Assembly (NCBI GenBank): GCA_947177775.1
Contig: CAMWVS010000006.1
Location: forward strand, 1-64,000
From: an uncultured Prevotella sp.
Lineage (GTDB): Bacteria; Bacteroidota; Bacteroidia; Bacteroidales; Bacteroidaceae
Reading direction: 5' to 3'
Length of the DNA: 64,000 nt
Position 1 is the first letter of the stretch, and each line of letters starts with the position of its first letter. Shown here in pieces: positions 1 through 64,000 of the stretch. Made by a program: the position numbers and the translations under genes. A model generated the notes under the pieces. It ran no database searches, was not told where the DNA came from, and saw only the letters and a program-made list of their open reading frames with translations.

Positions 1-1
1 G

Positions 2-277
2 GACTACCGTTTCTATGCCGCCGACATGCTCCACCCGTCGCAGCAGGCCGTGGAATATATCTGGGAACAGTTTGCCGGGGCTTACTTCAGTCCTGCCGCC
101 AAGCAGTTTTTGGCCGAATGGCGCCCTGTCAAGGAGGCGCTGGGACACCGGCCGTTCAATCCGGACAGCGAGGAGTACCGCGCTTTCATGGATAAAACAA
201 TGTTAAAAGTAGCGGAGTTATCAAAAAAATATCCGAACTTTGCATATATGTACGGAACGGACACAGCCGCCGGTTGA
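2..277 (+). CDS. GSCFA domain-containing protein, C-terminal fragment (5' end outside window)
   Basis: Open frame from the window edge: DYRFYAADMLHPSQQAVEYIWEQFAGAYFS..., resembling the C-terminal part of GSCFA proteins that often precede murF-alr in Bacteroidales. Confidence 0.7.
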   Translation, partial: DYRFYAADMLHPSQQAVEYIWEQFAGAYFSPAAKQFLAEWRPVKEALGHRPFNPDSEEYRAFMDKTMLKVAELSKKYPNFAYMYGTDTAAG

Positions 278-318
278 GGCGGTGAGGTTCCGCACGGGAC
301 ATAAAGATAAAGAAAGAG

Positions 319-3006
319 ATGAAATATTCTATCGAGAAGGTAATCACGCTCATCGGAGCGCGACGCGTCGGCGATGCCGACGCAAGCATAGGGTGGCTGC
401 TCACAGACAGCCGCTCGTTGTGTTTTCCGGAAGAGACTTTGTTTTTCGCGTTGCGCTCCGAGCGCAATGACGGACATAGATATATCCGTGACCTCTATCG
501 CCGCGGCGTGCGCAACTTCGTTGTCGAGCATGTTCCGGAGGAAGCGACGGTGGAATATCGTGACGCGAATTTCCTGAAAGTGGTCAGCCCGCTTGCCGCT
601 CTGCAGCGTCTGGCTGAGCGCCACCGTGATGAATTCGACATCCCCGTAGTGGGTATCACCGGCAGCAACGGAAAGACAATAGTCAAGGAATGGCTCTATC
701 AGCTGCTGTCGCCTCAGATGGCCGTGACGCGCTCTCCGCGCTCGTACAATTCGCAGATAGGCGTTCCGCTGTCCGTATGGTTGCTCAGTGAACACACGGA
801 GGTGGCGCTGCTTGAGGCCGGTATCAGCCAGCCAGGCGAGATGGAGGCCCTCAGGGACATCATCCAGCCGACAATAGGCGTGTTCACATCGCTTGGTCAG
901 GCTCATCAGGAGAACTTCCGGACGATGGAGGAGAAATGTCGCGAGAAGCTGCAGCTGTTCCATGACGCCCGGGTCATTGTCTATGACGCCGATGATGCCG
1001 TTGTCAGCCGTTGCATACGCAGCTCAGGATTTAAGGGCGAGAAGATAGGATGGAGGGCCCCCCTCGGGAAGGCCCCCCTCAATCCCCCCAAGGGGGGAAG
1101 ACCTGCGGGTGAAAACGGGGCTTCTTTTAAGGGAAGCCCTGCGGCCGGAATAGGTTCTTCTATTCCTGTTGGAAGATCTGCGGCCGGGAGCAATCATTCT
1201 TTCCCGTCCGGCAATCCGTTAGCGGGAGAGAGTTGCCCCGACGGCATGCTTGTTTCGGTTGAATACGGAACGGACGGTTCAAGCGCTTCATCCCCCCTTG
1301 GGGGGACTGAGGGGGGCCGTAACCTCGTCCGCATACATTATATATATAAAGGTCTGTCCGGCGTCTACCATCTGCCGTTCATCGACGATGCCTCTATCGA
1401 GTGTTCCATCGCCTGTGCCTGCGTTGCACTCTATCTCGGCGTAACCCCCGAACAGCTTGACGAGCGGATGTCGCGGCTTGAACCTGTGGCGATGCGCCTT
1501 GAGGTGAAGGAAGGACGTCAGGGATGTACGCTTATCAACGATTCCTACAATTCCGATTTGTCATCTCTTGACATAGCCCTTGACTTCATGAACCGCCGCC
1601 CCGACCACAACGGCCGCCGCCGGACGATTGTTCTGAGCGACATCTATCAGAGCGGAGAGAGCGAGGACGTGCTCTATCGCGAGGTCTCGGAACTGCTTGT
1701 CAAGCGTGGTGTGGAGAAGTTCATTGGCATCGGTGAGGCCATCAGCCGTCAGTCAGACAAGATAGAAGTGGCTGAGAGAAGTTTCTTTGCCGATGTAGAG
1801 GAATTTATCGGCAGCGATGTGTTCCGTTCGCTGCGTGACGAGGTTATACTCATAAAAGGTTCACGGGCTTTCGGTTTCGACCATATAACAGAACTGCTGG
1901 AGCAGAAAGTCCACGAGACAATACTTGAAGTCAATCTCAATGCCGTTGTGGCCAATCTCAACTACTACCGCTCTTTCATGAGGCCGGAAACCAAGCTGGT
2001 ATGCATGGTCAAGGCCGACGCCTATGGAGCCGGCGCCGTGGAGGTGGCCAAGACGCTTCAGGACCACCGCGTGGACTATCTGGCCGTGGCCGTGGCCGAC
2101 GAGGGCGTGACACTGAGAAAGAACGGCATCACGGGAAACATCATGATTATGAACCCCGAGATGACGGCTTTCAAGACTATCTTCGACTACGACCTGGAAC
2201 CTGAAGTCTACAGTTTCCGTCTGATGGACGCTCTCATCCGGGCCGCCGAGAAGGAAGGAATAACGGGCTGGCCGGTGCATATCAAGCTCGATACGGGCAT
2301 GTGCCGGCTGGGATTTGACCCGCGGCACGATATGGATGAGCTTATTGACAGGCTGAAAAATCAGAATGCTATAATCCCGCGTTCGGTCTTCTCCCATTTC
2401 GTAGGGTCCGACAGCAGCGACTTCGACGATTTCTCCGCATGCCAGTTCGCACTCTTCGACGAGGCGAGCCGCCGTCTTCAGGCTGCTTTCGACCATCGCA
2501 TCCTGCGCCATATAGACAATTCCGCCGGCATCGAGCATTTTCCCGAGCGCCAACTCGACATGTGCCGTCTCGGCATCGGGCTTTACGGAGTCGACAGCAT
2601 CGGCAACCGGATTCTTAATACCGTCAGCACGCTGAAGACAACCATACTGCAACTGCGCCATGTTCCGGCCGCCGGGACAGTGGGCTACAGCCGCCGCGGC
2701 GTGCTCAAGCGGGACAGCGTGATAGCCGCCATACCAATCGGATATGCCGACGGACTCAACCGCCGCTTGGGCAATGGCCGGTGCTACTGCCTCGTCAACG
2801 GCCAAAAAGCGCCATACGTGGGCAATATCTGCATGGATGTGGCTATGATTGACGTTACCGGAATAGACTGCCGTGAGGGCGATTCGGTGGAAATATTCGG
2901 CCGTGATTTGCCTGTAACCGTGCTTTCCGACGTTCTCGGCACCATCCCGTATGAGGTGCTGACGAGCGTGAGCGGCAGGGTCAAGAAAGTCTATTATCAG
3001 GACTGA
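319..3006 (+). CDS. murF-alr: Bifunctional UDP-N-acetylmuramoyl-tripeptide:D-Ala-D-Ala ligase / alanine racemase (MurF-Alr fusion)
   Basis: MurF P-loop GITGSNGKTIVKEW; Alr part LEVNLNAVVANLNYYRSFMRPETKLVCMVKADAYGAGAVEVAKTL with PLP-lysine motif; fusion is common in Bacteroidetes. Contains a low-complexity insertion. Confidence 0.95.
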   Translation: MKYSIEKVITLIGARRVGDADASIGWLLTDSRSLCFPEETLFFALRSERNDGHRYIRDLYRRGVRNFVVEHVPEEATVEYRDANFLKVVSPLAALQRLAERHRDEFDIPVVGITGSNGKTIVKEWLYQLLSPQMAVTRSPRSYNSQIGVPLSVWLLSEHTEVALLEAGISQPGEMEALRDIIQPTIGVFTSLGQAHQENFRTMEEKCREKLQLFHDARVIVYDADDAVVSRCIRSSGFKGEKIGWRAPLGKAPLNPPKGGRPAGENGASFKGSPAAGIGSSIPVGRSAAGSNHSFPSGNPLAGESCPDGMLVSVEYGTDGSSASSPLGGTEGGRNLVRIHYIYKGLSGVYHLPFIDDASIECSIACACVALYLGVTPEQLDERMSRLEPVAMRLEVKEGRQGCTLINDSYNSDLSSLDIALDFMNRRPDHNGRRRTIVLSDIYQSGESEDVLYREVSELLVKRGVEKFIGIGEAISRQSDKIEVAERSFFADVEEFIGSDVFRSLRDEVILIKGSRAFGFDHITELLEQKVHETILEVNLNAVVANLNYYRSFMRPETKLVCMVKADAYGAGAVEVAKTLQDHRVDYLAVAVADEGVTLRKNGITGNIMIMNPEMTAFKTIFDYDLEPEVYSFRLMDALIRAAEKEGITGWPVHIKLDTGMCRLGFDPRHDMDELIDRLKNQNAIIPRSVFSHFVGSDSSDFDDFSACQFALFDEASRRLQAAFDHRILRHIDNSAGIEHFPERQLDMCRLGIGLYGVDSIGNRILNTVSTLKTTILQLRHVPAAGTVGYSRRGVLKRDSVIAAIPIGYADGLNRRLGNGRCYCLVNGQKAPYVGNICMDVAMIDVTGIDCREGDSVEIFGRDLPVTVLSDVLGTIPYEVLTSVSGRVKKVYYQD
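1062..1316 (+). repeat. Palindrome-bounded in-frame repeat insertion within murF coding sequence
   Basis: cccccctcaatccccccaagggggga (~1073-1098) and tccccccttggggggactgagggggg (~1290-1315) are inverted repeats with one mismatch; between them degenerate GGAAG(A/C)CCTGCGGCCGG-type units encode KGGRPAG/KGSPAAG/VGRSAAG/SGNPLAG. Confidence 0.85.
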
Positions 3007-3224
3007 CAAGCTAATCCCCATGGCCGGGATTGGCTTTGTCCGGTAGCTGGTGATTGAAGCCGGCCGTTGGAGAGCCGGCTGTCGGCAAACGTAGGGTTTG
3101 CCGTCGTACAGCGCATGACTTGGTGCATGACTTACCGACGGCTGACAGATGGCGCTGCTGTGGCCGGAGAACACGAATGAATAAAAAATTAAAACAGATA
3201 TTCCAAAATATCATTTATTTTCCA

Positions 3225-3232
3225 TATCTTTG
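3225..3232 (+). promoter_or_regulatory. Bacteroidales-type -7 element (TATCTTTG) upstream of MFS gene
   Basis: Matches TAnnTTTG consensus 37 bp upstream of the 3269 start. Confidence 0.55.
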
Positions 3233-3268
3233 CAAAGATAATTCATTAAAGACCTAAAATAAACAAAA

Positions 3269-4723
3269 ATGAGTTCCTTACAAACTACAAAAATGACAAA
3301 TTGGCGTTGGTGGATATGCGGCTTGTTGTTCGTTGCGACAACAGTCAACTATCTCGACCGGCAGGTGCTGTCACTGACAGCAAAGGAGTTTATCTATCCT
3401 GATTTCCACTGGACGGATGAAGACTATGGTAACATTACGGCTTATTTCTCCATCTTCTATGCTATCTGCATGTTGTTTGCAGGTAAGTTCGTAGACTGGA
3501 TGGGAACAAAGAAAGGATATCTCTGGGCTATCGGAGTGTGGAGTTTCGGCGCTTGTATCCACGCCGGTACAGCCCTTGCAACCCAATATATCCACGGTCT
3601 GGACAGTCTCGACGCCATGCGCGCCGTTGAGAACGGAAGTTCCGCAGCTCTGGCCATCGCTTCAACCGGTGTATGGCTCTTCCTCGTCTGCCGCGCTATC
3701 CTCGGTCTCGGTGAGGCCGGAAACTTTCCCGCAGCCATCAAGGTTACAGCAGAATATTTCCCGAAGAAAGACCGTGCTTACGCCACCTCAATCTTCAACG
3801 CCGGCGCTTCTGTAGGCGCATTGGCCGCTCCGCTGATGATTCCGCCATTGGCAAAAGCTTTCGGCTGGGAGATGGCCTTCATCATCATCGGTGCTCTCGG
3901 TTTCGTCTGGATGGGCTTTTTCGTAAAGTGGTATGAGAAGCCGGAGAAGTCATCAAAGGTCAACGAGGCCGAGTTGCTGTATATCCATCAGGACGACGAG
4001 GCTGAGACTGTCAAGAAAGAGGTAGAGGTCAAGGAAGAAAAGCAGATTCCTTTCCTCCAGTGCTTCGGCTACAAGCAGACCTGGGCATTCATCGTGGGCA
4101 AGTTCTTCACCGACGGTGTATGGTGGTTCTTCCTGTTCTGGGCTCCGGGTTATTTCCAGGATGTCTATGGATACAAGGCCTCTTCCGGTACGGGTATGCT
4201 CCTGATCATGACTCTCTATGCAATCGTGACTTTCCTCTCCATCTATATCTGCAAGCTGCCCACATACTTCGTTGACAAGAAGGGCATGAATCCGTATGCC
4301 GGCCGTATGCTCGCCATGATGTTCATAGCGTTCATTCCGCTGGTTTGCGTCGCAGCACAGCCTCTGGGAGAGTATTCCGCATGGTGGCCCGCAATCATCA
4401 TCGGTCTTGTTGGTGCCGGTCATCAGGCCTGGTCTGCCAACATCTTCTCTACCGTTGGTGACATGTTCCCGAAGAGCGCCATCGCAACCGTTACCGGTAT
4501 CGGCGGTATGGCCGGCGGTGTAGGCTCATTCCTCATCAACAAGGGTTCCGGTCAGCTCTTCACATTCGCTGAGGAGCAGGGCGCCGCGTTCACGTTCCTC
4601 GGTTTCGAGGGCAAGCCCGCCGGCTATATGATCGTGTTCTGCATCTGTGCCGTTGCCTATCTGCTGGCCTGGTGCATCATGAAGACGCTCGTTCCGAAGT
4701 ATAAGCCCATCATCGTGGACTAA
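3269..4723 (+). CDS. MFS transporter, hexuronate/ACS-family-like (ExuT-like)
   Basis: WRWWICGLLFVATTVNYLDRQVLSLTAKEF... typical of the anion:cation symporter family; multiple TM segments. Confidence 0.85.
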   Translation: MSSLQTTKMTNWRWWICGLLFVATTVNYLDRQVLSLTAKEFIYPDFHWTDEDYGNITAYFSIFYAICMLFAGKFVDWMGTKKGYLWAIGVWSFGACIHAGTALATQYIHGLDSLDAMRAVENGSSAALAIASTGVWLFLVCRAILGLGEAGNFPAAIKVTAEYFPKKDRAYATSIFNAGASVGALAAPLMIPPLAKAFGWEMAFIIIGALGFVWMGFFVKWYEKPEKSSKVNEAELLYIHQDDEAETVKKEVEVKEEKQIPFLQCFGYKQTWAFIVGKFFTDGVWWFFLFWAPGYFQDVYGYKASSGTGMLLIMTLYAIVTFLSIYICKLPTYFVDKKGMNPYAGRMLAMMFIAFIPLVCVAAQPLGEYSAWWPAIIIGLVGAGHQAWSANIFSTVGDMFPKSAIATVTGIGGMAGGVGSFLINKGSGQLFTFAEEQGAAFTFLGFEGKPAGYMIVFCICAVAYLLAWCIMKTLVPKYKPIIVD

Positions 4724-4752
4724 TCGTCAGCGTCCGGGATAACTGAAACAAA

Positions 4753-4796
4753 AAAGGCTGCGCACGTGCCCTGAGAGAGGGTGGTGCGCAGCCTTT
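4753..4796. terminator. Bidirectional intrinsic terminator-like hairpin between convergent genes
   Basis: aaaggctgcgcac (4753-4765) pairs with gtgcgcagccttt (4784-4796). Confidence 0.8.
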
Positions 4797-4882
4797 GCTG
4801 TTTCTTCACGGTTCTCCGTTGTCTCCGTCAGACCGTTATCGGGGGGGGACGGCCGGCAACAGTCAGGCCTGTTTTATGTCCG

Positions 4883-5329
4883 TCATTTCGGTAGCCTTAT
4901 CCGGTTGATGAAGACGTAGGCAAGCCCCTCCTTATAGTAGACGATGTGGAGCAGTGCCCTGTATTCCGTTCCGTAGTGGTCCTTGACGATGAAGTCCTGA
5001 TTGACATAGTTGGCCTCCTTCTGGCGTATGACGCTTGTCAGATTCTTCATGAACCGCAGGCGCGCCTCGTCGTCGGCAATCATCTCAGTCATGTCATAGT
5101 CCTTGGCGCTGTCCATGTCGAAAGTGCTCTCCTTGACGTATTTCCTGTTTATAATGTCCTTCAGCCGTCCGTCTGCGTCCACGAGACAGATGGGGCTTTG
5201 TATGGCTTTGAGCAGCCTTTCGTGTTCGAGGTTTTTCTCTTCGAGCTTCTTGCGTGTGGCGGACAGCAGCAGGGCTGTTGCGCCCGTTGCCGCGGCAAGA
5301 ATGATTATTATTGCGGTAATCATGTCCAT
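4883..5329 (-). CDS. Small membrane-anchored PAS-like domain protein
   Basis: N-terminal TM helix (MITAIIIILAAATGATALLL), then a PAS-like region (IQSPICLVDADGRLKDINRKYV...GTEYRALLHIVYYKEGLAYVFINRI). Confidence 0.6.
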   Translation of the reverse strand: MDMITAIIIILAAATGATALLLSATRKKLEEKNLEHERLLKAIQSPICLVDADGRLKDIINRKYVKESTFDMDSAKDYDMTEMIADDEARLRFMKNLTSVIRQKEANYVNQDFIVKDHYGTEYRALLHIVYYKEGLAYVFINRIRLPK

Positions 5330-5387
5330 GATGTTCTTTTCCGTCAGCGGCGGTCATCAGCCACCGTCCGACGGCCATATATTCCGT

Positions 5388-6125
5388 TTATATAAATCCC
5401 TGATTCCTGAGCGCCTCCATCATACCTGCTGACATGGCTTCGTTGTCCTTGCGGGTGTATCGTATGTCGGTGAAAATCTGTGCCAGAGTCTCCTTGTTGT
5501 TAATCTCGCAGAAGTGGCGGTTCTCCTCCAGCGCCTCCTTGGCCGCATAGAGACGGTCGATTGACTGCGGGGTATAGTCGCGGTAGGTCTCCTGATGGAC
5601 GAACGCCTCCGTTGTCAGACGGTCGCTCAGCGGCGGATTCTCGTCAGGCCATCCCAGTGTGATTGTGGCCACGGGCATGACCAGTCTGGGCAACTGCAGA
5701 GCGTCTATAATCATCTGGGGCATATAGACCGTCGTCCCCAGCCAGCAGAGTCCCAGTCCCTCCTCCTCGGCCAGATTGCAGAACGTCTGAGTATATATGA
5801 GCGCATCGGTGGCGGCATTGATGAACGAAAGGAAATTGTCATATCCCGGCTCAGCCTTGCGGTTGCGGCACCACGTGCTGGTGCGGTTGAAGTCGGCGCA
5901 GATGGTCAGCACCACCGGCGCGCCGGTGACCATGGGCTGGTTGAAGTGGGCCGGAGCAAGACGCTTCTTTCCCTCCTCCGAGCGTGTGACTACGACGCTG
6001 TAGAGCTGCAGATTGCCCATCGTCTGGGTGCGCGCGGCTTCGGATAGCAGCCGCTGGAGCAGCGCCTCGTCCACATCCCGCGCGGAATATCGGCGGATGG
6101 TCCGCCTCGTGTTTATTGTCTTCAT
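5388..6125 (-). CDS. Nitroreductase family protein
   Basis: MKTINTRRTIRRYSARDVDEALLQRLLSEAARTQTMGNLQLYSVVV...; start revised from 6194 to the MKTINTRR Met. Confidence 0.85.
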   Translation of the reverse strand: MKTINTRRTIRRYSARDVDEALLQRLLSEAARTQTMGNLQLYSVVVTRSEEGKKRLAPAHFNQPMVTGAPVVLTICADFNRTSTWCRNRKAEPGYDNFLSFINAATDALIYTQTFCNLAEEEGLGLCWLGTTVYMPQMIIDALQLPRLVMPVATITLGWPDENPPLSDRLTTEAFVHQETYRDYTPQSIDRLYAAKEALEENRHFCEINNKETLAQIFTDIRYTRKDNEAMSAGMMEALRNQGFI

Positions 6126-6150
6126 AACGTTACGTGTATTGATATATCTG

Positions 6151-6158
6151 CAAAGATA
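6151..6158 (-). promoter_or_regulatory. Bacteroidales-type -7 element (TATCTTTG on - strand) for nitroreductase gene
   Basis: caaagata on + strand upstream of 6125. Confidence 0.5.
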
Positions 6159-6252
6159 CATAAAAAATCCTGAAAGAGCAGGACTTTCGTTCATGCTTTT
6201 TCAGGATGCGAAGTGTTTTCGAAAAAAGAAATGTCGTATGAAATGCGGATGT

Positions 6253-8046
6253 TTATTTCTTTTTAAACACCCTTGCCAGAAATCCTCCGTCAGTCTTGTA
6301 CATACAGAACGGGCGGATGTGTCCGTCCTTGCTTGTGTTCAGTCCGTAGGCCATGGCCTCCATATCTTCAAAGTGTGGCAGGACGACCTCTTTCCGTCTG
6401 CCGTTCTTGCGGCTGATGGTGACCAGAGTGTAAGTGTCTGTTGCCGGATTATCCATTCTGCCGGCTGAATAGCACACGAGGCAGTATATATTCTTCTTGT
6501 CCATGCTCAGTGCCGTTATGCAGCGGTCGAAGAACCGGTAGTAGGGTTTGACGTATTCATATCTGTAGAAAGCGGCAGTGTCCGGCGTCGGAAACTGTTC
6601 GGTTTCAACATCAAAGGCACTGTAAAATTTCGGACTGTCGTCATTGATATCGCGGATGAGACAGACTTTCCCGGACATGCCGTCACAGTAGATCAGTTCG
6701 TCGGCCGTACTGTATGAAACAGGTCTCACGAACCAGTAGCCCGTGCGGCTCTTCCGGTGACACGCCTCCATGTCGCCGATATAGCGTCTCAGTTTGCCGT
6801 CGGCAGTCCCGAATGTGGCAAAAGTGGGATTTGGCGTGTCGTAGAAACCGTCGGCAAACGGGTTCTTGGCTATGATGTGTTCATAGTCTTCCCTGACATA
6901 CTCCATCGGCCATGTCAGTTTCTGACAGCTGGCAATCAGATTGTCCTTGAAAATCGAGAATGAGAAGATGTTATAGAAGAACATGGTGTCCCTGTCGAGC
7001 ATGAAGTCCGGTGCAATCATTGGCAGTCTTTCCAGCGTGGAGGCCTTGCGGCGCAGTATGGCCGGCGAATTATAGTAGGCTGTGCTTCCGTTTGCATAGA
7101 TTGTGTCCCAGATGATGTGAGGCAGCGAATAGGACATGGCTATGTCGCCGTTGGGCAGAATCTGCGGATCGCATGGGATGTAGAACACCATGTGGCGGCG
7201 TTTCATATGCTGCAGTGTCTCGTTGTCAATCTCCACGAACCGGTCCTGCTCGGTGCTGTCAGCCTGAAGGAGAGTTCTGAAGTCAAGTTTGCCGCCATTC
7301 TCCTCAAAGAGCATGACGCCTCCGGCGAGCTTGTCGTTGAAGAGGAACATTCCGTGCTCAAATTTCGGTGTGCCATAGATTTCCGATACAGGATTGCCAC
7401 CCGTGACCAGCGGATAGTCCTCATATCCGTTCCCAATGAGTCCGGCTACCGGCTTCCTTGCCTCCACCGTCGCCTCGTCGTCCGTCTGCGTGTCGCTGCC
7501 GAATGTCATTGGTTCCAGTTTTCCTCTGTATGCTATGAGCTGTCTGACAAACTCATGGCTCATATCCGGAGTCTCTCCTCCGGTGAGCATCTCGCCGGTG
7601 CTCCTTTTCAGTTTCAGTATCACGGTACCGCTGATGGCCCCGAGGTTGATGTCGAATATATCGTGAAATGTGTCGGCTGTGTCATACAGATAGTGCTTTG
7701 CCTCAAATCCGTTATTTCTGTTGTATCGCTCAGAGGCCGCTTTCTCCTTATAGACGGATATCAGCAGTGTTTCCTGCAGGCTGTCCGTCTCGTTCATAAT
7801 CCGGAAGAAGGTCGGTATATATGCCTCACATCTCGGGCAGTTTGACGGCCGGTAGGCCACTGCATAGATTGTGTCGGCGTCGGTCTCCAATCCGTTCAGG
7901 AATTCCCGTAACAATTTCTCCGTGCCAGGCTTCTGTCGGACCTGTATGTAGTTGTCTGTCATATCTCTCACAAGGTCGCGCTCCTGTGCGTGAGAGAGAT
8001 GACAGATGAAGAGAAGTGATATTATCGATAATATGCTCTTTTTCAT
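6253..8046 (-). CDS. Exported protein with thioredoxin-like N-terminal region and probable beta-propeller C-terminal region
   Basis: Signal peptide MKKSILSIISLLFICHLSHA; CxxC in VAYRPSNCPRCEAYIPTFFRIM; remainder beta-rich, unnamed family. Confidence 0.5.
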   Translation of the reverse strand: MKKSILSIISLLFICHLSHAQERDLVRDMTDNYIQVRQKPGTEKLLREFLNGLETDADTIYAVAYRPSNCPRCEAYIPTFFRIMNETDSLQETLLISVYKEKAASERYNRNNGFEAKHYLYDTADTFHDIFDINLGAISGTVILKLKRSTGEMLTGGETPDMSHEFVRQLIAYRGKLEPMTFGSDTQTDDEATVEARKPVAGLIGNGYEDYPLVTGGNPVSEIYGTPKFEHGMFLFNDKLAGGVMLFEENGGKLDFRTLLQADSTEQDRFVEIDNETLQHMKRRHMVFYIPCDPQILPNGDIAMSYSLPHIIWDTIYANGSTAYYNSPAILRRKASTLERLPMIAPDFMLDRDTMFFYNIFSFSIFKDNLIASCQKLTWPMEYVREDYEHIIAKNPFADGFYDTPNPTFATFGTADGKLRRYIGDMEACHRKSRTGYWFVRPVSYSTADELIYCDGMSGKVCLIRDINDDSPKFYSAFDVETEQFPTPDTAAFYRYEYVKPYYRFFDRCITALSMDKKNIYCLVCYSAGRMDNPATDTYTLVTISRKNGRRKEVVLPHFEDMEAMAYGLNTSKDGHIRPFCMYKTDGGFLARVFKKK

Positions 8047-8344
8047 AATTCTTTTTTTGTATGTAATCCCTATCTAAAGCGTCAGGGTTTTGCTTCCATT
8101 TTTAGTTCAGCATGGATGCTGTCTTTATCAAGCGCTTCCGGTTACAAAGTTACTTTTTCTTTTCGTTTATTTTGCAATTTTTATTGCGCAAAACAGTGCG
8201 TATTTGCTTTCAGGGGTATTAATTGGGTATAAATGTGGATTTCTGTTTGTTGCGCAAAACAGTGCGCAAAGCCTTGTGTATGGGAGTATTTGGGGGTGAA
8301 AAGTGGGCTATGGCAAGTATTTGTTGTTATAATTATATCACGGA

Positions 8345-8724
8345 ATTTAACACTTGAAAATTCTTATTCTGGAGCGCTCCGCCGTCAAAAAAATGGCGTT
8401 CCGCCGCTTCCGGCACACGAAATTTTGCCTGCCTCCAACCAATAAGGCCCTCCCGAGGTTGCAACGGGGCCACCGTTGTCTCACAACGGGGCTGCCGCTG
8501 CAGTGCAACGGTGGCCCCGTTGCAACCTCGGGAGGGCCTTACGGCAGAAGTTTTGGCCCGTTTTTATTGCACACTTCTGCTGATTTCGTCATAACATGCT
8601 GTGTCTCAGAAGATATAAATTGCACGCGCAAAACTCGCGAATTTCGGACATCAGGAAAATAATTTCTGAATATCGCAAGGATTTTGAGTTATTTGTCCGT
8701 TAATTTCTGAGTTTTTAACAGTTG
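8345..8724 (+). repeat. Dispersed ~380-bp element, copy 1
   Basis: Shares ends (atttaacacttgaaaa ... gtttttaaca), the block tgcacgcgcaaaactcgcgaattt, the core caacggtggccccgttgcaacctcggga and nearly identical length with copy 2 at 28855-29236. Confidence 0.85.
8443..8541. repeat. 36-bp perfect inverted repeat with 27-nt loop inside dispersed element copy 1
   Basis: taaggccctcccgaggttgcaacggggccaccgttg (8443-8478) is the exact reverse complement of 8506-8541. Confidence 0.95.
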
Positions 8725-8733
8725 TACGGCATG

Positions 8734-10338
8734 TTATAGCGAGAGAATGATTTTATCCCATTCTTCCGCGCTCTTTTTCTCTCCGAAAGCACGCTGATAG
8801 AGCTTGCTTCTGACTGACGTGACGCCGGATGGCGAGAGACTGGCCAGCTTGGCGATGTCCTTCAGCTGTATGCCGGTTTTGAGGAGCAGGCAGATTCGAT
8901 AGTCAGGCAGGCTCATCTTGCATAGGTCGCTCAGTTTTTCGTCAAATCCTGGATAGCTGATGTTGACGGCAGCCTTGAGCATGTTCCATTCTTCGTCGCT
9001 CATTCGTTTGTTTTGGTCCGGTGAATTGAGCATGCGCCGTATGTGTCTGTATATGTCAGACTGTGTCATGTCGGGACTACTTGTCTCCTGCATGTCCGGT
9101 GATTCGTGCTGCCGGGCTATCATCAGCCGATATTTCTCTATCTTATATTTCAGTATGCGCTTCCGTTGCCTGTTGTTGATGATTGTGTATGAAAGGGAAA
9201 TGATGATAATTAAGCATGTTGATATAAGGATAGCGAGGAAACTTTCTCTCTTACTGTTCTCAGCCTTTATTCTCAGGTTTTCTTTTTCTATTCGTTCATA
9301 GTTATATAGCGCATTCATTTTTGCGATTGCTTCGGAAGCGTTCATTTCTTGTATGGAGTCAAGCAGTGTTTTGCTGTCTCGAAAATGTTGTATGGCCGTT
9401 TGAGGATTTTTATGTTCAGCATAATATTCAGAAAGTTTTAGATGTGCCATCTGTTTGGCATATATAGTACCATTTTGGGTGAGATATTCATAGCACAATA
9501 TTGCAGAATCGAGTTTTCCCGTGTTAGTGTAAAATTCGGCAGCAATTGACAACACTGCACTTCTATCGGATGGGGAATCATATTCTAAAGCGGTCTTCAG
9601 GTATTTGTATGCAATGTCATTTTCATTTCTTTTCAGATGTAGCCATGCCAACTGGGCGCAGACAGTGGCTTCCATCTCTCTGTTATGAAGTTTCCGAGAT
9701 AGGTATAAAGCCTGTTTGTCATAGTATAACGCGCTGTCATTAATATGCTTATCTTTATAGACATCGGCAATATCGCGCAGATTAAAGATAATGGATACTG
9801 TATCTTTTGCCCACTGGCTGTATTTTAGAGATTTGCGATGCATATTCATGGCATTGTCGTAAAGACATTGATACGAAAAAATATATCCTATTTGGCTATA
9901 TGCTTTGCTTTTGATTTTCGTATTCTTATCAGTCTTCATCGTTGATACTGCTTTTTGAAAGCAAGCCAAGGATTGTGGATAGTTATAATGTTTCCTGTAT
10001 ATTCTTCCCGCATAATAGTAAGCCTCCGGGAGTATGTTCTTGTCGCCTCCGTTCTCATAATATTCCACGATTGTATTGATTACTGTATCGCCGGTAATAG
10101 GCCTGTATGCTCTGTCTTCAGCCTTTATTTTCAGCAGGCGGTAGTACATCCGGACGTGTTCTTCCTCTTTTTCCATCTCCGGTGCCAGGCGTTCAAGCAT
10201 GGCGATGGCGCTGTCGGGGGCGTCTATGGTCATGCTGTCAGCCTCGATGAGTTGGTGTGGATAGCGGTAGCTGCGCGAACACGCCATAGTGAGTATGGCC
10301 GCAATGACGATTGTAGTGAGTCTGTTTGTTCTGATCAT
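8734..10338 (-). CDS. TPR-containing lipoprotein-like regulator with TM segment and C-terminal LuxR/HTH-like domain
   Basis: Lipobox-like MACSRSY; TPR-like helices; TM FLAILISTCLIIIISLSYTI; C-terminal DYRICLLLKTGIQLKDIAKLASLSPSGVTSVRSKLYQRAFG. Confidence 0.7.
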   Translation of the reverse strand: MIRTNRLTTIVIAAILTMACSRSYRYPHQLIEADSMTIDAPDSAIAMLERLAPEMEKEEEHVRMYYRLLKIKAEDRAYRPITGDTVINTIVEYYENGGDKNILPEAYYYAGRIYRKHYNYPQSLACFQKAVSTMKTDKNTKIKSKAYSQIGYIFSYQCLYDNAMNMHRKSLKYSQWAKDTVSIIFNLRDIADVYKDKHINDSALYYDKQALYLSRKLHNREMEATVCAQLAWLHLKRNENDIAYKYLKTALEYDSPSDRSAVLSIAAEFYTNTGKLDSAILCYEYLTQNGTIYAKQMAHLKLSEYYAEHKNPQTAIQHFRDSKTLLDSIQEMNASEAIAKMNALYNYERIEKENLRIKAENSKRESFLAILISTCLIIIISLSYTIINNRQRKRILKYKIEKYRLMIARQHESPDMQETSSPDMTQSDIYRHIRRMLNSPDQNKRMSDEEWNMLKAAVNISYPGFDEKLSDLCKMSLPDYRICLLLKTGIQLKDIAKLASLSPSGVTSVRSKLYQRAFGEKKSAEEWDKIILSL

Positions 10339-10395
10339 TGGTATGCAGGTTTTGTATGATGATATTCTTAGGTGATGTATGATGGTTTTGTGAGT

Positions 10396-11355
10396 CTACC
10401 ATTTGACGCGGCCATATTTCTCCTTATACCACAGTTGCCATGAGTTGACCATGTTCTGCCATATCACGTATGCTCCTGGAGCTACTGCGGCCAGCGGATT
10501 GAGGAACGTCACGGTCAGCCAGATGGCCACAACGGTGTTCTTCTGGCCCATGGCCTGACCGGCACTGATGTTCTCGTCGTAGCGGCGTCCGACGGCCTTG
10601 CCTGTGGCGAAGAGCAGGAGGGTCACGACGAGTGGGAGCATGAGGAGCCAGAGAAGGGTTGTGTGGGAGACGGAAGAGAAGAGGATGTTGTGGATTGTCA
10701 CGCCCGTGACGATGGCCAGATTGACGCACCACATGTAGAATCCGAAGTTGCGTGTGCGGCAGATTCGGGCGTTGAGGCGCGGAGCGATGCGGCGGGTGAG
10801 CATGGCGAGAATCAGCGGGGCCACGAGCACGACGGTGACGTTGCGCAGAACGGCGAGCGAAGTGGCGAGGAAAGGTATGTCGGCCTCCTTCTCAATGAGG
10901 GGAAAGAGTAGCGGGATGGTCACCGAGGTGACGAGATTGTCTATAATGGTGAATATCGTCAGCGAGGCGATGCTGCCGCCCAGCTTCTCCGTCACGACGG
11001 CGGCCGCGGCGGCCGTGGGACAGATTATGCAGATGAAGACGCCTTCGAGAATTAGTTTCAGGGTTGGTGATGACGTCATGGTGATGGCCCATGCAAGAAG
11101 ACAGGCCATGCCTACACGTATGAGCTGGAGCCACAGATGCCAGAGACGGGGGCGCATGTCGCGCAGCTCTATCTTGCAGAATGTGACGTAGAGGATCAGG
11201 AACATGCCGTAGGGGAGGAAATCGACGAGCAACGGGCCTACGGTGTCGCCCACGGGAATAAGCGGGGTGGCATGGGAAAAGAGCAGATAGATGAGTGTGC
11301 CGGCAAATATAGCTACGGGCAGTGACCATCTCTTGATGAACGTAACGATATTCAT
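10396..11355 (-). CDS. BASS-type (bile acid:sodium symporter-like) membrane transporter
   Basis: About 10 TM segments; ...GVFICIICPTAAAAAVVTEKLGGSIASLTIFTIIDNLVTS... Confidence 0.6.
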   Translation of the reverse strand: MNIVTFIKRWSLPVAIFAGTLIYLLFSHATPLIPVGDTVGPLLVDFLPYGMFLILYVTFCKIELRDMRPRLWHLWLQLIRVGMACLLAWAITMTSSPTLKLILEGVFICIICPTAAAAAVVTEKLGGSIASLTIFTIIDNLVTSVTIPLLFPLIEKEADIPFLATSLAVLRNVTVVLVAPLILAMLTRRIAPRLNARICRTRNFGFYMWCVNLAIVTGVTIHNILFSSVSHTTLLWLLMLPLVVTLLLFATGKAVGRRYDENISAGQAMGQKNTVVAIWLTVTFLNPLAAVAPGAYVIWQNMVNSWQLWYKEKYGRVKW

Positions 11356-11427
11356 AACGGGTGCAAAGGTAGCTAATAATCGTGAATTAAGGCCGTGGAG
11401 GCGGGAAAATGTGGCTAAAAGAGTTAT

Positions 11428-11480
11428 AAACGACGGCCTGCCGCAAAGTTCCCCGGAAACTTTGCGGCAGGCCGTCGTTT
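11428..11480. terminator. Strong intrinsic terminator-like hairpin downstream of dnaA
   Basis: 23-bp perfect stem aaacgacggcctgccgcaaagtt / aactttgcggcaggccgtcgttt with 7-nt loop. Confidence 0.85.
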
Positions 11481-11507
11481 GTGTGTGAGTGGCGTCGGAT
11501 GACGTCG

Positions 11508-12917
11508 CTATTGTTTCAGTTTGAATGAATTTTCGATGCTTGTGATCTCTTCCGTGAATGCTTTGTCCACCTTCAGGCGCTTCTCTACGGCCGAACAGCT
11601 GTGGATTACGGTAGAATGGTCGCGGCCTCCGATGAGCTGGCCGATGCGCGAGGCGGGCATTTTTGTGTACTTCTGGGCGAAATACATCGATACCTGACGC
11701 ACGATGACGTAGTCGCGCTTGCGGCTGCGGCTGAACACGTTCTGCTGTGTGACGTTGTAGTGGCCGCAGACTTTCTCCAGAATGTCGTCGACCGTGAGCG
11801 GATGATTGTCTATCTTGACGGCGCGCTTGATGACCCTTTCGGCCAGACGCATGTCTATGTTGCAGTTGTAGACCACGGAGTAGGCCATCAGAGAGTTTAT
11901 CACTCCCTCCAGATCGCGGACGCTGCCGTTGGCCGTCTGGGCTATATATCCGATGACTTCATTGGGAATCTTCAGTCCGTCGCGGCGGCACTTGCAGCTC
12001 AGTATGTCGACGCAGAGCTGCATGTTGGGCTTCTCCAGCTCTGCCGTCAGACCGCATTTGAAGCGCGTCAGCAGGCGGTCTTTCATGCCCTGAAGCTCTA
12101 CCGGCGGACGGTCGCTGGCCAGAATAATCTGTTTTCCGTTGCGGAAAAGATGGTCGAAGATATGGAAGAACGTGTCCAGAGTCTTTGCAGCGGTGGCCCA
12201 TTCCTGTATGTCGTCGACGATGAGGACGTCGATGGTCTGGTAGAAATTGATGAAATCGTTGGTCCGGTTCTGCCTTACGGCGTCGGTGTACTGCACCTGA
12301 AAGAGGCGTGCACTGACGTAAAGAATACGCTTTTGGGGGTAAATCTCCTTGCAACGGACACCGATGGCGTTGACAAGATGGGTCTTTCCGCATCCGGAAG
12401 GGCCGTAGATGTAGAACGGATTGAACGCCGAACGGCCCGGATGCTCGGCAATGGACATGCCGACCGTGCGCGGCAGCTTGTTGCTGTAGCCTTCGATGAA
12501 GTTGTTGAAAGTGTGTCGGAGATTGAGTTGGGGGTTCAACTCGTTTGGACCGGCAGCCCTTTTGGCCTGTTGCGGGCGTCCTGCCTGACGGGCGGGAGCG
12601 GGCTGCGGCGTTATGATGACAGGCTCGTCACCCTCCACGTCCTGTGCTATGCCGTTGGTCTTGTCCGTCACAATGCGGTATGTCAGTTTTACGTTAGTGC
12701 CGAAACTGCGCGTGAGGACGTTGCTCAACAGGTTTACGTAGTATTGTTCCAGATATTCGTAGATATACGGACTGGGCACCTGAACCAACAGAGTCTTATT
12801 CTCTTCCGAATAGGACTCGAAGGCAATTGGGGCAAACCAAGTGTTGAATTGCTGTTCCGTTATGCTCTCTTTTATGAGGCTGAGGCATTTTTCCCACAGC
12901 ACCATATATTTGTTCAT
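11508..12917 (-). CDS. dnaA: Chromosomal replication initiator protein DnaA
   Basis: Walker A YGPSGCGKTHLVNAIG; Walker B VLIVDDIQ; C-terminal DnaA signature GGRDHSTVIHSC. Confidence 0.97.
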   Translation of the reverse strand: MNKYMVLWEKCLSLIKESITEQQFNTWFAPIAFESYSEENKTLLVQVPSPYIYEYLEQYYVNLLSNVLTRSFGTNVKLTYRIVTDKTNGIAQDVEGDEPVIITPQPAPARQAGRPQQAKRAAGPNELNPQLNLRHTFNNFIEGYSNKLPRTVGMSIAEHPGRSAFNPFYIYGPSGCGKTHLVNAIGVRCKEIYPQKRILYVSARLFQVQYTDAVRQNRTNDFINFYQTIDVLIVDDIQEWATAAKTLDTFFHIFDHLFRNGKQIILASDRPPVELQGMKDRLLTRFKCGLTAELEKPNMQLCVDILSCKCRRDGLKIPNEVIGYIAQTANGSVRDLEGVINSLMAYSVVYNCNIDMRLAERVIKRAVKIDNHPLTVDDILEKVCGHYNVTQQNVFSRSRKRDYVIVRQVSMYFAQKYTKMPASRIGQLIGGRDHSTVIHSCSAVEKRLKVDKAFTEEITSIENSFKLKQ

Positions 12918-13272
12918 CTGGCGTTACTTCTGTATTTAAATAATGTGATGTAGATTGTTGCAGATGCAAATTTCGGCTTTTTTTCCGTAATTAGCAAATT
13001 GCAGCTTTTTTAGAACGCTTCCGCAATATTGTCGTAACACCTTAATTTAAGGCATTTTAAGTGTATTTCCTACCATCTGTATGCTTTCTTGTGTTTTGCT
13101 GAATGTAATCTTGTGAATGTCAGCGGATTAAACAGACAATGCCGGGAGGTCCGCTTAGTAGGCCTCCCGACACGCAATTTGCTGAAAGCGGTATGTAATA
13201 GAGGGTTTTGCAGTTTTCCGGCAATATGGCAGCATTGCTTCTTTTATTTAGACTAAATAAAAATATTGCGGC

Positions 13273-14175
13273 CTATTTGTCCTTCTTCCCGAATATTGAG
13301 AAATGGACATAGCGTTTCGGATGCTGCCTCAAGTCAATCATCAGTGAATCGGCGTCACGCATTGTCGCGCTGAGATTGTAGTACAGCTGCGGGTCACGCA
13401 TGAGCAGCCCCAGCGTTCCTTCCTTGCTGTTGAGCGCTGCCGTCATCTGCTCGACGTTGCTGAGAGTGTTGTTCACCTTTGTCATAGTGGCTGCAATGTC
13501 AACGTCGCTGATGTTCTTGGTTATCCGGTCGGTGTTGGTCAGCACCTTGTCTGCCTTGTCAAGCATGCCGGGCACACGTTTGTTGAGGCTTGCCGTGAGC
13601 GCATTGAGTTGTTTTGTTGTTACGGCCAGATTTCCTGTTATTGCGTCCACGTTGTGGAGTGAATTGGCCAGTGCGGGGTCGGCGAGCAGAGCGTTGAGGC
13701 TTGTGAGGATGGAATCCATTTTCGGCAGCATCTTTTCCACGGCCGGAATCATGTCGGCAGCCTTTGAAAGCATGCCGATTTCTTTGTTTCCCCGTATTGT
13801 GTCGCCGGGGGCAACACGTTCCAGAGGGTTGGAGGCCAGAAGCAGGTTGACCTTTATGTTGCCCAGCATGTCGCTCTCTATTTCTGCCGTCGAGCCTTTC
13901 GGCAGGCGCATGTTCTTGTCGAGTCCGACAGCGGCAATGATGTCTCCGTCAGTGCCGTAGTTGTAGATGATGTCTTTCACCACTCCGACCTTGTAGCCGT
14001 CGGCATAGACCGGGCTTGAGGCGGAAAGGCCGCTGATGTCGTCGAAGGCCACGTAATAGGTGTCTTCCGTTGAGAATATGTTCAGCCCCTTGAGGAACTG
14101 AAGTCCGAAGAACAACACCACAACGCCTAATATAGCCACGCAGGCTATCTGTACTTCCTTAGTAAAGAATTTCAT
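13273..14175 (-). CDS. MlaD/MCE family protein
   Basis: N-terminal TM then FEDISGLSASSPVYADGYKVGVVKDIIY-type MCE domain. Confidence 0.85.
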   Translation of the reverse strand: MKFFTKEVQIACVAILGVVVLFFGLQFLKGLNIFSTEDTYYVAFDDISGLSASSPVYADGYKVGVVKDIIYNYGTDGDIIAAVGLDKNMRLPKGSTAEIESDMLGNIKVNLLLASNPLERVAPGDTIRGNKEIGMLSKAADMIPAVEKMLPKMDSILTSLNALLADPALANSLHNVDAITGNLAVTTKQLNALTASLNKRVPGMLDKADKVLTNTDRITKNISDVDIAATMTKVNNTLSNVEQMTAALNSKEGTLGLLMRDPQLYYNLSATMRDADSLMIDLRQHPKRYVHFSIFGKKDK

Positions 14176-15797
14176 AACGTCTGTCTTTTGTTTCTGTTAG
14201 TTTTAAATTCGCGTATAGCCTCGGCCACATTTGTTTTCTGTCCGTCCTTGAAGGCGATTATGAATGCCTCGGGAAAACTTTCGAGGAGGCTTTTCCGCAG
14301 TCTGAAAATCTCGTTATAGTCGGTTGACGAGCCGACGGTATATTTATATAGTCCGTTCTCCTGGTAGCAGCCTACATCCGTCATGCCTTTCAGCTGACGG
14401 TCACCTGCTGGCAGATTGCTGCTGCTGGCGAGTATCTGGACCTTGAAAACGGGGGCGGAGTCTTTGATTTCGCTGACAGCTGCGACTGTTTCTGCCGGCT
14501 GAACTATAGGCTCGGGGGAGGCAGCGGGAACAGCAGCGGGGGATTCTGCCGAACGCGTAAGACTGCTTTCTGCGGGCTTCGGCTTCACCTGTGCGGCTGG
14601 TTCTGACGTTCCTGATGCGTTTCCTTTTGGCGTCACGGGCCTTTCCGGAACAGCGGCGACCTTGCTTTCCGAAACCGGCGCGGCTTTGCTCCCGGCCACG
14701 GCTACGGCCTCCGGAGCCGCCGTGGCGTCCTTGTCGGCTTTTTCCGGTGCGTCAGGTTTGGCGACGGCCTTCTCCTTCGGCTTCTCGTTAGAGACACCGT
14801 TTCGGGCGTCGGTCAGCTCCATTATGATGCTCTTGCTGTTTCTTTTGTCGCGTTTGCTCTCCGTCTTCTGCACTTGCTCTGCCGGAGTCTGGGCTTTGAC
14901 TGATGTAGTCGGTGTGTTGCCGGTCGTTGCCTGTGTGTTGCCGGTCGTACGGCGGCTCTTCTCCGGTTTGGCGGCCGGAGCGGGAGAAGCCTTTATCTGG
15001 ACGGCAGAGCTCTTGTCGTACTTCTTCTTGTAGTCCAGAAAAGCCTGGTATATTCCTTTTCCGAGGGCGTCAATACCGCTTTTCGAGTTGAGATAGCGTT
15101 CCTCGTCCGGCGTCGTTATGAATCCCAGCTCAATCAGGCAGCTGGGCATGGACGTCTCGCGGAGCACAAGGAAACCGGCCTGCTTGACGCCTTTGTTGGG
15201 ACGTCCGGCAGCGGCACAGGTGCGTTGCTGCACGGCTTTGGCCAGCATGACGCTCTGTTCCATGTTCCTGTCCTGCATGAATTCGAACATGATATAGCTC
15301 TCGGAAGAGCGCGGGTCGAAGCCTTCGTAGCGCTGTTTGTAGTCTTTTTCTATCAGGATGACCGAGTTTTCGCGTTTGGCCACGTCGAAATTGTCGGCCG
15401 CCCGGTTCATACCGAGCGTATAGGTCTCCAGTCCGCGGGCAATCCGTCCTTTGGGCAGAGCGTTGGTGTGGATGGAGATGAAGAGGTCGGCTTTGTTTTT
15501 GTTGGCTATGTTTGCTCTTTCGTGCAGTGGAATGAAAACATCCGTCTTGCGTGTGTATATGACTCTGACATCGGGACAGTTGTTTTCCACATACCGTCCG
15601 AAGGCCAGTGCTACGTTCAGATTGATGTTTTTCTCTTTGGAAATTTTGCCTATGGCGCCGGCGTCGTTGCCTCCATGCCCGGCATCGATGACGAGCGTAA
15701 ACTTATCTTTTGCGGCGTTTGCTACGGCCGCAAAGGATATGGAGAGCCATAGGAGAAACAGAAACTTTCTGCACATGATGCTATTTAAATTACGCAA
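14172..15797 (-). CDS. N-acetylmuramoyl-L-alanine amidase (Amidase_3) with long low-complexity linker and SPOR-like C-terminus
   Basis: FTLVIDAGHGGNDAGAIGKISKEKNINLNVALAFGRYVE...; LFISIHTNA; C-terminal FKVQILASSSNLPAGDRQLKGM. Confidence 0.92.
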   Translation of the reverse strand: MRNLNSIMCRKFLFLLWLSISFAAVANAAKDKFTLVIDAGHGGNDAGAIGKISKEKNINLNVALAFGRYVENNCPDVRVIYTRKTDVFIPLHERANIANKNKADLFISIHTNALPKGRIARGLETYTLGMNRAADNFDVAKRENSVILIEKDYKQRYEGFDPRSSESYIMFEFMQDRNMEQSVMLAKAVQQRTCAAAGRPNKGVKQAGFLVLRETSMPSCLIELGFITTPDEERYLNSKSGIDALGKGIYQAFLDYKKKYDKSSAVQIKASPAPAAKPEKSRRTTGNTQATTGNTPTTSVKAQTPAEQVQKTESKRDKRNSKSIIMELTDARNGVSNEKPKEKAVAKPDAPEKADKDATAAPEAVAVAGSKAAPVSESKVAAVPERPVTPKGNASGTSEPAAQVKPKPAESSLTRSAESPAAVPAASPEPIVQPAETVAAVSEIKDSAPVFKVQILASSSNLPAGDRQLKGMTDVGCYQENGLYKYTVGSSTDYNEIFRLRKSLLESFPEAFIIAFKDGQKTNVAEAIREFKTNRNKRQTL

Positions 15798-15821
15798 AAG
15801 TAGTTATTTTCCCACTAAAAC

Positions 15822-16214
15822 TCAAATATCTCCGGCAGTTTTATCATTTATTAAATGTATCTCCACACCTGCGCCACGACACTCTGCGCCCATCGGCGGG
15901 TTTACTTTTGTTATGCTCAGGTCAATGGAGGTGATGTCGGGAAAGGCCTCCAGGAGTGCCTTGGCAATGCGTCCGGCCACATGTTCCAGCAGTTTCGACG
16001 GTGTTTCCATTTCCCGTTTGACGATTGCGAGCATGTCGGCATAGCTCAGCGTGTCGGCGACATCGTCTGTCATGGCGGCGCGGCTGATGTCGTAGCCGGC
16101 CCGCAGACTGACAATGAAGTCCGCCCCCACGGCCGTTTCCTGCGGCATGACGCCGTGACGGGCATGGATGCGGACTTCATTGATATATATGTAAGAACGA
16201 CTGATGTTCATCAT
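15822..16214 (-). CDS. folB: Dihydroneopterin aldolase
   Basis: SYIYINEVRIHARHGVMPQETAVGADFIVSLRAGYD...SKLLEHVAGRIAKALLEAFP. Confidence 0.9.
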   Translation of the reverse strand: MMNISRSYIYINEVRIHARHGVMPQETAVGADFIVSLRAGYDISRAAMTDDVADTLSYADMLAIVKREMETPSKLLEHVAGRIAKALLEAFPDITSIDLSITKVNPPMGAECRGAGVEIHLINDKTAGDI

Positions 16215-16229
16215 TCGGTCTGTCTTATG

Positions 16230-18791
16230 TTATCCGCAGCGTGATGCGCCGCAGTTCTTGCACGTCAGACAGCCTTCCTGATAGACGAGGCTTTCCTGCC
16301 CGCAGACCGGGCATTTCTGGCCCTTGGCCTCCGTTCCGTCCACTATATACTTTTTCAGGGCGCGTTCAACACCGTTCTTCCACGTGTTGATGCTCTCGCT
16401 CTTGAGCTGCAGCGAGCTGACGAGCTTGATGACATGGTCTATTGGCATCCGGTAGCGCAGCACGCCGCTGATGAGCTTCGCGTAGTTCCAGTATTCGGGA
16501 TTGAACTTCTCGCTGAGTCCTTCGACCGTCGTCTTATAGCCGCGTTTGTTCTCAAACTGGAAGTCATAGCGGTGGCGTCCGTCTTCACCGGTGCTCTTGA
16601 TGATTTTTCCCTTGGTCACGGTCTTGGGCAGCACGATTCCTTCCTCGTCGTCCTGAAGACCGGTGAAAATCTCGTAGGGATAGCCGTTGAGCAGTCCAAC
16701 GAACGCAACCCATTTCTCCTTGTTGTTCTGGAAGCGCACCACGTCACACTCCAGTTCCTTGGGTCTGACCTCCGTCACTTCGGGATGTTTGCACGGGAAG
16801 CGTGTCTCGGCTTTCGCATCCTCTTTCTTCTTGTCTTTCTTCGAAACGGAAATCATCACGCCCGAGCGGCTTCCGTCGCGGTAGATGGTGCAGCCCTTGC
16901 ATCCTGAGCGCCATGCCTCTACGTAGAGACGGTTCACCAGCGCCTCGTCGACGTCGTTCGGGAGATTGACCGTGACGCTGATGGAATGGTCCACCCACTT
17001 CTGTATCGCGCCCTGCATCCTGACCTTCATGAGCCAGTCAACGTCGTTGGCCGTCGCTTTATAATAGGGTGAGCGTGCCACGAGCTCGTTGATTTCCTCC
17101 TGCGTATATTTCTTCCGCGTGTCTATGCCGTTGGCCTCCATCCATGTGAGGAACTTATGGTGATAGACGATATATTCCTCAAACGAGTCGCCCACCTCGT
17201 CAACGAAATCGACATGAACCGACGTATCGCCCGGATTGACCTTGCGGCGGCGCTTGTAGACGGGCATGAAGACTGGCTCTATGCCGCTCGTGGTCTGTGT
17301 CATGAGGCTCGTCGTTCCTGTAGGGGCAATCGTCAGACAGGCGATATTGCGGCGTCCGTGGAGCGCCATGGCCTCATAAAGCTGCGGGTCGGCCTCCTTG
17401 AGGCGCTGGATGAACGGGTTGGCGGCTTCGCGTGTCGTGTCGTAGACCTCGAACGCTCCGCGCTCGACGGCCATGCTGACAGACGAGCCGTAGGCAGCCA
17501 GGGCCAGACTGCGGTGAACCTCAACGGAGAAGTCCGTAGCCTCCTGTGTTCCGTAGCGCAGTCCCATTGCGGCAATCATGTCACCCTCGGCCGTTATGCC
17601 GACGCCGGTGCGGCGTCCCATGCTGCTTTTGCGCTTGATTTTCTCCCAAAGATGACGCTCGGCACCCTTGACCTCGTCGCTCTGCGGGTCTTCGCCGATT
17701 TTCTCCATGATGCGGTCAATCTTCTCCAGCTCCAGGTCGACGATGTCGTCCATGATACGCTGTGCGGCAGCCACGTGGCGGCGGAAGAGGTCGAAGTCGA
17801 AACGGGCCTCCGGTGTGAACGGGCTTATGACGTATGAATAGAGATTGATGGACAGCAGACGGCACGAGTCATACGGACACAGCGGAATCTCACCGCACGG
17901 ATTGGTGGACACTGTCTGGAAGCCGAGGTCGGCATAGCAGTCCGGTATGCTCTCGCGGCGTATGGTGTCCCAGAAGAGCACTCCCGGTTCGGCGCTGCGC
18001 CATGCGTTGTGGACAATCTTCTCCCAAAGCGCCTTGGCGTCAATATCCTTCTGATAGTCAGGTGTATCGCTGTCGATGGGGAACTTCTGCGTGTAGGTCC
18101 GGCCTTCGACGGCAGCCTCCATGAAATCGTCGTCGAGCTTGACCGACACGTTGGCTCCGGTCACCTTGCCCTCGGTCATCTTGGCGTCAATGAAAGCTTC
18201 GCTGTCGGGATGCTTTATGCTGACGGAGAGCATCAGTGCTCCGCGGCGTCCGTCCTGTGCGACCTCACGTGTGGAGTTGCTGTAGCGTTCCATGAACGGC
18301 ACGAGGCCGGTCGATGTCAGGGCCGAGTTGTTGACGGGCGAGCCTTTCGGACGGATATGGCTCAGGTCGTGGCCCACACCTCCGCGGCGTTTCATGAGCT
18401 GCACTTGTTCTTCGTCAATGCGCATGATGGCGCCGTAGGAATCGGCATTGCCGTCGAGGCCTATGACGAAACAGTTGCTCAGCGATGCCACCTGATGGTC
18501 GTTGCCGATGCCGGTCATGGGGCTTCCGGCGGGTATTATATAGCGGAAGTGGTCCAGCAGTTCAAAAACCTGTGCGGCTGTCATCGGATTGGGATATTTC
18601 CGCTCGATACGCTCTATTTCGCGTGCTATGCGCCAGTGCATGTCTTCGGGCGATTTCTCATAGATGTTCCCGAAACTGTCTTTCATGGCGTATTTGTTCA
18701 CCCATACGCGGGCGGCCAGTTCATCACCGTTGAAATATGCGAGTGAGGCCTCGAAAGCCTCATCATACGAATACGTTTTTTTGTTGTCCAT
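16230..18791 (-). CDS. nrdJ: Adenosylcobalamin-dependent ribonucleoside-diphosphate reductase
   Basis: SNCFVIGLDGNADSYGAIMRIDEEQVQLMKRRGGVGHDLSHIRPKGSPV; C-terminal Zn-ribbon CPVCGQESLVYQEGCLTCKNCGASRCG. Confidence 0.93.
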   Translation of the reverse strand: MDNKKTYSYDEAFEASLAYFNGDELAARVWVNKYAMKDSFGNIYEKSPEDMHWRIAREIERIERKYPNPMTAAQVFELLDHFRYIIPAGSPMTGIGNDHQVASLSNCFVIGLDGNADSYGAIMRIDEEQVQLMKRRGGVGHDLSHIRPKGSPVNNSALTSTGLVPFMERYSNSTREVAQDGRRGALMLSVSIKHPDSEAFIDAKMTEGKVTGANVSVKLDDDFMEAAVEGRTYTQKFPIDSDTPDYQKDIDAKALWEKIVHNAWRSAEPGVLFWDTIRRESIPDCYADLGFQTVSTNPCGEIPLCPYDSCRLLSINLYSYVISPFTPEARFDFDLFRRHVAAAQRIMDDIVDLELEKIDRIMEKIGEDPQSDEVKGAERHLWEKIKRKSSMGRRTGVGITAEGDMIAAMGLRYGTQEATDFSVEVHRSLALAAYGSSVSMAVERGAFEVYDTTREAANPFIQRLKEADPQLYEAMALHGRRNIACLTIAPTGTTSLMTQTTSGIEPVFMPVYKRRRKVNPGDTSVHVDFVDEVGDSFEEYIVYHHKFLTWMEANGIDTRKKYTQEEINELVARSPYYKATANDVDWLMKVRMQGAIQKWVDHSISVTVNLPNDVDEALVNRLYVEAWRSGCKGCTIYRDGSRSGVMISVSKKDKKKEDAKAETRFPCKHPEVTEVRPKELECDVVRFQNNKEKWVAFVGLLNGYPYEIFTGLQDDEEGIVLPKTVTKGKIIKSTGEDGRHRYDFQFENKRGYKTTVEGLSEKFNPEYWNYAKLISGVLRYRMPIDHVIKLVSSLQLKSESINTWKNGVERALKKYIVDGTEAKGQKCPVCGQESLVYQEGCLTCKNCGASRCG

Positions 18792-18814
18792 TGTTCTGTC
18801 TGTGAAATCGGACG

Positions 18815-18822
18815 CAAAGATA
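18815..18822 (-). promoter_or_regulatory. Bacteroidales-type -7 element (TATCTTTG on - strand) for nrdJ
   Basis: caaagata on + strand, 24 bp upstream of start. Confidence 0.55.
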
Positions 18823-19090
18823 AGAACATTATTTCATATTGCAAAACAAGTTAGTCAACAGAATTAGTCTAAATGTCCTGCTGATTTATTTTTTTGAGGA
18901 TTCCATGCTCCATTCCTTTTGTGGGACAGAGGCGGGGAGAACGTTTTTTGTGCGTGATATTCAACGATTTAGCTGATTGGGATTCAACTCTTTGTATGGC
19001 ACCCCCGTGTCTCCGCTCGTATGTATGCTTATAGCCTACAGTGCGGCTGCACCGTGGGCAGTCATGTATGGACGATGGATGTGTTATCGC

Positions 19091-19147
19091 ATGTCACGAT
19101 AGCTGAACGTACGTCACGATAGCTGAACGTACGTCACGATAGCTGAA
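19091..19147. repeat. 20-bp tandem repeat, about 2.9 copies
   Basis: atgtcacgatagctgaacgt/acgtcacgatagctgaacgt/acgtcacgatagctgaa, followed by gaatagttcgaatagttcg. Confidence 0.9.
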
Positions 19148-19279
19148 TAGTTCGAATAGTTCGTTGCTTATGTGTTAATAGCGTGTTAACAAATTTTAAA
19201 ATCGGGGGGGGGTGAAACTTATTGGTCGTTATTATCGTCTTTAATATAGCTTTAAAAGGCGTGAATATAACAAAACTAA

Positions 19280-21817
19280 ATGTATATGAAAAGAAAGATT
19301 ACGATTATGCTGAGTGCGCTATCCGTCGCACTCACGGCGTGGGCGCAGAGCGACAAGGCCACGGTGGTGACCGTGAGCGGAACCGTTGCCGACTCACTCA
19401 CACATGATGGAGAACCCTATGCCACCGTGCGCATCATGAGGACTGACACCGCCGCAACAGTGTTGAAGACGGTGTTGACCGACGGCTCGGGACGCTTCTC
19501 GATGCGCCTCGAAGAGAGGGGAGAGATGATGCTGACGGTCAGTTCCATGGGGCACGGCACGCTTACGCGGCGGTTCACCGCCGCCGATGGCGTCAGGGCC
19601 GTTCCTCTGGACACGCTCTTTCTTGCCGCCGGCGGTCACGAACTCCGGCAGGTGGTGGTAAAGGCGCAGAAGCCGTTGGTCAAGGCCGATATCGACAAGA
19701 TTGCCTACAGTATCGAAGACGACCCTGACTCACATACAAACTCCGTTCTGGAGATGCTCCGCAAGGTGCCGATGGTCACAGTCGACGGAGAAGACAACAT
19801 CAAGGTCAACGGAAAGTCATCGTTCAAGGTCTATGTCAACGGACGCCCCAACAAGATGATGAGCGACAATCCGAAGGATGTTCTGAAAAGCCTGCCGGCC
19901 AACACGGTCAAGCGCATAGAGGTCATCACCAATCCCGGACCGAAATATGACGCCGAAGGTGTGGGCGGTGTCATCAACATCATCACTACAGAGGGTCGCG
20001 GCCTGGAGGGATATACCGTCACCATGAGCGGCGAAGGGTTCAATCTCGGAGGCAGCGCGGGAGTTTTCGGAACCATCAAGAAAGGCGGACTGACCGTCAG
20101 TGCGCGCTACAACTTCGCCCATATTTCAAAAGACGGCATCAGAAACGGCAGCACTATGAAGGCACTCGGCAATCTGACGGATGCTTCTTCGGACATTGTC
20201 TCGGAAACAGAAAATGATATCCGCGTGAAATTCCATTCGGCGGCGATGGAGGCCAGCTATGAGATTGACACGCTGAGGCTCGTATCGGCCGAGTTCTCGA
20301 TGTGGGGAAACGATGGCCGTTCAAATACTGTCAATACAGCTTCGGCCACATCGCCCCTGACCGGTGCCGGACTTTACTCCTACGGTCAGATGAACAGGTC
20401 GGCGGATTCCTATTTCTCCATAAACGGCGGTGTGGACTATCAGCGTTCATTTGCCGGCGTGAAAGATCGGATGCTGACGGTGTCGTACAGGCTGAGCATG
20501 ACACCGTCGGAGTCGGACATGACGGTGGACTACAGGAACATGAAGACAACGTCGGACTGGCAGGACTTCACGGACGCCCTGCGCAATCAGTGGACGGACG
20601 GCAGTCATGGCACGACGGAACACACGGCGCAGGCCGATTTCACCACGCCCATTGCCCGGTTCCATACGCTGGAGACCGGCGTGAAGTATATCTATCGCAA
20701 CAATCGCTCTGAGGACGACCGCTATGAACGGGCCGTAGGGACGGAGGATGCGTTTGAGCCCGACGTCGACCACAGTTCCCACTACCGCCACCGCAACGAC
20801 ATCGTGGCTGCCTACGCCGGCTACGGACTGAACGTTGGACGCTGGTCGGGACGTCTCGGCCTGCGCTATGAGCACACGACACAGAAAGTCAGCTATCTGC
20901 TGGGCCGCGGCTCTGACTTCCGGAAAGATTTCGACGACCTTGTTCCATCGGGCTCGATAGGATATAAGCTGACCGACATGCAGAATCTGCGGCTGGGATA
21001 TAACATGCGTATCTATCGCCCGGGCATAAGCTATCTCAATCCCTATTTTGACGACAAGAACCCCATGGCCGTCTCTCAGGGCAATCCTGATCTGGTCTCG
21101 GAGAAAACCCATTCGCTCAACTTGACCTACAGCAATTTCACGCAGAAGGTGAACATGAACCTGTCTGCCGGCTATTCGTTTGCCAACAATAGTATTGAGA
21201 GTTTTTCGGAAATGGTTGAGGACGTGACGCTCGTTCCGCTCGGACTTCAGAATCCTACGGGAAAGAACGTGATGTACACGACCTACCGCAACATCGGACA
21301 TACGCGCAGTGTGGACCTCAGCGCATACTTCAACTGGAATGTGACGTCGGCACTGCGCGTCTATGCCAACCTCTCGGGAAGCTATTCCTACTATGATGAC
21401 GGCCACGGACTGAGGAACGACGGCTGGAATATGTTCACTTATGGCGGCACACAGCTGTCCCTGCCGAAGGACTGGCGCTTCAGCTTCAACATATTCTATA
21501 TGACTCCGCCTGTCTCTCTTCAGGGAAAGACCGGCGAATGGCTGAACTACGGAATGAACGTGAGCAAGAGTTTCCTGAAAAAGCGGCTGACCGTGTCGGC
21601 CTTTGCCCAGAACCCTTTCAAGGAATGTTGGCGTAACAGTTCGTTTGTCGAGACTCCTACGTTCCGCTCGGAAAACTGGTCTATGAACCCGGTGCGTCGC
21701 TATGGCGTCAGCGTCAGTTTCCGGATTGGCGAACTGTCGGCCGGAGTGAAGAAGGCTGAACGCTCCATCAGCAATGATGATGTGAAGAGTGGGGGAGAGA
21801 AGAAATCTTCTCTTTAG
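19280..21817 (+). CDS. TonB-dependent receptor-like outer membrane beta-barrel protein with CarboxypepD_reg-like N-terminus
   Basis: Signal peptide; VSGTVADSLTHDGEPYATVRIMR; plug-like region NVKRIEVITNPGPKYDAEGVGGVINIIT. Confidence 0.85.
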   Translation: MYMKRKITIMLSALSVALTAWAQSDKATVVTVSGTVADSLTHDGEPYATVRIMRTDTAATVLKTVLTDGSGRFSMRLEERGEMMLTVSSMGHGTLTRRFTAADGVRAVPLDTLFLAAGGHELRQVVVKAQKPLVKADIDKIAYSIEDDPDSHTNSVLEMLRKVPMVTVDGEDNIKVNGKSSFKVYVNGRPNKMMSDNPKDVLKSLPANTVKRIEVITNPGPKYDAEGVGGVINIITTEGRGLEGYTVTMSGEGFNLGGSAGVFGTIKKGGLTVSARYNFAHISKDGIRNGSTMKALGNLTDASSDIVSETENDIRVKFHSAAMEASYEIDTLRLVSAEFSMWGNDGRSNTVNTASATSPLTGAGLYSYGQMNRSADSYFSINGGVDYQRSFAGVKDRMLTVSYRLSMTPSESDMTVDYRNMKTTSDWQDFTDALRNQWTDGSHGTTEHTAQADFTTPIARFHTLETGVKYIYRNNRSEDDRYERAVGTEDAFEPDVDHSSHYRHRNDIVAAYAGYGLNVGRWSGRLGLRYEHTTQKVSYLLGRGSDFRKDFDDLVPSGSIGYKLTDMQNLRLGYNMRIYRPGISYLNPYFDDKNPMAVSQGNPDLVSEKTHSLNLTYSNFTQKVNMNLSAGYSFANNSIESFSEMVEDVTLVPLGLQNPTGKNVMYTTYRNIGHTRSVDLSAYFNWNVTSALRVYANLSGSYSYYDDGHGLRNDGWNMFTYGGTQLSLPKDWRFSFNIFYMTPPVSLQGKTGEWLNYGMNVSKSFLKKRLTVSAFAQNPFKECWRNSSFVETPTFRSENWSMNPVRRYGVSVSFRIGELSAGVKKAERSISNDDVKSGGEKKSSL

Positions 21818-21835
21818 TTAAGAGCGATTACAAGT

Positions 21836-22102
21836 AAGAGTTCAGAGTGATTTCAAGTAAGAGTTCAGAGTGATGAGTGAAGAGGTATGATTACTCTTTA
21901 GTTAAGAGTTAAGAGTTCAGAGTGATGAGGTATGATTACCGTGCAAGCCACATGACATTATGCATAGCTTAGTTAAGAGTTCAGAGTGATTTCAAGTAAG
22001 AGTTCAGAGTGATGATTGAAGAGGTATGATTACCGTGCAAGCCTTTTGTCTTTAGGTTCGGTAATCATACCTCTTCAATCATCACTCTGAACTCTTACTT
22101 GA
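21836..22102. repeat. Array of aagagttcagagtgat motifs ending in a 43-bp perfect inverted repeat
   Basis: Arms 21992-22034 and 22060-22102 are exact reverse complements, loop 25 nt; the motif also occurs near 21836, 21859, 21911, 21974 and 21998. Confidence 0.93.
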
Positions 22103-22104
22103 AC

Positions 22105-24105
22105 TCACAGTGTCGGTTTGACCGCCTTGATGGTTCCGTCCTCGTTGAACTCCATGCGGTCGATGCACACTTCGCGGTTATATCCGGCGTCCCATCCGAG
22201 TTTGATGGCGTCGGGGCGGGCGAAGCGGTGATAGACGATATACCAGTCGTCAGACTGCGGTTTGCGCAGGATAGAGTGGTGGCCTGTGCCGTAGATGCCC
22301 TTTGACGGGTCCTGCTGGATGACGATGGAGCGCTCCTGGCGGGCCGGTTTGCCGTTGCGGATGAACTCCGTGGGTGATTCGCTGATGAGATAGCGCACGC
22401 GGTAGTTGGCGCTGCGGGTGTCGTTCTCCGACCACATGAAATAGTAGAGGCCGTTGCGCTCGAAGACATAAGTGCCCTCGTTGTAGTTGTAGCGTGACTT
22501 GTCCTTACGGTCAATGAGCACCTTTGTCGACACGATGGACGTCATGTCCTTGCCCAGTTCGGACACGGCAAGAAAGCCGTTGCCCCAGTAGAGATAATAT
22601 TTTCCGGTCTTCGGATCCTGAAAGACGTCCGGGTCGATTACCTGACCGCCCTTCATGCCCTCGGGTTTGGCGTCGAGCAGCGGACGGCCGAGGGCGTCCT
22701 TGAACGGTCCGGTGGGCGAGTCAGCCACGGCAACGCCTATCTTGCCGGCTCCGGTGAAATAATAATAGTACTTATATTTTTTCTTTCCCGTCTTTTTCTC
22801 GATTATGCACGGTGCCCACAGACATTCGTCCGCCCAGCTGCAATCCTTCTTGAGGTCGAAGATGACGCCCTCGTCGGTCCATGTCCTGAGGTCCGGCGAG
22901 GAATAGACACGGGCGTCGTGGTTCTTCCAGTTCTTCTGTCCGTCGGTTGTCGGGTAGAGATAATATTGGCCGGTCTTCTCGCTGTACATGATTTCAGGGT
23001 CGGCAAAGAGTCCCGGAATGACAGGATTGGCGACGTTCGGAGCCACGTGTTTCGCCTCCAGACTGTCCGACCATGCCTGCAGACGGTCGTATTCCTCCTT
23101 CGTCAGTCGCATGAATGAGCCGTGCTGCGGGCCGTTGACGCCCTCAATGTCAACGGGATTGCTGAAGTTACGCATATACTTGTCGGCCTTGCAGATGCGG
23201 TAGTGTCTCGGATTTGATGAATATTCGATGTAAGCCACGCGCCACGTAGAGTCGCCGATGAGCTGGAACGCGGAGACTCCCTCGCACTTCTTCTTGCCCT
23301 CGAAGTCAATGTAGTCGTCGGCAACGGGCTCGCCCCATGGGCCGGTGAGTGACTTTGAATAGGCGGTGAAGAGGCCCGGTGTGCCTCCCTCTTTCTTGAT
23401 CATCATGTGGTAGAGGCTGTCCGCTTCAACGAAATTGATGTCGGCGTCGATGGTGGCATACCCCCAATCGAAGAGCAGGCGCGGTTTGGTGAGTTTGGTG
23501 AATGTCTTGTCGGCGTATGAATAGTACATGCGGTCGTATGCTTCCTCAGCCCTGTTCCAGAGCGAATAATATATGAAGTAGCCACCCTTGCTTCCGTCGG
23601 GCCACACGTATGTGGGATCCCAGTAGGTCTGCGGCGCCCATACGCGGTTGATGGTCGACCAGTCCTTATATACGTCGGGCGATTCGGGGTCGCAGAAAAT
23701 TTCCGGTCCCTTGCGGAAATCGAACGTCACGGACCGCCAGTTGATGAGGTCGTCGCTCGTGAGCAGGTCCATTCCGTAGTTGTCCCATTTCTTGCTCTTG
23801 GCCACACACATGTCTGTCGTGACCATCAGATAGCCCGTTCCGTCGTGTTTGCGGCAGATGTAGGCGTCGCGCGTGCCGCCTTCTATCCGTGCGTGTTCCT
23901 CAGGCGGGAAGATGGCGTCGCCGTTAATCAGGTCGTGGAAGTGGAGTCCGTCGCGGCTCAGGGCGTATGCCGTCCATTCTCCGCGGCCGCTCATGTGGCA
24001 ATAGAGGTATCCGTAGTCACCTTTCTGAAGATTCTGTGCCCCGCCAGGCGTGATTCCCAATGCCATGGCGGCAGCCATAGTCCATTTCAGTAGATTCTTT
24101 TTCAT
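22105..24105 (-). CDS. Glycoside hydrolase family 43-like protein, apparently two five-bladed propeller modules
   Basis: C-terminal half NPVIPGLFADPEIMYSEKTGQYYLYPTTDG...; N-terminal half also GH43/GH32-like (RIEGGTRDAYICRKHDGTGYLMVTTD). Confidence 0.85.
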   Translation of the reverse strand: MKKNLLKWTMAAAMALGITPGGAQNLQKGDYGYLYCHMSGRGEWTAYALSRDGLHFHDLINGDAIFPPEEHARIEGGTRDAYICRKHDGTGYLMVTTDMCVAKSKKWDNYGMDLLTSDDLINWRSVTFDFRKGPEIFCDPESPDVYKDWSTINRVWAPQTYWDPTYVWPDGSKGGYFIYYSLWNRAEEAYDRMYYSYADKTFTKLTKPRLLFDWGYATIDADINFVEADSLYHMMIKKEGGTPGLFTAYSKSLTGPWGEPVADDYIDFEGKKKCEGVSAFQLIGDSTWRVAYIEYSSNPRHYRICKADKYMRNFSNPVDIEGVNGPQHGSFMRLTKEEYDRLQAWSDSLEAKHVAPNVANPVIPGLFADPEIMYSEKTGQYYLYPTTDGQKNWKNHDARVYSSPDLRTWTDEGVIFDLKKDCSWADECLWAPCIIEKKTGKKKYKYYYYFTGAGKIGVAVADSPTGPFKDALGRPLLDAKPEGMKGGQVIDPDVFQDPKTGKYYLYWGNGFLAVSELGKDMTSIVSTKVLIDRKDKSRYNYNEGTYVFERNGLYYFMWSENDTRSANYRVRYLISESPTEFIRNGKPARQERSIVIQQDPSKGIYGTGHHSILRKPQSDDWYIVYHRFARPDAIKLGWDAGYNREVCIDRMEFNEDGTIKAVKPTL

Positions 24106-24148
24106 ATACTCATTATTGGTTCGTAATCTTATGGTTAGCTTTGTCCTT

Positions 24149-24156
24149 CAAAGTTA
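24149..24156 (-). promoter_or_regulatory. Bacteroidales-type -7 element (TAACTTTG on - strand) for GH43 gene
   Basis: caaagtta on + strand, ~44 bp upstream of start. Confidence 0.45.
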
Positions 24157-24283
24157 CGGAATATTTGCCAATAATGACAAATTACCTGTGATAATTGCCG
24201 TAATTTAACATATAATATTGTAAAAGGGAGTCTGTGCGTCCCGGGCTTTTGGCTTTTACTGTAAGCGATATGCCGATATAGAA

Positions 24284-24469
24284 CTATTTGGAAGGGTGTG
24301 TTGCTTTGTAGATAAGTCGTGAAAGATTGAATGTGATGAGAGTGTTATATTTTATCCAATACTTGAAATAATATTTGTTGAAAGCATGGTTTTTGATGCC
24401 GAGAGCTTTCCATTTGTCCACGATGAATCTGATTTTCTCATATTCTCCCTTCTTGCAATATGTTTTTGT
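24284..24469 (-). pseudogene. Unlisted open-frame remnant without ATG (possible decayed 3' end of a gene)
   Basis: Translates TKTYCKKGEYEKIRFIVDKWKALGIKNHAFNKYYFKYWIKYNTLITFNLSRLIYKATHPSK*, protein-like composition; a 12-codon overlapping ATG frame MNKNILQEGRI* suggests a frameshift. Confidence 0.4.
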
Positions 24470-24514
24470 TCATAATATCAAAGATTCCTTATTATTATGG
24501 TTTGTTGTTGTCGC

Positions 24515-26335
24515 TTATTTAAAATAGTCTCCATGTATGATATATTCGGAGACACTGTGAGTATTTTCGTTAACGGATGGAACATAATTTTTGTTTAGCA
24601 AAGTATGGCCGAGTCCTCGCCATTTGGACTTCAAGAAGAGTACATCAAGTATGGTTGTGTAAACATCAAGCTGATGACATGGTCCGTGATAGGCTGTACT
24701 ATTGTCGATATCGCCGTTTATTATAAACAGTGGCGTGTCTTTGGTGAGCTTTCCTTTCATGTCTAAAAGCTCATCGTGGGCATGATGGTCCGCTGTTATG
24801 ATAATCAGTGTCTTTTCATATAGCCCCCTTCTTCTCAGACTTTCGATATAACGGGCTATCTGTCTGTCCGTGTAGTGGGCGGCTGTCAGATAGTTGCAGA
24901 ACTTTTCCGGTAATGACTTGTCCGTCAGTATGGTGTCCGTCTCTATGGCATGGCTGTATGGGCTGTGCATGGACATGGTGAGTATGACGGAGAAGAATGG
25001 TCCGGCTGTGATACTATCCATATCCATGGCGAGATCAAATATTTGCTCGTCGTTTAGTGCTCCATATTCCCCATCCTTATAGTCAGCTGCGGAATAAAGA
25101 CGGTCAAATCCATATTGCTGACACATTTCCGACTGACTCCAGAACGAGGGGAGTGTGGGGATAACCATTCTTGCCTCCATGTCCGGATGGTTTTCTTTGA
25201 TTATGGATGCCAATCCTGGCAGAGTGATACTTTTCGCCTTGTTTATGGTGATGGCCCTTTTTAGCGGCAAGATGCCGGTCATGTAGATAAACTGTCCGTC
25301 TGAAGACTCCCCTATGCTTATGTCGGGCCTCACTTGAGCGTTGTAATACACGTTGCTGTCACGTCGTAGCGCGTCAAGATACGGCGTTACTTCGGTCCCT
25401 CCGACGTTCATGTCGGCCGTTAGCGAGAGATAGGACTCGACGATAATGAAAACCACATTGGTAATGTCCGGCCTTAGACGTCCCGGAGTGATGCGCCGAC
25501 TTTTATCCTGCCACATGTCCTCAATCTGTTTCCGTTCTTCAGCGGTCAGTTGTCGTGATGATGTCAGGCTGCTCCATGTCGCCGTGACAAGAACCCGCAA
25601 TGAACCGCTCGTGAAGTTTGTCAGCTGAGGACTCAGTGTCGACTGTATGGGGGAGTAGTAGCGTCTGTTCATATTCCACCAGAACGAGTTGTGCTCATAG
25701 TTTTCTTTTGCGACAATGGAAACGGCATACGTGTTGAATCCCACGGTGAATGCTGCCGGCAGAAGCCACCAAGCGAGTGATTTCCATTTCACACGCGTGT
25801 CACTAACGTTTTTGTAGCATAGGAAGAACAGGACTGTTGTCACGAAGAATATGCCGTCGGAGAAGGACAGGCCGTCCAACAGACATTCCAGCATGAAACT
25901 GTTGGTCATGTTGGAGATTTGCGCAATTGCTGATACGGAGATATAAACACCGAAAAACCGTGAATAAATAATATTGGATAGAGACCATAGTAGCGTAACC
26001 ATGAACAAGAGAACCATGCTTGGTCTGATTCTTCGTCCGGTGACAAGAAGAAAGAGGACCAGTAGTGACGATACGTCTAATATGACGCTTGCGGCGTTGT
26101 CCCAATACTCATAGTGTCGCATGGGAGCCTCCGTATCGGTCGTATTGATGAGAGTATAGTGCATGAGAAACAGGTGCCCGGCGCATAGAACAAACATAAA
26201 GGTATAGAGCCCGGCGGATGCCAGAGTCCTCTTGTTTATGCCCAATGATGGTATGGCAGGTATAGGATGGTCTATATTGCGCCTTTGGGGAGGTCGTCTC
26301 AACCGGCAGTACAACCTTTTGATTTTCTCGTTCAT
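24515..26335 (-). CDS. LTA synthase/sulfatase-family membrane phosphotransferase
   Basis: N-terminal TM helices; NVVFIIVESYLSL, TYMSMHSPYSHA-like and IITADHHAHDELLD sulfatase-fold motifs. Confidence 0.8.
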   Translation of the reverse strand: MNEKIKRLYCRLRRPPQRRNIDHPIPAIPSLGINKRTLASAGLYTFMFVLCAGHLFLMHYTLINTTDTEAPMRHYEYWDNAASVILDVSSLLVLFLLVTGRRIRPSMVLLFMVTLLWSLSNIIYSRFFGVYISVSAIAQISNMTNSFMLECLLDGLSFSDGIFFVTTVLFFLCYKNVSDTRVKWKSLAWWLLPAAFTVGFNTYAVSIVAKENYEHNSFWWNMNRRYYSPIQSTLSPQLTNFTSGSLRVLVTATWSSLTSSRQLTAEERKQIEDMWQDKSRRITPGRLRPDITNVVFIIVESYLSLTADMNVGGTEVTPYLDALRRDSNVYYNAQVRPDISIGESSDGQFIYMTGILPLKRAITINKAKSITLPGLASIIKENHPDMEARMVIPTLPSFWSQSEMCQQYGFDRLYSAADYKDGEYGALNDEQIFDLAMDMDSITAGPFFSVILTMSMHSPYSHAIETDTILTDKSLPEKFCNYLTAAHYTDRQIARYIESLRRRGLYEKTLIIITADHHAHDELLDMKGKLTKDTPLFIINGDIDNSTAYHGPCHQLDVYTTILDVLFLKSKWRGLGHTLLNKNYVPSVNENTHSVSEYIIHGDYFK

Positions 26336-26337
26336 GC

Positions 26338-27498
26338 TTATTTAAGTTTTTGGTAGACGTCTTTCAACGTCTGTGCCGACTGATTCCATGAGAAATCTTT
26401 CAGTCGCCGACGCTGTTTCTTTAACATTGCCGTCTTCTCATTGCTGTCCAGGTGATAGAAAGTCTCGAACGTCTCCTCAAAGTCAGAGTCCGTACCGTTC
26501 ATCCGGAAAAACACAGCGGCATCACCGGCAATCTCCCTGAAGCAGCCGTTGTCGTTCAGCAGGACCGGACAATCGGCCTTATAGGCTTCGAGAATAGGTA
26601 TTCCGAATCCCTCATATTGAGACGGATAGACAAAAGCCACGGCATTGTGGTAGAGGTCCATCAGTTCCTGCTGTGTGTCCGCGAACCGATGGACGAACCG
26701 GTCTCTGACTCCGAATGCATCGAAGAAATAAAGTTCTTCGTGTTTGAAGGGGACGCCTGTGCATATGACCTTGAGGTCCGGATGGCGTTTCAGAATCGGG
26801 AGACAGTCACGGCAGAAAGCCGCGAAGTTCTTGTAATGGTATCTTGTTCCTATATATAGTATGTATTCATAGTCATACGCAACATTTTCAGAGGGAACGT
26901 ATGGTTCCTCGTCGGCTCCGTGATAGACCACGGAAACCTTGTCCTCCGGAGTGCCCGTTATGGCGATGAAGTCCTTCTTTGTCTGCTCACTCACGGCAAT
27001 GAAGTGTGTCGCCTTGGGTATGACGGCCTTTTTCTGTAATATCTGTATGTCGTCTTTGGGAAAATAGTTAGGGAACAGTTCCGGAATCATGTCATGTATG
27101 GTCACGACAAAAGGTCTGTTTCCTATGTAGTCAAGGAAATAGCCGTCGAAGAACGTAGGATGGAAGACATCGTAATCTCCTTTTTTCAGCCTGTAGACTG
27201 ATTCGCAGATGTTGAGTTTTGGATTACGGTCCAACCGCGAGAACTGGCTGTACTTGATGTTGTATGACAGCTTGAACAGCAGATGCTTCAGCTTCGAATC
27301 CTCCAAATTCATGAATTCACGGTACGTATCGCCGCGCTTAGGAAATCCGAGCGCCTGCAGATAGACATTGTCAGTCTCCTTTACGGCTATCTCCGCCTCC
27401 AGCGTTTCGGGGCGGTGTGAATAAAGTTCGGCAAAGCATCTTGACACGCCACCATGGTCCTGCATGTCAAATGCCTGATAATCATATAGAACTTTCAT
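26338..27498 (-). CDS. Glycosyltransferase family 4-like (GT-B), left-cassette paralogue
   Basis: VYPSQYEGFGIPILEAYKADCPVL GT4 signature; overlaps the preceding GT2 by ATGA. Confidence 0.88.
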   Translation of the reverse strand: MKVLYDYQAFDMQDHGGVSRCFAELYSHRPETLEAEIAVKETDNVYLQALGFPKRGDTYREFMNLEDSKLKHLLFKLSYNIKYSQFSRLDRNPKLNICESVYRLKKGDYDVFHPTFFDGYFLDYIGNRPFVVTIHDMIPELFPNYFPKDDIQILQKKAVIPKATHFIAVSEQTKKDFIAITGTPEDKVSVVYHGADEEPYVPSENVAYDYEYILYIGTRYHYKNFAAFCRDCLPILKRHPDLKVICTGVPFKHEELYFFDAFGVRDRFVHRFADTQQELMDLYHNAVAFVYPSQYEGFGIPILEAYKADCPVLLNDNGCFREIAGDAAVFFRMNGTDSDFEETFETFYHLDSNEKTAMLKKQRRRLKDFSWNQSAQTLKDVYQKLK

Positions 27499-28370
27499 CG
27501 CTTTCTATCGGGATATATTGACCTTATCAAATCTCTCAGAAGAAACTTCATGGCGTTGCGGATAATCTTCAAGTCCCGTTCAAGCGGTTTTTTGGACATG
27601 GCTATATTGATTTTTCGCTGCAGTCTCTCCCTGTCATATTTGTCTTCAACCGCCTCCGGTTTCTTCCACAGATACTTATACTTTCCATGCACGAACAGCT
27701 CTTCATACATCTCCATGCCGAAGAGTCTCATCATGACCTCCTTGCGCTCGGCGTTTGACAAATCCTGATTGAGCGAGGATATGCCGTCAAGGAAGTATGT
27801 GGCAATGATGCACGGCATGCTCTGGTACGTGCATCCGTGCTTATACCACATCTCGAACGACCATTCCCAGTCTGAGACAATCTTGTGGCTTTCGTTGAAC
27901 GGATGGCGTCTGAGCAACTCCGTCCTGCTGAATGTGGCCTGATGACTCAATGCAAATCTTATCATGAAGTCGAGCGTAATCTCTTCCGGTGCCGGAAACC
28001 TGTATGCCATATCATCTCCGACATATATTGTCGCCCCGGTGCATATATCGGCTCCTTTTAAGAACGGAACAGCCTCTTCCAGCGTCATGGCGGAAAAGAA
28101 CATGTCGCCCGAGTTCATGAATATGCAATATTCGCCGTGAGCCATACCTACGGCCTTGTTCATCGCGTTGTATATCCCGGCGTCCGGCTCACTGACCCAT
28201 TGGTCTATGCGTGGCAGTGACTGTATGTACTCTTTGCTTCCGTCAGTGGAACCTCCGTCAACCACAATCATTTCAAATTCCTTATAGCTCTGTGACAGGA
28301 TGGAAGGTATCGTCCTTTGAAGTCCCCGCAGGTTGTTATAATTGATGGTTATTATTGTAAGTTTTGACAT
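27495..28370 (-). CDS. Glycosyltransferase family 2, left-cassette paralogue
   Basis: MSKLTIITINYNNLRGLQRTIPSILSQSYKEFEMIVVDGGSTDGSKEYIQS. Confidence 0.9.
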   Translation of the reverse strand: MSKLTIITINYNNLRGLQRTIPSILSQSYKEFEMIVVDGGSTDGSKEYIQSLPRIDQWVSEPDAGIYNAMNKAVGMAHGEYCIFMNSGDMFFSAMTLEEAVPFLKGADICTGATIYVGDDMAYRFPAPEEITLDFMIRFALSHQATFSRTELLRRHPFNESHKIVSDWEWSFEMWYKHGCTYQSMPCIIATYFLDGISSLNQDLSNAERKEVMMRLFGMEMYEELFVHGKYKYLWKKPEAVEDKYDRERLQRKINIAMSKKPLERDLKIIRNAMKFLLRDLIRSIYPDRKR

Positions 28371-28385
28371 ATTTATTTCCGTTTT

Positions 28386-28697
28386 TTATAGGCGTCCCGG
28401 TTTGTCGGACATGAAGTCTGTTTCATGGAGTCCGCCATACAGTTGTGTGTCCGATTGGTCTTGACACAGACAGCTACTTATGTTCATGGTGTATCCCCTT
28501 CCATGACAGGCATGCGCCATTTCTATATGTATCAGATAGAAATTGATGGCATTTTCTGTAATAGCTCTTATGAGGTTACGTTAATCTGTTATATTTGAAA
28601 TCTGTAAATAAGACAACATCCGGTCAAGAACATCTGAATCATTACAGACAGCCTCAATATATTTGTTCGTCTGGTGGCTCATAATATTTAAAGCCAT
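28386..28697 (-). pseudogene. Probable interrupted leader gene of ~103 codons upstream of left GT2
   Basis: MALNIMSHQTNKYIEAVCNDSDVLDRMLSYLQISNITD*RNLIRAITENAINFYLIHIEMAHACHGRGYTMNISSCLCQDQSDTQLYGGLHETDFMSDKPGRL*: one in-frame TAA, second stop 15 bp before the GT2 start. Confidence 0.5.
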
Positions 28698-28718
28698 ATT
28701 TCTCTTTGTAAGAGAAGT
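28686..28718 (-). repeat. 33-bp inverted repeat, left copy (IRL)
   Basis: atttaaagccatatttctctttgtaagagaagt matches the reverse complement of 29484-29516 at 31/33 positions. Confidence 0.9.
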
Positions 28719-28854
28719 GCCGGCGGATACAACACTATGGACATCAGCCTCATAGACCACAATTAATGTTGAGCAGCAGTGGTGTTGTGTGACAGAGCGC
28801 CCCATTCCGGATAAAACAGGCCGGATAGTAAAAAAAGTAAATATAATATCATAG

Positions 28855-29236
28855 AATTTAACACTTGAAAAATCTGATTCTAGAGCGGTGCGAAGCCGAA
28901 ATCCTGACATTTTGCCTCGCCCATCCGCCGGTCTCCGTTCGGTTTTTGAGCCGGGAGGGCCTTACGGCTCTGCAACGGGGCCGCTTTCGTGTTGCAACGG
29001 TGGCCCCGTCATCTTCCAACGGTGGCCCCGTTGCAACCTCGGGAAGCCCTTACGGCAAAAGAAAACATGACAAAAAGCTGCACACTTTCATTGATTTCGC
29101 TGTAACGCGTTGTGACTCAAGTGGTAAAAGATGCACGCGCAAAACTCGCGAATTTGCGGCCGAATGATTTTTATTTCAGAATAACGCAAGGATTTTGAGG
29201 TATTTGTCAGAATAATTCTAAGTTTTTAACACTTCG
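28855..29236 (+). repeat. Dispersed ~380-bp element, copy 2
   Basis: Same termini, conserved blocks and length as copy 1 (8345-8724), with a rearranged GC-rich core. Confidence 0.85.
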
Positions 29237-29441
29237 TTTTCACATTCCTCCCATACCCTTCCGCTCCTTATCCTCAACACCGTTGCCTGATGCCGCTGCA
29301 AGCTTGACGCCGCCCTAAATCTTTCTTTCATACATCTATGACATATAGGCCCGATGCAATGGACTTTCCTGACGGATACGCCTGCTTTATTTATGTTTAG
29401 TTTCGTTTTTTATGCTTAATTCGTATTTTATTGGGAAAAAC

Positions 29442-29472
29442 TTCGTAGTTATCTTTATTTTTCGTAAATTTG
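29442..29472 (+). promoter_or_regulatory. Candidate promoter TTCG-N19-TAAATTTG (first duplicated unit)
   Basis: TAAATTTG at 29465-29472 matches TAnnTTTG; ttcg at 29442-29445 is one mismatch from TTTG with a 19-nt spacer. Confidence 0.6.
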
Positions 29473-29483
29473 TAGCCAATAAT

Positions 29484-29516
29484 ACTTCTCTTACAGAGAG
29501 AAAGATGGCTTTAAAT
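29484..29516 (+). repeat. 33-bp inverted repeat, right copy (IRR)
   Basis: acttctcttacagagagaaagatggctttaaat; includes ATGGCTTTAAAT (MALN). Confidence 0.9.
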
Positions 29517-29603
29517 AGCAATGGGCTTTTCTGACGGATACGCCTGCTTTATTTATGTTTAGTTTCGTTTTTTATGCTTAATTCGTATTTTATTGGGAAA
29601 AAC

Positions 29604-29634
29604 TTCGTAGTTATCCTTATTTTTCGTAAATTTG
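29604..29634 (+). promoter_or_regulatory. Candidate promoter TTCG-N19-TAAATTTG (second duplicated unit)
   Basis: Same motif shifted by 162 bp; closest candidate promoter to the GT operon at 29890. Confidence 0.6.
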
Positions 29635-29889
29635 TAGCCAATAAAACTTCTCTTACAAAGAGAAAGATTGTTTGAGAAAGTCGTGAATGGTGGTATGGCC
29701 ATCATTTTTCATGAGGCGTCTTATGAGATGTCTTGATAGTGAAATTGTCTAAATACTGTTTATTAAAAAGATATACAAATATTCTGTATGATATCAAGAT
29801 TAAATAAATCCAATGCGAATAAAGAGTAACGAACGGATATCTTTTTTATGTAAGAGGAATTATTATAATCCCATATATCTTGTAATATT

Positions 29890-31770
29890 ATGAATGAGAT
29901 AAAAGTTTCCATCATAGTGCCAGTCTATAATGTAGAAAAATATGTTGTACGCTGTATCGAATCTATAGCTGCCCAGACTTTAAGTGGAATAGAGGCTATA
30001 TTCGTGGATGATTGCGGACTGGACAGGAGTATGGAGCTGGTTAGGAATTTCATAGATGAATATGATGGAGATGTTTACTTCCGTATAATCCGGCTGGACA
30101 GGAACAGTGGCCAGTCTTCCGCTAGAAACTTTGGTATCAGGGAAGCGCGTGGAGAATATATATATTTCCTGGACAGTGACGATTATATCTCTCATGACTG
30201 TATCGAGACCCTCTATTCAGTGGCAGAGGCGGACAGATCGTTGCAGATGGTTCTCGGCAACTATGCCATTGAGGGAGCTTTGTTCCTTGCTCCGATGATG
30301 CTCCGGCAGCGTGATTACACCTCGCAGGAGATAATAGAGGCTCAGTTTGACTATCGCATATATACGATGCCTTGGAATAAGCTGGTCTCAAGGGCATTTC
30401 TCATGGAAAGAGGATTGTTCTTTAGAGAGGGAATCATACATGAGGACAATCTTTGGAGTTACTGTACGGCTTTGTGTTATGACAGGATTTCTGTTGTAAG
30501 AAAGGTTACATATCATTATGTCATCCACTCTCATTCAACGGAGCGTGGCAACTCAAAGGCATTTCATGAGGAACAACTGTTTGAGGTTCTGAAATATCTG
30601 ATACATTTTATCTTTTCCGACAGTATTGCTGTGAAGCGGCAGGTTATGCTCAACCCCGTTCTGTTCCGTTTCGTACAGGCTGAGATAATGAAGTCATTGA
30701 TGCTGCCGTTGAAGTCCGGTGACGTTAAACTGGCAGTGAAACGATACAGGGAAATCCGTGAAATGAGAATGTGGACTTTCAGGGAACTTTTTTCCATTGA
30801 GTCCCTGTCCGTATCGGAGCGGATACGTCCGCTTGTATTCTGGTTGCCTTCATTGGCCGGGATTAAGGCATACGGATATCTCAACAACCGCAAGTATAAA
30901 CAACCAAATGAAATAAACGCGATGAAACTTACGATAATCACCGTTAATTATAACAATCTGGACGGACTGCGGAGAACAATGCCTTCCATATTGTCCCAGA
31001 CATACACCGGATATGAACTCATCGTCATTGACGGCGGTTCTACGGACGGCAGCAAGGAATACATACAGTCACTGGACAGGATTGACTATTGGGTCAGCGA
31101 ACCTGACGGCGGTGTATATAATGCAATGAACAAGGCGGTTCGTCAGGCTCATGGAGAGTTCTGTATATTCATGAACTCAGGTGACATGTTCTTTTCGCCT
31201 CTGTCGCTGGAGGAATCCGTGCCATTGCTGCTTGATGCGGATTTCTATACGGGAGAGTCTGTCTTCATTGAGGACGAAAAGGCATATCCGTGTATTCCTC
31301 CAAACGAGATGACGGTTGATTTCATGATGTGCAATGCCTTGAACCATCAGTCGACATTCAATCGGACTGCCGTTCTCAAACGCCATCCGTTCAATGAGAA
31401 ACACAGGATTGTTTCGGATTGGGAATTGTTCTTTGAAGAATGGTATGTCAACAAATGTACATACAGCCGCCTTCCGACGCGGGTGTCCATCTATTTCATG
31501 GACGGCATATCGTCCGTCAACAAGGATATTGCTGACGACGAACGCCGCGAGGTGGCATACCGTCTGCTTGGGCCTGATGTAACGAACAAATTTCTGAATC
31601 GGGAATATGACGATCTCCCCAAGGACAAGAAGCGCCGCCAGAAGCGCGAGGGGAGACGGAAGAAACTGGAGCGGAAGCTGGCTACGGCAATGTCATATAG
31701 CCCCGTGAGCCGTGACCTGAAGATAATACGTAACGGAATCAAATTCCTGTTCAAGGATTTGTTCACTTAA
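29890..31770 (+). CDS. Fused tandem GT2-GT2 glycosyltransferase
   Basis: First GT2 VSIIVPVYNVEKYVVRCIESIAAQTL...; second GT2 starts at internal MKLTIITVNYNNLDGLRRTMPSILSQTYTGYELIVIDGGSTDGSKEYIQS. Confidence 0.88.
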   Translation: MNEIKVSIIVPVYNVEKYVVRCIESIAAQTLSGIEAIFVDDCGLDRSMELVRNFIDEYDGDVYFRIIRLDRNSGQSSARNFGIREARGEYIYFLDSDDYISHDCIETLYSVAEADRSLQMVLGNYAIEGALFLAPMMLRQRDYTSQEIIEAQFDYRIYTMPWNKLVSRAFLMERGLFFREGIIHEDNLWSYCTALCYDRISVVRKVTYHYVIHSHSTERGNSKAFHEEQLFEVLKYLIHFIFSDSIAVKRQVMLNPVLFRFVQAEIMKSLMLPLKSGDVKLAVKRYREIREMRMWTFRELFSIESLSVSERIRPLVFWLPSLAGIKAYGYLNNRKYKQPNEINAMKLTIITVNYNNLDGLRRTMPSILSQTYTGYELIVIDGGSTDGSKEYIQSLDRIDYWVSEPDGGVYNAMNKAVRQAHGEFCIFMNSGDMFFSPLSLEESVPLLLDADFYTGESVFIEDEKAYPCIPPNEMTVDFMMCNALNHQSTFNRTAVLKRHPFNEKHRIVSDWELFFEEWYVNKCTYSRLPTRVSIYFMDGISSVNKDIADDERREVAYRLLGPDVTNKFLNREYDDLPKDKKRRQKREGRRKKLERKLATAMSYSPVSRDLKIIRNGIKFLFKDLFT

Positions 31771-31791
31771 GAATAGGAGAAGGCAGAGATT

Positions 31792-32952
31792 ATGAAAGTG
31801 TTGTTTGACCATCAGGCTTTTGATATGCAGACCCATGGTGGTGTGTCAAGATGTTTTGCCGAGCTTTATTCACACCGTCCGTCATCGTTGGACGTGGAGA
31901 TCAGTGTGAGGGAGACGGATAACGTCTATCTCCGGGATTTGGGGTTCGGAAGGACAGGAGAAATCTATGACCGTTTTATGGGAATGGGCAATTCCGGACT
32001 GAAATATGTCTTGTTCAAACTTGCGATGAATTTCGAATATGGTTATTATTCCAAGTTGGACAGACGTCCGCGGCTGAATCTGTATGAATCGGTTTCCCGT
32101 CTGAAGAAGCAGGATTTTGATGTCTTTCACCCTACTTTCTTTGACGGATATTTCCTGAAGCACATTGCTGACAGACCGTTTGTCATTACTGTGCATGATA
32201 TGATTCCGGAACTGTATCCGCAATATTATGCGGTTGATGACATACAGATTCTGCAGAAGAAGGCCGTCATACCAAAGGCGGCTCACATTGTTACGGTCAG
32301 TGAGCAGACGAAAAAGGATCTGGTCCGGATGATGAATATTCCGGAAAACAAGGTTTCTGTTGTCTATCATGGCGCGGATGAAGAACCTTATGTACGTTCG
32401 GAACAGGTTCAGCGTGATTATGAATATATACTATACGTTGGAGAAAGGCACTTCTATAAGAATTTTGCTTCGTTCAGCCGTGACTGCATACCGATACTGA
32501 AGAGACACCGTGACCTGAAAGTGATATGTACCGGCATGCCGTTTACATCGGAAGAACTCTATTTCTTTGATGTCTATGGCATGAAAGACCGGTTCGTACA
32601 TGTATTTGCGAAGACAAAGCAGGAACTTCTTGATCTCTATCATGATGCTGTCGCTTTCGTCTATCCTTCCGAATACGAGGGCTTCGGAATTCCTATTCTG
32701 GAGGCATATCGTGCCGGATGTCCGGTGATGCTGAACCGTTCCAGCTGTTTCCCGGAAATAGCCGGAGACGCTGCGGTCTACTTCAGGATGAATCGAAACA
32801 CGTCTGATTTTGAAGAACAGTTTGAAACACTCTACCGTATGGACGGCAACGAAAGGGCACTTCTGCTGGACAGGCAGAAAGAGCGCCTGAAAATGTATTC
32901 ATGGAAGAAGTCGGCTCAGGCGTTAGCGGATGTTTATGCCGGATTGAAATAG
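31792..32952 (+). CDS. Glycosyltransferase family 4-like (GT-B), right-cassette paralogue
   Basis: Same length (386 aa) as and strongly similar to 26338..27498: MKVLFDHQAFDMQTHGGVSRCFAELYSHRP. Confidence 0.88.
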   Translation: MKVLFDHQAFDMQTHGGVSRCFAELYSHRPSSLDVEISVRETDNVYLRDLGFGRTGEIYDRFMGMGNSGLKYVLFKLAMNFEYGYYSKLDRRPRLNLYESVSRLKKQDFDVFHPTFFDGYFLKHIADRPFVITVHDMIPELYPQYYAVDDIQILQKKAVIPKAAHIVTVSEQTKKDLVRMMNIPENKVSVVYHGADEEPYVRSEQVQRDYEYILYVGERHFYKNFASFSRDCIPILKRHRDLKVICTGMPFTSEELYFFDVYGMKDRFVHVFAKTKQELLDLYHDAVAFVYPSEYEGFGIPILEAYRAGCPVMLNRSSCFPEIAGDAAVYFRMNRNTSDFEEQFETLYRMDGNERALLLDRQKERLKMYSWKKSAQALADVYAGLK

Positions 32953-32993
32953 CTTTTATGTTGTAATTCGTGAAATAGAAATGGTTTTTTAGT

Positions 32994-34010
32994 ATGGATA
33001 ATATCGGCAAATTGTTGACAGTGGTTATTCCGACATATAATATGGAGGAATTTCTGCCGGAAAGTCTTGCGTCTGTTACGGCTGCCTGCGTTCCGGATAC
33101 GCTCGAAGTTATTGTTGTCAATGACGGCAGCACGGACGGATCGTTGCAGATTGCACGCCGATATGAAACAATGCGTCCTGATATTGTCCGCGTGATAGAT
33201 AAGGAAAACGGAAACTACGGTTCGTGTGTCAATGTCGGGCTGTCGGCGGCAACAGGCAGGTATTTCCGTATATTGGACGCAGATGACTGTTTTGACACTT
33301 CCGCGTTGTTGGAACTGCTTGGGAAGTTGAAGGATTGCGAAGCCGGGCTTGTTGTGACACTGATAACTGAGGACATATACCGGAACGGCATGAAGGTCGA
33401 CGAGCGGCGTTATCCGTTCGATACGGTCAGAAAAGACTTCTTATACCGTACCGATGAGATATGTCTGGATGATTATGTGCATCATGGTGAACTGCGCATG
33501 CACAGCATGACATATCTGACTTCTGTGGTTAGAGAGTCAGGCCTGTGTATGCCGGAAGGTGTCAGCTACACGGATAATGTCTATCTTTTCCAGCCTTTTG
33601 CATATACGGACAGTCTTATCGTATATGATATCTGCCTATATCGCTATCGTATTGGTCGCGAGGGGCAGACAATGGCTCCTGACAGACTGAAGAAAAACCT
33701 GCGTGACATATCTGTGGTGGCCTGTCATCTGTTACGTGAATTTGACGGCACGCGGCAGGATAAGCGTCTTAAGGCGAATCAGGAGACACTCTTTCAGGGA
33801 TGTCTTGGGCTGCTTATGGGAATATTGAGAATGCAGAAAGGTGTGGCTCCGGATTGTCGTGAGCTGCTTGATGAGATTATCCGTGGACTGAACAAGTATG
33901 GAATATCTAACCGGGAGTTTAGAAAGAAGTGGTATTTCCGGTTATGGAAGAAGACGGAAAGTTCACGTGTGCTTAATGTCGTGTTGGCTATTAATGGTTT
34001 GGTCAAATAG
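32994..34010 (+). CDS. Glycosyltransferase family 2
   Basis: LTVVIPTYNMEEFLPESLASVTAACVPDTLEVIVVNDGSTDGS. Confidence 0.88.
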   Translation: MDNIGKLLTVVIPTYNMEEFLPESLASVTAACVPDTLEVIVVNDGSTDGSLQIARRYETMRPDIVRVIDKENGNYGSCVNVGLSAATGRYFRILDADDCFDTSALLELLGKLKDCEAGLVVTLITEDIYRNGMKVDERRYPFDTVRKDFLYRTDEICLDDYVHHGELRMHSMTYLTSVVRESGLCMPEGVSYTDNVYLFQPFAYTDSLIVYDICLYRYRIGREGQTMAPDRLKKNLRDISVVACHLLREFDGTRQDKRLKANQETLFQGCLGLLMGILRMQKGVAPDCRELLDEIIRGLNKYGISNREFRKKWYFRLWKKTESSRVLNVVLAINGLVK

Positions 34011-34030
34011 TTTAATTTAAAAGTAGGATT

Positions 34031-34996
34031 ATGTCCCCCGTTCATCATAGTATTTCCATTATCGTCCCTGTTTATAACTGCGAGCGATGGCTCCCTCAGT
34101 GTGTTGAGAGCATATTGTGCCAGACGTACGGCGATTTTGAACTGATATTGGTCAACGACGGCAGTACGGACGGCAGTGAGGCTGTGTGCCGGAGCTACAA
34201 TGATAGCCGCGTGAGAGTGTTCAGTCAGCCGAACCGTGGGGTCAGTGTGGCGCGCAACAGCGGTCTGGAGGAAGCCCGGGGAGAATATGTCGTGTTCGTT
34301 GACAGCGACGACTGGCTGGAGCCGCAGGCCCTTGAGGTGCTGATGAGTCAGGAAAATAAGGCGGACATAACGTTTTTCGGAAGTCTGTTCCGCTCCGAGG
34401 ACAGTGTGGCCCGGGCCTACATACCGGAAGAACGCTTCTATGGTTCGGCCGCCGAAGTCCAGCAGGGGCTGGTCGATCTTCTGTTCAATCCGCGCCATCC
34501 CGACTATGTGGGCTTTACGTGGAACAAGATGTTCCGCCGTGACATAATCCGGGAGCATGGCATCCGGTTCATTGAAGGCCTCACGATACGTGAGGATGAG
34601 GCTTTCACATATAGCTATGTGAGCCATTGCCGGACGATGGCTACGCTGCCGGCCTTGCTCTACAACTATCGTGTGCAGCAGACGGGACTGACTTTTTCGC
34701 GCAAGACGGCCGATGAATATATCATGCTGGGCGAGGCCTACGAGGCGGCCTGGAGGCTGTTTGACCACGGTCCGCTGCTCGACTATCTCGCGCAGAGCGG
34801 CTGTCAGTACTATTTTCTTGCGATGAGGCGTTCCAAGGACACCGTTACCCTTGACAAGGCTCTTGCCCGCTTCTGGTCTTTTTGGAAGTCGGCATGTCCT
34901 TCGATTCGTTTCCACGGACTTTACAAGCAGGTCATGCAGTTTGACTCGGAGCGTGCACTGAAAGCTTATTTCCGGTTGCGACTGATGTTCAAATAA
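34031..34996 (+). CDS. Glycosyltransferase family 2
   Basis: ISIIVPVYNCERWLPQCVESILCQTYGDFELILVNDGSTDGSEAV. Confidence 0.9.
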   Translation: MSPVHHSISIIVPVYNCERWLPQCVESILCQTYGDFELILVNDGSTDGSEAVCRSYNDSRVRVFSQPNRGVSVARNSGLEEARGEYVVFVDSDDWLEPQALEVLMSQENKADITFFGSLFRSEDSVARAYIPEERFYGSAAEVQQGLVDLLFNPRHPDYVGFTWNKMFRRDIIREHGIRFIEGLTIREDEAFTYSYVSHCRTMATLPALLYNYRVQQTGLTFSRKTADEYIMLGEAYEAAWRLFDHGPLLDYLAQSGCQYYFLAMRRSKDTVTLDKALARFWSFWKSACPSIRFHGLYKQVMQFDSERALKAYFRLRLMFK

Positions 34997-35539
34997 GGTG
35001 GAAGAGCGTTGAATGTACCGGTTGTGATGGCTTCGTCAGGAGATTCAAGAGATGTAATCCGGTTGCAGACAGTCTCCCGACGGGTTGATGGGGCGCTATT
35101 GAAACAATGTTTGTGCTCATCCGATGAAGCAAAAACGGGCAGTGTTGCTGACCGATAAGCCATATATTATCGGGCAAGGCAGTCTGTCAAAAAAACGGTT
35201 AAAAAGAATTAAATACACTCCGTTTGTGCTCAAACGTATTTCTGGCGGTGTAATTGTAAACTATAAATACGCTGATTCCGGCCTGCTGTTGTTTTGAAAC
35301 ATGCCGCTTTTCGAGCTAATTTGGCTGTTTCTCAAATCCGTTGGCGGCAGTGTCCGGCAGGTATCTCTCATTTTTTCTTTCGCAACAGTATAATAATCCT
35401 GGTGTTGTTGCGTTATTTTATATACGGAAGAGCACTATTTAGACCTTGAAACGGTCATGAGAATGACCCTGTGGCTGCGCTGATGTGGCAGCCACGCAAT
35501 CACGTGGACATATTTTTAGGAATAAAACAAATCTGAATA

Positions 35540-38365
35540 ATGATGTTGAAACATTGTATTCTAATGCTGTTGTCCTGTCTTTTTGCGTTGGCAGGACGGG
35601 CAGACGGCGGACGGCTGGACGACATACGCCGGGCGCTGGAAGAGGCGTCGTCGCGTCAGGTGCAGGAGAAGGTTTTCCTGCATACGGACAATATGTGCTA
35701 TTTCGTTGGTGACACGATATGGTATAAGGCGTATGTGGTTAGGGCGGATGACCTGCGTTATACGGACATGAGCCGCGTTCTCTATGTCGAGCTGCTCACG
35801 CCTGACGGGCTGCTGGTAGAGCGGCAGCGGGTGATTGTGAGTGACCGGGGCTTCGGCTGCGGTCAGTTCTGTCTGCAGGATTCGCTCTATTCGGGCTATT
35901 ATGAAATGAGGGCGTACACGCGGTGGATGCTCAATTTCAATGTCTCGTTGCAGCGTTACAGCCGCGACGACTCCTATTTGTTCTACAGTGCCGACATGGC
36001 GCGCGACTATTTCCGCCGCTGGGACGGGCTCTATTCGCGCGTATTGCCTATCTACAGCCGTCCCGACGCGCTGGGAGATTACACTTATAAGCGGATGTAC
36101 GGACGCCCGAAGCAGAATGTTCAGAAGGCGGCGAAGCGGACGCTTCATGCCTCTTTCTTTCCCGAGGGCGGCCATCTGGTTGAGGGCGTGCCGTGCCGTG
36201 TGGCCTTTGAGCTGACCGATCAGGACGGGGCGGCGGTCTCGCTGACCGGCCGTGTGACTGACGGCGGGCGTGATGTGGCTGAGGCGCGGACACAGCATTT
36301 GGGTCGCGGCGTCTTCACGGTGACTCCGGGGAAGACGCGTCTGCGCGGTGAATTCCGCTGGCGTGGCGAGGATTATGCCTTCGATTTACCAAAGGCGGAG
36401 ACTTCGGGAGTGGCGTTGAGCCTTGACAGCGGACGTGTGAAGCTTGTTGCGCGGGGCATGCCGGAGGGCGAATACGGTCTGTCGGTGCTCTGCCGCGGTG
36501 TCCTGCAGGATTTCCGGAGCGTGACGTTCGGCGCGGACGGCAGTGCGGAGATTGAACTTCCGGAGTCGTTGCCAACGGGTGTCAATGACGTGACGCTGTT
36601 CACGGCCGACGGACGTATCGTAGCCGACCGCCTGTTTTTCGTCAACGGCCACGACTATGACACAGGACGGACGGTCGTCGAGAGTGGTGCGAAGGTTCAG
36701 TATGACCCTTACGAGGAAGTCAGTCTGCAGCTGGCGTGCGGCGGTGTGACCGAACCTACGCTTGTGTCGGTGGCCGTGCGTGATGCCTGTACGGATGAGG
36801 AGACATACGACGACGGCGACATCCGCACCGAACTGCTGCTCAGCAGTGAGCTGAAGGGCTTTATTGCTTCGCCGGCATACTATTTCGCTGCTGACGACGC
36901 GGAACACCGTCAGGCGCTCGACCAGCTGATGATGGTTCAGGGTTGGCGCCGGTATGACTGGCGGGAACTGTCTGACACGCTCTTCATGGAGCGGCGTTAT
37001 GCTCCAGAGAAGTCGCTGACGGTTGAAGGAGGCGTCTATAAGACGCCGGACCTGACGCTTGCCGAGCCGGAGGAAATAGCATCGTGGGCCCGCGGACGGG
37101 GCATGACCGGAATGAAGACAGAGGAGGACGCCGCTGCCGCCGATCCGTTTGCCACAGCCTCAGACACAGAGAGCGACGGGACGGGAGGCACAGATATGAC
37201 GGCTGATGCCAGAGCCGGTTTCGCATCGTCGATAGAATATGGTTCGCTCGGAACGGCCAACGATCAGATTGGCGTCAACCACGGCGGACTCAAGAAGGAA
37301 GTCGTTGTTGAGGCGGCGGTTGTCTTTTCGGATGGCATTGTCGGCGGAAAGCAGCTCACATACAATGGCGGTCGCTATTTCATAGATATTCCACCGTTCT
37401 ATGGCACGGCCATATTGAAACTGACGGCATACGAGGAGAAGGATTCTTTGAAGAAGGCGATGGCGTCACACGCAGACGTCGATATGGCCAAGGAAGACGC
37501 TTATCCGGACTTTTATGTGAAGCGCGACATGTTCTATCCGGTATTCGCCGCGAAGTACGGATACTATCAGACCCATTGCCCGGAGATACGGACGTCGCTC
37601 GACCTCGGTCGTCCGGACAGCCTGTCGTCAATGGAGACGGACGACCACCTGCTCCAGAACCTTGACGTGAAGGGCAAAAAGCGTGGCCGCCGCGCCATCG
37701 ACTACACCAAACCGGCCTACGTCATGGATGCGTACGACCTGTATAACGACATCACGGACTACGGATTGAGTTTCGGAATGTACGATATGAGACAGTTTCC
37801 AGTGCAGATTGCGCGTTATCTTTATGGCAACATGGGCCGCTACAAGCGTTATAACGTCGCAGGACGGATTGACCGTTTCACCTATTACCGTACGTTCAAT
37901 CCCGACGGCAATCTTGGTTCGGCCGCATCGGGAATGAGCACCATGATGGACAACCGCAATACGCGGGAATTCTATCAAAAATTGCGGCTGAAGAGCCTTC
38001 ATCAGATTCGTGTATATACGGACTATGAACCGCGTAACAGCGATGTTGAGCTTGAGATGAGCCGCACGACGGCGGATGTGACCGTTGAGATGGTTCCATT
38101 TAAGGACGGCGGTGTACAATATACGTTCCGCGACCGTCATATCGTGCTCAAAGGCTTCAACGAAGCGGCCGCTTTCTACAATCCGGACTACAGCAACCGC
38201 AATCCGAAGGCACCGGCGGACTATCGCCGTACGCTCTACTGGAATCCGAATGCTGTCACCGACAGCGAAGGACGGCTGACGGCAAAGTTCTATAACAACG
38301 GCAAGGAGACGCGGATAAAAGTCTCCGTGGCCGGAATAACGAAAGAAGGGAAGTTCGTGTATTAA
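35540..38365 (+). CDS. Large exported MG2-like protein of the Bacteroidetes TonB-receptor-plug-associated type
   Basis: Signal peptide; VQEKVFLHTDNMCYFVGDTIWYKAYVVRADDLRYTDMSRVLYVELLTPDG; C-terminal RTLYWNPNAVTDSEGRLTAKFYNN. Confidence 0.65.
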   Translation: MMLKHCILMLLSCLFALAGRADGGRLDDIRRALEEASSRQVQEKVFLHTDNMCYFVGDTIWYKAYVVRADDLRYTDMSRVLYVELLTPDGLLVERQRVIVSDRGFGCGQFCLQDSLYSGYYEMRAYTRWMLNFNVSLQRYSRDDSYLFYSADMARDYFRRWDGLYSRVLPIYSRPDALGDYTYKRMYGRPKQNVQKAAKRTLHASFFPEGGHLVEGVPCRVAFELTDQDGAAVSLTGRVTDGGRDVAEARTQHLGRGVFTVTPGKTRLRGEFRWRGEDYAFDLPKAETSGVALSLDSGRVKLVARGMPEGEYGLSVLCRGVLQDFRSVTFGADGSAEIELPESLPTGVNDVTLFTADGRIVADRLFFVNGHDYDTGRTVVESGAKVQYDPYEEVSLQLACGGVTEPTLVSVAVRDACTDEETYDDGDIRTELLLSSELKGFIASPAYYFAADDAEHRQALDQLMMVQGWRRYDWRELSDTLFMERRYAPEKSLTVEGGVYKTPDLTLAEPEEIASWARGRGMTGMKTEEDAAAADPFATASDTESDGTGGTDMTADARAGFASSIEYGSLGTANDQIGVNHGGLKKEVVVEAAVVFSDGIVGGKQLTYNGGRYFIDIPPFYGTAILKLTAYEEKDSLKKAMASHADVDMAKEDAYPDFYVKRDMFYPVFAAKYGYYQTHCPEIRTSLDLGRPDSLSSMETDDHLLQNLDVKGKKRGRRAIDYTKPAYVMDAYDLYNDITDYGLSFGMYDMRQFPVQIARYLYGNMGRYKRYNVAGRIDRFTYYRTFNPDGNLGSAASGMSTMMDNRNTREFYQKLRLKSLHQIRVYTDYEPRNSDVELEMSRTTADVTVEMVPFKDGGVQYTFRDRHIVLKGFNEAAAFYNPDYSNRNPKAPADYRRTLYWNPNAVTDSEGRLTAKFYNNGKETRIKVSVAGITKEGKFVY

Positions 38366-38403
38366 AATAAAAAAAGCGCTCCACGGAGCGCTTTTTTTAT
38401 TTT
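38364..38403. terminator. Bidirectional intrinsic terminator between convergent genes
   Basis: aaaataaaaaaagcgctcc / ggagcgctttttttatttt, 19-bp perfect stem. Confidence 0.9.
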
Positions 38404-38475
38404 AAATTAGGGTGTTGCGGAATGCACAACGGTAGGAACATATTCTTGTGAGTTCTGCAACACTACCTTTAAGAA

Positions 38476-41391
38476 TCAGAGGTTCTTCAGGAACTCGATT
38501 TCGATGATCTTCAGGGCGTTGTTGCCCTTCTGTTTCTTCTCATTGTTCTTGCTGTCCATCTCCTGCACGGCTCCGAAAGCATCCTTTGTTGTGCTTGAAC
38601 CGAGCGAACGGATGGTGTACTGGCTTGCCTTCGGGGCGTTCTTGAGCGGAATGTGGATGTAGCTCAGAGACTTGGGCGTCCATCCTTCCCACACTTTCAC
38701 GTCGCCGGCATAGACTGCTATCGGGTAGGTGGTCATGCGGAAACCTTTCATCTTGACACAGATGTCGTCAATCTGAGTGTCTTCTGCCAGCGTATATGTA
38801 ATCCACGCCTTGTCCAGAGCGTTGCTGCTTTCCCATGAAGTGTTCTCGTAGGTGTCGTAGCTGAGTTTCACGTCGTTGCCGCTGCCGGCCTCGGCCGATA
38901 CAATCTGTACACCGCGTCGCCACTGCTTGAACGACGGTTCGGCCGGTGTCTCACCGCGGTCAAGACGACTTTTCAGTCCGTCTGACGGTCGATAGGTGGT
39001 CAGTCCGCCTTCAACGGCGATGGCATTGGTGTTCAGCGTCAGCGTTGCGGCGTCCATGCCCTCGGCTTTTGCCGTCAGTGTGACCTTGCCGGCCTTTGTC
39101 AGAGAGCGCAGCATGACGCGGTTGACACCACATTCCACCGGCAGCGTGTCGCACAGAGCGTGGTTGTCCTTGCCCTTAGCTACGCCTCCGCGCCATTCGG
39201 CCGGTCCGGCGAGAGAGAATTTCACAAGTCTGTTGTCCAGCGGACAGCGGCGTCCCTGCTTGTCAACAACCTCAACCTCAACCAGCGCCAGATCGTTTCC
39301 GTCGGCCTTCCAGCCCGTCGGGTTCTCTATCGGCGTGAGGCGGATATGGTCCGGCTCGCCTGCCGTTTCAAGTGTGTATGCCGACTCCTGACGTCCGTTG
39401 CGGTCCAGTCCGATTGCCGTCAGCTTGTCAGCGTTGTGTTTTACGTTTTTGAAGATATGAAGAAACTTATATTTGTGTTCGTCAGCAGCTATGCGTCGGC
39501 CGTTCTGCTCAAGCACCACACTGTCGCTCGTCGATACGACATAGACCGTGGGCACGGTGAAATCCCGGTCGTAGTTCCAGTGGCCTACGATATAGGTGCG
39601 CGGTTTCAGATCGTCAACCCAGCCGTCCCACATCACCTGATGGGCGAAGAACGCATCCTTGGGAACGCGCATCGGGTCGACCACGCCGCTCACGCGGTAG
39701 TTGTCTGCCGACCGGCCGTGTGTCTGTGTGTCGCTGAACACAATCTTCACGCCGCCCGAATTGACCTTTGTTCCGCTTCCCGGGCGTTCCAGCCAGTAGT
39801 CATACCAGCGGCGCACAAGTTCCACGGCGAATTCGTCGTTGTTGTGGTTGTAGGCATCGGCGGGTGCGTTGCGGTAGAGCGGGCCGTCGCCTTCCTTGTG
39901 GAAAGGATAGCTCCACGAGTTCCAGTACCAGCGCAGAGCCTCGTCGCGGCAATATTCCATCATCCACATAGGCTTCGTGTCGCTCTTGTTCACATAGAGC
40001 ATCTCGCCGCCATATTCGGCCTCCGGTCTGTCGAGCATCTCGCGGCTGCCGATTGCGCGTCCGCCGTTGGGGTCATACTGATCGCGTATGGCCTTCATAG
40101 CCACCATGTGGTCGGCCGAAATCTTCTGGTTGCCGCACTCATAGAAGATGACACTCGGGTTGTTGCGGTTGTATATGATGGCGTCGCGCATGACCTCCTC
40201 ACGGTGTTCCCAGCGCCGTCCCTCAACGTCCTTCTCAGCATCTCCGGCCGGCATGGCCTGTATCAGTCCCACGCGGTCACATGATTCCACGTCCTGTTTC
40301 CACGGTGCGACATGCATCCAGCGTACCACATTTCCGCCGCTTTTCACCTGCAGGTCGTTCGAATAGTCGCTGAGCCATGCCGGAACGGACATGCCCACGC
40401 CGGGCCACTCGTTGCTCGTGCGCTGTGCATAGCCGTGGACCATCAGCACGCGGTCGTTCAGATAGAACATTCCGTTTCTGAACTCTGTCTTGCGGAAGCC
40501 GGTTGTGGTGACAACGGGGTCGTCTTCTCCTTTTGCTCCGTTCTCGTCCTTTTGGCTTAATTTCGTGGTAACGTCATACAGATAGCCGTAGCCCCAGCTC
40601 CAGAAGTGGAGTCCGAAAGCGCGTGCTTCAGCTTTGAGGATGGCCGTGGAGTGGGGCGCTATGGTCACTTCTCCGCTCGAGAAGCCGCAGACATTTCCTT
40701 TTCCGTCGCGCTCGTCGACCGACACCGAGAGGCTGCGTGTCACGGGGCTGTCCGTATCGTTTCTCACTTCGCTTTCCACACAGATGGTCGCCGCCCGTCC
40801 GGCTATGTCAAAGTCCTTGGCGTAGACATAGACACCGGTTGTCTTGAGATTGCTGTACAATGGCAGTGTCTGATAGACATTGTCCGTTATGTGAAGCCAA
40901 ACGTTTTTCGGCAGTCCGCCGTAGTTGGCGTTGAAGTTGTTGTTGTTCCACTGGTATGGGGAGCCTGTGGCGCGCTCATGGTAGTTCCAGTCGTTGTCCG
41001 TGCGTACCTCTATTGTGTTTTTCCCTTTTTTCAGATAGGGAGTGAGGTCGAATCCGAAAGCCATCACTCCGTTCTCGTGGAGACCGACCACCTGGCCGTT
41101 GACAGTCACTTCGGCCGCCTGGCGTGCGCCCTCAAATTCGATGAACACGCGCTTGCCCTCCGCACTTTTGGGCAGCGTGAACGTCTTCCTGTACCAAATG
41201 ACAGAGTCGCTCAGTTCCTTGATGCCCACCTTGTAGGCCTCGTTTTCATTCCATGCGTGCGGCAGCGTCACCGTCTGCTTCTGTTTGTCAATTCTCCAGT
41301 CGGAGTTGAAGTTGTAGGTCTCGCGTGCATGTGCGGCCGTTACACCGGCCAAAGCTGCTGCAATCAGCAGATGCCTAAAATTAAATCCCAT
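38476..41391 (-). CDS. Glycoside hydrolase family 2 (beta-galactosidase-like)
   Basis: GH2 sugar-binding region WYRKTFTLPKSAEGKRVFIEFEGARQAAEVTVNGQVVGLHENG; start revised to MGFNFRHLLIAAALAGVTAAHA. Confidence 0.88.
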   Translation of the reverse strand: MGFNFRHLLIAAALAGVTAAHARETYNFNSDWRIDKQKQTVTLPHAWNENEAYKVGIKELSDSVIWYRKTFTLPKSAEGKRVFIEFEGARQAAEVTVNGQVVGLHENGVMAFGFDLTPYLKKGKNTIEVRTDNDWNYHERATGSPYQWNNNNFNANYGGLPKNVWLHITDNVYQTLPLYSNLKTTGVYVYAKDFDIAGRAATICVESEVRNDTDSPVTRSLSVSVDERDGKGNVCGFSSGEVTIAPHSTAILKAEARAFGLHFWSWGYGYLYDVTTKLSQKDENGAKGEDDPVVTTTGFRKTEFRNGMFYLNDRVLMVHGYAQRTSNEWPGVGMSVPAWLSDYSNDLQVKSGGNVVRWMHVAPWKQDVESCDRVGLIQAMPAGDAEKDVEGRRWEHREEVMRDAIIYNRNNPSVIFYECGNQKISADHMVAMKAIRDQYDPNGGRAIGSREMLDRPEAEYGGEMLYVNKSDTKPMWMMEYCRDEALRWYWNSWSYPFHKEGDGPLYRNAPADAYNHNNDEFAVELVRRWYDYWLERPGSGTKVNSGGVKIVFSDTQTHGRSADNYRVSGVVDPMRVPKDAFFAHQVMWDGWVDDLKPRTYIVGHWNYDRDFTVPTVYVVSTSDSVVLEQNGRRIAADEHKYKFLHIFKNVKHNADKLTAIGLDRNGRQESAYTLETAGEPDHIRLTPIENPTGWKADGNDLALVEVEVVDKQGRRCPLDNRLVKFSLAGPAEWRGGVAKGKDNHALCDTLPVECGVNRVMLRSLTKAGKVTLTAKAEGMDAATLTLNTNAIAVEGGLTTYRPSDGLKSRLDRGETPAEPSFKQWRRGVQIVSAEAGSGNDVKLSYDTYENTSWESSNALDKAWITYTLAEDTQIDDICVKMKGFRMTTYPIAVYAGDVKVWEGWTPKSLSYIHIPLKNAPKASQYTIRSLGSSTTKDAFGAVQEMDSKNNEKKQKGNNALKIIEIEFLKNL

Positions 41392-41424
41392 ATTTTCTCG
41401 GTTATTCGTTATTAGTATCTGTTG

Positions 41425-41432
41425 CAAAGATA
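41425..41432 (-). promoter_or_regulatory. Bacteroidales-type -7 element (TATCTTTG on - strand) for GH2 gene
   Basis: caaagata on + strand just upstream of 41391. Confidence 0.55.
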
Positions 41433-41532
41433 CGGTGAATAGACCGTGAAAATATGGGATTTTCGTACGAAAATCGTGACTATCGTCCGTTTTCGTGTTC
41501 TTTTGGTGCTGTCAGCACCTCCGGATTGTCAT

Positions 41533-44145
41533 TTATCGCTTTATTATCTTTTTGGTGAACGTGCCTTCGCCTGACTCAACCTTCAGCATGTAGATGCCTG
41601 CGGGTATATGTCCGAGACCGTAAACCTCCAGCGGAGCGGTATGGCCGATTTCATAGTTCAGACCGTAAACCTGTGCTCCTGCCATGTTGTAGAGTCCTAT
41701 GCGTACGTTCTGAGTCTCCTTGAGGTTGAACTGAAGCACGATGCGGTCGCTGAACTGACCTCCGGACAGTTTGACCCACTCGTCCTGAGAATTTGTCTTA
41801 ACGCCCAGAATGCCGGCCGGGTCGGCGCAGTGGATGCGTATGGTGTCTTTTGTCTTTTGATTGTCCACTACGTTTGCACCGCTTTCCAATACGAACTCAT
41901 AAGTACCGAGTTTAGACGGCTTTCCTTTGAAGGTGGCTGACTTTGTCAGGAACTGGTCTACGACAAACGTAAATCCGGCGCATGCGGCGTTTTCCGTGAC
42001 AGTTCCGTCGGGCTCTATGGACTTGATCAGTGTCGGCTTTGAACAGTTGACCCACTTGAACTCTATCGGCTTGATGTCATCACCGAGGGCTACCGTCTGT
42101 TCAAATTCGCCTTCGCCCATAATGGCATATCTTGATGTGAAGCTGCCCGGCAGCCAATATCCCAGATGAGGAGGCTGGTTGTAAGCCGTGTTCTGCCATG
42201 CCACACCCATGCGGTAGATATGGTCGTGCATCAGTGTGGGAACCCGATATTCCGTCTCGGTGTTCGTTGTATAGATATTGATTTTTGACGGGTCCTCGCC
42301 GTTCCACATGATGATTTCCTCGCGCCAGTCTCCAAAGAGGTCCGCCTGGAGGCAGGGCGTGGCTTTTGTCGTGTTGCATGTGCGTGAGTGGTCTCCTGTC
42401 AGGCGTGCCACTTCCGATGTGCCGTTTCCGTTCCAGCGTGTCACCTTCGGTGTGCACCCGCCGTTGGAACTGCTGTATCCGCCGTCAAAGAGCTGCTCGT
42501 AGATGTCTCCTGTCCAGTATATACGGAAGTTTATAGAACCCTGGTTTGACGATATGGACTTTCCGTCCACCGAACTGTGTGTGCCGTCTTTGGCCGAAGA
42601 CCAGAATTCGGCTCCCTTGTTTGTCGCATCGACATCGGCCGCCATACCGCGTCCGTTGTCGCCGCTGCTTGTGGCGCTGTATATGATTTCGCCGGTACGT
42701 GCGTCATGGAGATCCCATCCGTAGGGTGACTCCTCGTGAACTTGGAAGACTTCCAGTCCCGGGCGGTCCGGCATGAGGTCGCTAAGATGGATGGCGTCGC
42801 CGTGGCCAAAGCCAACGGAGTAGAGAAGTTGGCCGTCGTTGTCGAGTGCGGCCGAGCCCCAGATGATTTCGTCACATCCGTCTCCGTCCACGTCACCCAC
42901 AGAGAGGTTGTGGTTTCCGTTTCCGTACATGGTCTTGCTTCCTGTTGAGCCGCGGCTGTTTTTTGTGTGATTTCCACTGAAAATCTTATTGCCGTCAGCA
43001 TCATACACTGCGGTCTTTGTTTTTGATGTGGAAGCGTGCAGCCACTTTGTCGTCAGTTTCTCTCCGTCAAAGTCAACGGCCCAGACGTAGGCCCACGTAT
43101 AGTATCCGCGGCTGAAAACTCCGCTCGGGTTCTTGTCGTATCCGTCCAGATAAGCCACGGCGGCCAGATAGCGCTCGCCCCGGTTTCCATAGCTAGTGTC
43201 CGTCTTTCCTGGGCGGTCATCCCAGTTGAATGACCATCCGGGTGCTCCTCCCCACTGCGGCGTGGCGTCGCTCTTTGGGGCGCGGTTCGGACGGTAGAAC
43301 ACGGTGTGTACGGCTTTTCCCGTCTCACCGTTGAACACCGTCAGATATTCCTGACCACCATTGACTTTTCCGCTGGAGTTACGCCAGTCTTTGGTGTTGT
43401 CCACAGTCTTGATTGTTTCTTCGTCGGCCGCTGCGCTGACATAGTTTCCCTCACCGTCCTTGCTTCCGGGTGCGGTTTTGAGCATCATCTCCGCCTTTCC
43501 GTCACCGTCGAAGTCATAGACCATGAACTGCGTATAGTGTGCGCCGGCACGTATGTTGGGTCCGAGGTCAACGCGCCAGAGCTTCGTTCCGTCCAGCTTG
43601 TAGCAGTCAATGATGACATTTCCTGTATATCCCGATTGTGAGTTGTCATGTGAGTTTGACGGGTCCCATTTCACGAACAGCTCATAGTTGCCGTCACCGT
43701 CGATGTCACCCACGCTACAGTCATTCGGACTGTAGGTATATGCTGCTCCGCTCTTGTCCGTTCCGCCGGCAGGTCTGTCAAGCTGTATGGATTTGAAAAT
43801 GTCATTGGTGAAAATCTCGCAGTCTTCCGATGTATCCACGGCTTGTCCTTTCACTTTTGTCACAACCTGATATTTGCTGCTGGCAAATCCGGCTTTGTCC
43901 ACATAGTTGGTCTTGCCGAAGAGGTCCGTCGCAATAGTTTTTCCGTCGCGCATGAGGTCAAACGATGTGTTGTCGGTATCTGTTCCGAAAAACCTCCAAC
44001 TGACAAATCGTCCTGTTCCTGATGCAGCAGGCACGGAAACCACGCCGCGCGTGAGTTTTTCCATTGGGCTCACCAGCGTATTCTGGGCTTCCACTCCGCT
44101 GATACCTGCCATGAGCAGTGCTAATGCGTAAAGTTTTCTTTTCAT
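41533..44145 (-). CDS. Rhamnogalacturonan lyase, PL11-like, with C-terminal T9SS-type sorting domain
   Basis: MEKLTRGVVSVPAASGTGRFVSWRFFGTD; CSVGDIDGDGNYELFVKWDPSNSHDNSQSGYTGNVIIDCYKLDGTKLWRVDLGPNIRAGAHYTQF; tail GIYMLKVESGEGTFTKKIIKR. Confidence 0.92.
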   Translation of the reverse strand: MKRKLYALALLMAGISGVEAQNTLVSPMEKLTRGVVSVPAASGTGRFVSWRFFGTDTDNTSFDLMRDGKTIATDLFGKTNYVDKAGFASSKYQVVTKVKGQAVDTSEDCEIFTNDIFKSIQLDRPAGGTDKSGAAYTYSPNDCSVGDIDGDGNYELFVKWDPSNSHDNSQSGYTGNVIIDCYKLDGTKLWRVDLGPNIRAGAHYTQFMVYDFDGDGKAEMMLKTAPGSKDGEGNYVSAAADEETIKTVDNTKDWRNSSGKVNGGQEYLTVFNGETGKAVHTVFYRPNRAPKSDATPQWGGAPGWSFNWDDRPGKTDTSYGNRGERYLAAVAYLDGYDKNPSGVFSRGYYTWAYVWAVDFDGEKLTTKWLHASTSKTKTAVYDADGNKIFSGNHTKNSRGSTGSKTMYGNGNHNLSVGDVDGDGCDEIIWGSAALDNDGQLLYSVGFGHGDAIHLSDLMPDRPGLEVFQVHEESPYGWDLHDARTGEIIYSATSSGDNGRGMAADVDATNKGAEFWSSAKDGTHSSVDGKSISSNQGSINFRIYWTGDIYEQLFDGGYSSSNGGCTPKVTRWNGNGTSEVARLTGDHSRTCNTTKATPCLQADLFGDWREEIIMWNGEDPSKINIYTTNTETEYRVPTLMHDHIYRMGVAWQNTAYNQPPHLGYWLPGSFTSRYAIMGEGEFEQTVALGDDIKPIEFKWVNCSKPTLIKSIEPDGTVTENAACAGFTFVVDQFLTKSATFKGKPSKLGTYEFVLESGANVVDNQKTKDTIRIHCADPAGILGVKTNSQDEWVKLSGGQFSDRIVLQFNLKETQNVRIGLYNMAGAQVYGLNYEIGHTAPLEVYGLGHIPAGIYMLKVESGEGTFTKKIIKR

Positions 44146-44577
44146 GAATCTGTTATTATGATTGTTTTTAGTAAATAGCGTTATCTGAAAGCGTGTTCTT
44201 GTTGTGAATGGGCCGTTTTGGGCCTGTCGACACACCGCTTTATCTTTGCAAACTTAATAATAAATATCCACATGTTCTACGGTGTTGTTGTAAAATCATG
44301 TTTTTTTATCAAAAATTATGGTTATGAATTATACATGACGTTCGCTTTCATACGAGAGATTGCAGTCTTTGCCGTGTGTAGCTGGCAGGTGTGCGGATTC
44401 ATGGCAGGCCTCGTTCTGTAAGAATTGGAGAAGTAGGGGAGAGGGTATGAAACTTTCCGGGGTATGAAAAGAAAGAAAACTACCGTCATAAGTGATGGTC
44501 CATAAGATTGATGAGTTAAAAAAACGACTCTTTGGCATTTTTTTTTGAAAGTAGCTGTCTGATTCTGTTTTTTTTTG

Positions 44578-44585
44578 TATATTTG
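44578..44585 (+). promoter_or_regulatory. Bacteroidales-type -7 element (TATATTTG)
   Basis: TAnnTTTG match upstream of 44747; no clear -33 partner at usual spacing. Confidence 0.35.
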
Positions 44586-44746
44586 CATGAATTAAATTAT
44601 ATACGCGCGCGTACATTTAAATATATATATACGCATTATGTTATGCCTGCCGCCGGATAATCTCGGATTTACCGGCGATGGGCTGTTTACCGTCAAAAGA
44701 CGGGCGTTTTACTGCTGACAACTGATAACTAAAATAACTACAGATT

Positions 44747-47700
44747 ATGAAAAAGAAGTTACTGCTGTTCTTGTTTTCGGTAGCGACATTGGGTTTGCAG
44801 GCCCAACGTGCGACCGATGTACTTGACAGAGGCCTCGTGGCCGTAAAAACGGCATCCGGCGTGTATTGCAGCTGGCGTGTGACGGCAGAGGAGTATTATG
44901 ACGTTAAGTACAACATCTACCGTGACGGAACGAAACTGAACGCGGAGCCCCTCTCCGTTTCAAACTTTACCGACACGGGTGGCTCCATCTCCGCACGCTA
45001 TACCGTAGAGCCTGTTGTGCGCGGAAAAGCGCAGGCGCAGAGTGCGGCCGTGACGCCGTGGGCGAAGAATTATAAAGAGATAAAGATGGACCACGGTTCT
45101 CTCAAGAGCAACTATATTCCCAATGACGCTTGTGTTGCCGATGTCGATGGTGACGGAGAACTGGAGATTCTCCTCAAGTTCGACAACCGTAGTGACGTGG
45201 AGCAGGGATGTCTTCCCGGCGGCTATGAGGGCGAATATGCCATCATCGAAGTCTACAAGATGGACGGCACGAAACTCTGGTGGATAGACCTCGGACCCAA
45301 CATGGCCGACTTCCAGAACAATGAGAACAACATCATCGCCTACGATTGGGACGGTGACGGACGTGCCGAAGCCGTCATGCGTGCCGCCGACGGAACGACG
45401 ATACATACTTCCAAGGGAGAAACCATCGTTATTGGCGATAAGTCGAAGAACTATCGTTCCTCCACCGGCTACAGCGGTCAGTGGTTTGTTCACGACGGAG
45501 CCGAATACCTTCTTTACCTCAACGGTCAGACCGGTGAGCTTTATCAGCAGATGGAATATCCGCTGAAGCGTCTTGAACCGGGAGAGACTAACCTCGAAAA
45601 GGCGTGGGGTGACGGCTATGGTCATCGCTCGACCAAACATTTCTTTGGAGCACCTTGTCTGGACGGACGCAAACCGAGCATATTCATGGCCCGCGGTATC
45701 TACACGCGCCACAAGATGGTGGCCTATGACGTGGAACCTTCGACCCACAAACTTGTGGAGCGTTGGCGCTGGAACTGCAACACAGCCGGCTCGCCATGGT
45801 ACGGACAGGGCTACCACAACTTTGGTATAGCCGATGTTGACTGGGACGGACGTGACGAGATTGTCTATGGCTCGATGGTCATCGACGACAACGGAAAGGG
45901 ACTTTCCACCACAGGTCTCGGTCATGGCGACTCACAGCACTGCAGTGACTTTGATCCCTATACCCACGGTCAGGAAATCTTTGCTTGTAACGAAGATCTT
46001 CCGAACAATAACTTCCGTGACGCCACCACATCCAAGGTCTACTACCGTACCATCAGCGGCAGCGACGACGGACGCGCCATCATGGGCAATTTCATCAACG
46101 ATTATCCCGGAGCACAAGGAGCATCGGCCCACGATGGAAACCTCATAAGCTCTGTGACTCACGATGCCATTCCCGGAGGCTCAAAGAACAATATCGCCCA
46201 GAACTTCCGTATTTTCTGGGACGGCGATCTGTGTTCCGAGTCATTCAATTATATCAACGGCAAGAATACGGCCGGTGCGATCTATAAGCCCGGACGCGGC
46301 GTCATAGCCACAATGGAGGGCAGTATGACCAACAACGACACCAAAGGAACCCCGTGTTATCAGGGTGACATCCTGGGTGACTGGCGTGAAGAGCTGATCA
46401 TGCGTACTGCTGACGGAAACATCCGTATCTATACTACTGACGTAGAGACGCCGTGGCGTAATTACACCCTCTGGCATGACCATCAGTACCGTCAGGCCAT
46501 GGTATGGCAGATGTGCGGCTACAACCAGACTCCCCACGTGAGCTACTTCCTTGGCGAGCTGGAGGATATAACAAAGGCTCCGGCTCCTCTGACCATGACC
46601 GGACGTACGGAAATCAGAAACGGTGCGACGATAGGAACGTCGCAGGATGACAAACATGTCATTATGTGTGAGACCGGAGACATGACCGTAAGTGTGACCG
46701 ACGGTGCCTCGCCCTATATCCTGACGGTCAATGCCCCGACATGGGTTCAGGGTCACGATGACAACAACAACATAACCACAACCGTCTATACCCATACCAT
46801 CAATGGCGGTGCTTTCGGTGGCGCCATGCGTCTGGTGAAGCAGGGTGACGGTATTCTCAATCTTCCTGCCGTCGTCCAGACATACAGCGGACCTACGGAC
46901 GTGTGGGCCGGAACACTCAATTTCGACGGAACCATGGCCAACAGCCGCGTTTGGCTCAACCGTTTCGCCGAACTTAACACTTCCGGTGGAAACTTCGCCA
47001 AGGGACTGGAGATGGAGTATGCCTCAGTGCTCCGCCCCGGAGGCAAGGATACGAAGGGAACCGTTACTGCTGATTCGCTCATACTCAACTACGGTGCCAT
47101 CGTGGAGCTGGATGTTTACAGCAGTGACCGCACCGCCGACCTCATGAAGGTCAACACTCTCAAGATAGGCAAGAAGGATTGGACCAACGGACCTGCCTAT
47201 ATGACGCCTGTCTTCAAGATTGTGCCCCATCTGGCTGACGGTGAGCAGAAACTGGCTGCCGGACGCTATGTTGTGGCCGAGGTGGCTAAGGTGGACGGCA
47301 ACGTAGCTGACATCGTGGTTGACGGACTGACCGGTTCTAAGGCGCAGATGGTGCTGGAGGACGGACTTCTCTATATAGAGGTGATGGGCATGCGTGACGC
47401 CAGTGAGATTGTCTGGACAGGAGCGAACGGCTCTGTATGGGATCTGGCTGAGACGGAGAACTTCAAGACCCACGGCGGCACAGCAGAGATTTTTGTTGAC
47501 GGTGACGTGGTTGTTTTTGACGATGACGCCAAGACGGGAGAAGTCACTTTGGCGGAACCTATGACTCCGTCTTCTGTCGTATTCAGCAACAACACGCTTG
47601 AATATACGGTTTCGGGAAGCGAGATTACCGGTAAGGCCACTCTCGTAAAGAACGGTGCGGCCCGCACGACCATCGCCAATACCAACAGTTTCACCGGAGG

Positions 47701-49318
47701 TACGACCATTAATGCCGGAACGCTGGCTGTGGCTTCTTTGGCTAATAATGAAGGTGTGGATCTCGGTTCGCTGGGAACAGTAAACGAAGCAATCACGATC
47801 AACAATGCTGCGGTTCTGTCCGTTACCGGCAGTGTCAAGACCACCCAGACAATCAATGTCGGTGACGGCGGTGCTACATTTGATGTACCCCAAGGTGCGA
47901 CGCTGACGCTTGACGCTCCTGTCAAGTCGGCGGTAAAGGCTCCTATATATAAAAGAGGTGCGGGAACATTGCGCATAACGGAGGGTAACAGTTTCGGAAA
48001 AACATATCTGGAGCAGGGAACCATAACCTCGCTTACGGCAAACAATGCTTCACAGAAGTATTTCCCCGACACACTGATTTTCAACGGAGTCAATGTGACG
48101 CTTGATCATGACAACACAACTTACAGTACGTCGGAGAACATCCATGACTATACCAACTTCAGTGTTCCTTATGGAAAGTCCGGCAATATCTATCTTGACG
48201 GACGCTGCACATATCATGGCTCGCTGACCGGTGAGGGAACGTTCCGGATATATCCGAGATTCGTCCGCAGTTATCTCGGCGGTGACTGGAGTAAGTTTGA
48301 GGGAACCTTGCAGATGTGCAACAACGGCAGTGACCAGTACGGAACCTTTGCCGTGACGCTTACAAGCGGAATGAAATTTCCCGCAGGTGCGGACGTCATT
48401 GTTGACAAGGACGCGATTTTCAATAACAATGGAGTGGCTGTAACGCTCAAGTCTCTGTCCGGAGAAGGAACGCTTCAGGGCGGTGGTGTATATACCATCG
48501 GCAGCGGAGATGCCGACGTCTACTTCCGCGGAAGCATCACCTCACCTGTCAGCAAAATCGGAACAGGCACGTGGCGCGTCGGTTCGGCAGCTCCTCAGGG
48601 TGGCATCGGAACGGTGAATATCAATGAAGGAACGCTCCATTTGGATACATACTATTCCGGTACGTCCGTTATCGGTGGAACTGTGAATATAAACAATGGT
48701 GCAGACCTCGTGGGTATAGGTACGGTCAAGACGCTTGTTCTCAACTCCGGTTCGACCGTGACTCCCGGACTGACGAGCATAAACAACTTCACGGGATTTG
48801 TCAAGACTACCGATACGTTCAACGCGAAGGCCGGTTCGGTCATCAATCTCTGTGTCTATAACAATGGCGGAACAAACTATAGCCGCTCCTATGTGGCGAC
48901 AGACAAGTTTATGTTCATGAACTCGACCGTCAATCTTACTCTTGATGCCGGTTATACCCCGGCTGCCGGTGACGAGATTTCTCTCTGGTCAGCTCCTTCT
49001 GCCGGAAACTACAGCGGCGCTCCCGTCGTCAATCTGCCGGAACTTCCGGAGGGATTGGCTTGGGATACGGCAGAACTCAATACCTATAGGGGACTGCTGA
49101 AGGTTGTGCCCGTTTCTTCAGCCATCTCTTCTATTAACGTATCTGCAGCCGTGCGTTGCCGCATTTTCACTGCAGGTGGTGTGATGGTGGCTGAGTTTGA
49201 TTCCTCTATGGCTGAAGTGGTCTCGAAGATGCGCGGTCTCGGACTGGCTCAGGGAGCCTATATCCTCAAGGTTTATAGCGGGAATGAAGTGAAGACGTCA
49301 AAGGTTGTGGTCCGCTGA
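44747..49318 (+). CDS. PL11-like rhamnogalacturonan lyase fused to autotransporter-associated beta-strand repeats and a T9SS-type tail
   Basis: N-terminal DRGLVAVKTASGVYCSWRVTAEEY...VDGDGELEILLKFDNRS; middle LVKNGAARTTIANTNSFTGGTTINAGTLAVA; tail AYILKVYSGNEVKTSKVVVR. Confidence 0.88.
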   Translation: MKKKLLLFLFSVATLGLQAQRATDVLDRGLVAVKTASGVYCSWRVTAEEYYDVKYNIYRDGTKLNAEPLSVSNFTDTGGSISARYTVEPVVRGKAQAQSAAVTPWAKNYKEIKMDHGSLKSNYIPNDACVADVDGDGELEILLKFDNRSDVEQGCLPGGYEGEYAIIEVYKMDGTKLWWIDLGPNMADFQNNENNIIAYDWDGDGRAEAVMRAADGTTIHTSKGETIVIGDKSKNYRSSTGYSGQWFVHDGAEYLLYLNGQTGELYQQMEYPLKRLEPGETNLEKAWGDGYGHRSTKHFFGAPCLDGRKPSIFMARGIYTRHKMVAYDVEPSTHKLVERWRWNCNTAGSPWYGQGYHNFGIADVDWDGRDEIVYGSMVIDDNGKGLSTTGLGHGDSQHCSDFDPYTHGQEIFACNEDLPNNNFRDATTSKVYYRTISGSDDGRAIMGNFINDYPGAQGASAHDGNLISSVTHDAIPGGSKNNIAQNFRIFWDGDLCSESFNYINGKNTAGAIYKPGRGVIATMEGSMTNNDTKGTPCYQGDILGDWREELIMRTADGNIRIYTTDVETPWRNYTLWHDHQYRQAMVWQMCGYNQTPHVSYFLGELEDITKAPAPLTMTGRTEIRNGATIGTSQDDKHVIMCETGDMTVSVTDGASPYILTVNAPTWVQGHDDNNNITTTVYTHTINGGAFGGAMRLVKQGDGILNLPAVVQTYSGPTDVWAGTLNFDGTMANSRVWLNRFAELNTSGGNFAKGLEMEYASVLRPGGKDTKGTVTADSLILNYGAIVELDVYSSDRTADLMKVNTLKIGKKDWTNGPAYMTPVFKIVPHLADGEQKLAAGRYVVAEVAKVDGNVADIVVDGLTGSKAQMVLEDGLLYIEVMGMRDASEIVWTGANGSVWDLAETENFKTHGGTAEIFVDGDVVVFDDDAKTGEVTLAEPMTPSSVVFSNNTLEYTVSGSEITGKATLVKNGAARTTIANTNSFTGGTTINAGTLAVASLANNEGVDLGSLGTVNEAITINNAAVLSVTGSVKTTQTINVGDGGATFDVPQGATLTLDAPVKSAVKAPIYKRGAGTLRITEGNSFGKTYLEQGTITSLTANNASQKYFPDTLIFNGVNVTLDHDNTTYSTSENIHDYTNFSVPYGKSGNIYLDGRCTYHGSLTGEGTFRIYPRFVRSYLGGDWSKFEGTLQMCNNGSDQYGTFAVTLTSGMKFPAGADVIVDKDAIFNNNGVAVTLKSLSGEGTLQGGGVYTIGSGDADVYFRGSITSPVSKIGTGTWRVGSAAPQGGIGTVNINEGTLHLDTYYSGTSVIGGTVNINNGADLVGIGTVKTLVLNSGSTVTPGLTSINNFTGFVKTTDTFNAKAGSVINLCVYNNGGTNYSRSYVATDKFMFMNSTVNLTLDAGYTPAAGDEISLWSAPSAGNYSGAPVVNLPELPEGLAWDTAELNTYRGLLKVVPVSSAISSINVSAAVRCRIFTAGGVMVAEFDSSMAEVVSKMRGLGLAQGAYILKVYSGNEVKTSKVVVR

Positions 49319-49353
49319 CGCCAGCCTACATATTTGTATATATTTAAGTAAGT

Positions 49354-49392
49354 CAGAACCATAGAGGGCGCGTAAGCCTCTCTATGGTTCTG
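49354..49392 (+). terminator. Hairpin terminator-like element
   Basis: cagaaccatagag / ctctatggttctg, then tcgtttt. Confidence 0.75.
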
Positions 49393-49556
49393 TCGTTTTC
49401 CGACGTCGGGAGATGTGGTCCGTAGATTTGTGTTTTCGTATCATTTCTTTTAGGAAATATTCATAGAACTATCAGTTTTCTAAGGAAAAACACTTAAAAA
49501 AGGACAGAATTACAAAAAAAAGAATGAAAATCATGATTTATCTATTTCTTTTTAAG

Positions 49557-49564
49557 TATATTTG
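49557..49564 (+). promoter_or_regulatory. Bacteroidales-type -7 element (TATATTTG) for 49614 gene
   Basis: TAnnTTTG match 50 bp upstream of start. Confidence 0.5.
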
Positions 49565-49613
49565 CAGGGCTAAAAAGAACAAATTATTCTATTAACTTAA
49601 ATTAAAAAACAAG

Positions 49614-52600
49614 ATGAAAAAGCGATTACTAGCAATGAGTATCGCGATGTTGGGCGTTTCAAGTATGTTTGCCTACAATGTGGGTGACTATATTTATACG
49701 CGTAACGGACGATACCAAGTAACCGGGCCGAACCTGCTTACTAATGGTGACTTTACCCAAGGTTTGGAGACAGGATCCATACAGAGTATGTATGCAGGAG
49801 CGCTGAGTGCCGATACCTTCGCCATTGAGACAGAAGGCGGTCCCAACGGTCTGCCCTATCTGAAGGTGTTGGAGAGCAAGTCTACGAACTGGCAGTCCAA
49901 CTGGGTGACAGACTTTCCTACTGTATCTCAGTCAACTCACTTCTATGCAAAGGTGATGAGACAGCCGAACCAGATGTATGTGCTCACATATAAGGCTAAG
50001 TCCGGTTCTGAGGGCGTGAGCCAGATTACGTCTATCTGTCCTTTCAACGGCCGTTCTGACAACTATCAGACATTCTACGCCGATGAGAACGGAGAATTCC
50101 TGACTCCCGGAACGAAAGGAACTATCAACAACGCTATGGAGACCGTTCCCGACACATGGACGGAGTTCGCATACGACTACACCTCCAATGAGGCCGGCTT
50201 CCTCCATCTTCTTTTCGGTAAACTCCCGTATGGCGCCTGCTTTGCTGATTTCGGAATCTATCCCGTACAGCAGGCTGCCGACGACCGCGCCGCTCAGGAG
50301 TGTCTGGATCAGCTGAACTTCTACATTGAGCATAAAGACCTCTTCCCCAATATGCAGGAAGTATTGGTAATGTTGAAGGGACAGCTGGAACAGATGATTG
50401 AGAATGACGACATTTCAGAGGCTTTCATCGAGCAGTTCAACACCAATAGTGACGATGACCCCATCAGGGCGTTCCTTGATGCCAATGCTGTGGACATCAC
50501 AAAGTACTATACCAACTTCTTTGATGGAGGTAGCGGTTGGACGACATCAGGAGGTGACTGGGGTACCAGCGGCGCGACGAATACGTTCAAAAGTCAGTTC
50601 GTGCGTCAGTATAAGCGTGGCGACGGAGCGCTGGCTGTCGGCGACTACAAGCAGACAACAGACCTTCCCGCAGGAAAGTATCTTTATGTAGTACGTGCCC
50701 AGGCTTATAAATATGGTGTGGACGGTTCGGGCTCAAGCTCCAACTATACCATTCCCCGCTATGAGCCTGTGACCGGTCTTCGCGCTTATCTGAACAATGA
50801 CTCCATCAATATGGACGATGTTCCTGCTGACAGAAGCAAGATCTATATGCAGGTTCTTGAGCTGGAAGCCGGTAATAAGACAGTAGGTTTCCACTCTCCC
50901 GGTTCTACCGGCAATGGCGGCCAGTTCAATTTCGACAATATCCAGCTCCGTCTTGTCGGTCAGACAGAGGCAGATGTTGAAGCATATTTCTGGGCTTCGA
51001 AGTGGGCAGATGCTGAACATGCTCTTACCGTGATGAGAGACTCTGCCGTGACTGTAGTGGCTATGGATAAGTATATCTTCGGCAAGGATGTCCTGAATGA
51101 CTCTATCGCAGTGTCTAACAACATTCTCGCCACGGCTACTGCCAAGACAGAGGAAAACGTTACCATCTTGAACAATCAGATGGACTATATGCGCAACGCT
51201 ATCCGCGCTTACTATACACTGAACGCCGAGTATGTGACTCTGGCTGACGACATCGCCCAGTCCAAGATTGACGTGGTAGACGAGACCCGTCCTCTCTACA
51301 AGAATGAGTTCAATGCCGCCATCTCTACCGCAGAGGCATACTATAAGGCTGTAGATGCAGCCGTGCGTGACTCTGCCGGTCTGGCTGACGCGGACAAGGC
51401 TTTGATGACTACACGTCTTGAGTATTTCCTTGAGAATGCTACCATCAACACACCTGCAGAACTGACTCTCGTGAACAACTCGTTCCAGATGAAGAATGCT
51501 ACAGGTTGGACTACCCCGGAATGGGATAATGGTTCTGGCTCTGCCGCTTGGAAATTTGGCGGAAATGAAAATATCTCTGAGGGATATGATATACACTATG
51601 CCCGTGGTAACAGTGCAGACGACCAAAAGGGTATTTATCAGAATATGCCTATCACCAGAGCCGGTGTATATCAGTTCACCGCAGAAGGCGCTGTTCACAA
51701 CTCACAGTGGACGACTCCGCAGTTGACTCAGGTTTATATCTTTGCAGGTAAGGACTCTGTCGAGATTTGCACAGAAGGCCCCGGTGACCGCAAGAATACT
51801 GTTGTAGGTAAGTATGGTAACTTCAGCGTAAGAAGCGTTGTGACTGCCGAAGACATGGCTGAGCTTAATAATATTCTGCCCGTTGGTTTCGTGAAACCGT
51901 TCACATCATCAACCGGCGCTCCGAAAGTAAACATCCTCTACTTTGGTGCTTGCCACCTGAAGTACTATGGTCCTTACGATAAGTATAAGGCAGACTCTAT
52001 GGCTATCGTTCTGCAGCCGACGAAGGATTCTCTGCAGATTGCCATCAATGCGGCCAATGAGCTGAAGAACGAGGCCCGCAACCCGAAGAATGTGGACATG
52101 ACTCCGTTTGCTACCGCTATCTCAACCGCTCAGGCTGTTCACGATAACGGCAATGCTACTTTGGATGACGTGCTCGCTCAGTTCACGGCTCTTGAGAATG
52201 CAACGGATCAGTTCATCTTCAGTGGTGTATGGCCCGCAACAGGTAAGTATTATGATCACTCTAAGCTCCTGAAGAACGCTAAGTTCGACAATGCTGACGA
52301 CAACTATGCAGGATGGGATATCGACTATGAGTTCGGTGATTCTCTGCGCTTCCTCTCTACACAGCCCGGTTATGTTTACGGTCAGTTCAACTCCAGCTAT
52401 AGCCAGAGACAGTCTGCTGTCATGACGCAGAATGTAGAGGGACTTCTTGAAGGTAAGTACTCATTCGCTGCCAACGCAGTTTACCGCTACCTCTGGAGAG
52501 AGTATTGGGAAGAGTCAGACTATCAGATTCCCAACACTTGGGCAGCTCTGGTTTCCAACACTGATACTGTTTTCGTAAAGGGTCTGATGACAGAGAGTTC

Positions 52601-53033
52601 TTATCTGCTCAATGCAGAGGACAACAAGTCAAACCTTATGTATCCGAACGGCTCTTCTATCAGCATCTATGCAGCACGTCACTGGAACGACGCCAACGGT
52701 GCTCCGGCATTTGTAACTCTCTTTGAGTCCGGTCTGTTTGACGCAGAAGTTCCTGTTACGGTTGGTGCAGACGGTAAGGCTACCGTAGGTTTCTGGGTGA
52801 AGGATATTCCGAACGCCAGCGGTTTCGTAGCTTACAATCCGTCTCTCCGTTTCTACGGTGACGAAGTTATCAACGGTATCGAGAATGTTACGGTCAACAT
52901 GGAAGGCGTTAAATACAACACAGGCGACATCTACACCATCACCGGTGTCAAGGTTCGTTCTAACGCTAATTCTACCGCAGGTCTGCCTAAGGGACTGTAT
53001 ATCATGAACGGTAAGAAGTTTGTGGTTAAATAA
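49614..53033 (+). CDS. Large secreted protein of unknown function with helical FIVAR-like region and T9SS-type tail
   Basis: Signal peptide; DSLQIAINAANELKNEARNPKNVDMTPFATAISTAQAVHDNGNATLDDVLAQFTALENA; tail LPKGLYIMNGKKFVVK. Confidence 0.65.
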   Translation: MKKRLLAMSIAMLGVSSMFAYNVGDYIYTRNGRYQVTGPNLLTNGDFTQGLETGSIQSMYAGALSADTFAIETEGGPNGLPYLKVLESKSTNWQSNWVTDFPTVSQSTHFYAKVMRQPNQMYVLTYKAKSGSEGVSQITSICPFNGRSDNYQTFYADENGEFLTPGTKGTINNAMETVPDTWTEFAYDYTSNEAGFLHLLFGKLPYGACFADFGIYPVQQAADDRAAQECLDQLNFYIEHKDLFPNMQEVLVMLKGQLEQMIENDDISEAFIEQFNTNSDDDPIRAFLDANAVDITKYYTNFFDGGSGWTTSGGDWGTSGATNTFKSQFVRQYKRGDGALAVGDYKQTTDLPAGKYLYVVRAQAYKYGVDGSGSSSNYTIPRYEPVTGLRAYLNNDSINMDDVPADRSKIYMQVLELEAGNKTVGFHSPGSTGNGGQFNFDNIQLRLVGQTEADVEAYFWASKWADAEHALTVMRDSAVTVVAMDKYIFGKDVLNDSIAVSNNILATATAKTEENVTILNNQMDYMRNAIRAYYTLNAEYVTLADDIAQSKIDVVDETRPLYKNEFNAAISTAEAYYKAVDAAVRDSAGLADADKALMTTRLEYFLENATINTPAELTLVNNSFQMKNATGWTTPEWDNGSGSAAWKFGGNENISEGYDIHYARGNSADDQKGIYQNMPITRAGVYQFTAEGAVHNSQWTTPQLTQVYIFAGKDSVEICTEGPGDRKNTVVGKYGNFSVRSVVTAEDMAELNNILPVGFVKPFTSSTGAPKVNILYFGACHLKYYGPYDKYKADSMAIVLQPTKDSLQIAINAANELKNEARNPKNVDMTPFATAISTAQAVHDNGNATLDDVLAQFTALENATDQFIFSGVWPATGKYYDHSKLLKNAKFDNADDNYAGWDIDYEFGDSLRFLSTQPGYVYGQFNSSYSQRQSAVMTQNVEGLLEGKYSFAANAVYRYLWREYWEESDYQIPNTWAALVSNTDTVFVKGLMTESSYLLNAEDNKSNLMYPNGSSISIYAARHWNDANGAPAFVTLFESGLFDAEVPVTVGADGKATVGFWVKDIPNASGFVAYNPSLRFYGDEVINGIENVTVNMEGVKYNTGDIYTITGVKVRSNANSTAGLPKGLYIMNGKKFVVK

Positions 53034-53077
53034 CCAGACGGCAAATCATAAACTGACAGCGAATAGCTGAAATGGCT

Positions 53078-53109
53078 AAGGGGCGGCACCGCGTGTGCCG
53101 CCCCTTTTT
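53078..53109 (+). terminator. Intrinsic terminator
   Basis: aaggggcggcac / gtgccgcccctt followed by T run. Confidence 0.9.
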
Positions 53110-53379
53110 GTGTCCGCCGTTCCGGAAGCGCGGACATGGGATCTTGGTGTGGTTGTCAGGTGATGGCACTTGCTGTCTATCCCCTGACTTTGATATTTGA
53201 TTAAAACATTTTAAAAGTTGAACAAAAGAAGACCTATACGGCAGAAACTTTTAAAAAAATTTTTCTATAATCTAAAAAAGTATTATTTTTGTAGGCAAAA
53301 CCTGAGAAATCACGTTTGTTCAAACTACTAATAATAGAACAATAAATAAAACAAATAATAAAAAATTAATCGGAAACTT

Positions 53380-56232
53380 ATGAAAAAAATCATCTTTTGT
53401 TTCTCTTTTGTCTGTATGGGCTTGTTTACGTCCTGTATAGACAAAAATGAACTCGTGGATGAAGAGTCAAAGCCTTCATGGCTTGGCGAAAGCATCTACG
53501 GAGAGCTGCAGAATCCGGCAGGCAAGGGATTGCTAAGCGGTACGTTCAATACGTACCTGCGGCTTGTGGATGACATTGGCTATGCCGATGTCTTGAACCG
53601 TACCGGTAGTAAGACCGTCTTTCCGGCTAACGACGAGGCGTTTGACCGCTTCTTCCGCAGCGGGACATGGCCGGGCGTAAACTCGTATGAGGACCTTTCT
53701 ATGGCTCAGAAGAAGTTGCTGTTGAACTCGTCAATGCTGGACAACGCTCTTCTGACGAACATGCTGTCGAACGTTACATCCAATGGTCAGTTGACCCCGG
53801 GTATGGCGTTGAAGCACAAGACAACTGTCAACCGTATTGACTCTGTGACTTATTATCCGAACGCTACCGTCAAGGATGTCTATCCAAATAACTCATATTG
53901 GAATAGATTCGATAACGGAATAGCAGTGGTGACCGATGCTACAACCCCCATGCTTGTGCATTTCACTACAGACTACATGCTCAACAACGGTATCACGACC
54001 AACGGTTCTAACAGTGATTTCTCCATTCTTATGGGCGGCAACTATCACGAGGGTGATACCTATATATATAGGAACCGTGTGACAGCTGCCAACGTAACAT
54101 GTCAGAACGGATATATCCATCAGGTTGAAGATGTTATTGTTCCTCCGGGCAATATGGCTCAGGTCATGAAGTCTGCTGATGATCTGACTATCATCAGTCA
54201 CATGTTTGACAGATTTGCCGTACCTTATTATAATAGGAGTAGCGACCTGACCTCTTATTATAACAGTTGGTATAAAGAAGAGCAGGATGCCGGTCATGAT
54301 ATGACAGGTATCATCAATCCGGACTCAATCTTTGAAGTGCGTTATCTCAGTGAACTTTCACAGGGAGGTCTTCCTTTCAATGGCGCTTCCAGTTCTACGT
54401 CTGGCGGAGAGCAGCTTTCTTTCGATATAGGATGGAACGAATATTATATGGGTAATTCGGATCAGACGCTGTTGGATGTTGCCGCACTTTTTGTTCCGAA
54501 TGACGAGACAATCAAGGAATATTTCGTAAGCGGTGCCGGTAAGTCCATCATTGAGAGATACTGCAAGGATAGCGGTTTCCCAAATACTCCTGAGAATGTC
54601 ATGAAGAACATCGACTTCATTCCGTTGAACGTGGTGAACAAGTTGTTGTCAAACATGATGCAGGTTTCGTTCAAGTCTACAGTGCCCAGCAAATTCAGCA
54701 AGATAACCGATAACGAGAGCGGTGACTTCATGGGCATCACGGAGAATGACCTCGCCCAGAAGGACAATGCCGCAGATGTGCGTATAGCCAACAATGGTGT
54801 GATATATGTGATGAACCGAGTTCTCAGTCCTAACTCATACTCGGCCGTGTCTGCTCCGACGCTGTTTAATACTAATATGAATATCATAAATTGGATGATA
54901 GAGAACAAGAGTATGAACGGTGGCTCAGACAATCCTTATTCTATCAACCTCGACTTCTATGCCTATCTGTTGGCTATGAAGGCTAACTTCGCCCTCTTCC
55001 TCCCGACGGATGAGGCTTTCCAGCTTTTCTATGTTGACCCGGCAAGGCTTAACCGTACCGGAACAGGCAAGGACGGTCCTACCGCTGTGCGTTACTGCTA
55101 TCGTCCGGAGATAGCTAGTGATCCTAAGATCAGAGGTGTTATCCATAGCTATAATCCGAGAACGAATACTATAGGTGACTCAATCGGCGCTTTGGATCTC
55201 TCTACTTCCAATATGCCTATTGTCAGAAGTCAGCTCTCTGACCTGATGAACTATCATACGGTTGTGTTGAATGCGGGTGAGACTCTTGGTGCCAACAACT
55301 ACTACAAGGCAAAGAACGGTGGCGGTCTGAAGATTGATCTTGCCAATGGTACCGTTGCCGGTGGCGGTCAGATACACAACGGTCTTTCTGTGTCCAATAT
55401 AATTCAGACCTATCCGCAGGCTAACGGAAATTCATATTCACTCAATCGCCTGATACAGGGCCCGCTGCAGAGTGTTTATTCTGTTCTGAATGACAATGTG
55501 CAATATCCGCAGTTCAGTGAATTTGCGAAACTGCTTGGCGCACTGAGCAACTCTCAGCTGCTGAGATGGGCATTGGACTATGATGTATCACTGACAGAGG
55601 AACAGAGACTGACACTCAACTCTTACCGTATATTCACAGACAAGTCAGAGCTTCCAAACTGTCTCGACTATAACGTGCGTTTCTTCAATATGTACAACTA
55701 TACGGTATATGTGCCTAATAATAAGGCCATGGAAGAAGCCAGCATGGCAGGCCTGCCTTCTGTGGACGAGATGATGGATATATATGAGAATGATATTCGT
55801 TACGAGACCAATGACCCGACGATGAAGAAGGTCGTTCTTGATATGCTGGTTGCCCTCAGAGATTTTGCTTATTACCATTTCCAGAATACGTCTGTCTATG
55901 TTGACAACAATGTTGACGGTGGTAATTATACGACATTCCTTATTGATGCTCAGCAGAAGAACATGGCGCTTTCCGTTTCCGGCGGAAACGGCGTGCTCAA
56001 TGTGAAGGATGCAGTAGGCAATACGCATAGTGTGAAGGCTTCTGCGCCGGCTGTGAATATTATGGCACGTGACTTTGAATTTGAGAAGGGAACAACGACA
56101 GAAACAGCTACTTATGTGAATTCTTCTTCGTTCGCCGTCTTGCATGAACTGTCAGAGCCGCTCTATTACAGCAAGAACCTGAATAAGGGTGTTTCCAGTG
56201 CGAAGAGCCGTAGAATGTCACTTAGACGTTAA
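53380..56232 (+). CDS. Fasciclin (FAS1) domain lipoprotein
   Basis: Lipobox GLFTSCID; LRLVDDIGYADVLNRTGSKTVFPANDEAFDRFF. Confidence 0.82.
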   Translation: MKKIIFCFSFVCMGLFTSCIDKNELVDEESKPSWLGESIYGELQNPAGKGLLSGTFNTYLRLVDDIGYADVLNRTGSKTVFPANDEAFDRFFRSGTWPGVNSYEDLSMAQKKLLLNSSMLDNALLTNMLSNVTSNGQLTPGMALKHKTTVNRIDSVTYYPNATVKDVYPNNSYWNRFDNGIAVVTDATTPMLVHFTTDYMLNNGITTNGSNSDFSILMGGNYHEGDTYIYRNRVTAANVTCQNGYIHQVEDVIVPPGNMAQVMKSADDLTIISHMFDRFAVPYYNRSSDLTSYYNSWYKEEQDAGHDMTGIINPDSIFEVRYLSELSQGGLPFNGASSSTSGGEQLSFDIGWNEYYMGNSDQTLLDVAALFVPNDETIKEYFVSGAGKSIIERYCKDSGFPNTPENVMKNIDFIPLNVVNKLLSNMMQVSFKSTVPSKFSKITDNESGDFMGITENDLAQKDNAADVRIANNGVIYVMNRVLSPNSYSAVSAPTLFNTNMNIINWMIENKSMNGGSDNPYSINLDFYAYLLAMKANFALFLPTDEAFQLFYVDPARLNRTGTGKDGPTAVRYCYRPEIASDPKIRGVIHSYNPRTNTIGDSIGALDLSTSNMPIVRSQLSDLMNYHTVVLNAGETLGANNYYKAKNGGGLKIDLANGTVAGGGQIHNGLSVSNIIQTYPQANGNSYSLNRLIQGPLQSVYSVLNDNVQYPQFSEFAKLLGALSNSQLLRWALDYDVSLTEEQRLTLNSYRIFTDKSELPNCLDYNVRFFNMYNYTVYVPNNKAMEEASMAGLPSVDEMMDIYENDIRYETNDPTMKKVVLDMLVALRDFAYYHFQNTSVYVDNNVDGGNYTTFLIDAQQKNMALSVSGGNGVLNVKDAVGNTHSVKASAPAVNIMARDFEFEKGTTTETATYVNSSSFAVLHELSEPLYYSKNLNKGVSSAKSRRMSLRR

Positions 56233-56261
56233 CAGAAGTAAAATCAAAAAGAATTATAGTT

Positions 56262-59200
56262 ATGCCAAGAATAAAATTAATGCTTACAGCCGTGATGCTT
56301 GTTATGGTGCAGGCGATTATGGCGCAGGGGCAGCGCATTTCGGGTACAATCACCGATGATTTTGGTGGTGTGATGGGTGCTTCTGTTGTGGAAGTCGATG
56401 TGAACAATCGTAACGTGTCGGCAACTGTGACCGATATAAACGGTAACTTCTCCATGTCGATAAAGAACCCGAAGAACAAGCTGAGGATTACTTATGTAGG
56501 TGCAAAGCCGGTGGTACTTCCCATCGGTTCGCGCACCAACTTCAGCACGAAGCTCGGCTCTTCAAGTACTGCCATCAAGGAAGTGAAGGTGACGTCAAAG
56601 CGACGCTCTAACTCCGGAGGTCTGTCAATTCCGAAACGTGAGATTTCGGTTGCTCAGCAGACCATGGATATGTCTGAGGTAGAAGGTCTTGCCTTTACGA
56701 GTGCCGACGAGGCCTTGCAGGGACAGATTGCCGGTCTTGACATTGTGGCCGGTTCCGGTAACCTTGGTGCCGGAACTCAGATGCGTCTGCGTGGTGTGAC
56801 ATCTATTAATGGTAACAAGAATCCGCTCATCGTGGTGGACGACCAGATATTTGACGCACCTGACTTTGATGCAGAGAACGCAACGGATGAGGATTATGCC
56901 TCGCTGCTTTCTGTGAACGTGGACGATATCGCGAACATCACTGTTCTGAAAGATGCCGCTTCTACGGCAATCTGGGGTTCAAAGGGTGCCAACGGTGTTA
57001 TTGAGATTAAGACTAAGCGTGGTGCGCGTGGTAAGACCAAGGTGACATATAAGTATATGTTCACCGGAAGCTGGCAGCCGAAGGGATATAACCTTCTGAA
57101 CGGTGACGAGTACACTATGATGATGAAGGAGGAACTTTACAATCCGACTCAGGATCCCAATGCTACGGTAAACATTAACGAGCTCAACTATGTGAAGGAT
57201 TGGGCTGACTTCGAAAACTGGAACAACAATACGGATTGGGTGGATGCAGTGACTCAGTTCGGACAGTCGCATGACCACAGTTTTACAATTTCCGGTGGTG
57301 GTGAGAAGGCAAACTTCCGTATCTCGGCAGGCTATCTGCATCAGAAAGGTACAATCATAAAGCAATCGCTTAACCGCTTCACAACACGTATGGCTCTTGA
57401 CTATTTCGTGAGTGATCGAATCAAGTTTATAACAACCTTCGCATTCACTTATACGAATAACAACAAGAACTATTCCGACCTTCTCGGCGCAGCCCAGAAG
57501 TTGGCTCCTAACATGAGTATCTATCGTCAGGACCGTAATGGTAATGACACTGGAGAATTCTTTATCATGAATACGAGCAAAGCCACCATCAATCCGTCTT
57601 CTTCGGAACTTGACAAGGTGCGTGAACTCGGAAATCCTGTCGCGGTGGCAAATCTGGCTTGGGCGAAGGAAAATACATACCGTATCAATCCGGACTTCCG
57701 TCTCCAATATGACCTCCTCGGTATTGACGAGGAAAAGAGCCGACTGACCTATACCGGTGGTGTCTATTTTGATATATACACAAAGAGCGCACCGAGCTAT
57801 AGTCCTGGTGAACTTATCGCTGACCTGACAGATAACTATAACCGTGCATATAACGAGGAAAGTAACTCTATGACCCTTACGGTTACCAATGACCTCGTCT
57901 ACAAGCCTCATTTCAAGAATAAGGATTGGTTCTCGAATATACGTGCCCGCTATCAGATGTCCATCGGTAACAGCAGCAAGCAGTTCGAGACAGACCGTTT
58001 GGTTCCGACAGGTATCGAAATACCTACTTTAGGTGCGTACATGCTGGATGGAACCAAGTACACTTACAGTTCCACGGGCCGTAGCCGTTCACAGAACTGG
58101 AGTGTAAACGGACACATCTCTTATAAGAGCCGTTATTCTCTCTATGCTTCTATACGTGCAGATGGTGACTCCCGTTTCGGACCGGCACATAAGTGGGCTT
58201 ATTTCCCCAGTATCTCAGGACGATGGAACATAAGTGACGAGCCGTTCATGAAGTGGAGCCGTAAGGTTGTGTCTATGCTTGCCTTCCGCCCGAGCTGGGG
58301 TATGGTGGGTAACCCGCCAAGCTCAGAGTCTCTGTTCTATGAGATGTATAGCTCTAATGGTAACTATGGTAGAGCAACCAGTGGCGGCAAGGTAATGTCT
58401 GCCATGACTTTGGGCAAACTCAAATTGGATGATCTGAAGTGGGAGACAACGACTGCCTATAACATTGGTTTCAACCTTGGCTTGTTTGATGACAAGATTG
58501 AGGCCGAATTTGAGTACTACTATAAGAAGACGACAGACCTTCTCATGAAGGACGTACGCATTCCTTCTACTTCCGGTTATTCATCTCTGGCATGGTCCAA
58601 TGTAGGTGCAATGACCAACGAGGGATGGGAGTTGAACCTGAGTCTCAATAACATAGTAAAGGCCGGAAAGTTCTCTCTGAGTGCCAACTTCAATATAGCA
58701 CAGAATTACAATGAAGTGTCAGAAATGGATGATCGTGTGCTGGAGAGTATAAACACGAGCTGGGAAGCCAAGAACGGTACATATCTCAACCGTGTGCAGG
58801 TAGGTAATCCGCTCGGTTCAATCTACGGATACAGATATAAAGGTGTTTATAAGTGGTCATACGAGGGTGCTGTCAATGAGTTCAAAAAGGCTCAGAATGA
58901 AGCTGCACTCAACGGACAGACTCTCAACGCCGAATCATGGTTCAACAACTGGATGCGTCAGAACAATACGGCACCGTTCGCTCTTGATAAGAATGGAAAT
59001 GTGTTGATGGATGACGCCAAGGGTACTCCGAAGCCGATGGTATTCGACAGTTCGAACCGTAATTATGAGTTCCGTGGTGGTGATGCCATTTATGAGGACG
59101 TGAACAATGACGGTGAAATCAATCAGCTGGACGTTGTTTATCTCGGCAACTCTATGCCGAAGGTGAATGGAGGTCTCGGTCTTACATTCAAATATGGCCC

Positions 59201-59651
59201 TTGGACTCTGAAGACCAACTTCAACTATCGCTTCGGCTTTAAGGTCGTGAACATGGCCCGTATGGAGCTTGAGAAGATGTCTACAACTTACAACCAGTGT
59301 GCAACCGTTAACCACCGCTGGCGCAAGGATGGTGATGAAACACCGATTCCGCGTGCTATGTATGGTGACAACGTGGCATTCAACTGGCTCGGAAGTGACC
59401 GTTACGTAGAGGATGGATCATTTGTACGTCTGCAGTATGTACAGTTGTCCTATAATGTTCCGAAGAACTTTATCAAGAAACTGGGTCTCACTGACCTGAA
59501 AGTATATGTTTCGGCAAACAACCTCTATTGCTGGACGAAGTATAGTGGAACAGACCCGGAGCATTCTTCAAGCTCATATAGTTTTGCATCGGATACTGCA
59601 AAGACTCCGCGTTCAAAGTCGTTCACAGCCAGTCTTAGTCTGGCATTCTAA
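56262..59651 (+). CDS. SusC/RagA-family TonB-linked outer membrane protein
   Basis: ISGTITDDFGGVMGASVVEVDVNNRNVSATVTDINGNFSM; plug QMRLRGVTSINGNKNPLIVVDDQIFD; ITVLKDAASTAIWGSKGANGVIEIKTKRG. Confidence 0.95.
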   Translation: MPRIKLMLTAVMLVMVQAIMAQGQRISGTITDDFGGVMGASVVEVDVNNRNVSATVTDINGNFSMSIKNPKNKLRITYVGAKPVVLPIGSRTNFSTKLGSSSTAIKEVKVTSKRRSNSGGLSIPKREISVAQQTMDMSEVEGLAFTSADEALQGQIAGLDIVAGSGNLGAGTQMRLRGVTSINGNKNPLIVVDDQIFDAPDFDAENATDEDYASLLSVNVDDIANITVLKDAASTAIWGSKGANGVIEIKTKRGARGKTKVTYKYMFTGSWQPKGYNLLNGDEYTMMMKEELYNPTQDPNATVNINELNYVKDWADFENWNNNTDWVDAVTQFGQSHDHSFTISGGGEKANFRISAGYLHQKGTIIKQSLNRFTTRMALDYFVSDRIKFITTFAFTYTNNNKNYSDLLGAAQKLAPNMSIYRQDRNGNDTGEFFIMNTSKATINPSSSELDKVRELGNPVAVANLAWAKENTYRINPDFRLQYDLLGIDEEKSRLTYTGGVYFDIYTKSAPSYSPGELIADLTDNYNRAYNEESNSMTLTVTNDLVYKPHFKNKDWFSNIRARYQMSIGNSSKQFETDRLVPTGIEIPTLGAYMLDGTKYTYSSTGRSRSQNWSVNGHISYKSRYSLYASIRADGDSRFGPAHKWAYFPSISGRWNISDEPFMKWSRKVVSMLAFRPSWGMVGNPPSSESLFYEMYSSNGNYGRATSGGKVMSAMTLGKLKLDDLKWETTTAYNIGFNLGLFDDKIEAEFEYYYKKTTDLLMKDVRIPSTSGYSSLAWSNVGAMTNEGWELNLSLNNIVKAGKFSLSANFNIAQNYNEVSEMDDRVLESINTSWEAKNGTYLNRVQVGNPLGSIYGYRYKGVYKWSYEGAVNEFKKAQNEAALNGQTLNAESWFNNWMRQNNTAPFALDKNGNVLMDDAKGTPKPMVFDSSNRNYEFRGGDAIYEDVNNDGEINQLDVVYLGNSMPKVNGGLGLTFKYGPWTLKTNFNYRFGFKVVNMARMELEKMSTTYNQCATVNHRWRKDGDETPIPRAMYGDNVAFNWLGSDRYVEDGSFVRLQYVQLSYNVPKNFIKKLGLTDLKVYVSANNLYCWTKYSGTDPEHSSSSYSFASDTAKTPRSKSFTASLSLAF

Positions 59652-59669
59652 TAAATCAGATTTTAAAAT

Positions 59670-61457
59670 ATGAGATTTATGAAAAAATATATATTATTAT
59701 CCGTGTTGCCGACTATGCTCATGACCTCATGTATTGACACGTCAGTGCTCCCGGTTGACCAGATTACAGGAGATGATTTCTGGCAGAACAAGGAGGAGGT
59801 CACTAATATGGTCACGGACGTATATAAACACATGTGTGCAGAGAGCGCCGTAGAGCGTTATCTCGTATGGGGAAACTTCCGTTCCGATGAGATGGCACCA
59901 TATTCAGGTTCTTTGGGAGGTAAGCTCAATTCCTTGAAAGATATCAGTGACGGTGCTATGACAAGTACCAATACGTATGCTGACTGGGCCTCCATGTATG
60001 ATATAATCAATCGTTGCAATATCGTGTTGGAGAAGGCACCTGCTGTGGTGACAAAAGACCCTTCCTACACTCAGGAGACATACTATACGGACGAATCACA
60101 GATGCTCGGTATTCGTGCTTTGTGCCACTTCTATCTGATCCGTGCGTTCCGTGACATACCCTATTCCACAACAGCCTATATGAATAGCAGTGTGGATATG
60201 TATGTGAGCCAGGAAGCGCCGATCTACACCCTTGAGAAGTGTATAACTGACCTCAACCGTGCATTGGAGCATCCTCTTTCTCCTACGGCATACACAGACT
60301 GGCGTCGGGTGGGATTGCTCAATCGTGATGGTATAAAGGCCATTTTGGCTGATGTGTACCTTTGGAGAGCCTCAATGACCCATAATGCGGATGACTACCG
60401 TAAGTGTGCTGATCTCTGCCAGGAAATTATCGATTCAAAGATGTCACAGTACCGTGGCGGTAATATCGGTGGTTTTGGCCCGATGGGCGGCGGCATGGGT
60501 CCTTCTATATCTGATGACATGAAGTATCCCCTCTTGAGTGGAGAATATGCTTTCATCTCCACGTTCATATCGGGCAATTCGATGGAGAGTATTTTTGAGA
60601 TACAGATGGATGGTCAGAACAATTCCAATAACGGCGTGAGAAATCTCTATTGGAATTATGATGAGAAAAACAGAAACACCGGTTTTGTCAAAGGAACCGT
60701 GAGTGTCTTCGGTCAGGCTGGCCAGACCTCTTCAGCCTATGCTACGAACACTGATTACCGTTTCTATGAGAATGTGTATAGCGCTGGTGGTTCGAACCTC
60801 ACGGAGCTTAATATCCGTAAAATGGTCACAGCCGATGCAACCGCTTTAAGGGATAATACAGCGAATAATGTAAGCTCCTGGAAACCTGATAACAGCAATC
60901 CTGGAGGTGGTCGTAATGGTACTATGAACCAGATAGATCAGAACTTCATATTCTATCGTCTTACTGACGTTATGCTTATGAGAGCCGAAGCCTTGACACA
61001 GCTTGATGAGAAAGATGAAGCATTCGAGCTGGTATATGAGGTTAACAAGCGCAGCCAGACGTCAGAGGCCAACTATCTGAAGGCCGATGAGCTTCAGACA
61101 ACATTGGATTATGAAAAGCTTGTGCTTGCCGAGCGTCAGCGTGAACTCTGTTTTGAGGGTAAGCGCTGGTTTGACCTCATGCGTTTCAATTATCGCAATG
61201 TTGAGGGAATCCGGCCTGATCTGATGCTTTGGGAAATTTCAGGTGGTACTTCTAACAAGAACGCATTTGTTAGAAACTATACCGAGATGATGAATATAGT
61301 TCAGCTGCGGTATATAGAAGGAGGTTCTGCCATCTGCTCTAAGATGAATTGGGAGCCCTATCTCTACTTCCCTGTATTGGAAAGCGAGCTGAAGGTCAAT
61401 GTCAATCTGCATCAGAATCCTGTATATAGCTCAAACGATATATATGTTAAGAATTAA
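59670..61457 (+). CDS. SusD/RagB-family nutrient-binding lipoprotein
   Basis: Lipobox MTSCID; DDFWQNKEEVTNMVTDVYKHM; LAERQRELCFEGKRWFDLMRF. Confidence 0.95.
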   Translation: MRFMKKYILLSVLPTMLMTSCIDTSVLPVDQITGDDFWQNKEEVTNMVTDVYKHMCAESAVERYLVWGNFRSDEMAPYSGSLGGKLNSLKDISDGAMTSTNTYADWASMYDIINRCNIVLEKAPAVVTKDPSYTQETYYTDESQMLGIRALCHFYLIRAFRDIPYSTTAYMNSSVDMYVSQEAPIYTLEKCITDLNRALEHPLSPTAYTDWRRVGLLNRDGIKAILADVYLWRASMTHNADDYRKCADLCQEIIDSKMSQYRGGNIGGFGPMGGGMGPSISDDMKYPLLSGEYAFISTFISGNSMESIFEIQMDGQNNSNNGVRNLYWNYDEKNRNTGFVKGTVSVFGQAGQTSSAYATNTDYRFYENVYSAGGSNLTELNIRKMVTADATALRDNTANNVSSWKPDNSNPGGGRNGTMNQIDQNFIFYRLTDVMLMRAEALTQLDEKDEAFELVYEVNKRSQTSEANYLKADELQTTLDYEKLVLAERQRELCFEGKRWFDLMRFNYRNVEGIRPDLMLWEISGGTSNKNAFVRNYTEMMNIVQLRYIEGGSAICSKMNWEPYLYFPVLESELKVNVNLHQNPVYSSNDIYVKN

Positions 61458-61459
61458 AA

Positions 61460-63706
61460 ATGCCAAGTGTTATGAATATAAATATAAAGAAATCATTGAA
61501 GATGGTTGCCGGCATCTTTTTAGCGGCCGGCAGCATGATTATCTCCTCGTGTACGGCAGAACCGGATGATTCCAATCTGTATACATTTACGGGTGAGACA
61601 ATCGAGGACTTCATAACTAACAATGAGTCGGATTTCAGTAATTTTAATTATATACTGAAGCGTGCCGGGTATGACAGAATCTTGAGTTCTTACGGAACGT
61701 ACAGCTGTTTCCTCCCCACTAATGATGCTGTCATCGCATACGTGCAGGAACTGTATAACGATGAGGATGCCATACTTCCCCATCATGGAATGCCGGCTGT
61801 CGCTGACCCTAACAATGTGCCGTTGGACAATCTGACAGACAGTCTCTGCCGCACCATAGCCATGTATCACGTGGCCGGTATCGTATATCGTGTTGCCGAC
61901 ATCAGCGATGGTTCTTCCAATGCTGTCGTTACTCCCCTTTCCGGTCCTCAGATTACCGCAAGTGTGGTTGACGGCTCGGTTCTGCTTAATGACAAAGCGA
62001 TGATTACATATAGTAGCGACAATGACGGTACTGACCTTGTCAACGGTATCGTACATGTGGTGAGCTCTGTTATCCCGCGTGCCACCAAGCTGGTGACCAC
62101 AGATCTTATAAAGGATGGCCGTTTCAACCGTTTTGCAGAGGCTCTTCGCCGTACAGGACTTGATCAGATGATGGAGAAGACCAAGAAAGAAGCGTCAAAG
62201 GAAGATCTTCCTACCATCACTCCCGGTGAGGACGGCGCTGCTTCTTATTGGGTAACTCCGGAACCCAGCGACATCAAGTTCACCATCTTTGCCGAGACCG
62301 ATGAGGTGTTCGAGGCACAGGGCATAACAGACCTTAATTCTTTGGTGCGCCACGCAGCAGAGTGGTATGGTAAGGCCGCTACGGGAAATTCGCGTGGAGA
62401 AAACGAAGGATGGTATGACTGGTATCGCAACAATGGTGTGGAGATAGATACCCGACTGGAGAGTGAAGGTGGTGACTATACAAAGGAAAACCACGTACTT
62501 AACATGTTTGTGCGTTATCACATCCTTTCATTCGGTGTGGATAGAAACGCTTTGCCAAATGACTATTGCGTTTATGATAAGTCTGGATGGACCGGCGATT
62601 CATTTGACTATTATGAGACCCTGCTCCCCAAGACTCTTATGAAGATGTGGTATGTGAACAGATTCCAGAACGCAACCATTAAGAAATATTACATCAACCG
62701 TTATGTGGAGAACAATACTCTTACCGACGGTGTCGGTGAGGCTGTTGAGACAGTCGGTTCAGACGGAATGCATGCCCTTCGTTTCACTGGAGTGGAAGTT
62801 GATGTCGAGAATGTGCTTCGTTCCATGAACGGATTTATCTATCCGATAAAGGACATCCTCATCTATAATAGTACGGTTCCTAACGGTGTTCTTAACGAGC
62901 GTTTGCGTTTTGACGTCCTTTCGCTTCTTGGTGAGACCATGAGCTCCGGCTTCAGAGGTATCTACTGTCAGGACATGGTGTCGCGCAGCGGCAATTCCAG
63001 CGTAGGACGTATCCGTTTCCCGGTTGACTATTTTGACAACGTTGTAGTTTACAATGGAAACAAAACAAAACTGGATATGAACCTGTTGGCAAATCCCGGT
63101 TCTAACTCATTCCTGCTCTATAAGGGAGACTCTTTCCAGGGCAAGGGTGTCTATGACCTTGCTATCAAGTTGCCTCCCGTACCGGATGGTCTGTATGAGC
63201 TTCGTGTGGCTGCAACAAACTTTGGCAACCGTGGCTCCATGCTGCAGTTCTATCTTGGTGAGGGTAGCTCCGATCTTAATGCAATGAGACCTATCGATAT
63301 TCCTATTGACTTGCGTATGGCAACAGATGTCGGCAGTGATGCCCGTCTGGCTGCTACGGGTTATGTTCCTTGCAATGATCCGACCAATTATCCTGACGAC
63401 TATGCCGATAGAGGTATTGAATCCGATAAGGTTATGCGTGCCCACAGCTATATGCGTGACGGATTGTCAATTGTGAAGGAGTCTGATGGCTCAAATTCAA
63501 AACCGTCAAGCATGAATGCCCGTTATGTAGCCTATCAGCTGCGTCGAATACTGTTGAAGGACGAGTTTAAGCAGAAAGACTATTGGCTCCGTATGAAGAC
63601 TGTGCTTCCCAAGTATGAAGACAAGAAATTCCAGCTGGACTACATCGAGCTTGTTCCTCAGAGCGTATATGATGGACGCGGCGTGTACAGAGAGGATTTG
63701 TATTAA
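61460..63706 (+). CDS. Fasciclin (FAS1) domain lipoprotein
   Basis: FNYILKRAGYDRILSSYGTYSCFLPTNDAVIAYVQELY...DGTDLVNGIVHVVSSVI. Confidence 0.82.
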   Translation: MPSVMNINIKKSLKMVAGIFLAAGSMIISSCTAEPDDSNLYTFTGETIEDFITNNESDFSNFNYILKRAGYDRILSSYGTYSCFLPTNDAVIAYVQELYNDEDAILPHHGMPAVADPNNVPLDNLTDSLCRTIAMYHVAGIVYRVADISDGSSNAVVTPLSGPQITASVVDGSVLLNDKAMITYSSDNDGTDLVNGIVHVVSSVIPRATKLVTTDLIKDGRFNRFAEALRRTGLDQMMEKTKKEASKEDLPTITPGEDGAASYWVTPEPSDIKFTIFAETDEVFEAQGITDLNSLVRHAAEWYGKAATGNSRGENEGWYDWYRNNGVEIDTRLESEGGDYTKENHVLNMFVRYHILSFGVDRNALPNDYCVYDKSGWTGDSFDYYETLLPKTLMKMWYVNRFQNATIKKYYINRYVENNTLTDGVGEAVETVGSDGMHALRFTGVEVDVENVLRSMNGFIYPIKDILIYNSTVPNGVLNERLRFDVLSLLGETMSSGFRGIYCQDMVSRSGNSSVGRIRFPVDYFDNVVVYNGNKTKLDMNLLANPGSNSFLLYKGDSFQGKGVYDLAIKLPPVPDGLYELRVAATNFGNRGSMLQFYLGEGSSDLNAMRPIDIPIDLRMATDVGSDARLAATGYVPCNDPTNYPDDYADRGIESDKVMRAHSYMRDGLSIVKESDGSNSKPSSMNARYVAYQLRRILLKDEFKQKDYWLRMKTVLPKYEDKKFQLDYIELVPQSVYDGRGVYREDLY

Positions 63707-63734
63707 TAACAAACAATAAAAGTTTAAGAATTAT

Positions 63735-64000
63735 ATGAAGCGAAATAAATTAATATACAGCATGATTGCGGCGACGACATTGTTCGCCGCATCATGCACC
63801 GACTTCGATGATTATAATGAGGCCTACACGGACAGCAATCCTTTGGGAAATGCTTCTTTGTGGGAGAACATTGAGGCTAATGGTGAATTGTCCCAGTTCG
63901 CTGAGGTGCTGAAGTATGTCGGTTATGATAAGGAGTTGCAGAACTCACGTACATATACGGTATGGGCTCCTCTTAACGGAACATTTGATTACAAGTCTCT
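63735..64000 (+). CDS. Fasciclin-domain-like lipoprotein, N-terminal fragment (3' end outside window)
   Basis: MKRNKLIYSMIAATTLFAASCTDFDDYNEAYTDSNPLGNASLWENIEANGELSQFAEVLKYVGYDKELQNSRTYTVWAPLNGTFDYKS. Confidence 0.75.
   Translation, partial: MKRNKLIYSMIAATTLFAASCTDFDDYNEAYTDSNPLGNASLWENIEANGELSQFAEVLKYVGYDKELQNSRTYTVWAPLNGTFDYKS

Follow-up and report, generated by a model that had tools for sequence, protein, structure and literature searches.

A dispersed non-coding element of Prevotella built around a 22-bp-stepped array of palindromes

We found that the genome of an uncultured Prevotella sp. (assembly GCA_947177775.1) contains a family of dispersed, non-coding, mostly intergenic elements of about 400 bp. 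Two copies lie in the window, that is, the 64,000-nucleotide stretch analysed here (positions 1 to 64,000 of contig CAMWVS010000006.1, forward strand). The elements have a common plan: a TTTGT(A/C)AA end box, a spacer, a central array, a hairpin module (CTCAAAACTCGCGTATTT, 21 nt, CAGAATAnCGC), and a second TTTGT(A/C)AA box in direct orientation relative to the first. We judge the chance to be about even that the family is a mobile, non-autonomous DNA element whose array is a set of phased operators for a putative dimeric DNA-binding protein.

Copy 1 extends from 8321 to 8724 on the + strand, based on a gap-free alignment of 31 copies from the same genome and on a search of that genome. A preliminary description of the window had recognized a repeat here beginning at 8345. 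The repeat was recovered, with its true left end ~20-25 bp upstream of that position, at a conserved ATAATATCACGGAATTTAACACTTG. The left end (8321-8360, +) consists of a degenerate TTTGT(C/A)A box followed by conserved ATAATATCACGGAATTTAACACTTGAAAA, as indicated by column conservation and by equivalent TTTGTAAA left boxes in two congeners, G016 and G099. The right part starts with the hairpin module. Its first arm is the invariant core TGCACGCGCAAAACTCGCGAATTT (8621-8644, +), and its second arm in the alignment (CTGAATATCGCAAGGATTTTGAG; 8666-8688, +) is imperfect here and perfect in other species, e.g., G018. A TTTGTCC box and the terminal ..TTTTTAACAGTT follow (8692-8724, +), placed by column conservation and by comparing landmarks across species. 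Copy 2 (28832-29235, +; own-genome search and alignment) matches copy 1 at an offset of 20511 over ~400 bp with no internal indels, and the core search placed its invariant core at 29132-29155 (+). The second copy, the conserved islands and the direct TTTAACA(C/G)TT ends that had been reported were all found in the window.

Copy 2 lies between the arms of a 34-bp inverted repeat (94%; 28685-28718 and 29484-29517) that has an inner site, ACTTCTCTTACAAAGAGAAA, and is located upstream of a glycosyltransferase operon. The segment between these arms looks like an invertible (phase-variable) promoter segment. A 162-bp tandem duplication (94%; 29356-29679) lies directly upstream of the glycosyltransferase gene at 29890, and a third site (29646-29673) is within it.

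The core of the element is a regular array. It had been described as a mosaic of GC-rich modules; the modules are better described as five imperfect palindromes of ~17 bp with a 22-bp step. In copy 1 these are unit A (8440-8456, centre 8448), unit B, CAACGGGGCCACCGTTG (8462-8478, centre 8470), unit C (8484-8500, centre 8492), unit D, CAACGGTGGCCCCGTTG (8506-8522, centre 8514), and unit E, TCGGGAGGGCCTTACGG (8528-8544, centre 8536), all on the + strand and centred at alignment columns 128, 150, 172, 194, and 216. A shift of 22 bases gave by far the strongest self-match in the copies from this genome (autocorrelation z 27.5). The array as a whole is also symmetric about its middle unit, with 62% of 49 pairs complementary around the centre of unit C. 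The 36-bp perfect inverted repeat noted previously in copy 1 was located (8443-8541, no strand assigned; arms 8443-8478 and 8506-8541, 27 nt between them). It pairs the right part of A plus B with D plus the left part of E, and its arms also support the placement of units B, D, and E.

The family is much larger than the two copies from which it was first described. The genome assembly (3.06 Mb in 110 contigs, about 90% complete) contained 74 pieces matching a 380-bp query. With as many as 3 mismatches allowed, the 24-mer core was found at 42 places (0 for the reversed control); a model of the 3' part (157 nt), built from sequence alone, matched at 49 places, and 44 of these matches scored at least 67 bits. 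These numbers exclude chance, and the refutation proposed earlier, a genome with only two copies, does not apply. We count 44 strong and 5 weak copies, confirming the earlier observation of a dispersed family, which had understated it. The elements are thus short, numerous, dispersed, and without coding capacity, as expected of a MITE; 7/45 copies overlap an ORF call of at least 130 amino acids by more than 40 bp, and those calls may be spurious.

We found that length is maintained in spite of extensive sequence divergence. The 31 full copies aligned without gaps at a mean identity of 66% (range 44-86%, element columns used). Because these 31 had been selected as near-standard in length, we assessed length by looking for landmarks across a wide range in each of the 40 copies extracted from the genome. 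The spacing from the left landmark to the core was identical in 26/35 copies, off by 1 bp in 5/35, and longer by 10-11 bp in 4/35. The offset of the right-end landmark was constant in every full-length copy in which the landmark was found. Among the closer pairs of copies, transitions and transversions were about equally frequent (1304 and 1192). At this divergence, the scarcity of indels appears unusual.

Parts of the element are exchanged between copies. Inter-copy distances for the left, central, and first right parts were correlated (r 0.35-0.59), and those for the last 75 columns showed no correlation with the other parts (r -0.10 to -0.01), which indicates that modules are exchanged near the invariant core. 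"Mosaic" was therefore an apt term for the right hairpin part, which reassorts independently of the remainder (Mantel r about -0.1 to 0). Many right flanks in the window's own genome (e.g., those of L020, L036, and L074) are similar to TTTTCAACGCAAAGACGC, which may be what is left of a longer, older end or may mark a favoured neighbourhood. In G018, the paralogues L370 and L372 contain a perfect hairpin whose 5-nt loop is inverted in place between the two (TTCCCTGCCTGGGAA / TTCCCAGGCAGGGAA), suggesting hairpin-mediated strand switching. We rejected micro-inversion of modules in place as a general process; this pair was the one clear case, and the overall frequency was not above that of displaced controls.

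The family appears to be confined to the genus, which is Prevotella in the GTDB sense. The 3' model, applied to 60 relatives, matched in the same genus only (35 places in G012, 18 in G016, 6 in G045, and few others) and had no match in 24 genomes from the order's other families. Among 150 congeners, the motif CTCAAAACTCGCGTATTT with 2 mismatches was abundant in some (57 in G045, 44 in G090, 40 in G016, 35 in G083, 34 in the window's own genome, 33 in G126, and 25 in G099) and rare or absent (0-2) in most, and the reversed control was near 0. In a scan of named genomes, the matches were almost all in Prevotella, Leyella, Hoylesella, and Hallella; by our estimate, the few matches scattered over other phyla do not exceed the number expected by chance. 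One matching contig (L210, CADCNI010000024.1) is filed under a Ruminococcus MAG. Since it shares 98% identity with a Prevotella locus, it is probably misbinned.

Elements of other species hardly align with those of the window's species outside the hairpin module, yet they follow the same plan. By eye, the array words are CAACGG..CCGTTG and CCGTAAGG..CCTTACGG in the window's species, AAAAGCAnnGCTTTG in G012, and of the GCGTCA type in G016, the GGAAAAGCCTTTTCC type in G126, and the ATTCTTGCGAAGAAT type in G099. The strongest autocorrelation was nonetheless at a shift of 22 bp in 6/7 species sets (z 27.5, 21.9, 21.3, 15.2, 13.3, and 9.7), which is close to an integral number of turns of the helix; in the seventh set it was at 44 bp and then at 22. 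Across species, the lengths of full copies vary mainly by 22-bp steps. Relative to the hairpin, a landmark lies at -247, -269, or -291 in G016, at -259 or -281 in G126 (left box at -280, -302, or -324), and at -271 or -293 in G099. Lengths in G045 do not follow the step cleanly. The right TTTGTAAA box is at +65 or +66 in G016, G099, G012, and G045 and at +62 in G126. The same kind of boundary, with direct TTTGT(A/C)AA boxes at both ends, was obtained from 19 G016 copies and from two paralogue pairs in G018 and G159. Since the words turn over while the spacing is kept, similarity searches within or between species miss the common plan.

Several observations suggest that the elements move. Orthologous genes hardly ever flank copies from different species (3 pairs among 258 ORFs, one of them the holA locus), and no gene family recurred next to 107 dispersed loci from many species. 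One copy (L363 / L369) is common to the sister species G018 and G159. At another site (L365), G159 carries the element and G018 lacks it. The check for empty sites that had been proposed thus gave one sister-species site lacking the element and no clean junction: in G018 that intergenic space is filled by unrelated sequence, so the junction is undefined. This filling sequence (L380, contig C63) includes a different palindrome, CAGTCAACCGATCTG..CAGATCGGTTGACT, which may belong to another family of repeats. For copy 1, none of 200 congeners had a match to both flanks, and a search for internal empty sites using repeated flanks in the window's own genome yielded none. Mobility is therefore supported by distribution rather than by a clean junction. 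A phage, plasmid, or viral origin was considered and rejected: the element had no BLAST match in phages or plasmids, and viral contigs contained four isolated matches to the motif and none to the paired motif. Orientation toward the replication origin was also dropped as a candidate, as the GC skew in G016 is too weak to place the origin.

In the reading that we favor, a mobile element with phased operators, the element would spread in trans at the DNA level, mostly into intergenic sites and without target duplication. The palindromes (usually five, ~17 bp each) would be 22 bp apart because that is two turns of the helix, and a dimeric DNA-binding protein might occupy the same face of the DNA at each unit and fold the whole into a nucleoprotein complex of fixed shape. 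Such a shape would account for the conservation of spacing rather than sequence and for whole-length variants that step by 22 bp; the small subfamily with longer spacing would differ by about one turn, 10-11 bp. Module exchange between copies would occur by recombination, by which each species would homogenize its own words. We infer transposition in trans and the helical-phasing reason for the spacing from these patterns, and the putative binding protein from the spacing and symmetry of the array only.

A possible but on balance unlikely alternative is that each element is a host-owned chromosomal site, an operator cluster for a nucleoid-associated or global regulator that is kept by selection and reshuffled over evolutionary time. 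A mobile element need not conserve the length of its interior, so the strict spacing, with a near absence of indels at ~66% identity and lengths quantized by 22 bp, could also mean a host function. In the window's own genome, the start of the left neighbouring gene faces the element in 21/27 cases, as might be expected of such a site. However, this bias was not repeated in six other species groups (12 left neighbours facing vs 24 not), which makes a conserved promoter-linked role unlikely. Copy numbers ranging from 0 to about 57 among congeners, and positions that are not conserved, also argue against a host-owned site.

One location of the hairpin module is fixed and speaks for a host-owned site. 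In most species examined the module occurs once at this place, and in many element-poor species it is single-copy there, downstream of holA and upstream of an XRE-type HTH gene; its arms are again 21 nt apart. It is 665-672 bp from the start codon of the XRE-type gene in nearly all species where it was found (694 in one case). By eye, the window's own genome has a diverged form at the same place. The XRE-type gene (PF01381 domain) was present in 23/24 genomes tested. The noncoding stretch between holA and the XRE gene is ~660 bp, AT-rich, and near-constant in length across Prevotella (L269, L295, and ~30 orthologous loci), and the region before the XRE gene has mainly 14- and 8-bp periodicity, with 22 weak. 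We considered the XRE protein as a binder of the array words and rejected it as unlikely, because its recognition helix hardly varies among species with completely different words. It could be a putative binder of the conserved hairpin module.

This locus also enters a further reading, to which we give only tentative credence: a genus-wide nucleoprotein element defined by geometry and not by sequence, with five ~17-bp operators spaced exactly two turns apart plus a conserved hairpin, words replaced in each species, a coevolving partner, and the holA-XRE hairpin locus as the ancestral or controlling site. Under that definition, wholesale replacement of the operator word in each species would imply a fast-coevolving DNA-binding partner.

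The preliminary description had also suggested an RNA-coding element. We consider it improbable that the family is a multi-copy structured RNA gene or a cis-regulatory RNA that uses the hairpins. The central 120 nt do have a much stronger predicted fold than shuffled sequence has (mean z -6.1), and in some species the hairpin module forms a stem that is nearly perfect. However, the strong folding of the centre is due to its symmetry. Complementary pairing within a copy (30.5 of 49 pairs) was barely above that between copies (29.6; z 2.0), as expected of separate binding sites and not of a selected fold. RNAalifold on both strands found almost nothing, only 2/21 predicted pairs in the right part had changed on both sides, and mutual information and permutation tests gave no convincing covariation. 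The left and right parts folded no better than shuffles. Rfam had nothing at gathering scores, with two weak matches on the palindrome far below gathering. In addition, the linkers of an RNA need no strict 22-nt step. Exact two-turn spacing with free sequence is needed by a phased nucleoprotein array and not by an RNA, which is why we prefer the mobile-element reading.

Descent from a DDE insertion sequence, as a MITE that may have decayed, likewise seems to us to have little probability. The family behaves like a MITE, as had been proposed, in its many mostly intergenic copies at non-orthologous places and its absence from one sister-species site. It is short, lacks an ORF, has internal tandem units, and comes from the same bacterial order as BrickBuilt, a MITE of Porphyromonas gingivalis that has IS5-type inverted ends and 23-nt repeats, is 84-991 nt long, and is present in 19 copies per genome (PMC4596501). 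The structural part of the proposal was not upheld. Copies from the window's species and from G016 have no terminal inverted repeats; the box at one end recurs at the other as a direct repeat. No full-length insertion sequence sharing the element's ends was seen in this analysis. The left and right sides of 31 own and 19 G016 copies had no consistent match, above that expected for mismatched copies, that would indicate a target-site duplication. G126 alone has possible outer inverted ends (TGCATAAATATACG / CGTATATTTATGCA, by eye). BrickBuilt is the closest described case, being also non-coding and intergenic, with a leader and a tail around an internal repeat array. It differs in its IS5-like terminal inverted repeats and variable repeat number, in contrast to the direct boxes and near-fixed unit number of the Prevotella element, whose units are palindromes with species-specific words.

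A REP-like element was also among the earlier suggestions. It is very improbable that the family consists of REP/REPIN-type repeats mobilized by a RAYT (Y1) transposase: REP/REPINs (PMC3733652, PMC6006769) are likewise palindromic, dispersed, intergenic, homogenized within species, and high in copy number, but they consist of a 20-40 bp palindrome (PMC3733652) with a GTAG-type tag, whereas the anatomy of the Prevotella element, ~400 bp with a five-unit array, is of another kind, and the Y1 transposase domain (PF01797, Y1_Tnp) had no match in four element-rich genomes, the window's own (~10% missing) and G012, G099, and G126 (each 99% complete). A search for Y2/IS91-type transposases had no match, but the control genomes gave none either.

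Two other kinds of known system are similar in part. Enterobacterial RU/ERIC elements are single repeat units of 103-168 bp (PMC2229807, PMC2759123). The Prevotella element resembles them in being non-autonomous, intergenic, of a conserved length class, and without its own transposase, and differs in its 22-bp stepped array and separate conserved hairpin, recoded in each species. To our knowledge, the enzyme that mobilizes RU/ERIC has not been identified. The operators of lambda OR and the iterons of plasmids are short sites about two helical turns apart on one face of the DNA. The Prevotella arrays differ from these in occupying ~45 chromosomal sites that are not beside a replication or repressor gene. 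We found no description of the element in Prevotella in the open-access literature, and one may exist elsewhere.

Small bacterial repeats are usually recognized by their sequence. Here, the spacing is kept to the base and the words turn over between species. If the array is a set of phased protein sites, it would provide a handle on a mobilizing or nucleoid protein in a dominant genus of the gut and rumen, and on how a DNA-binding protein and ~45 chromosomal sites can change specificity together.
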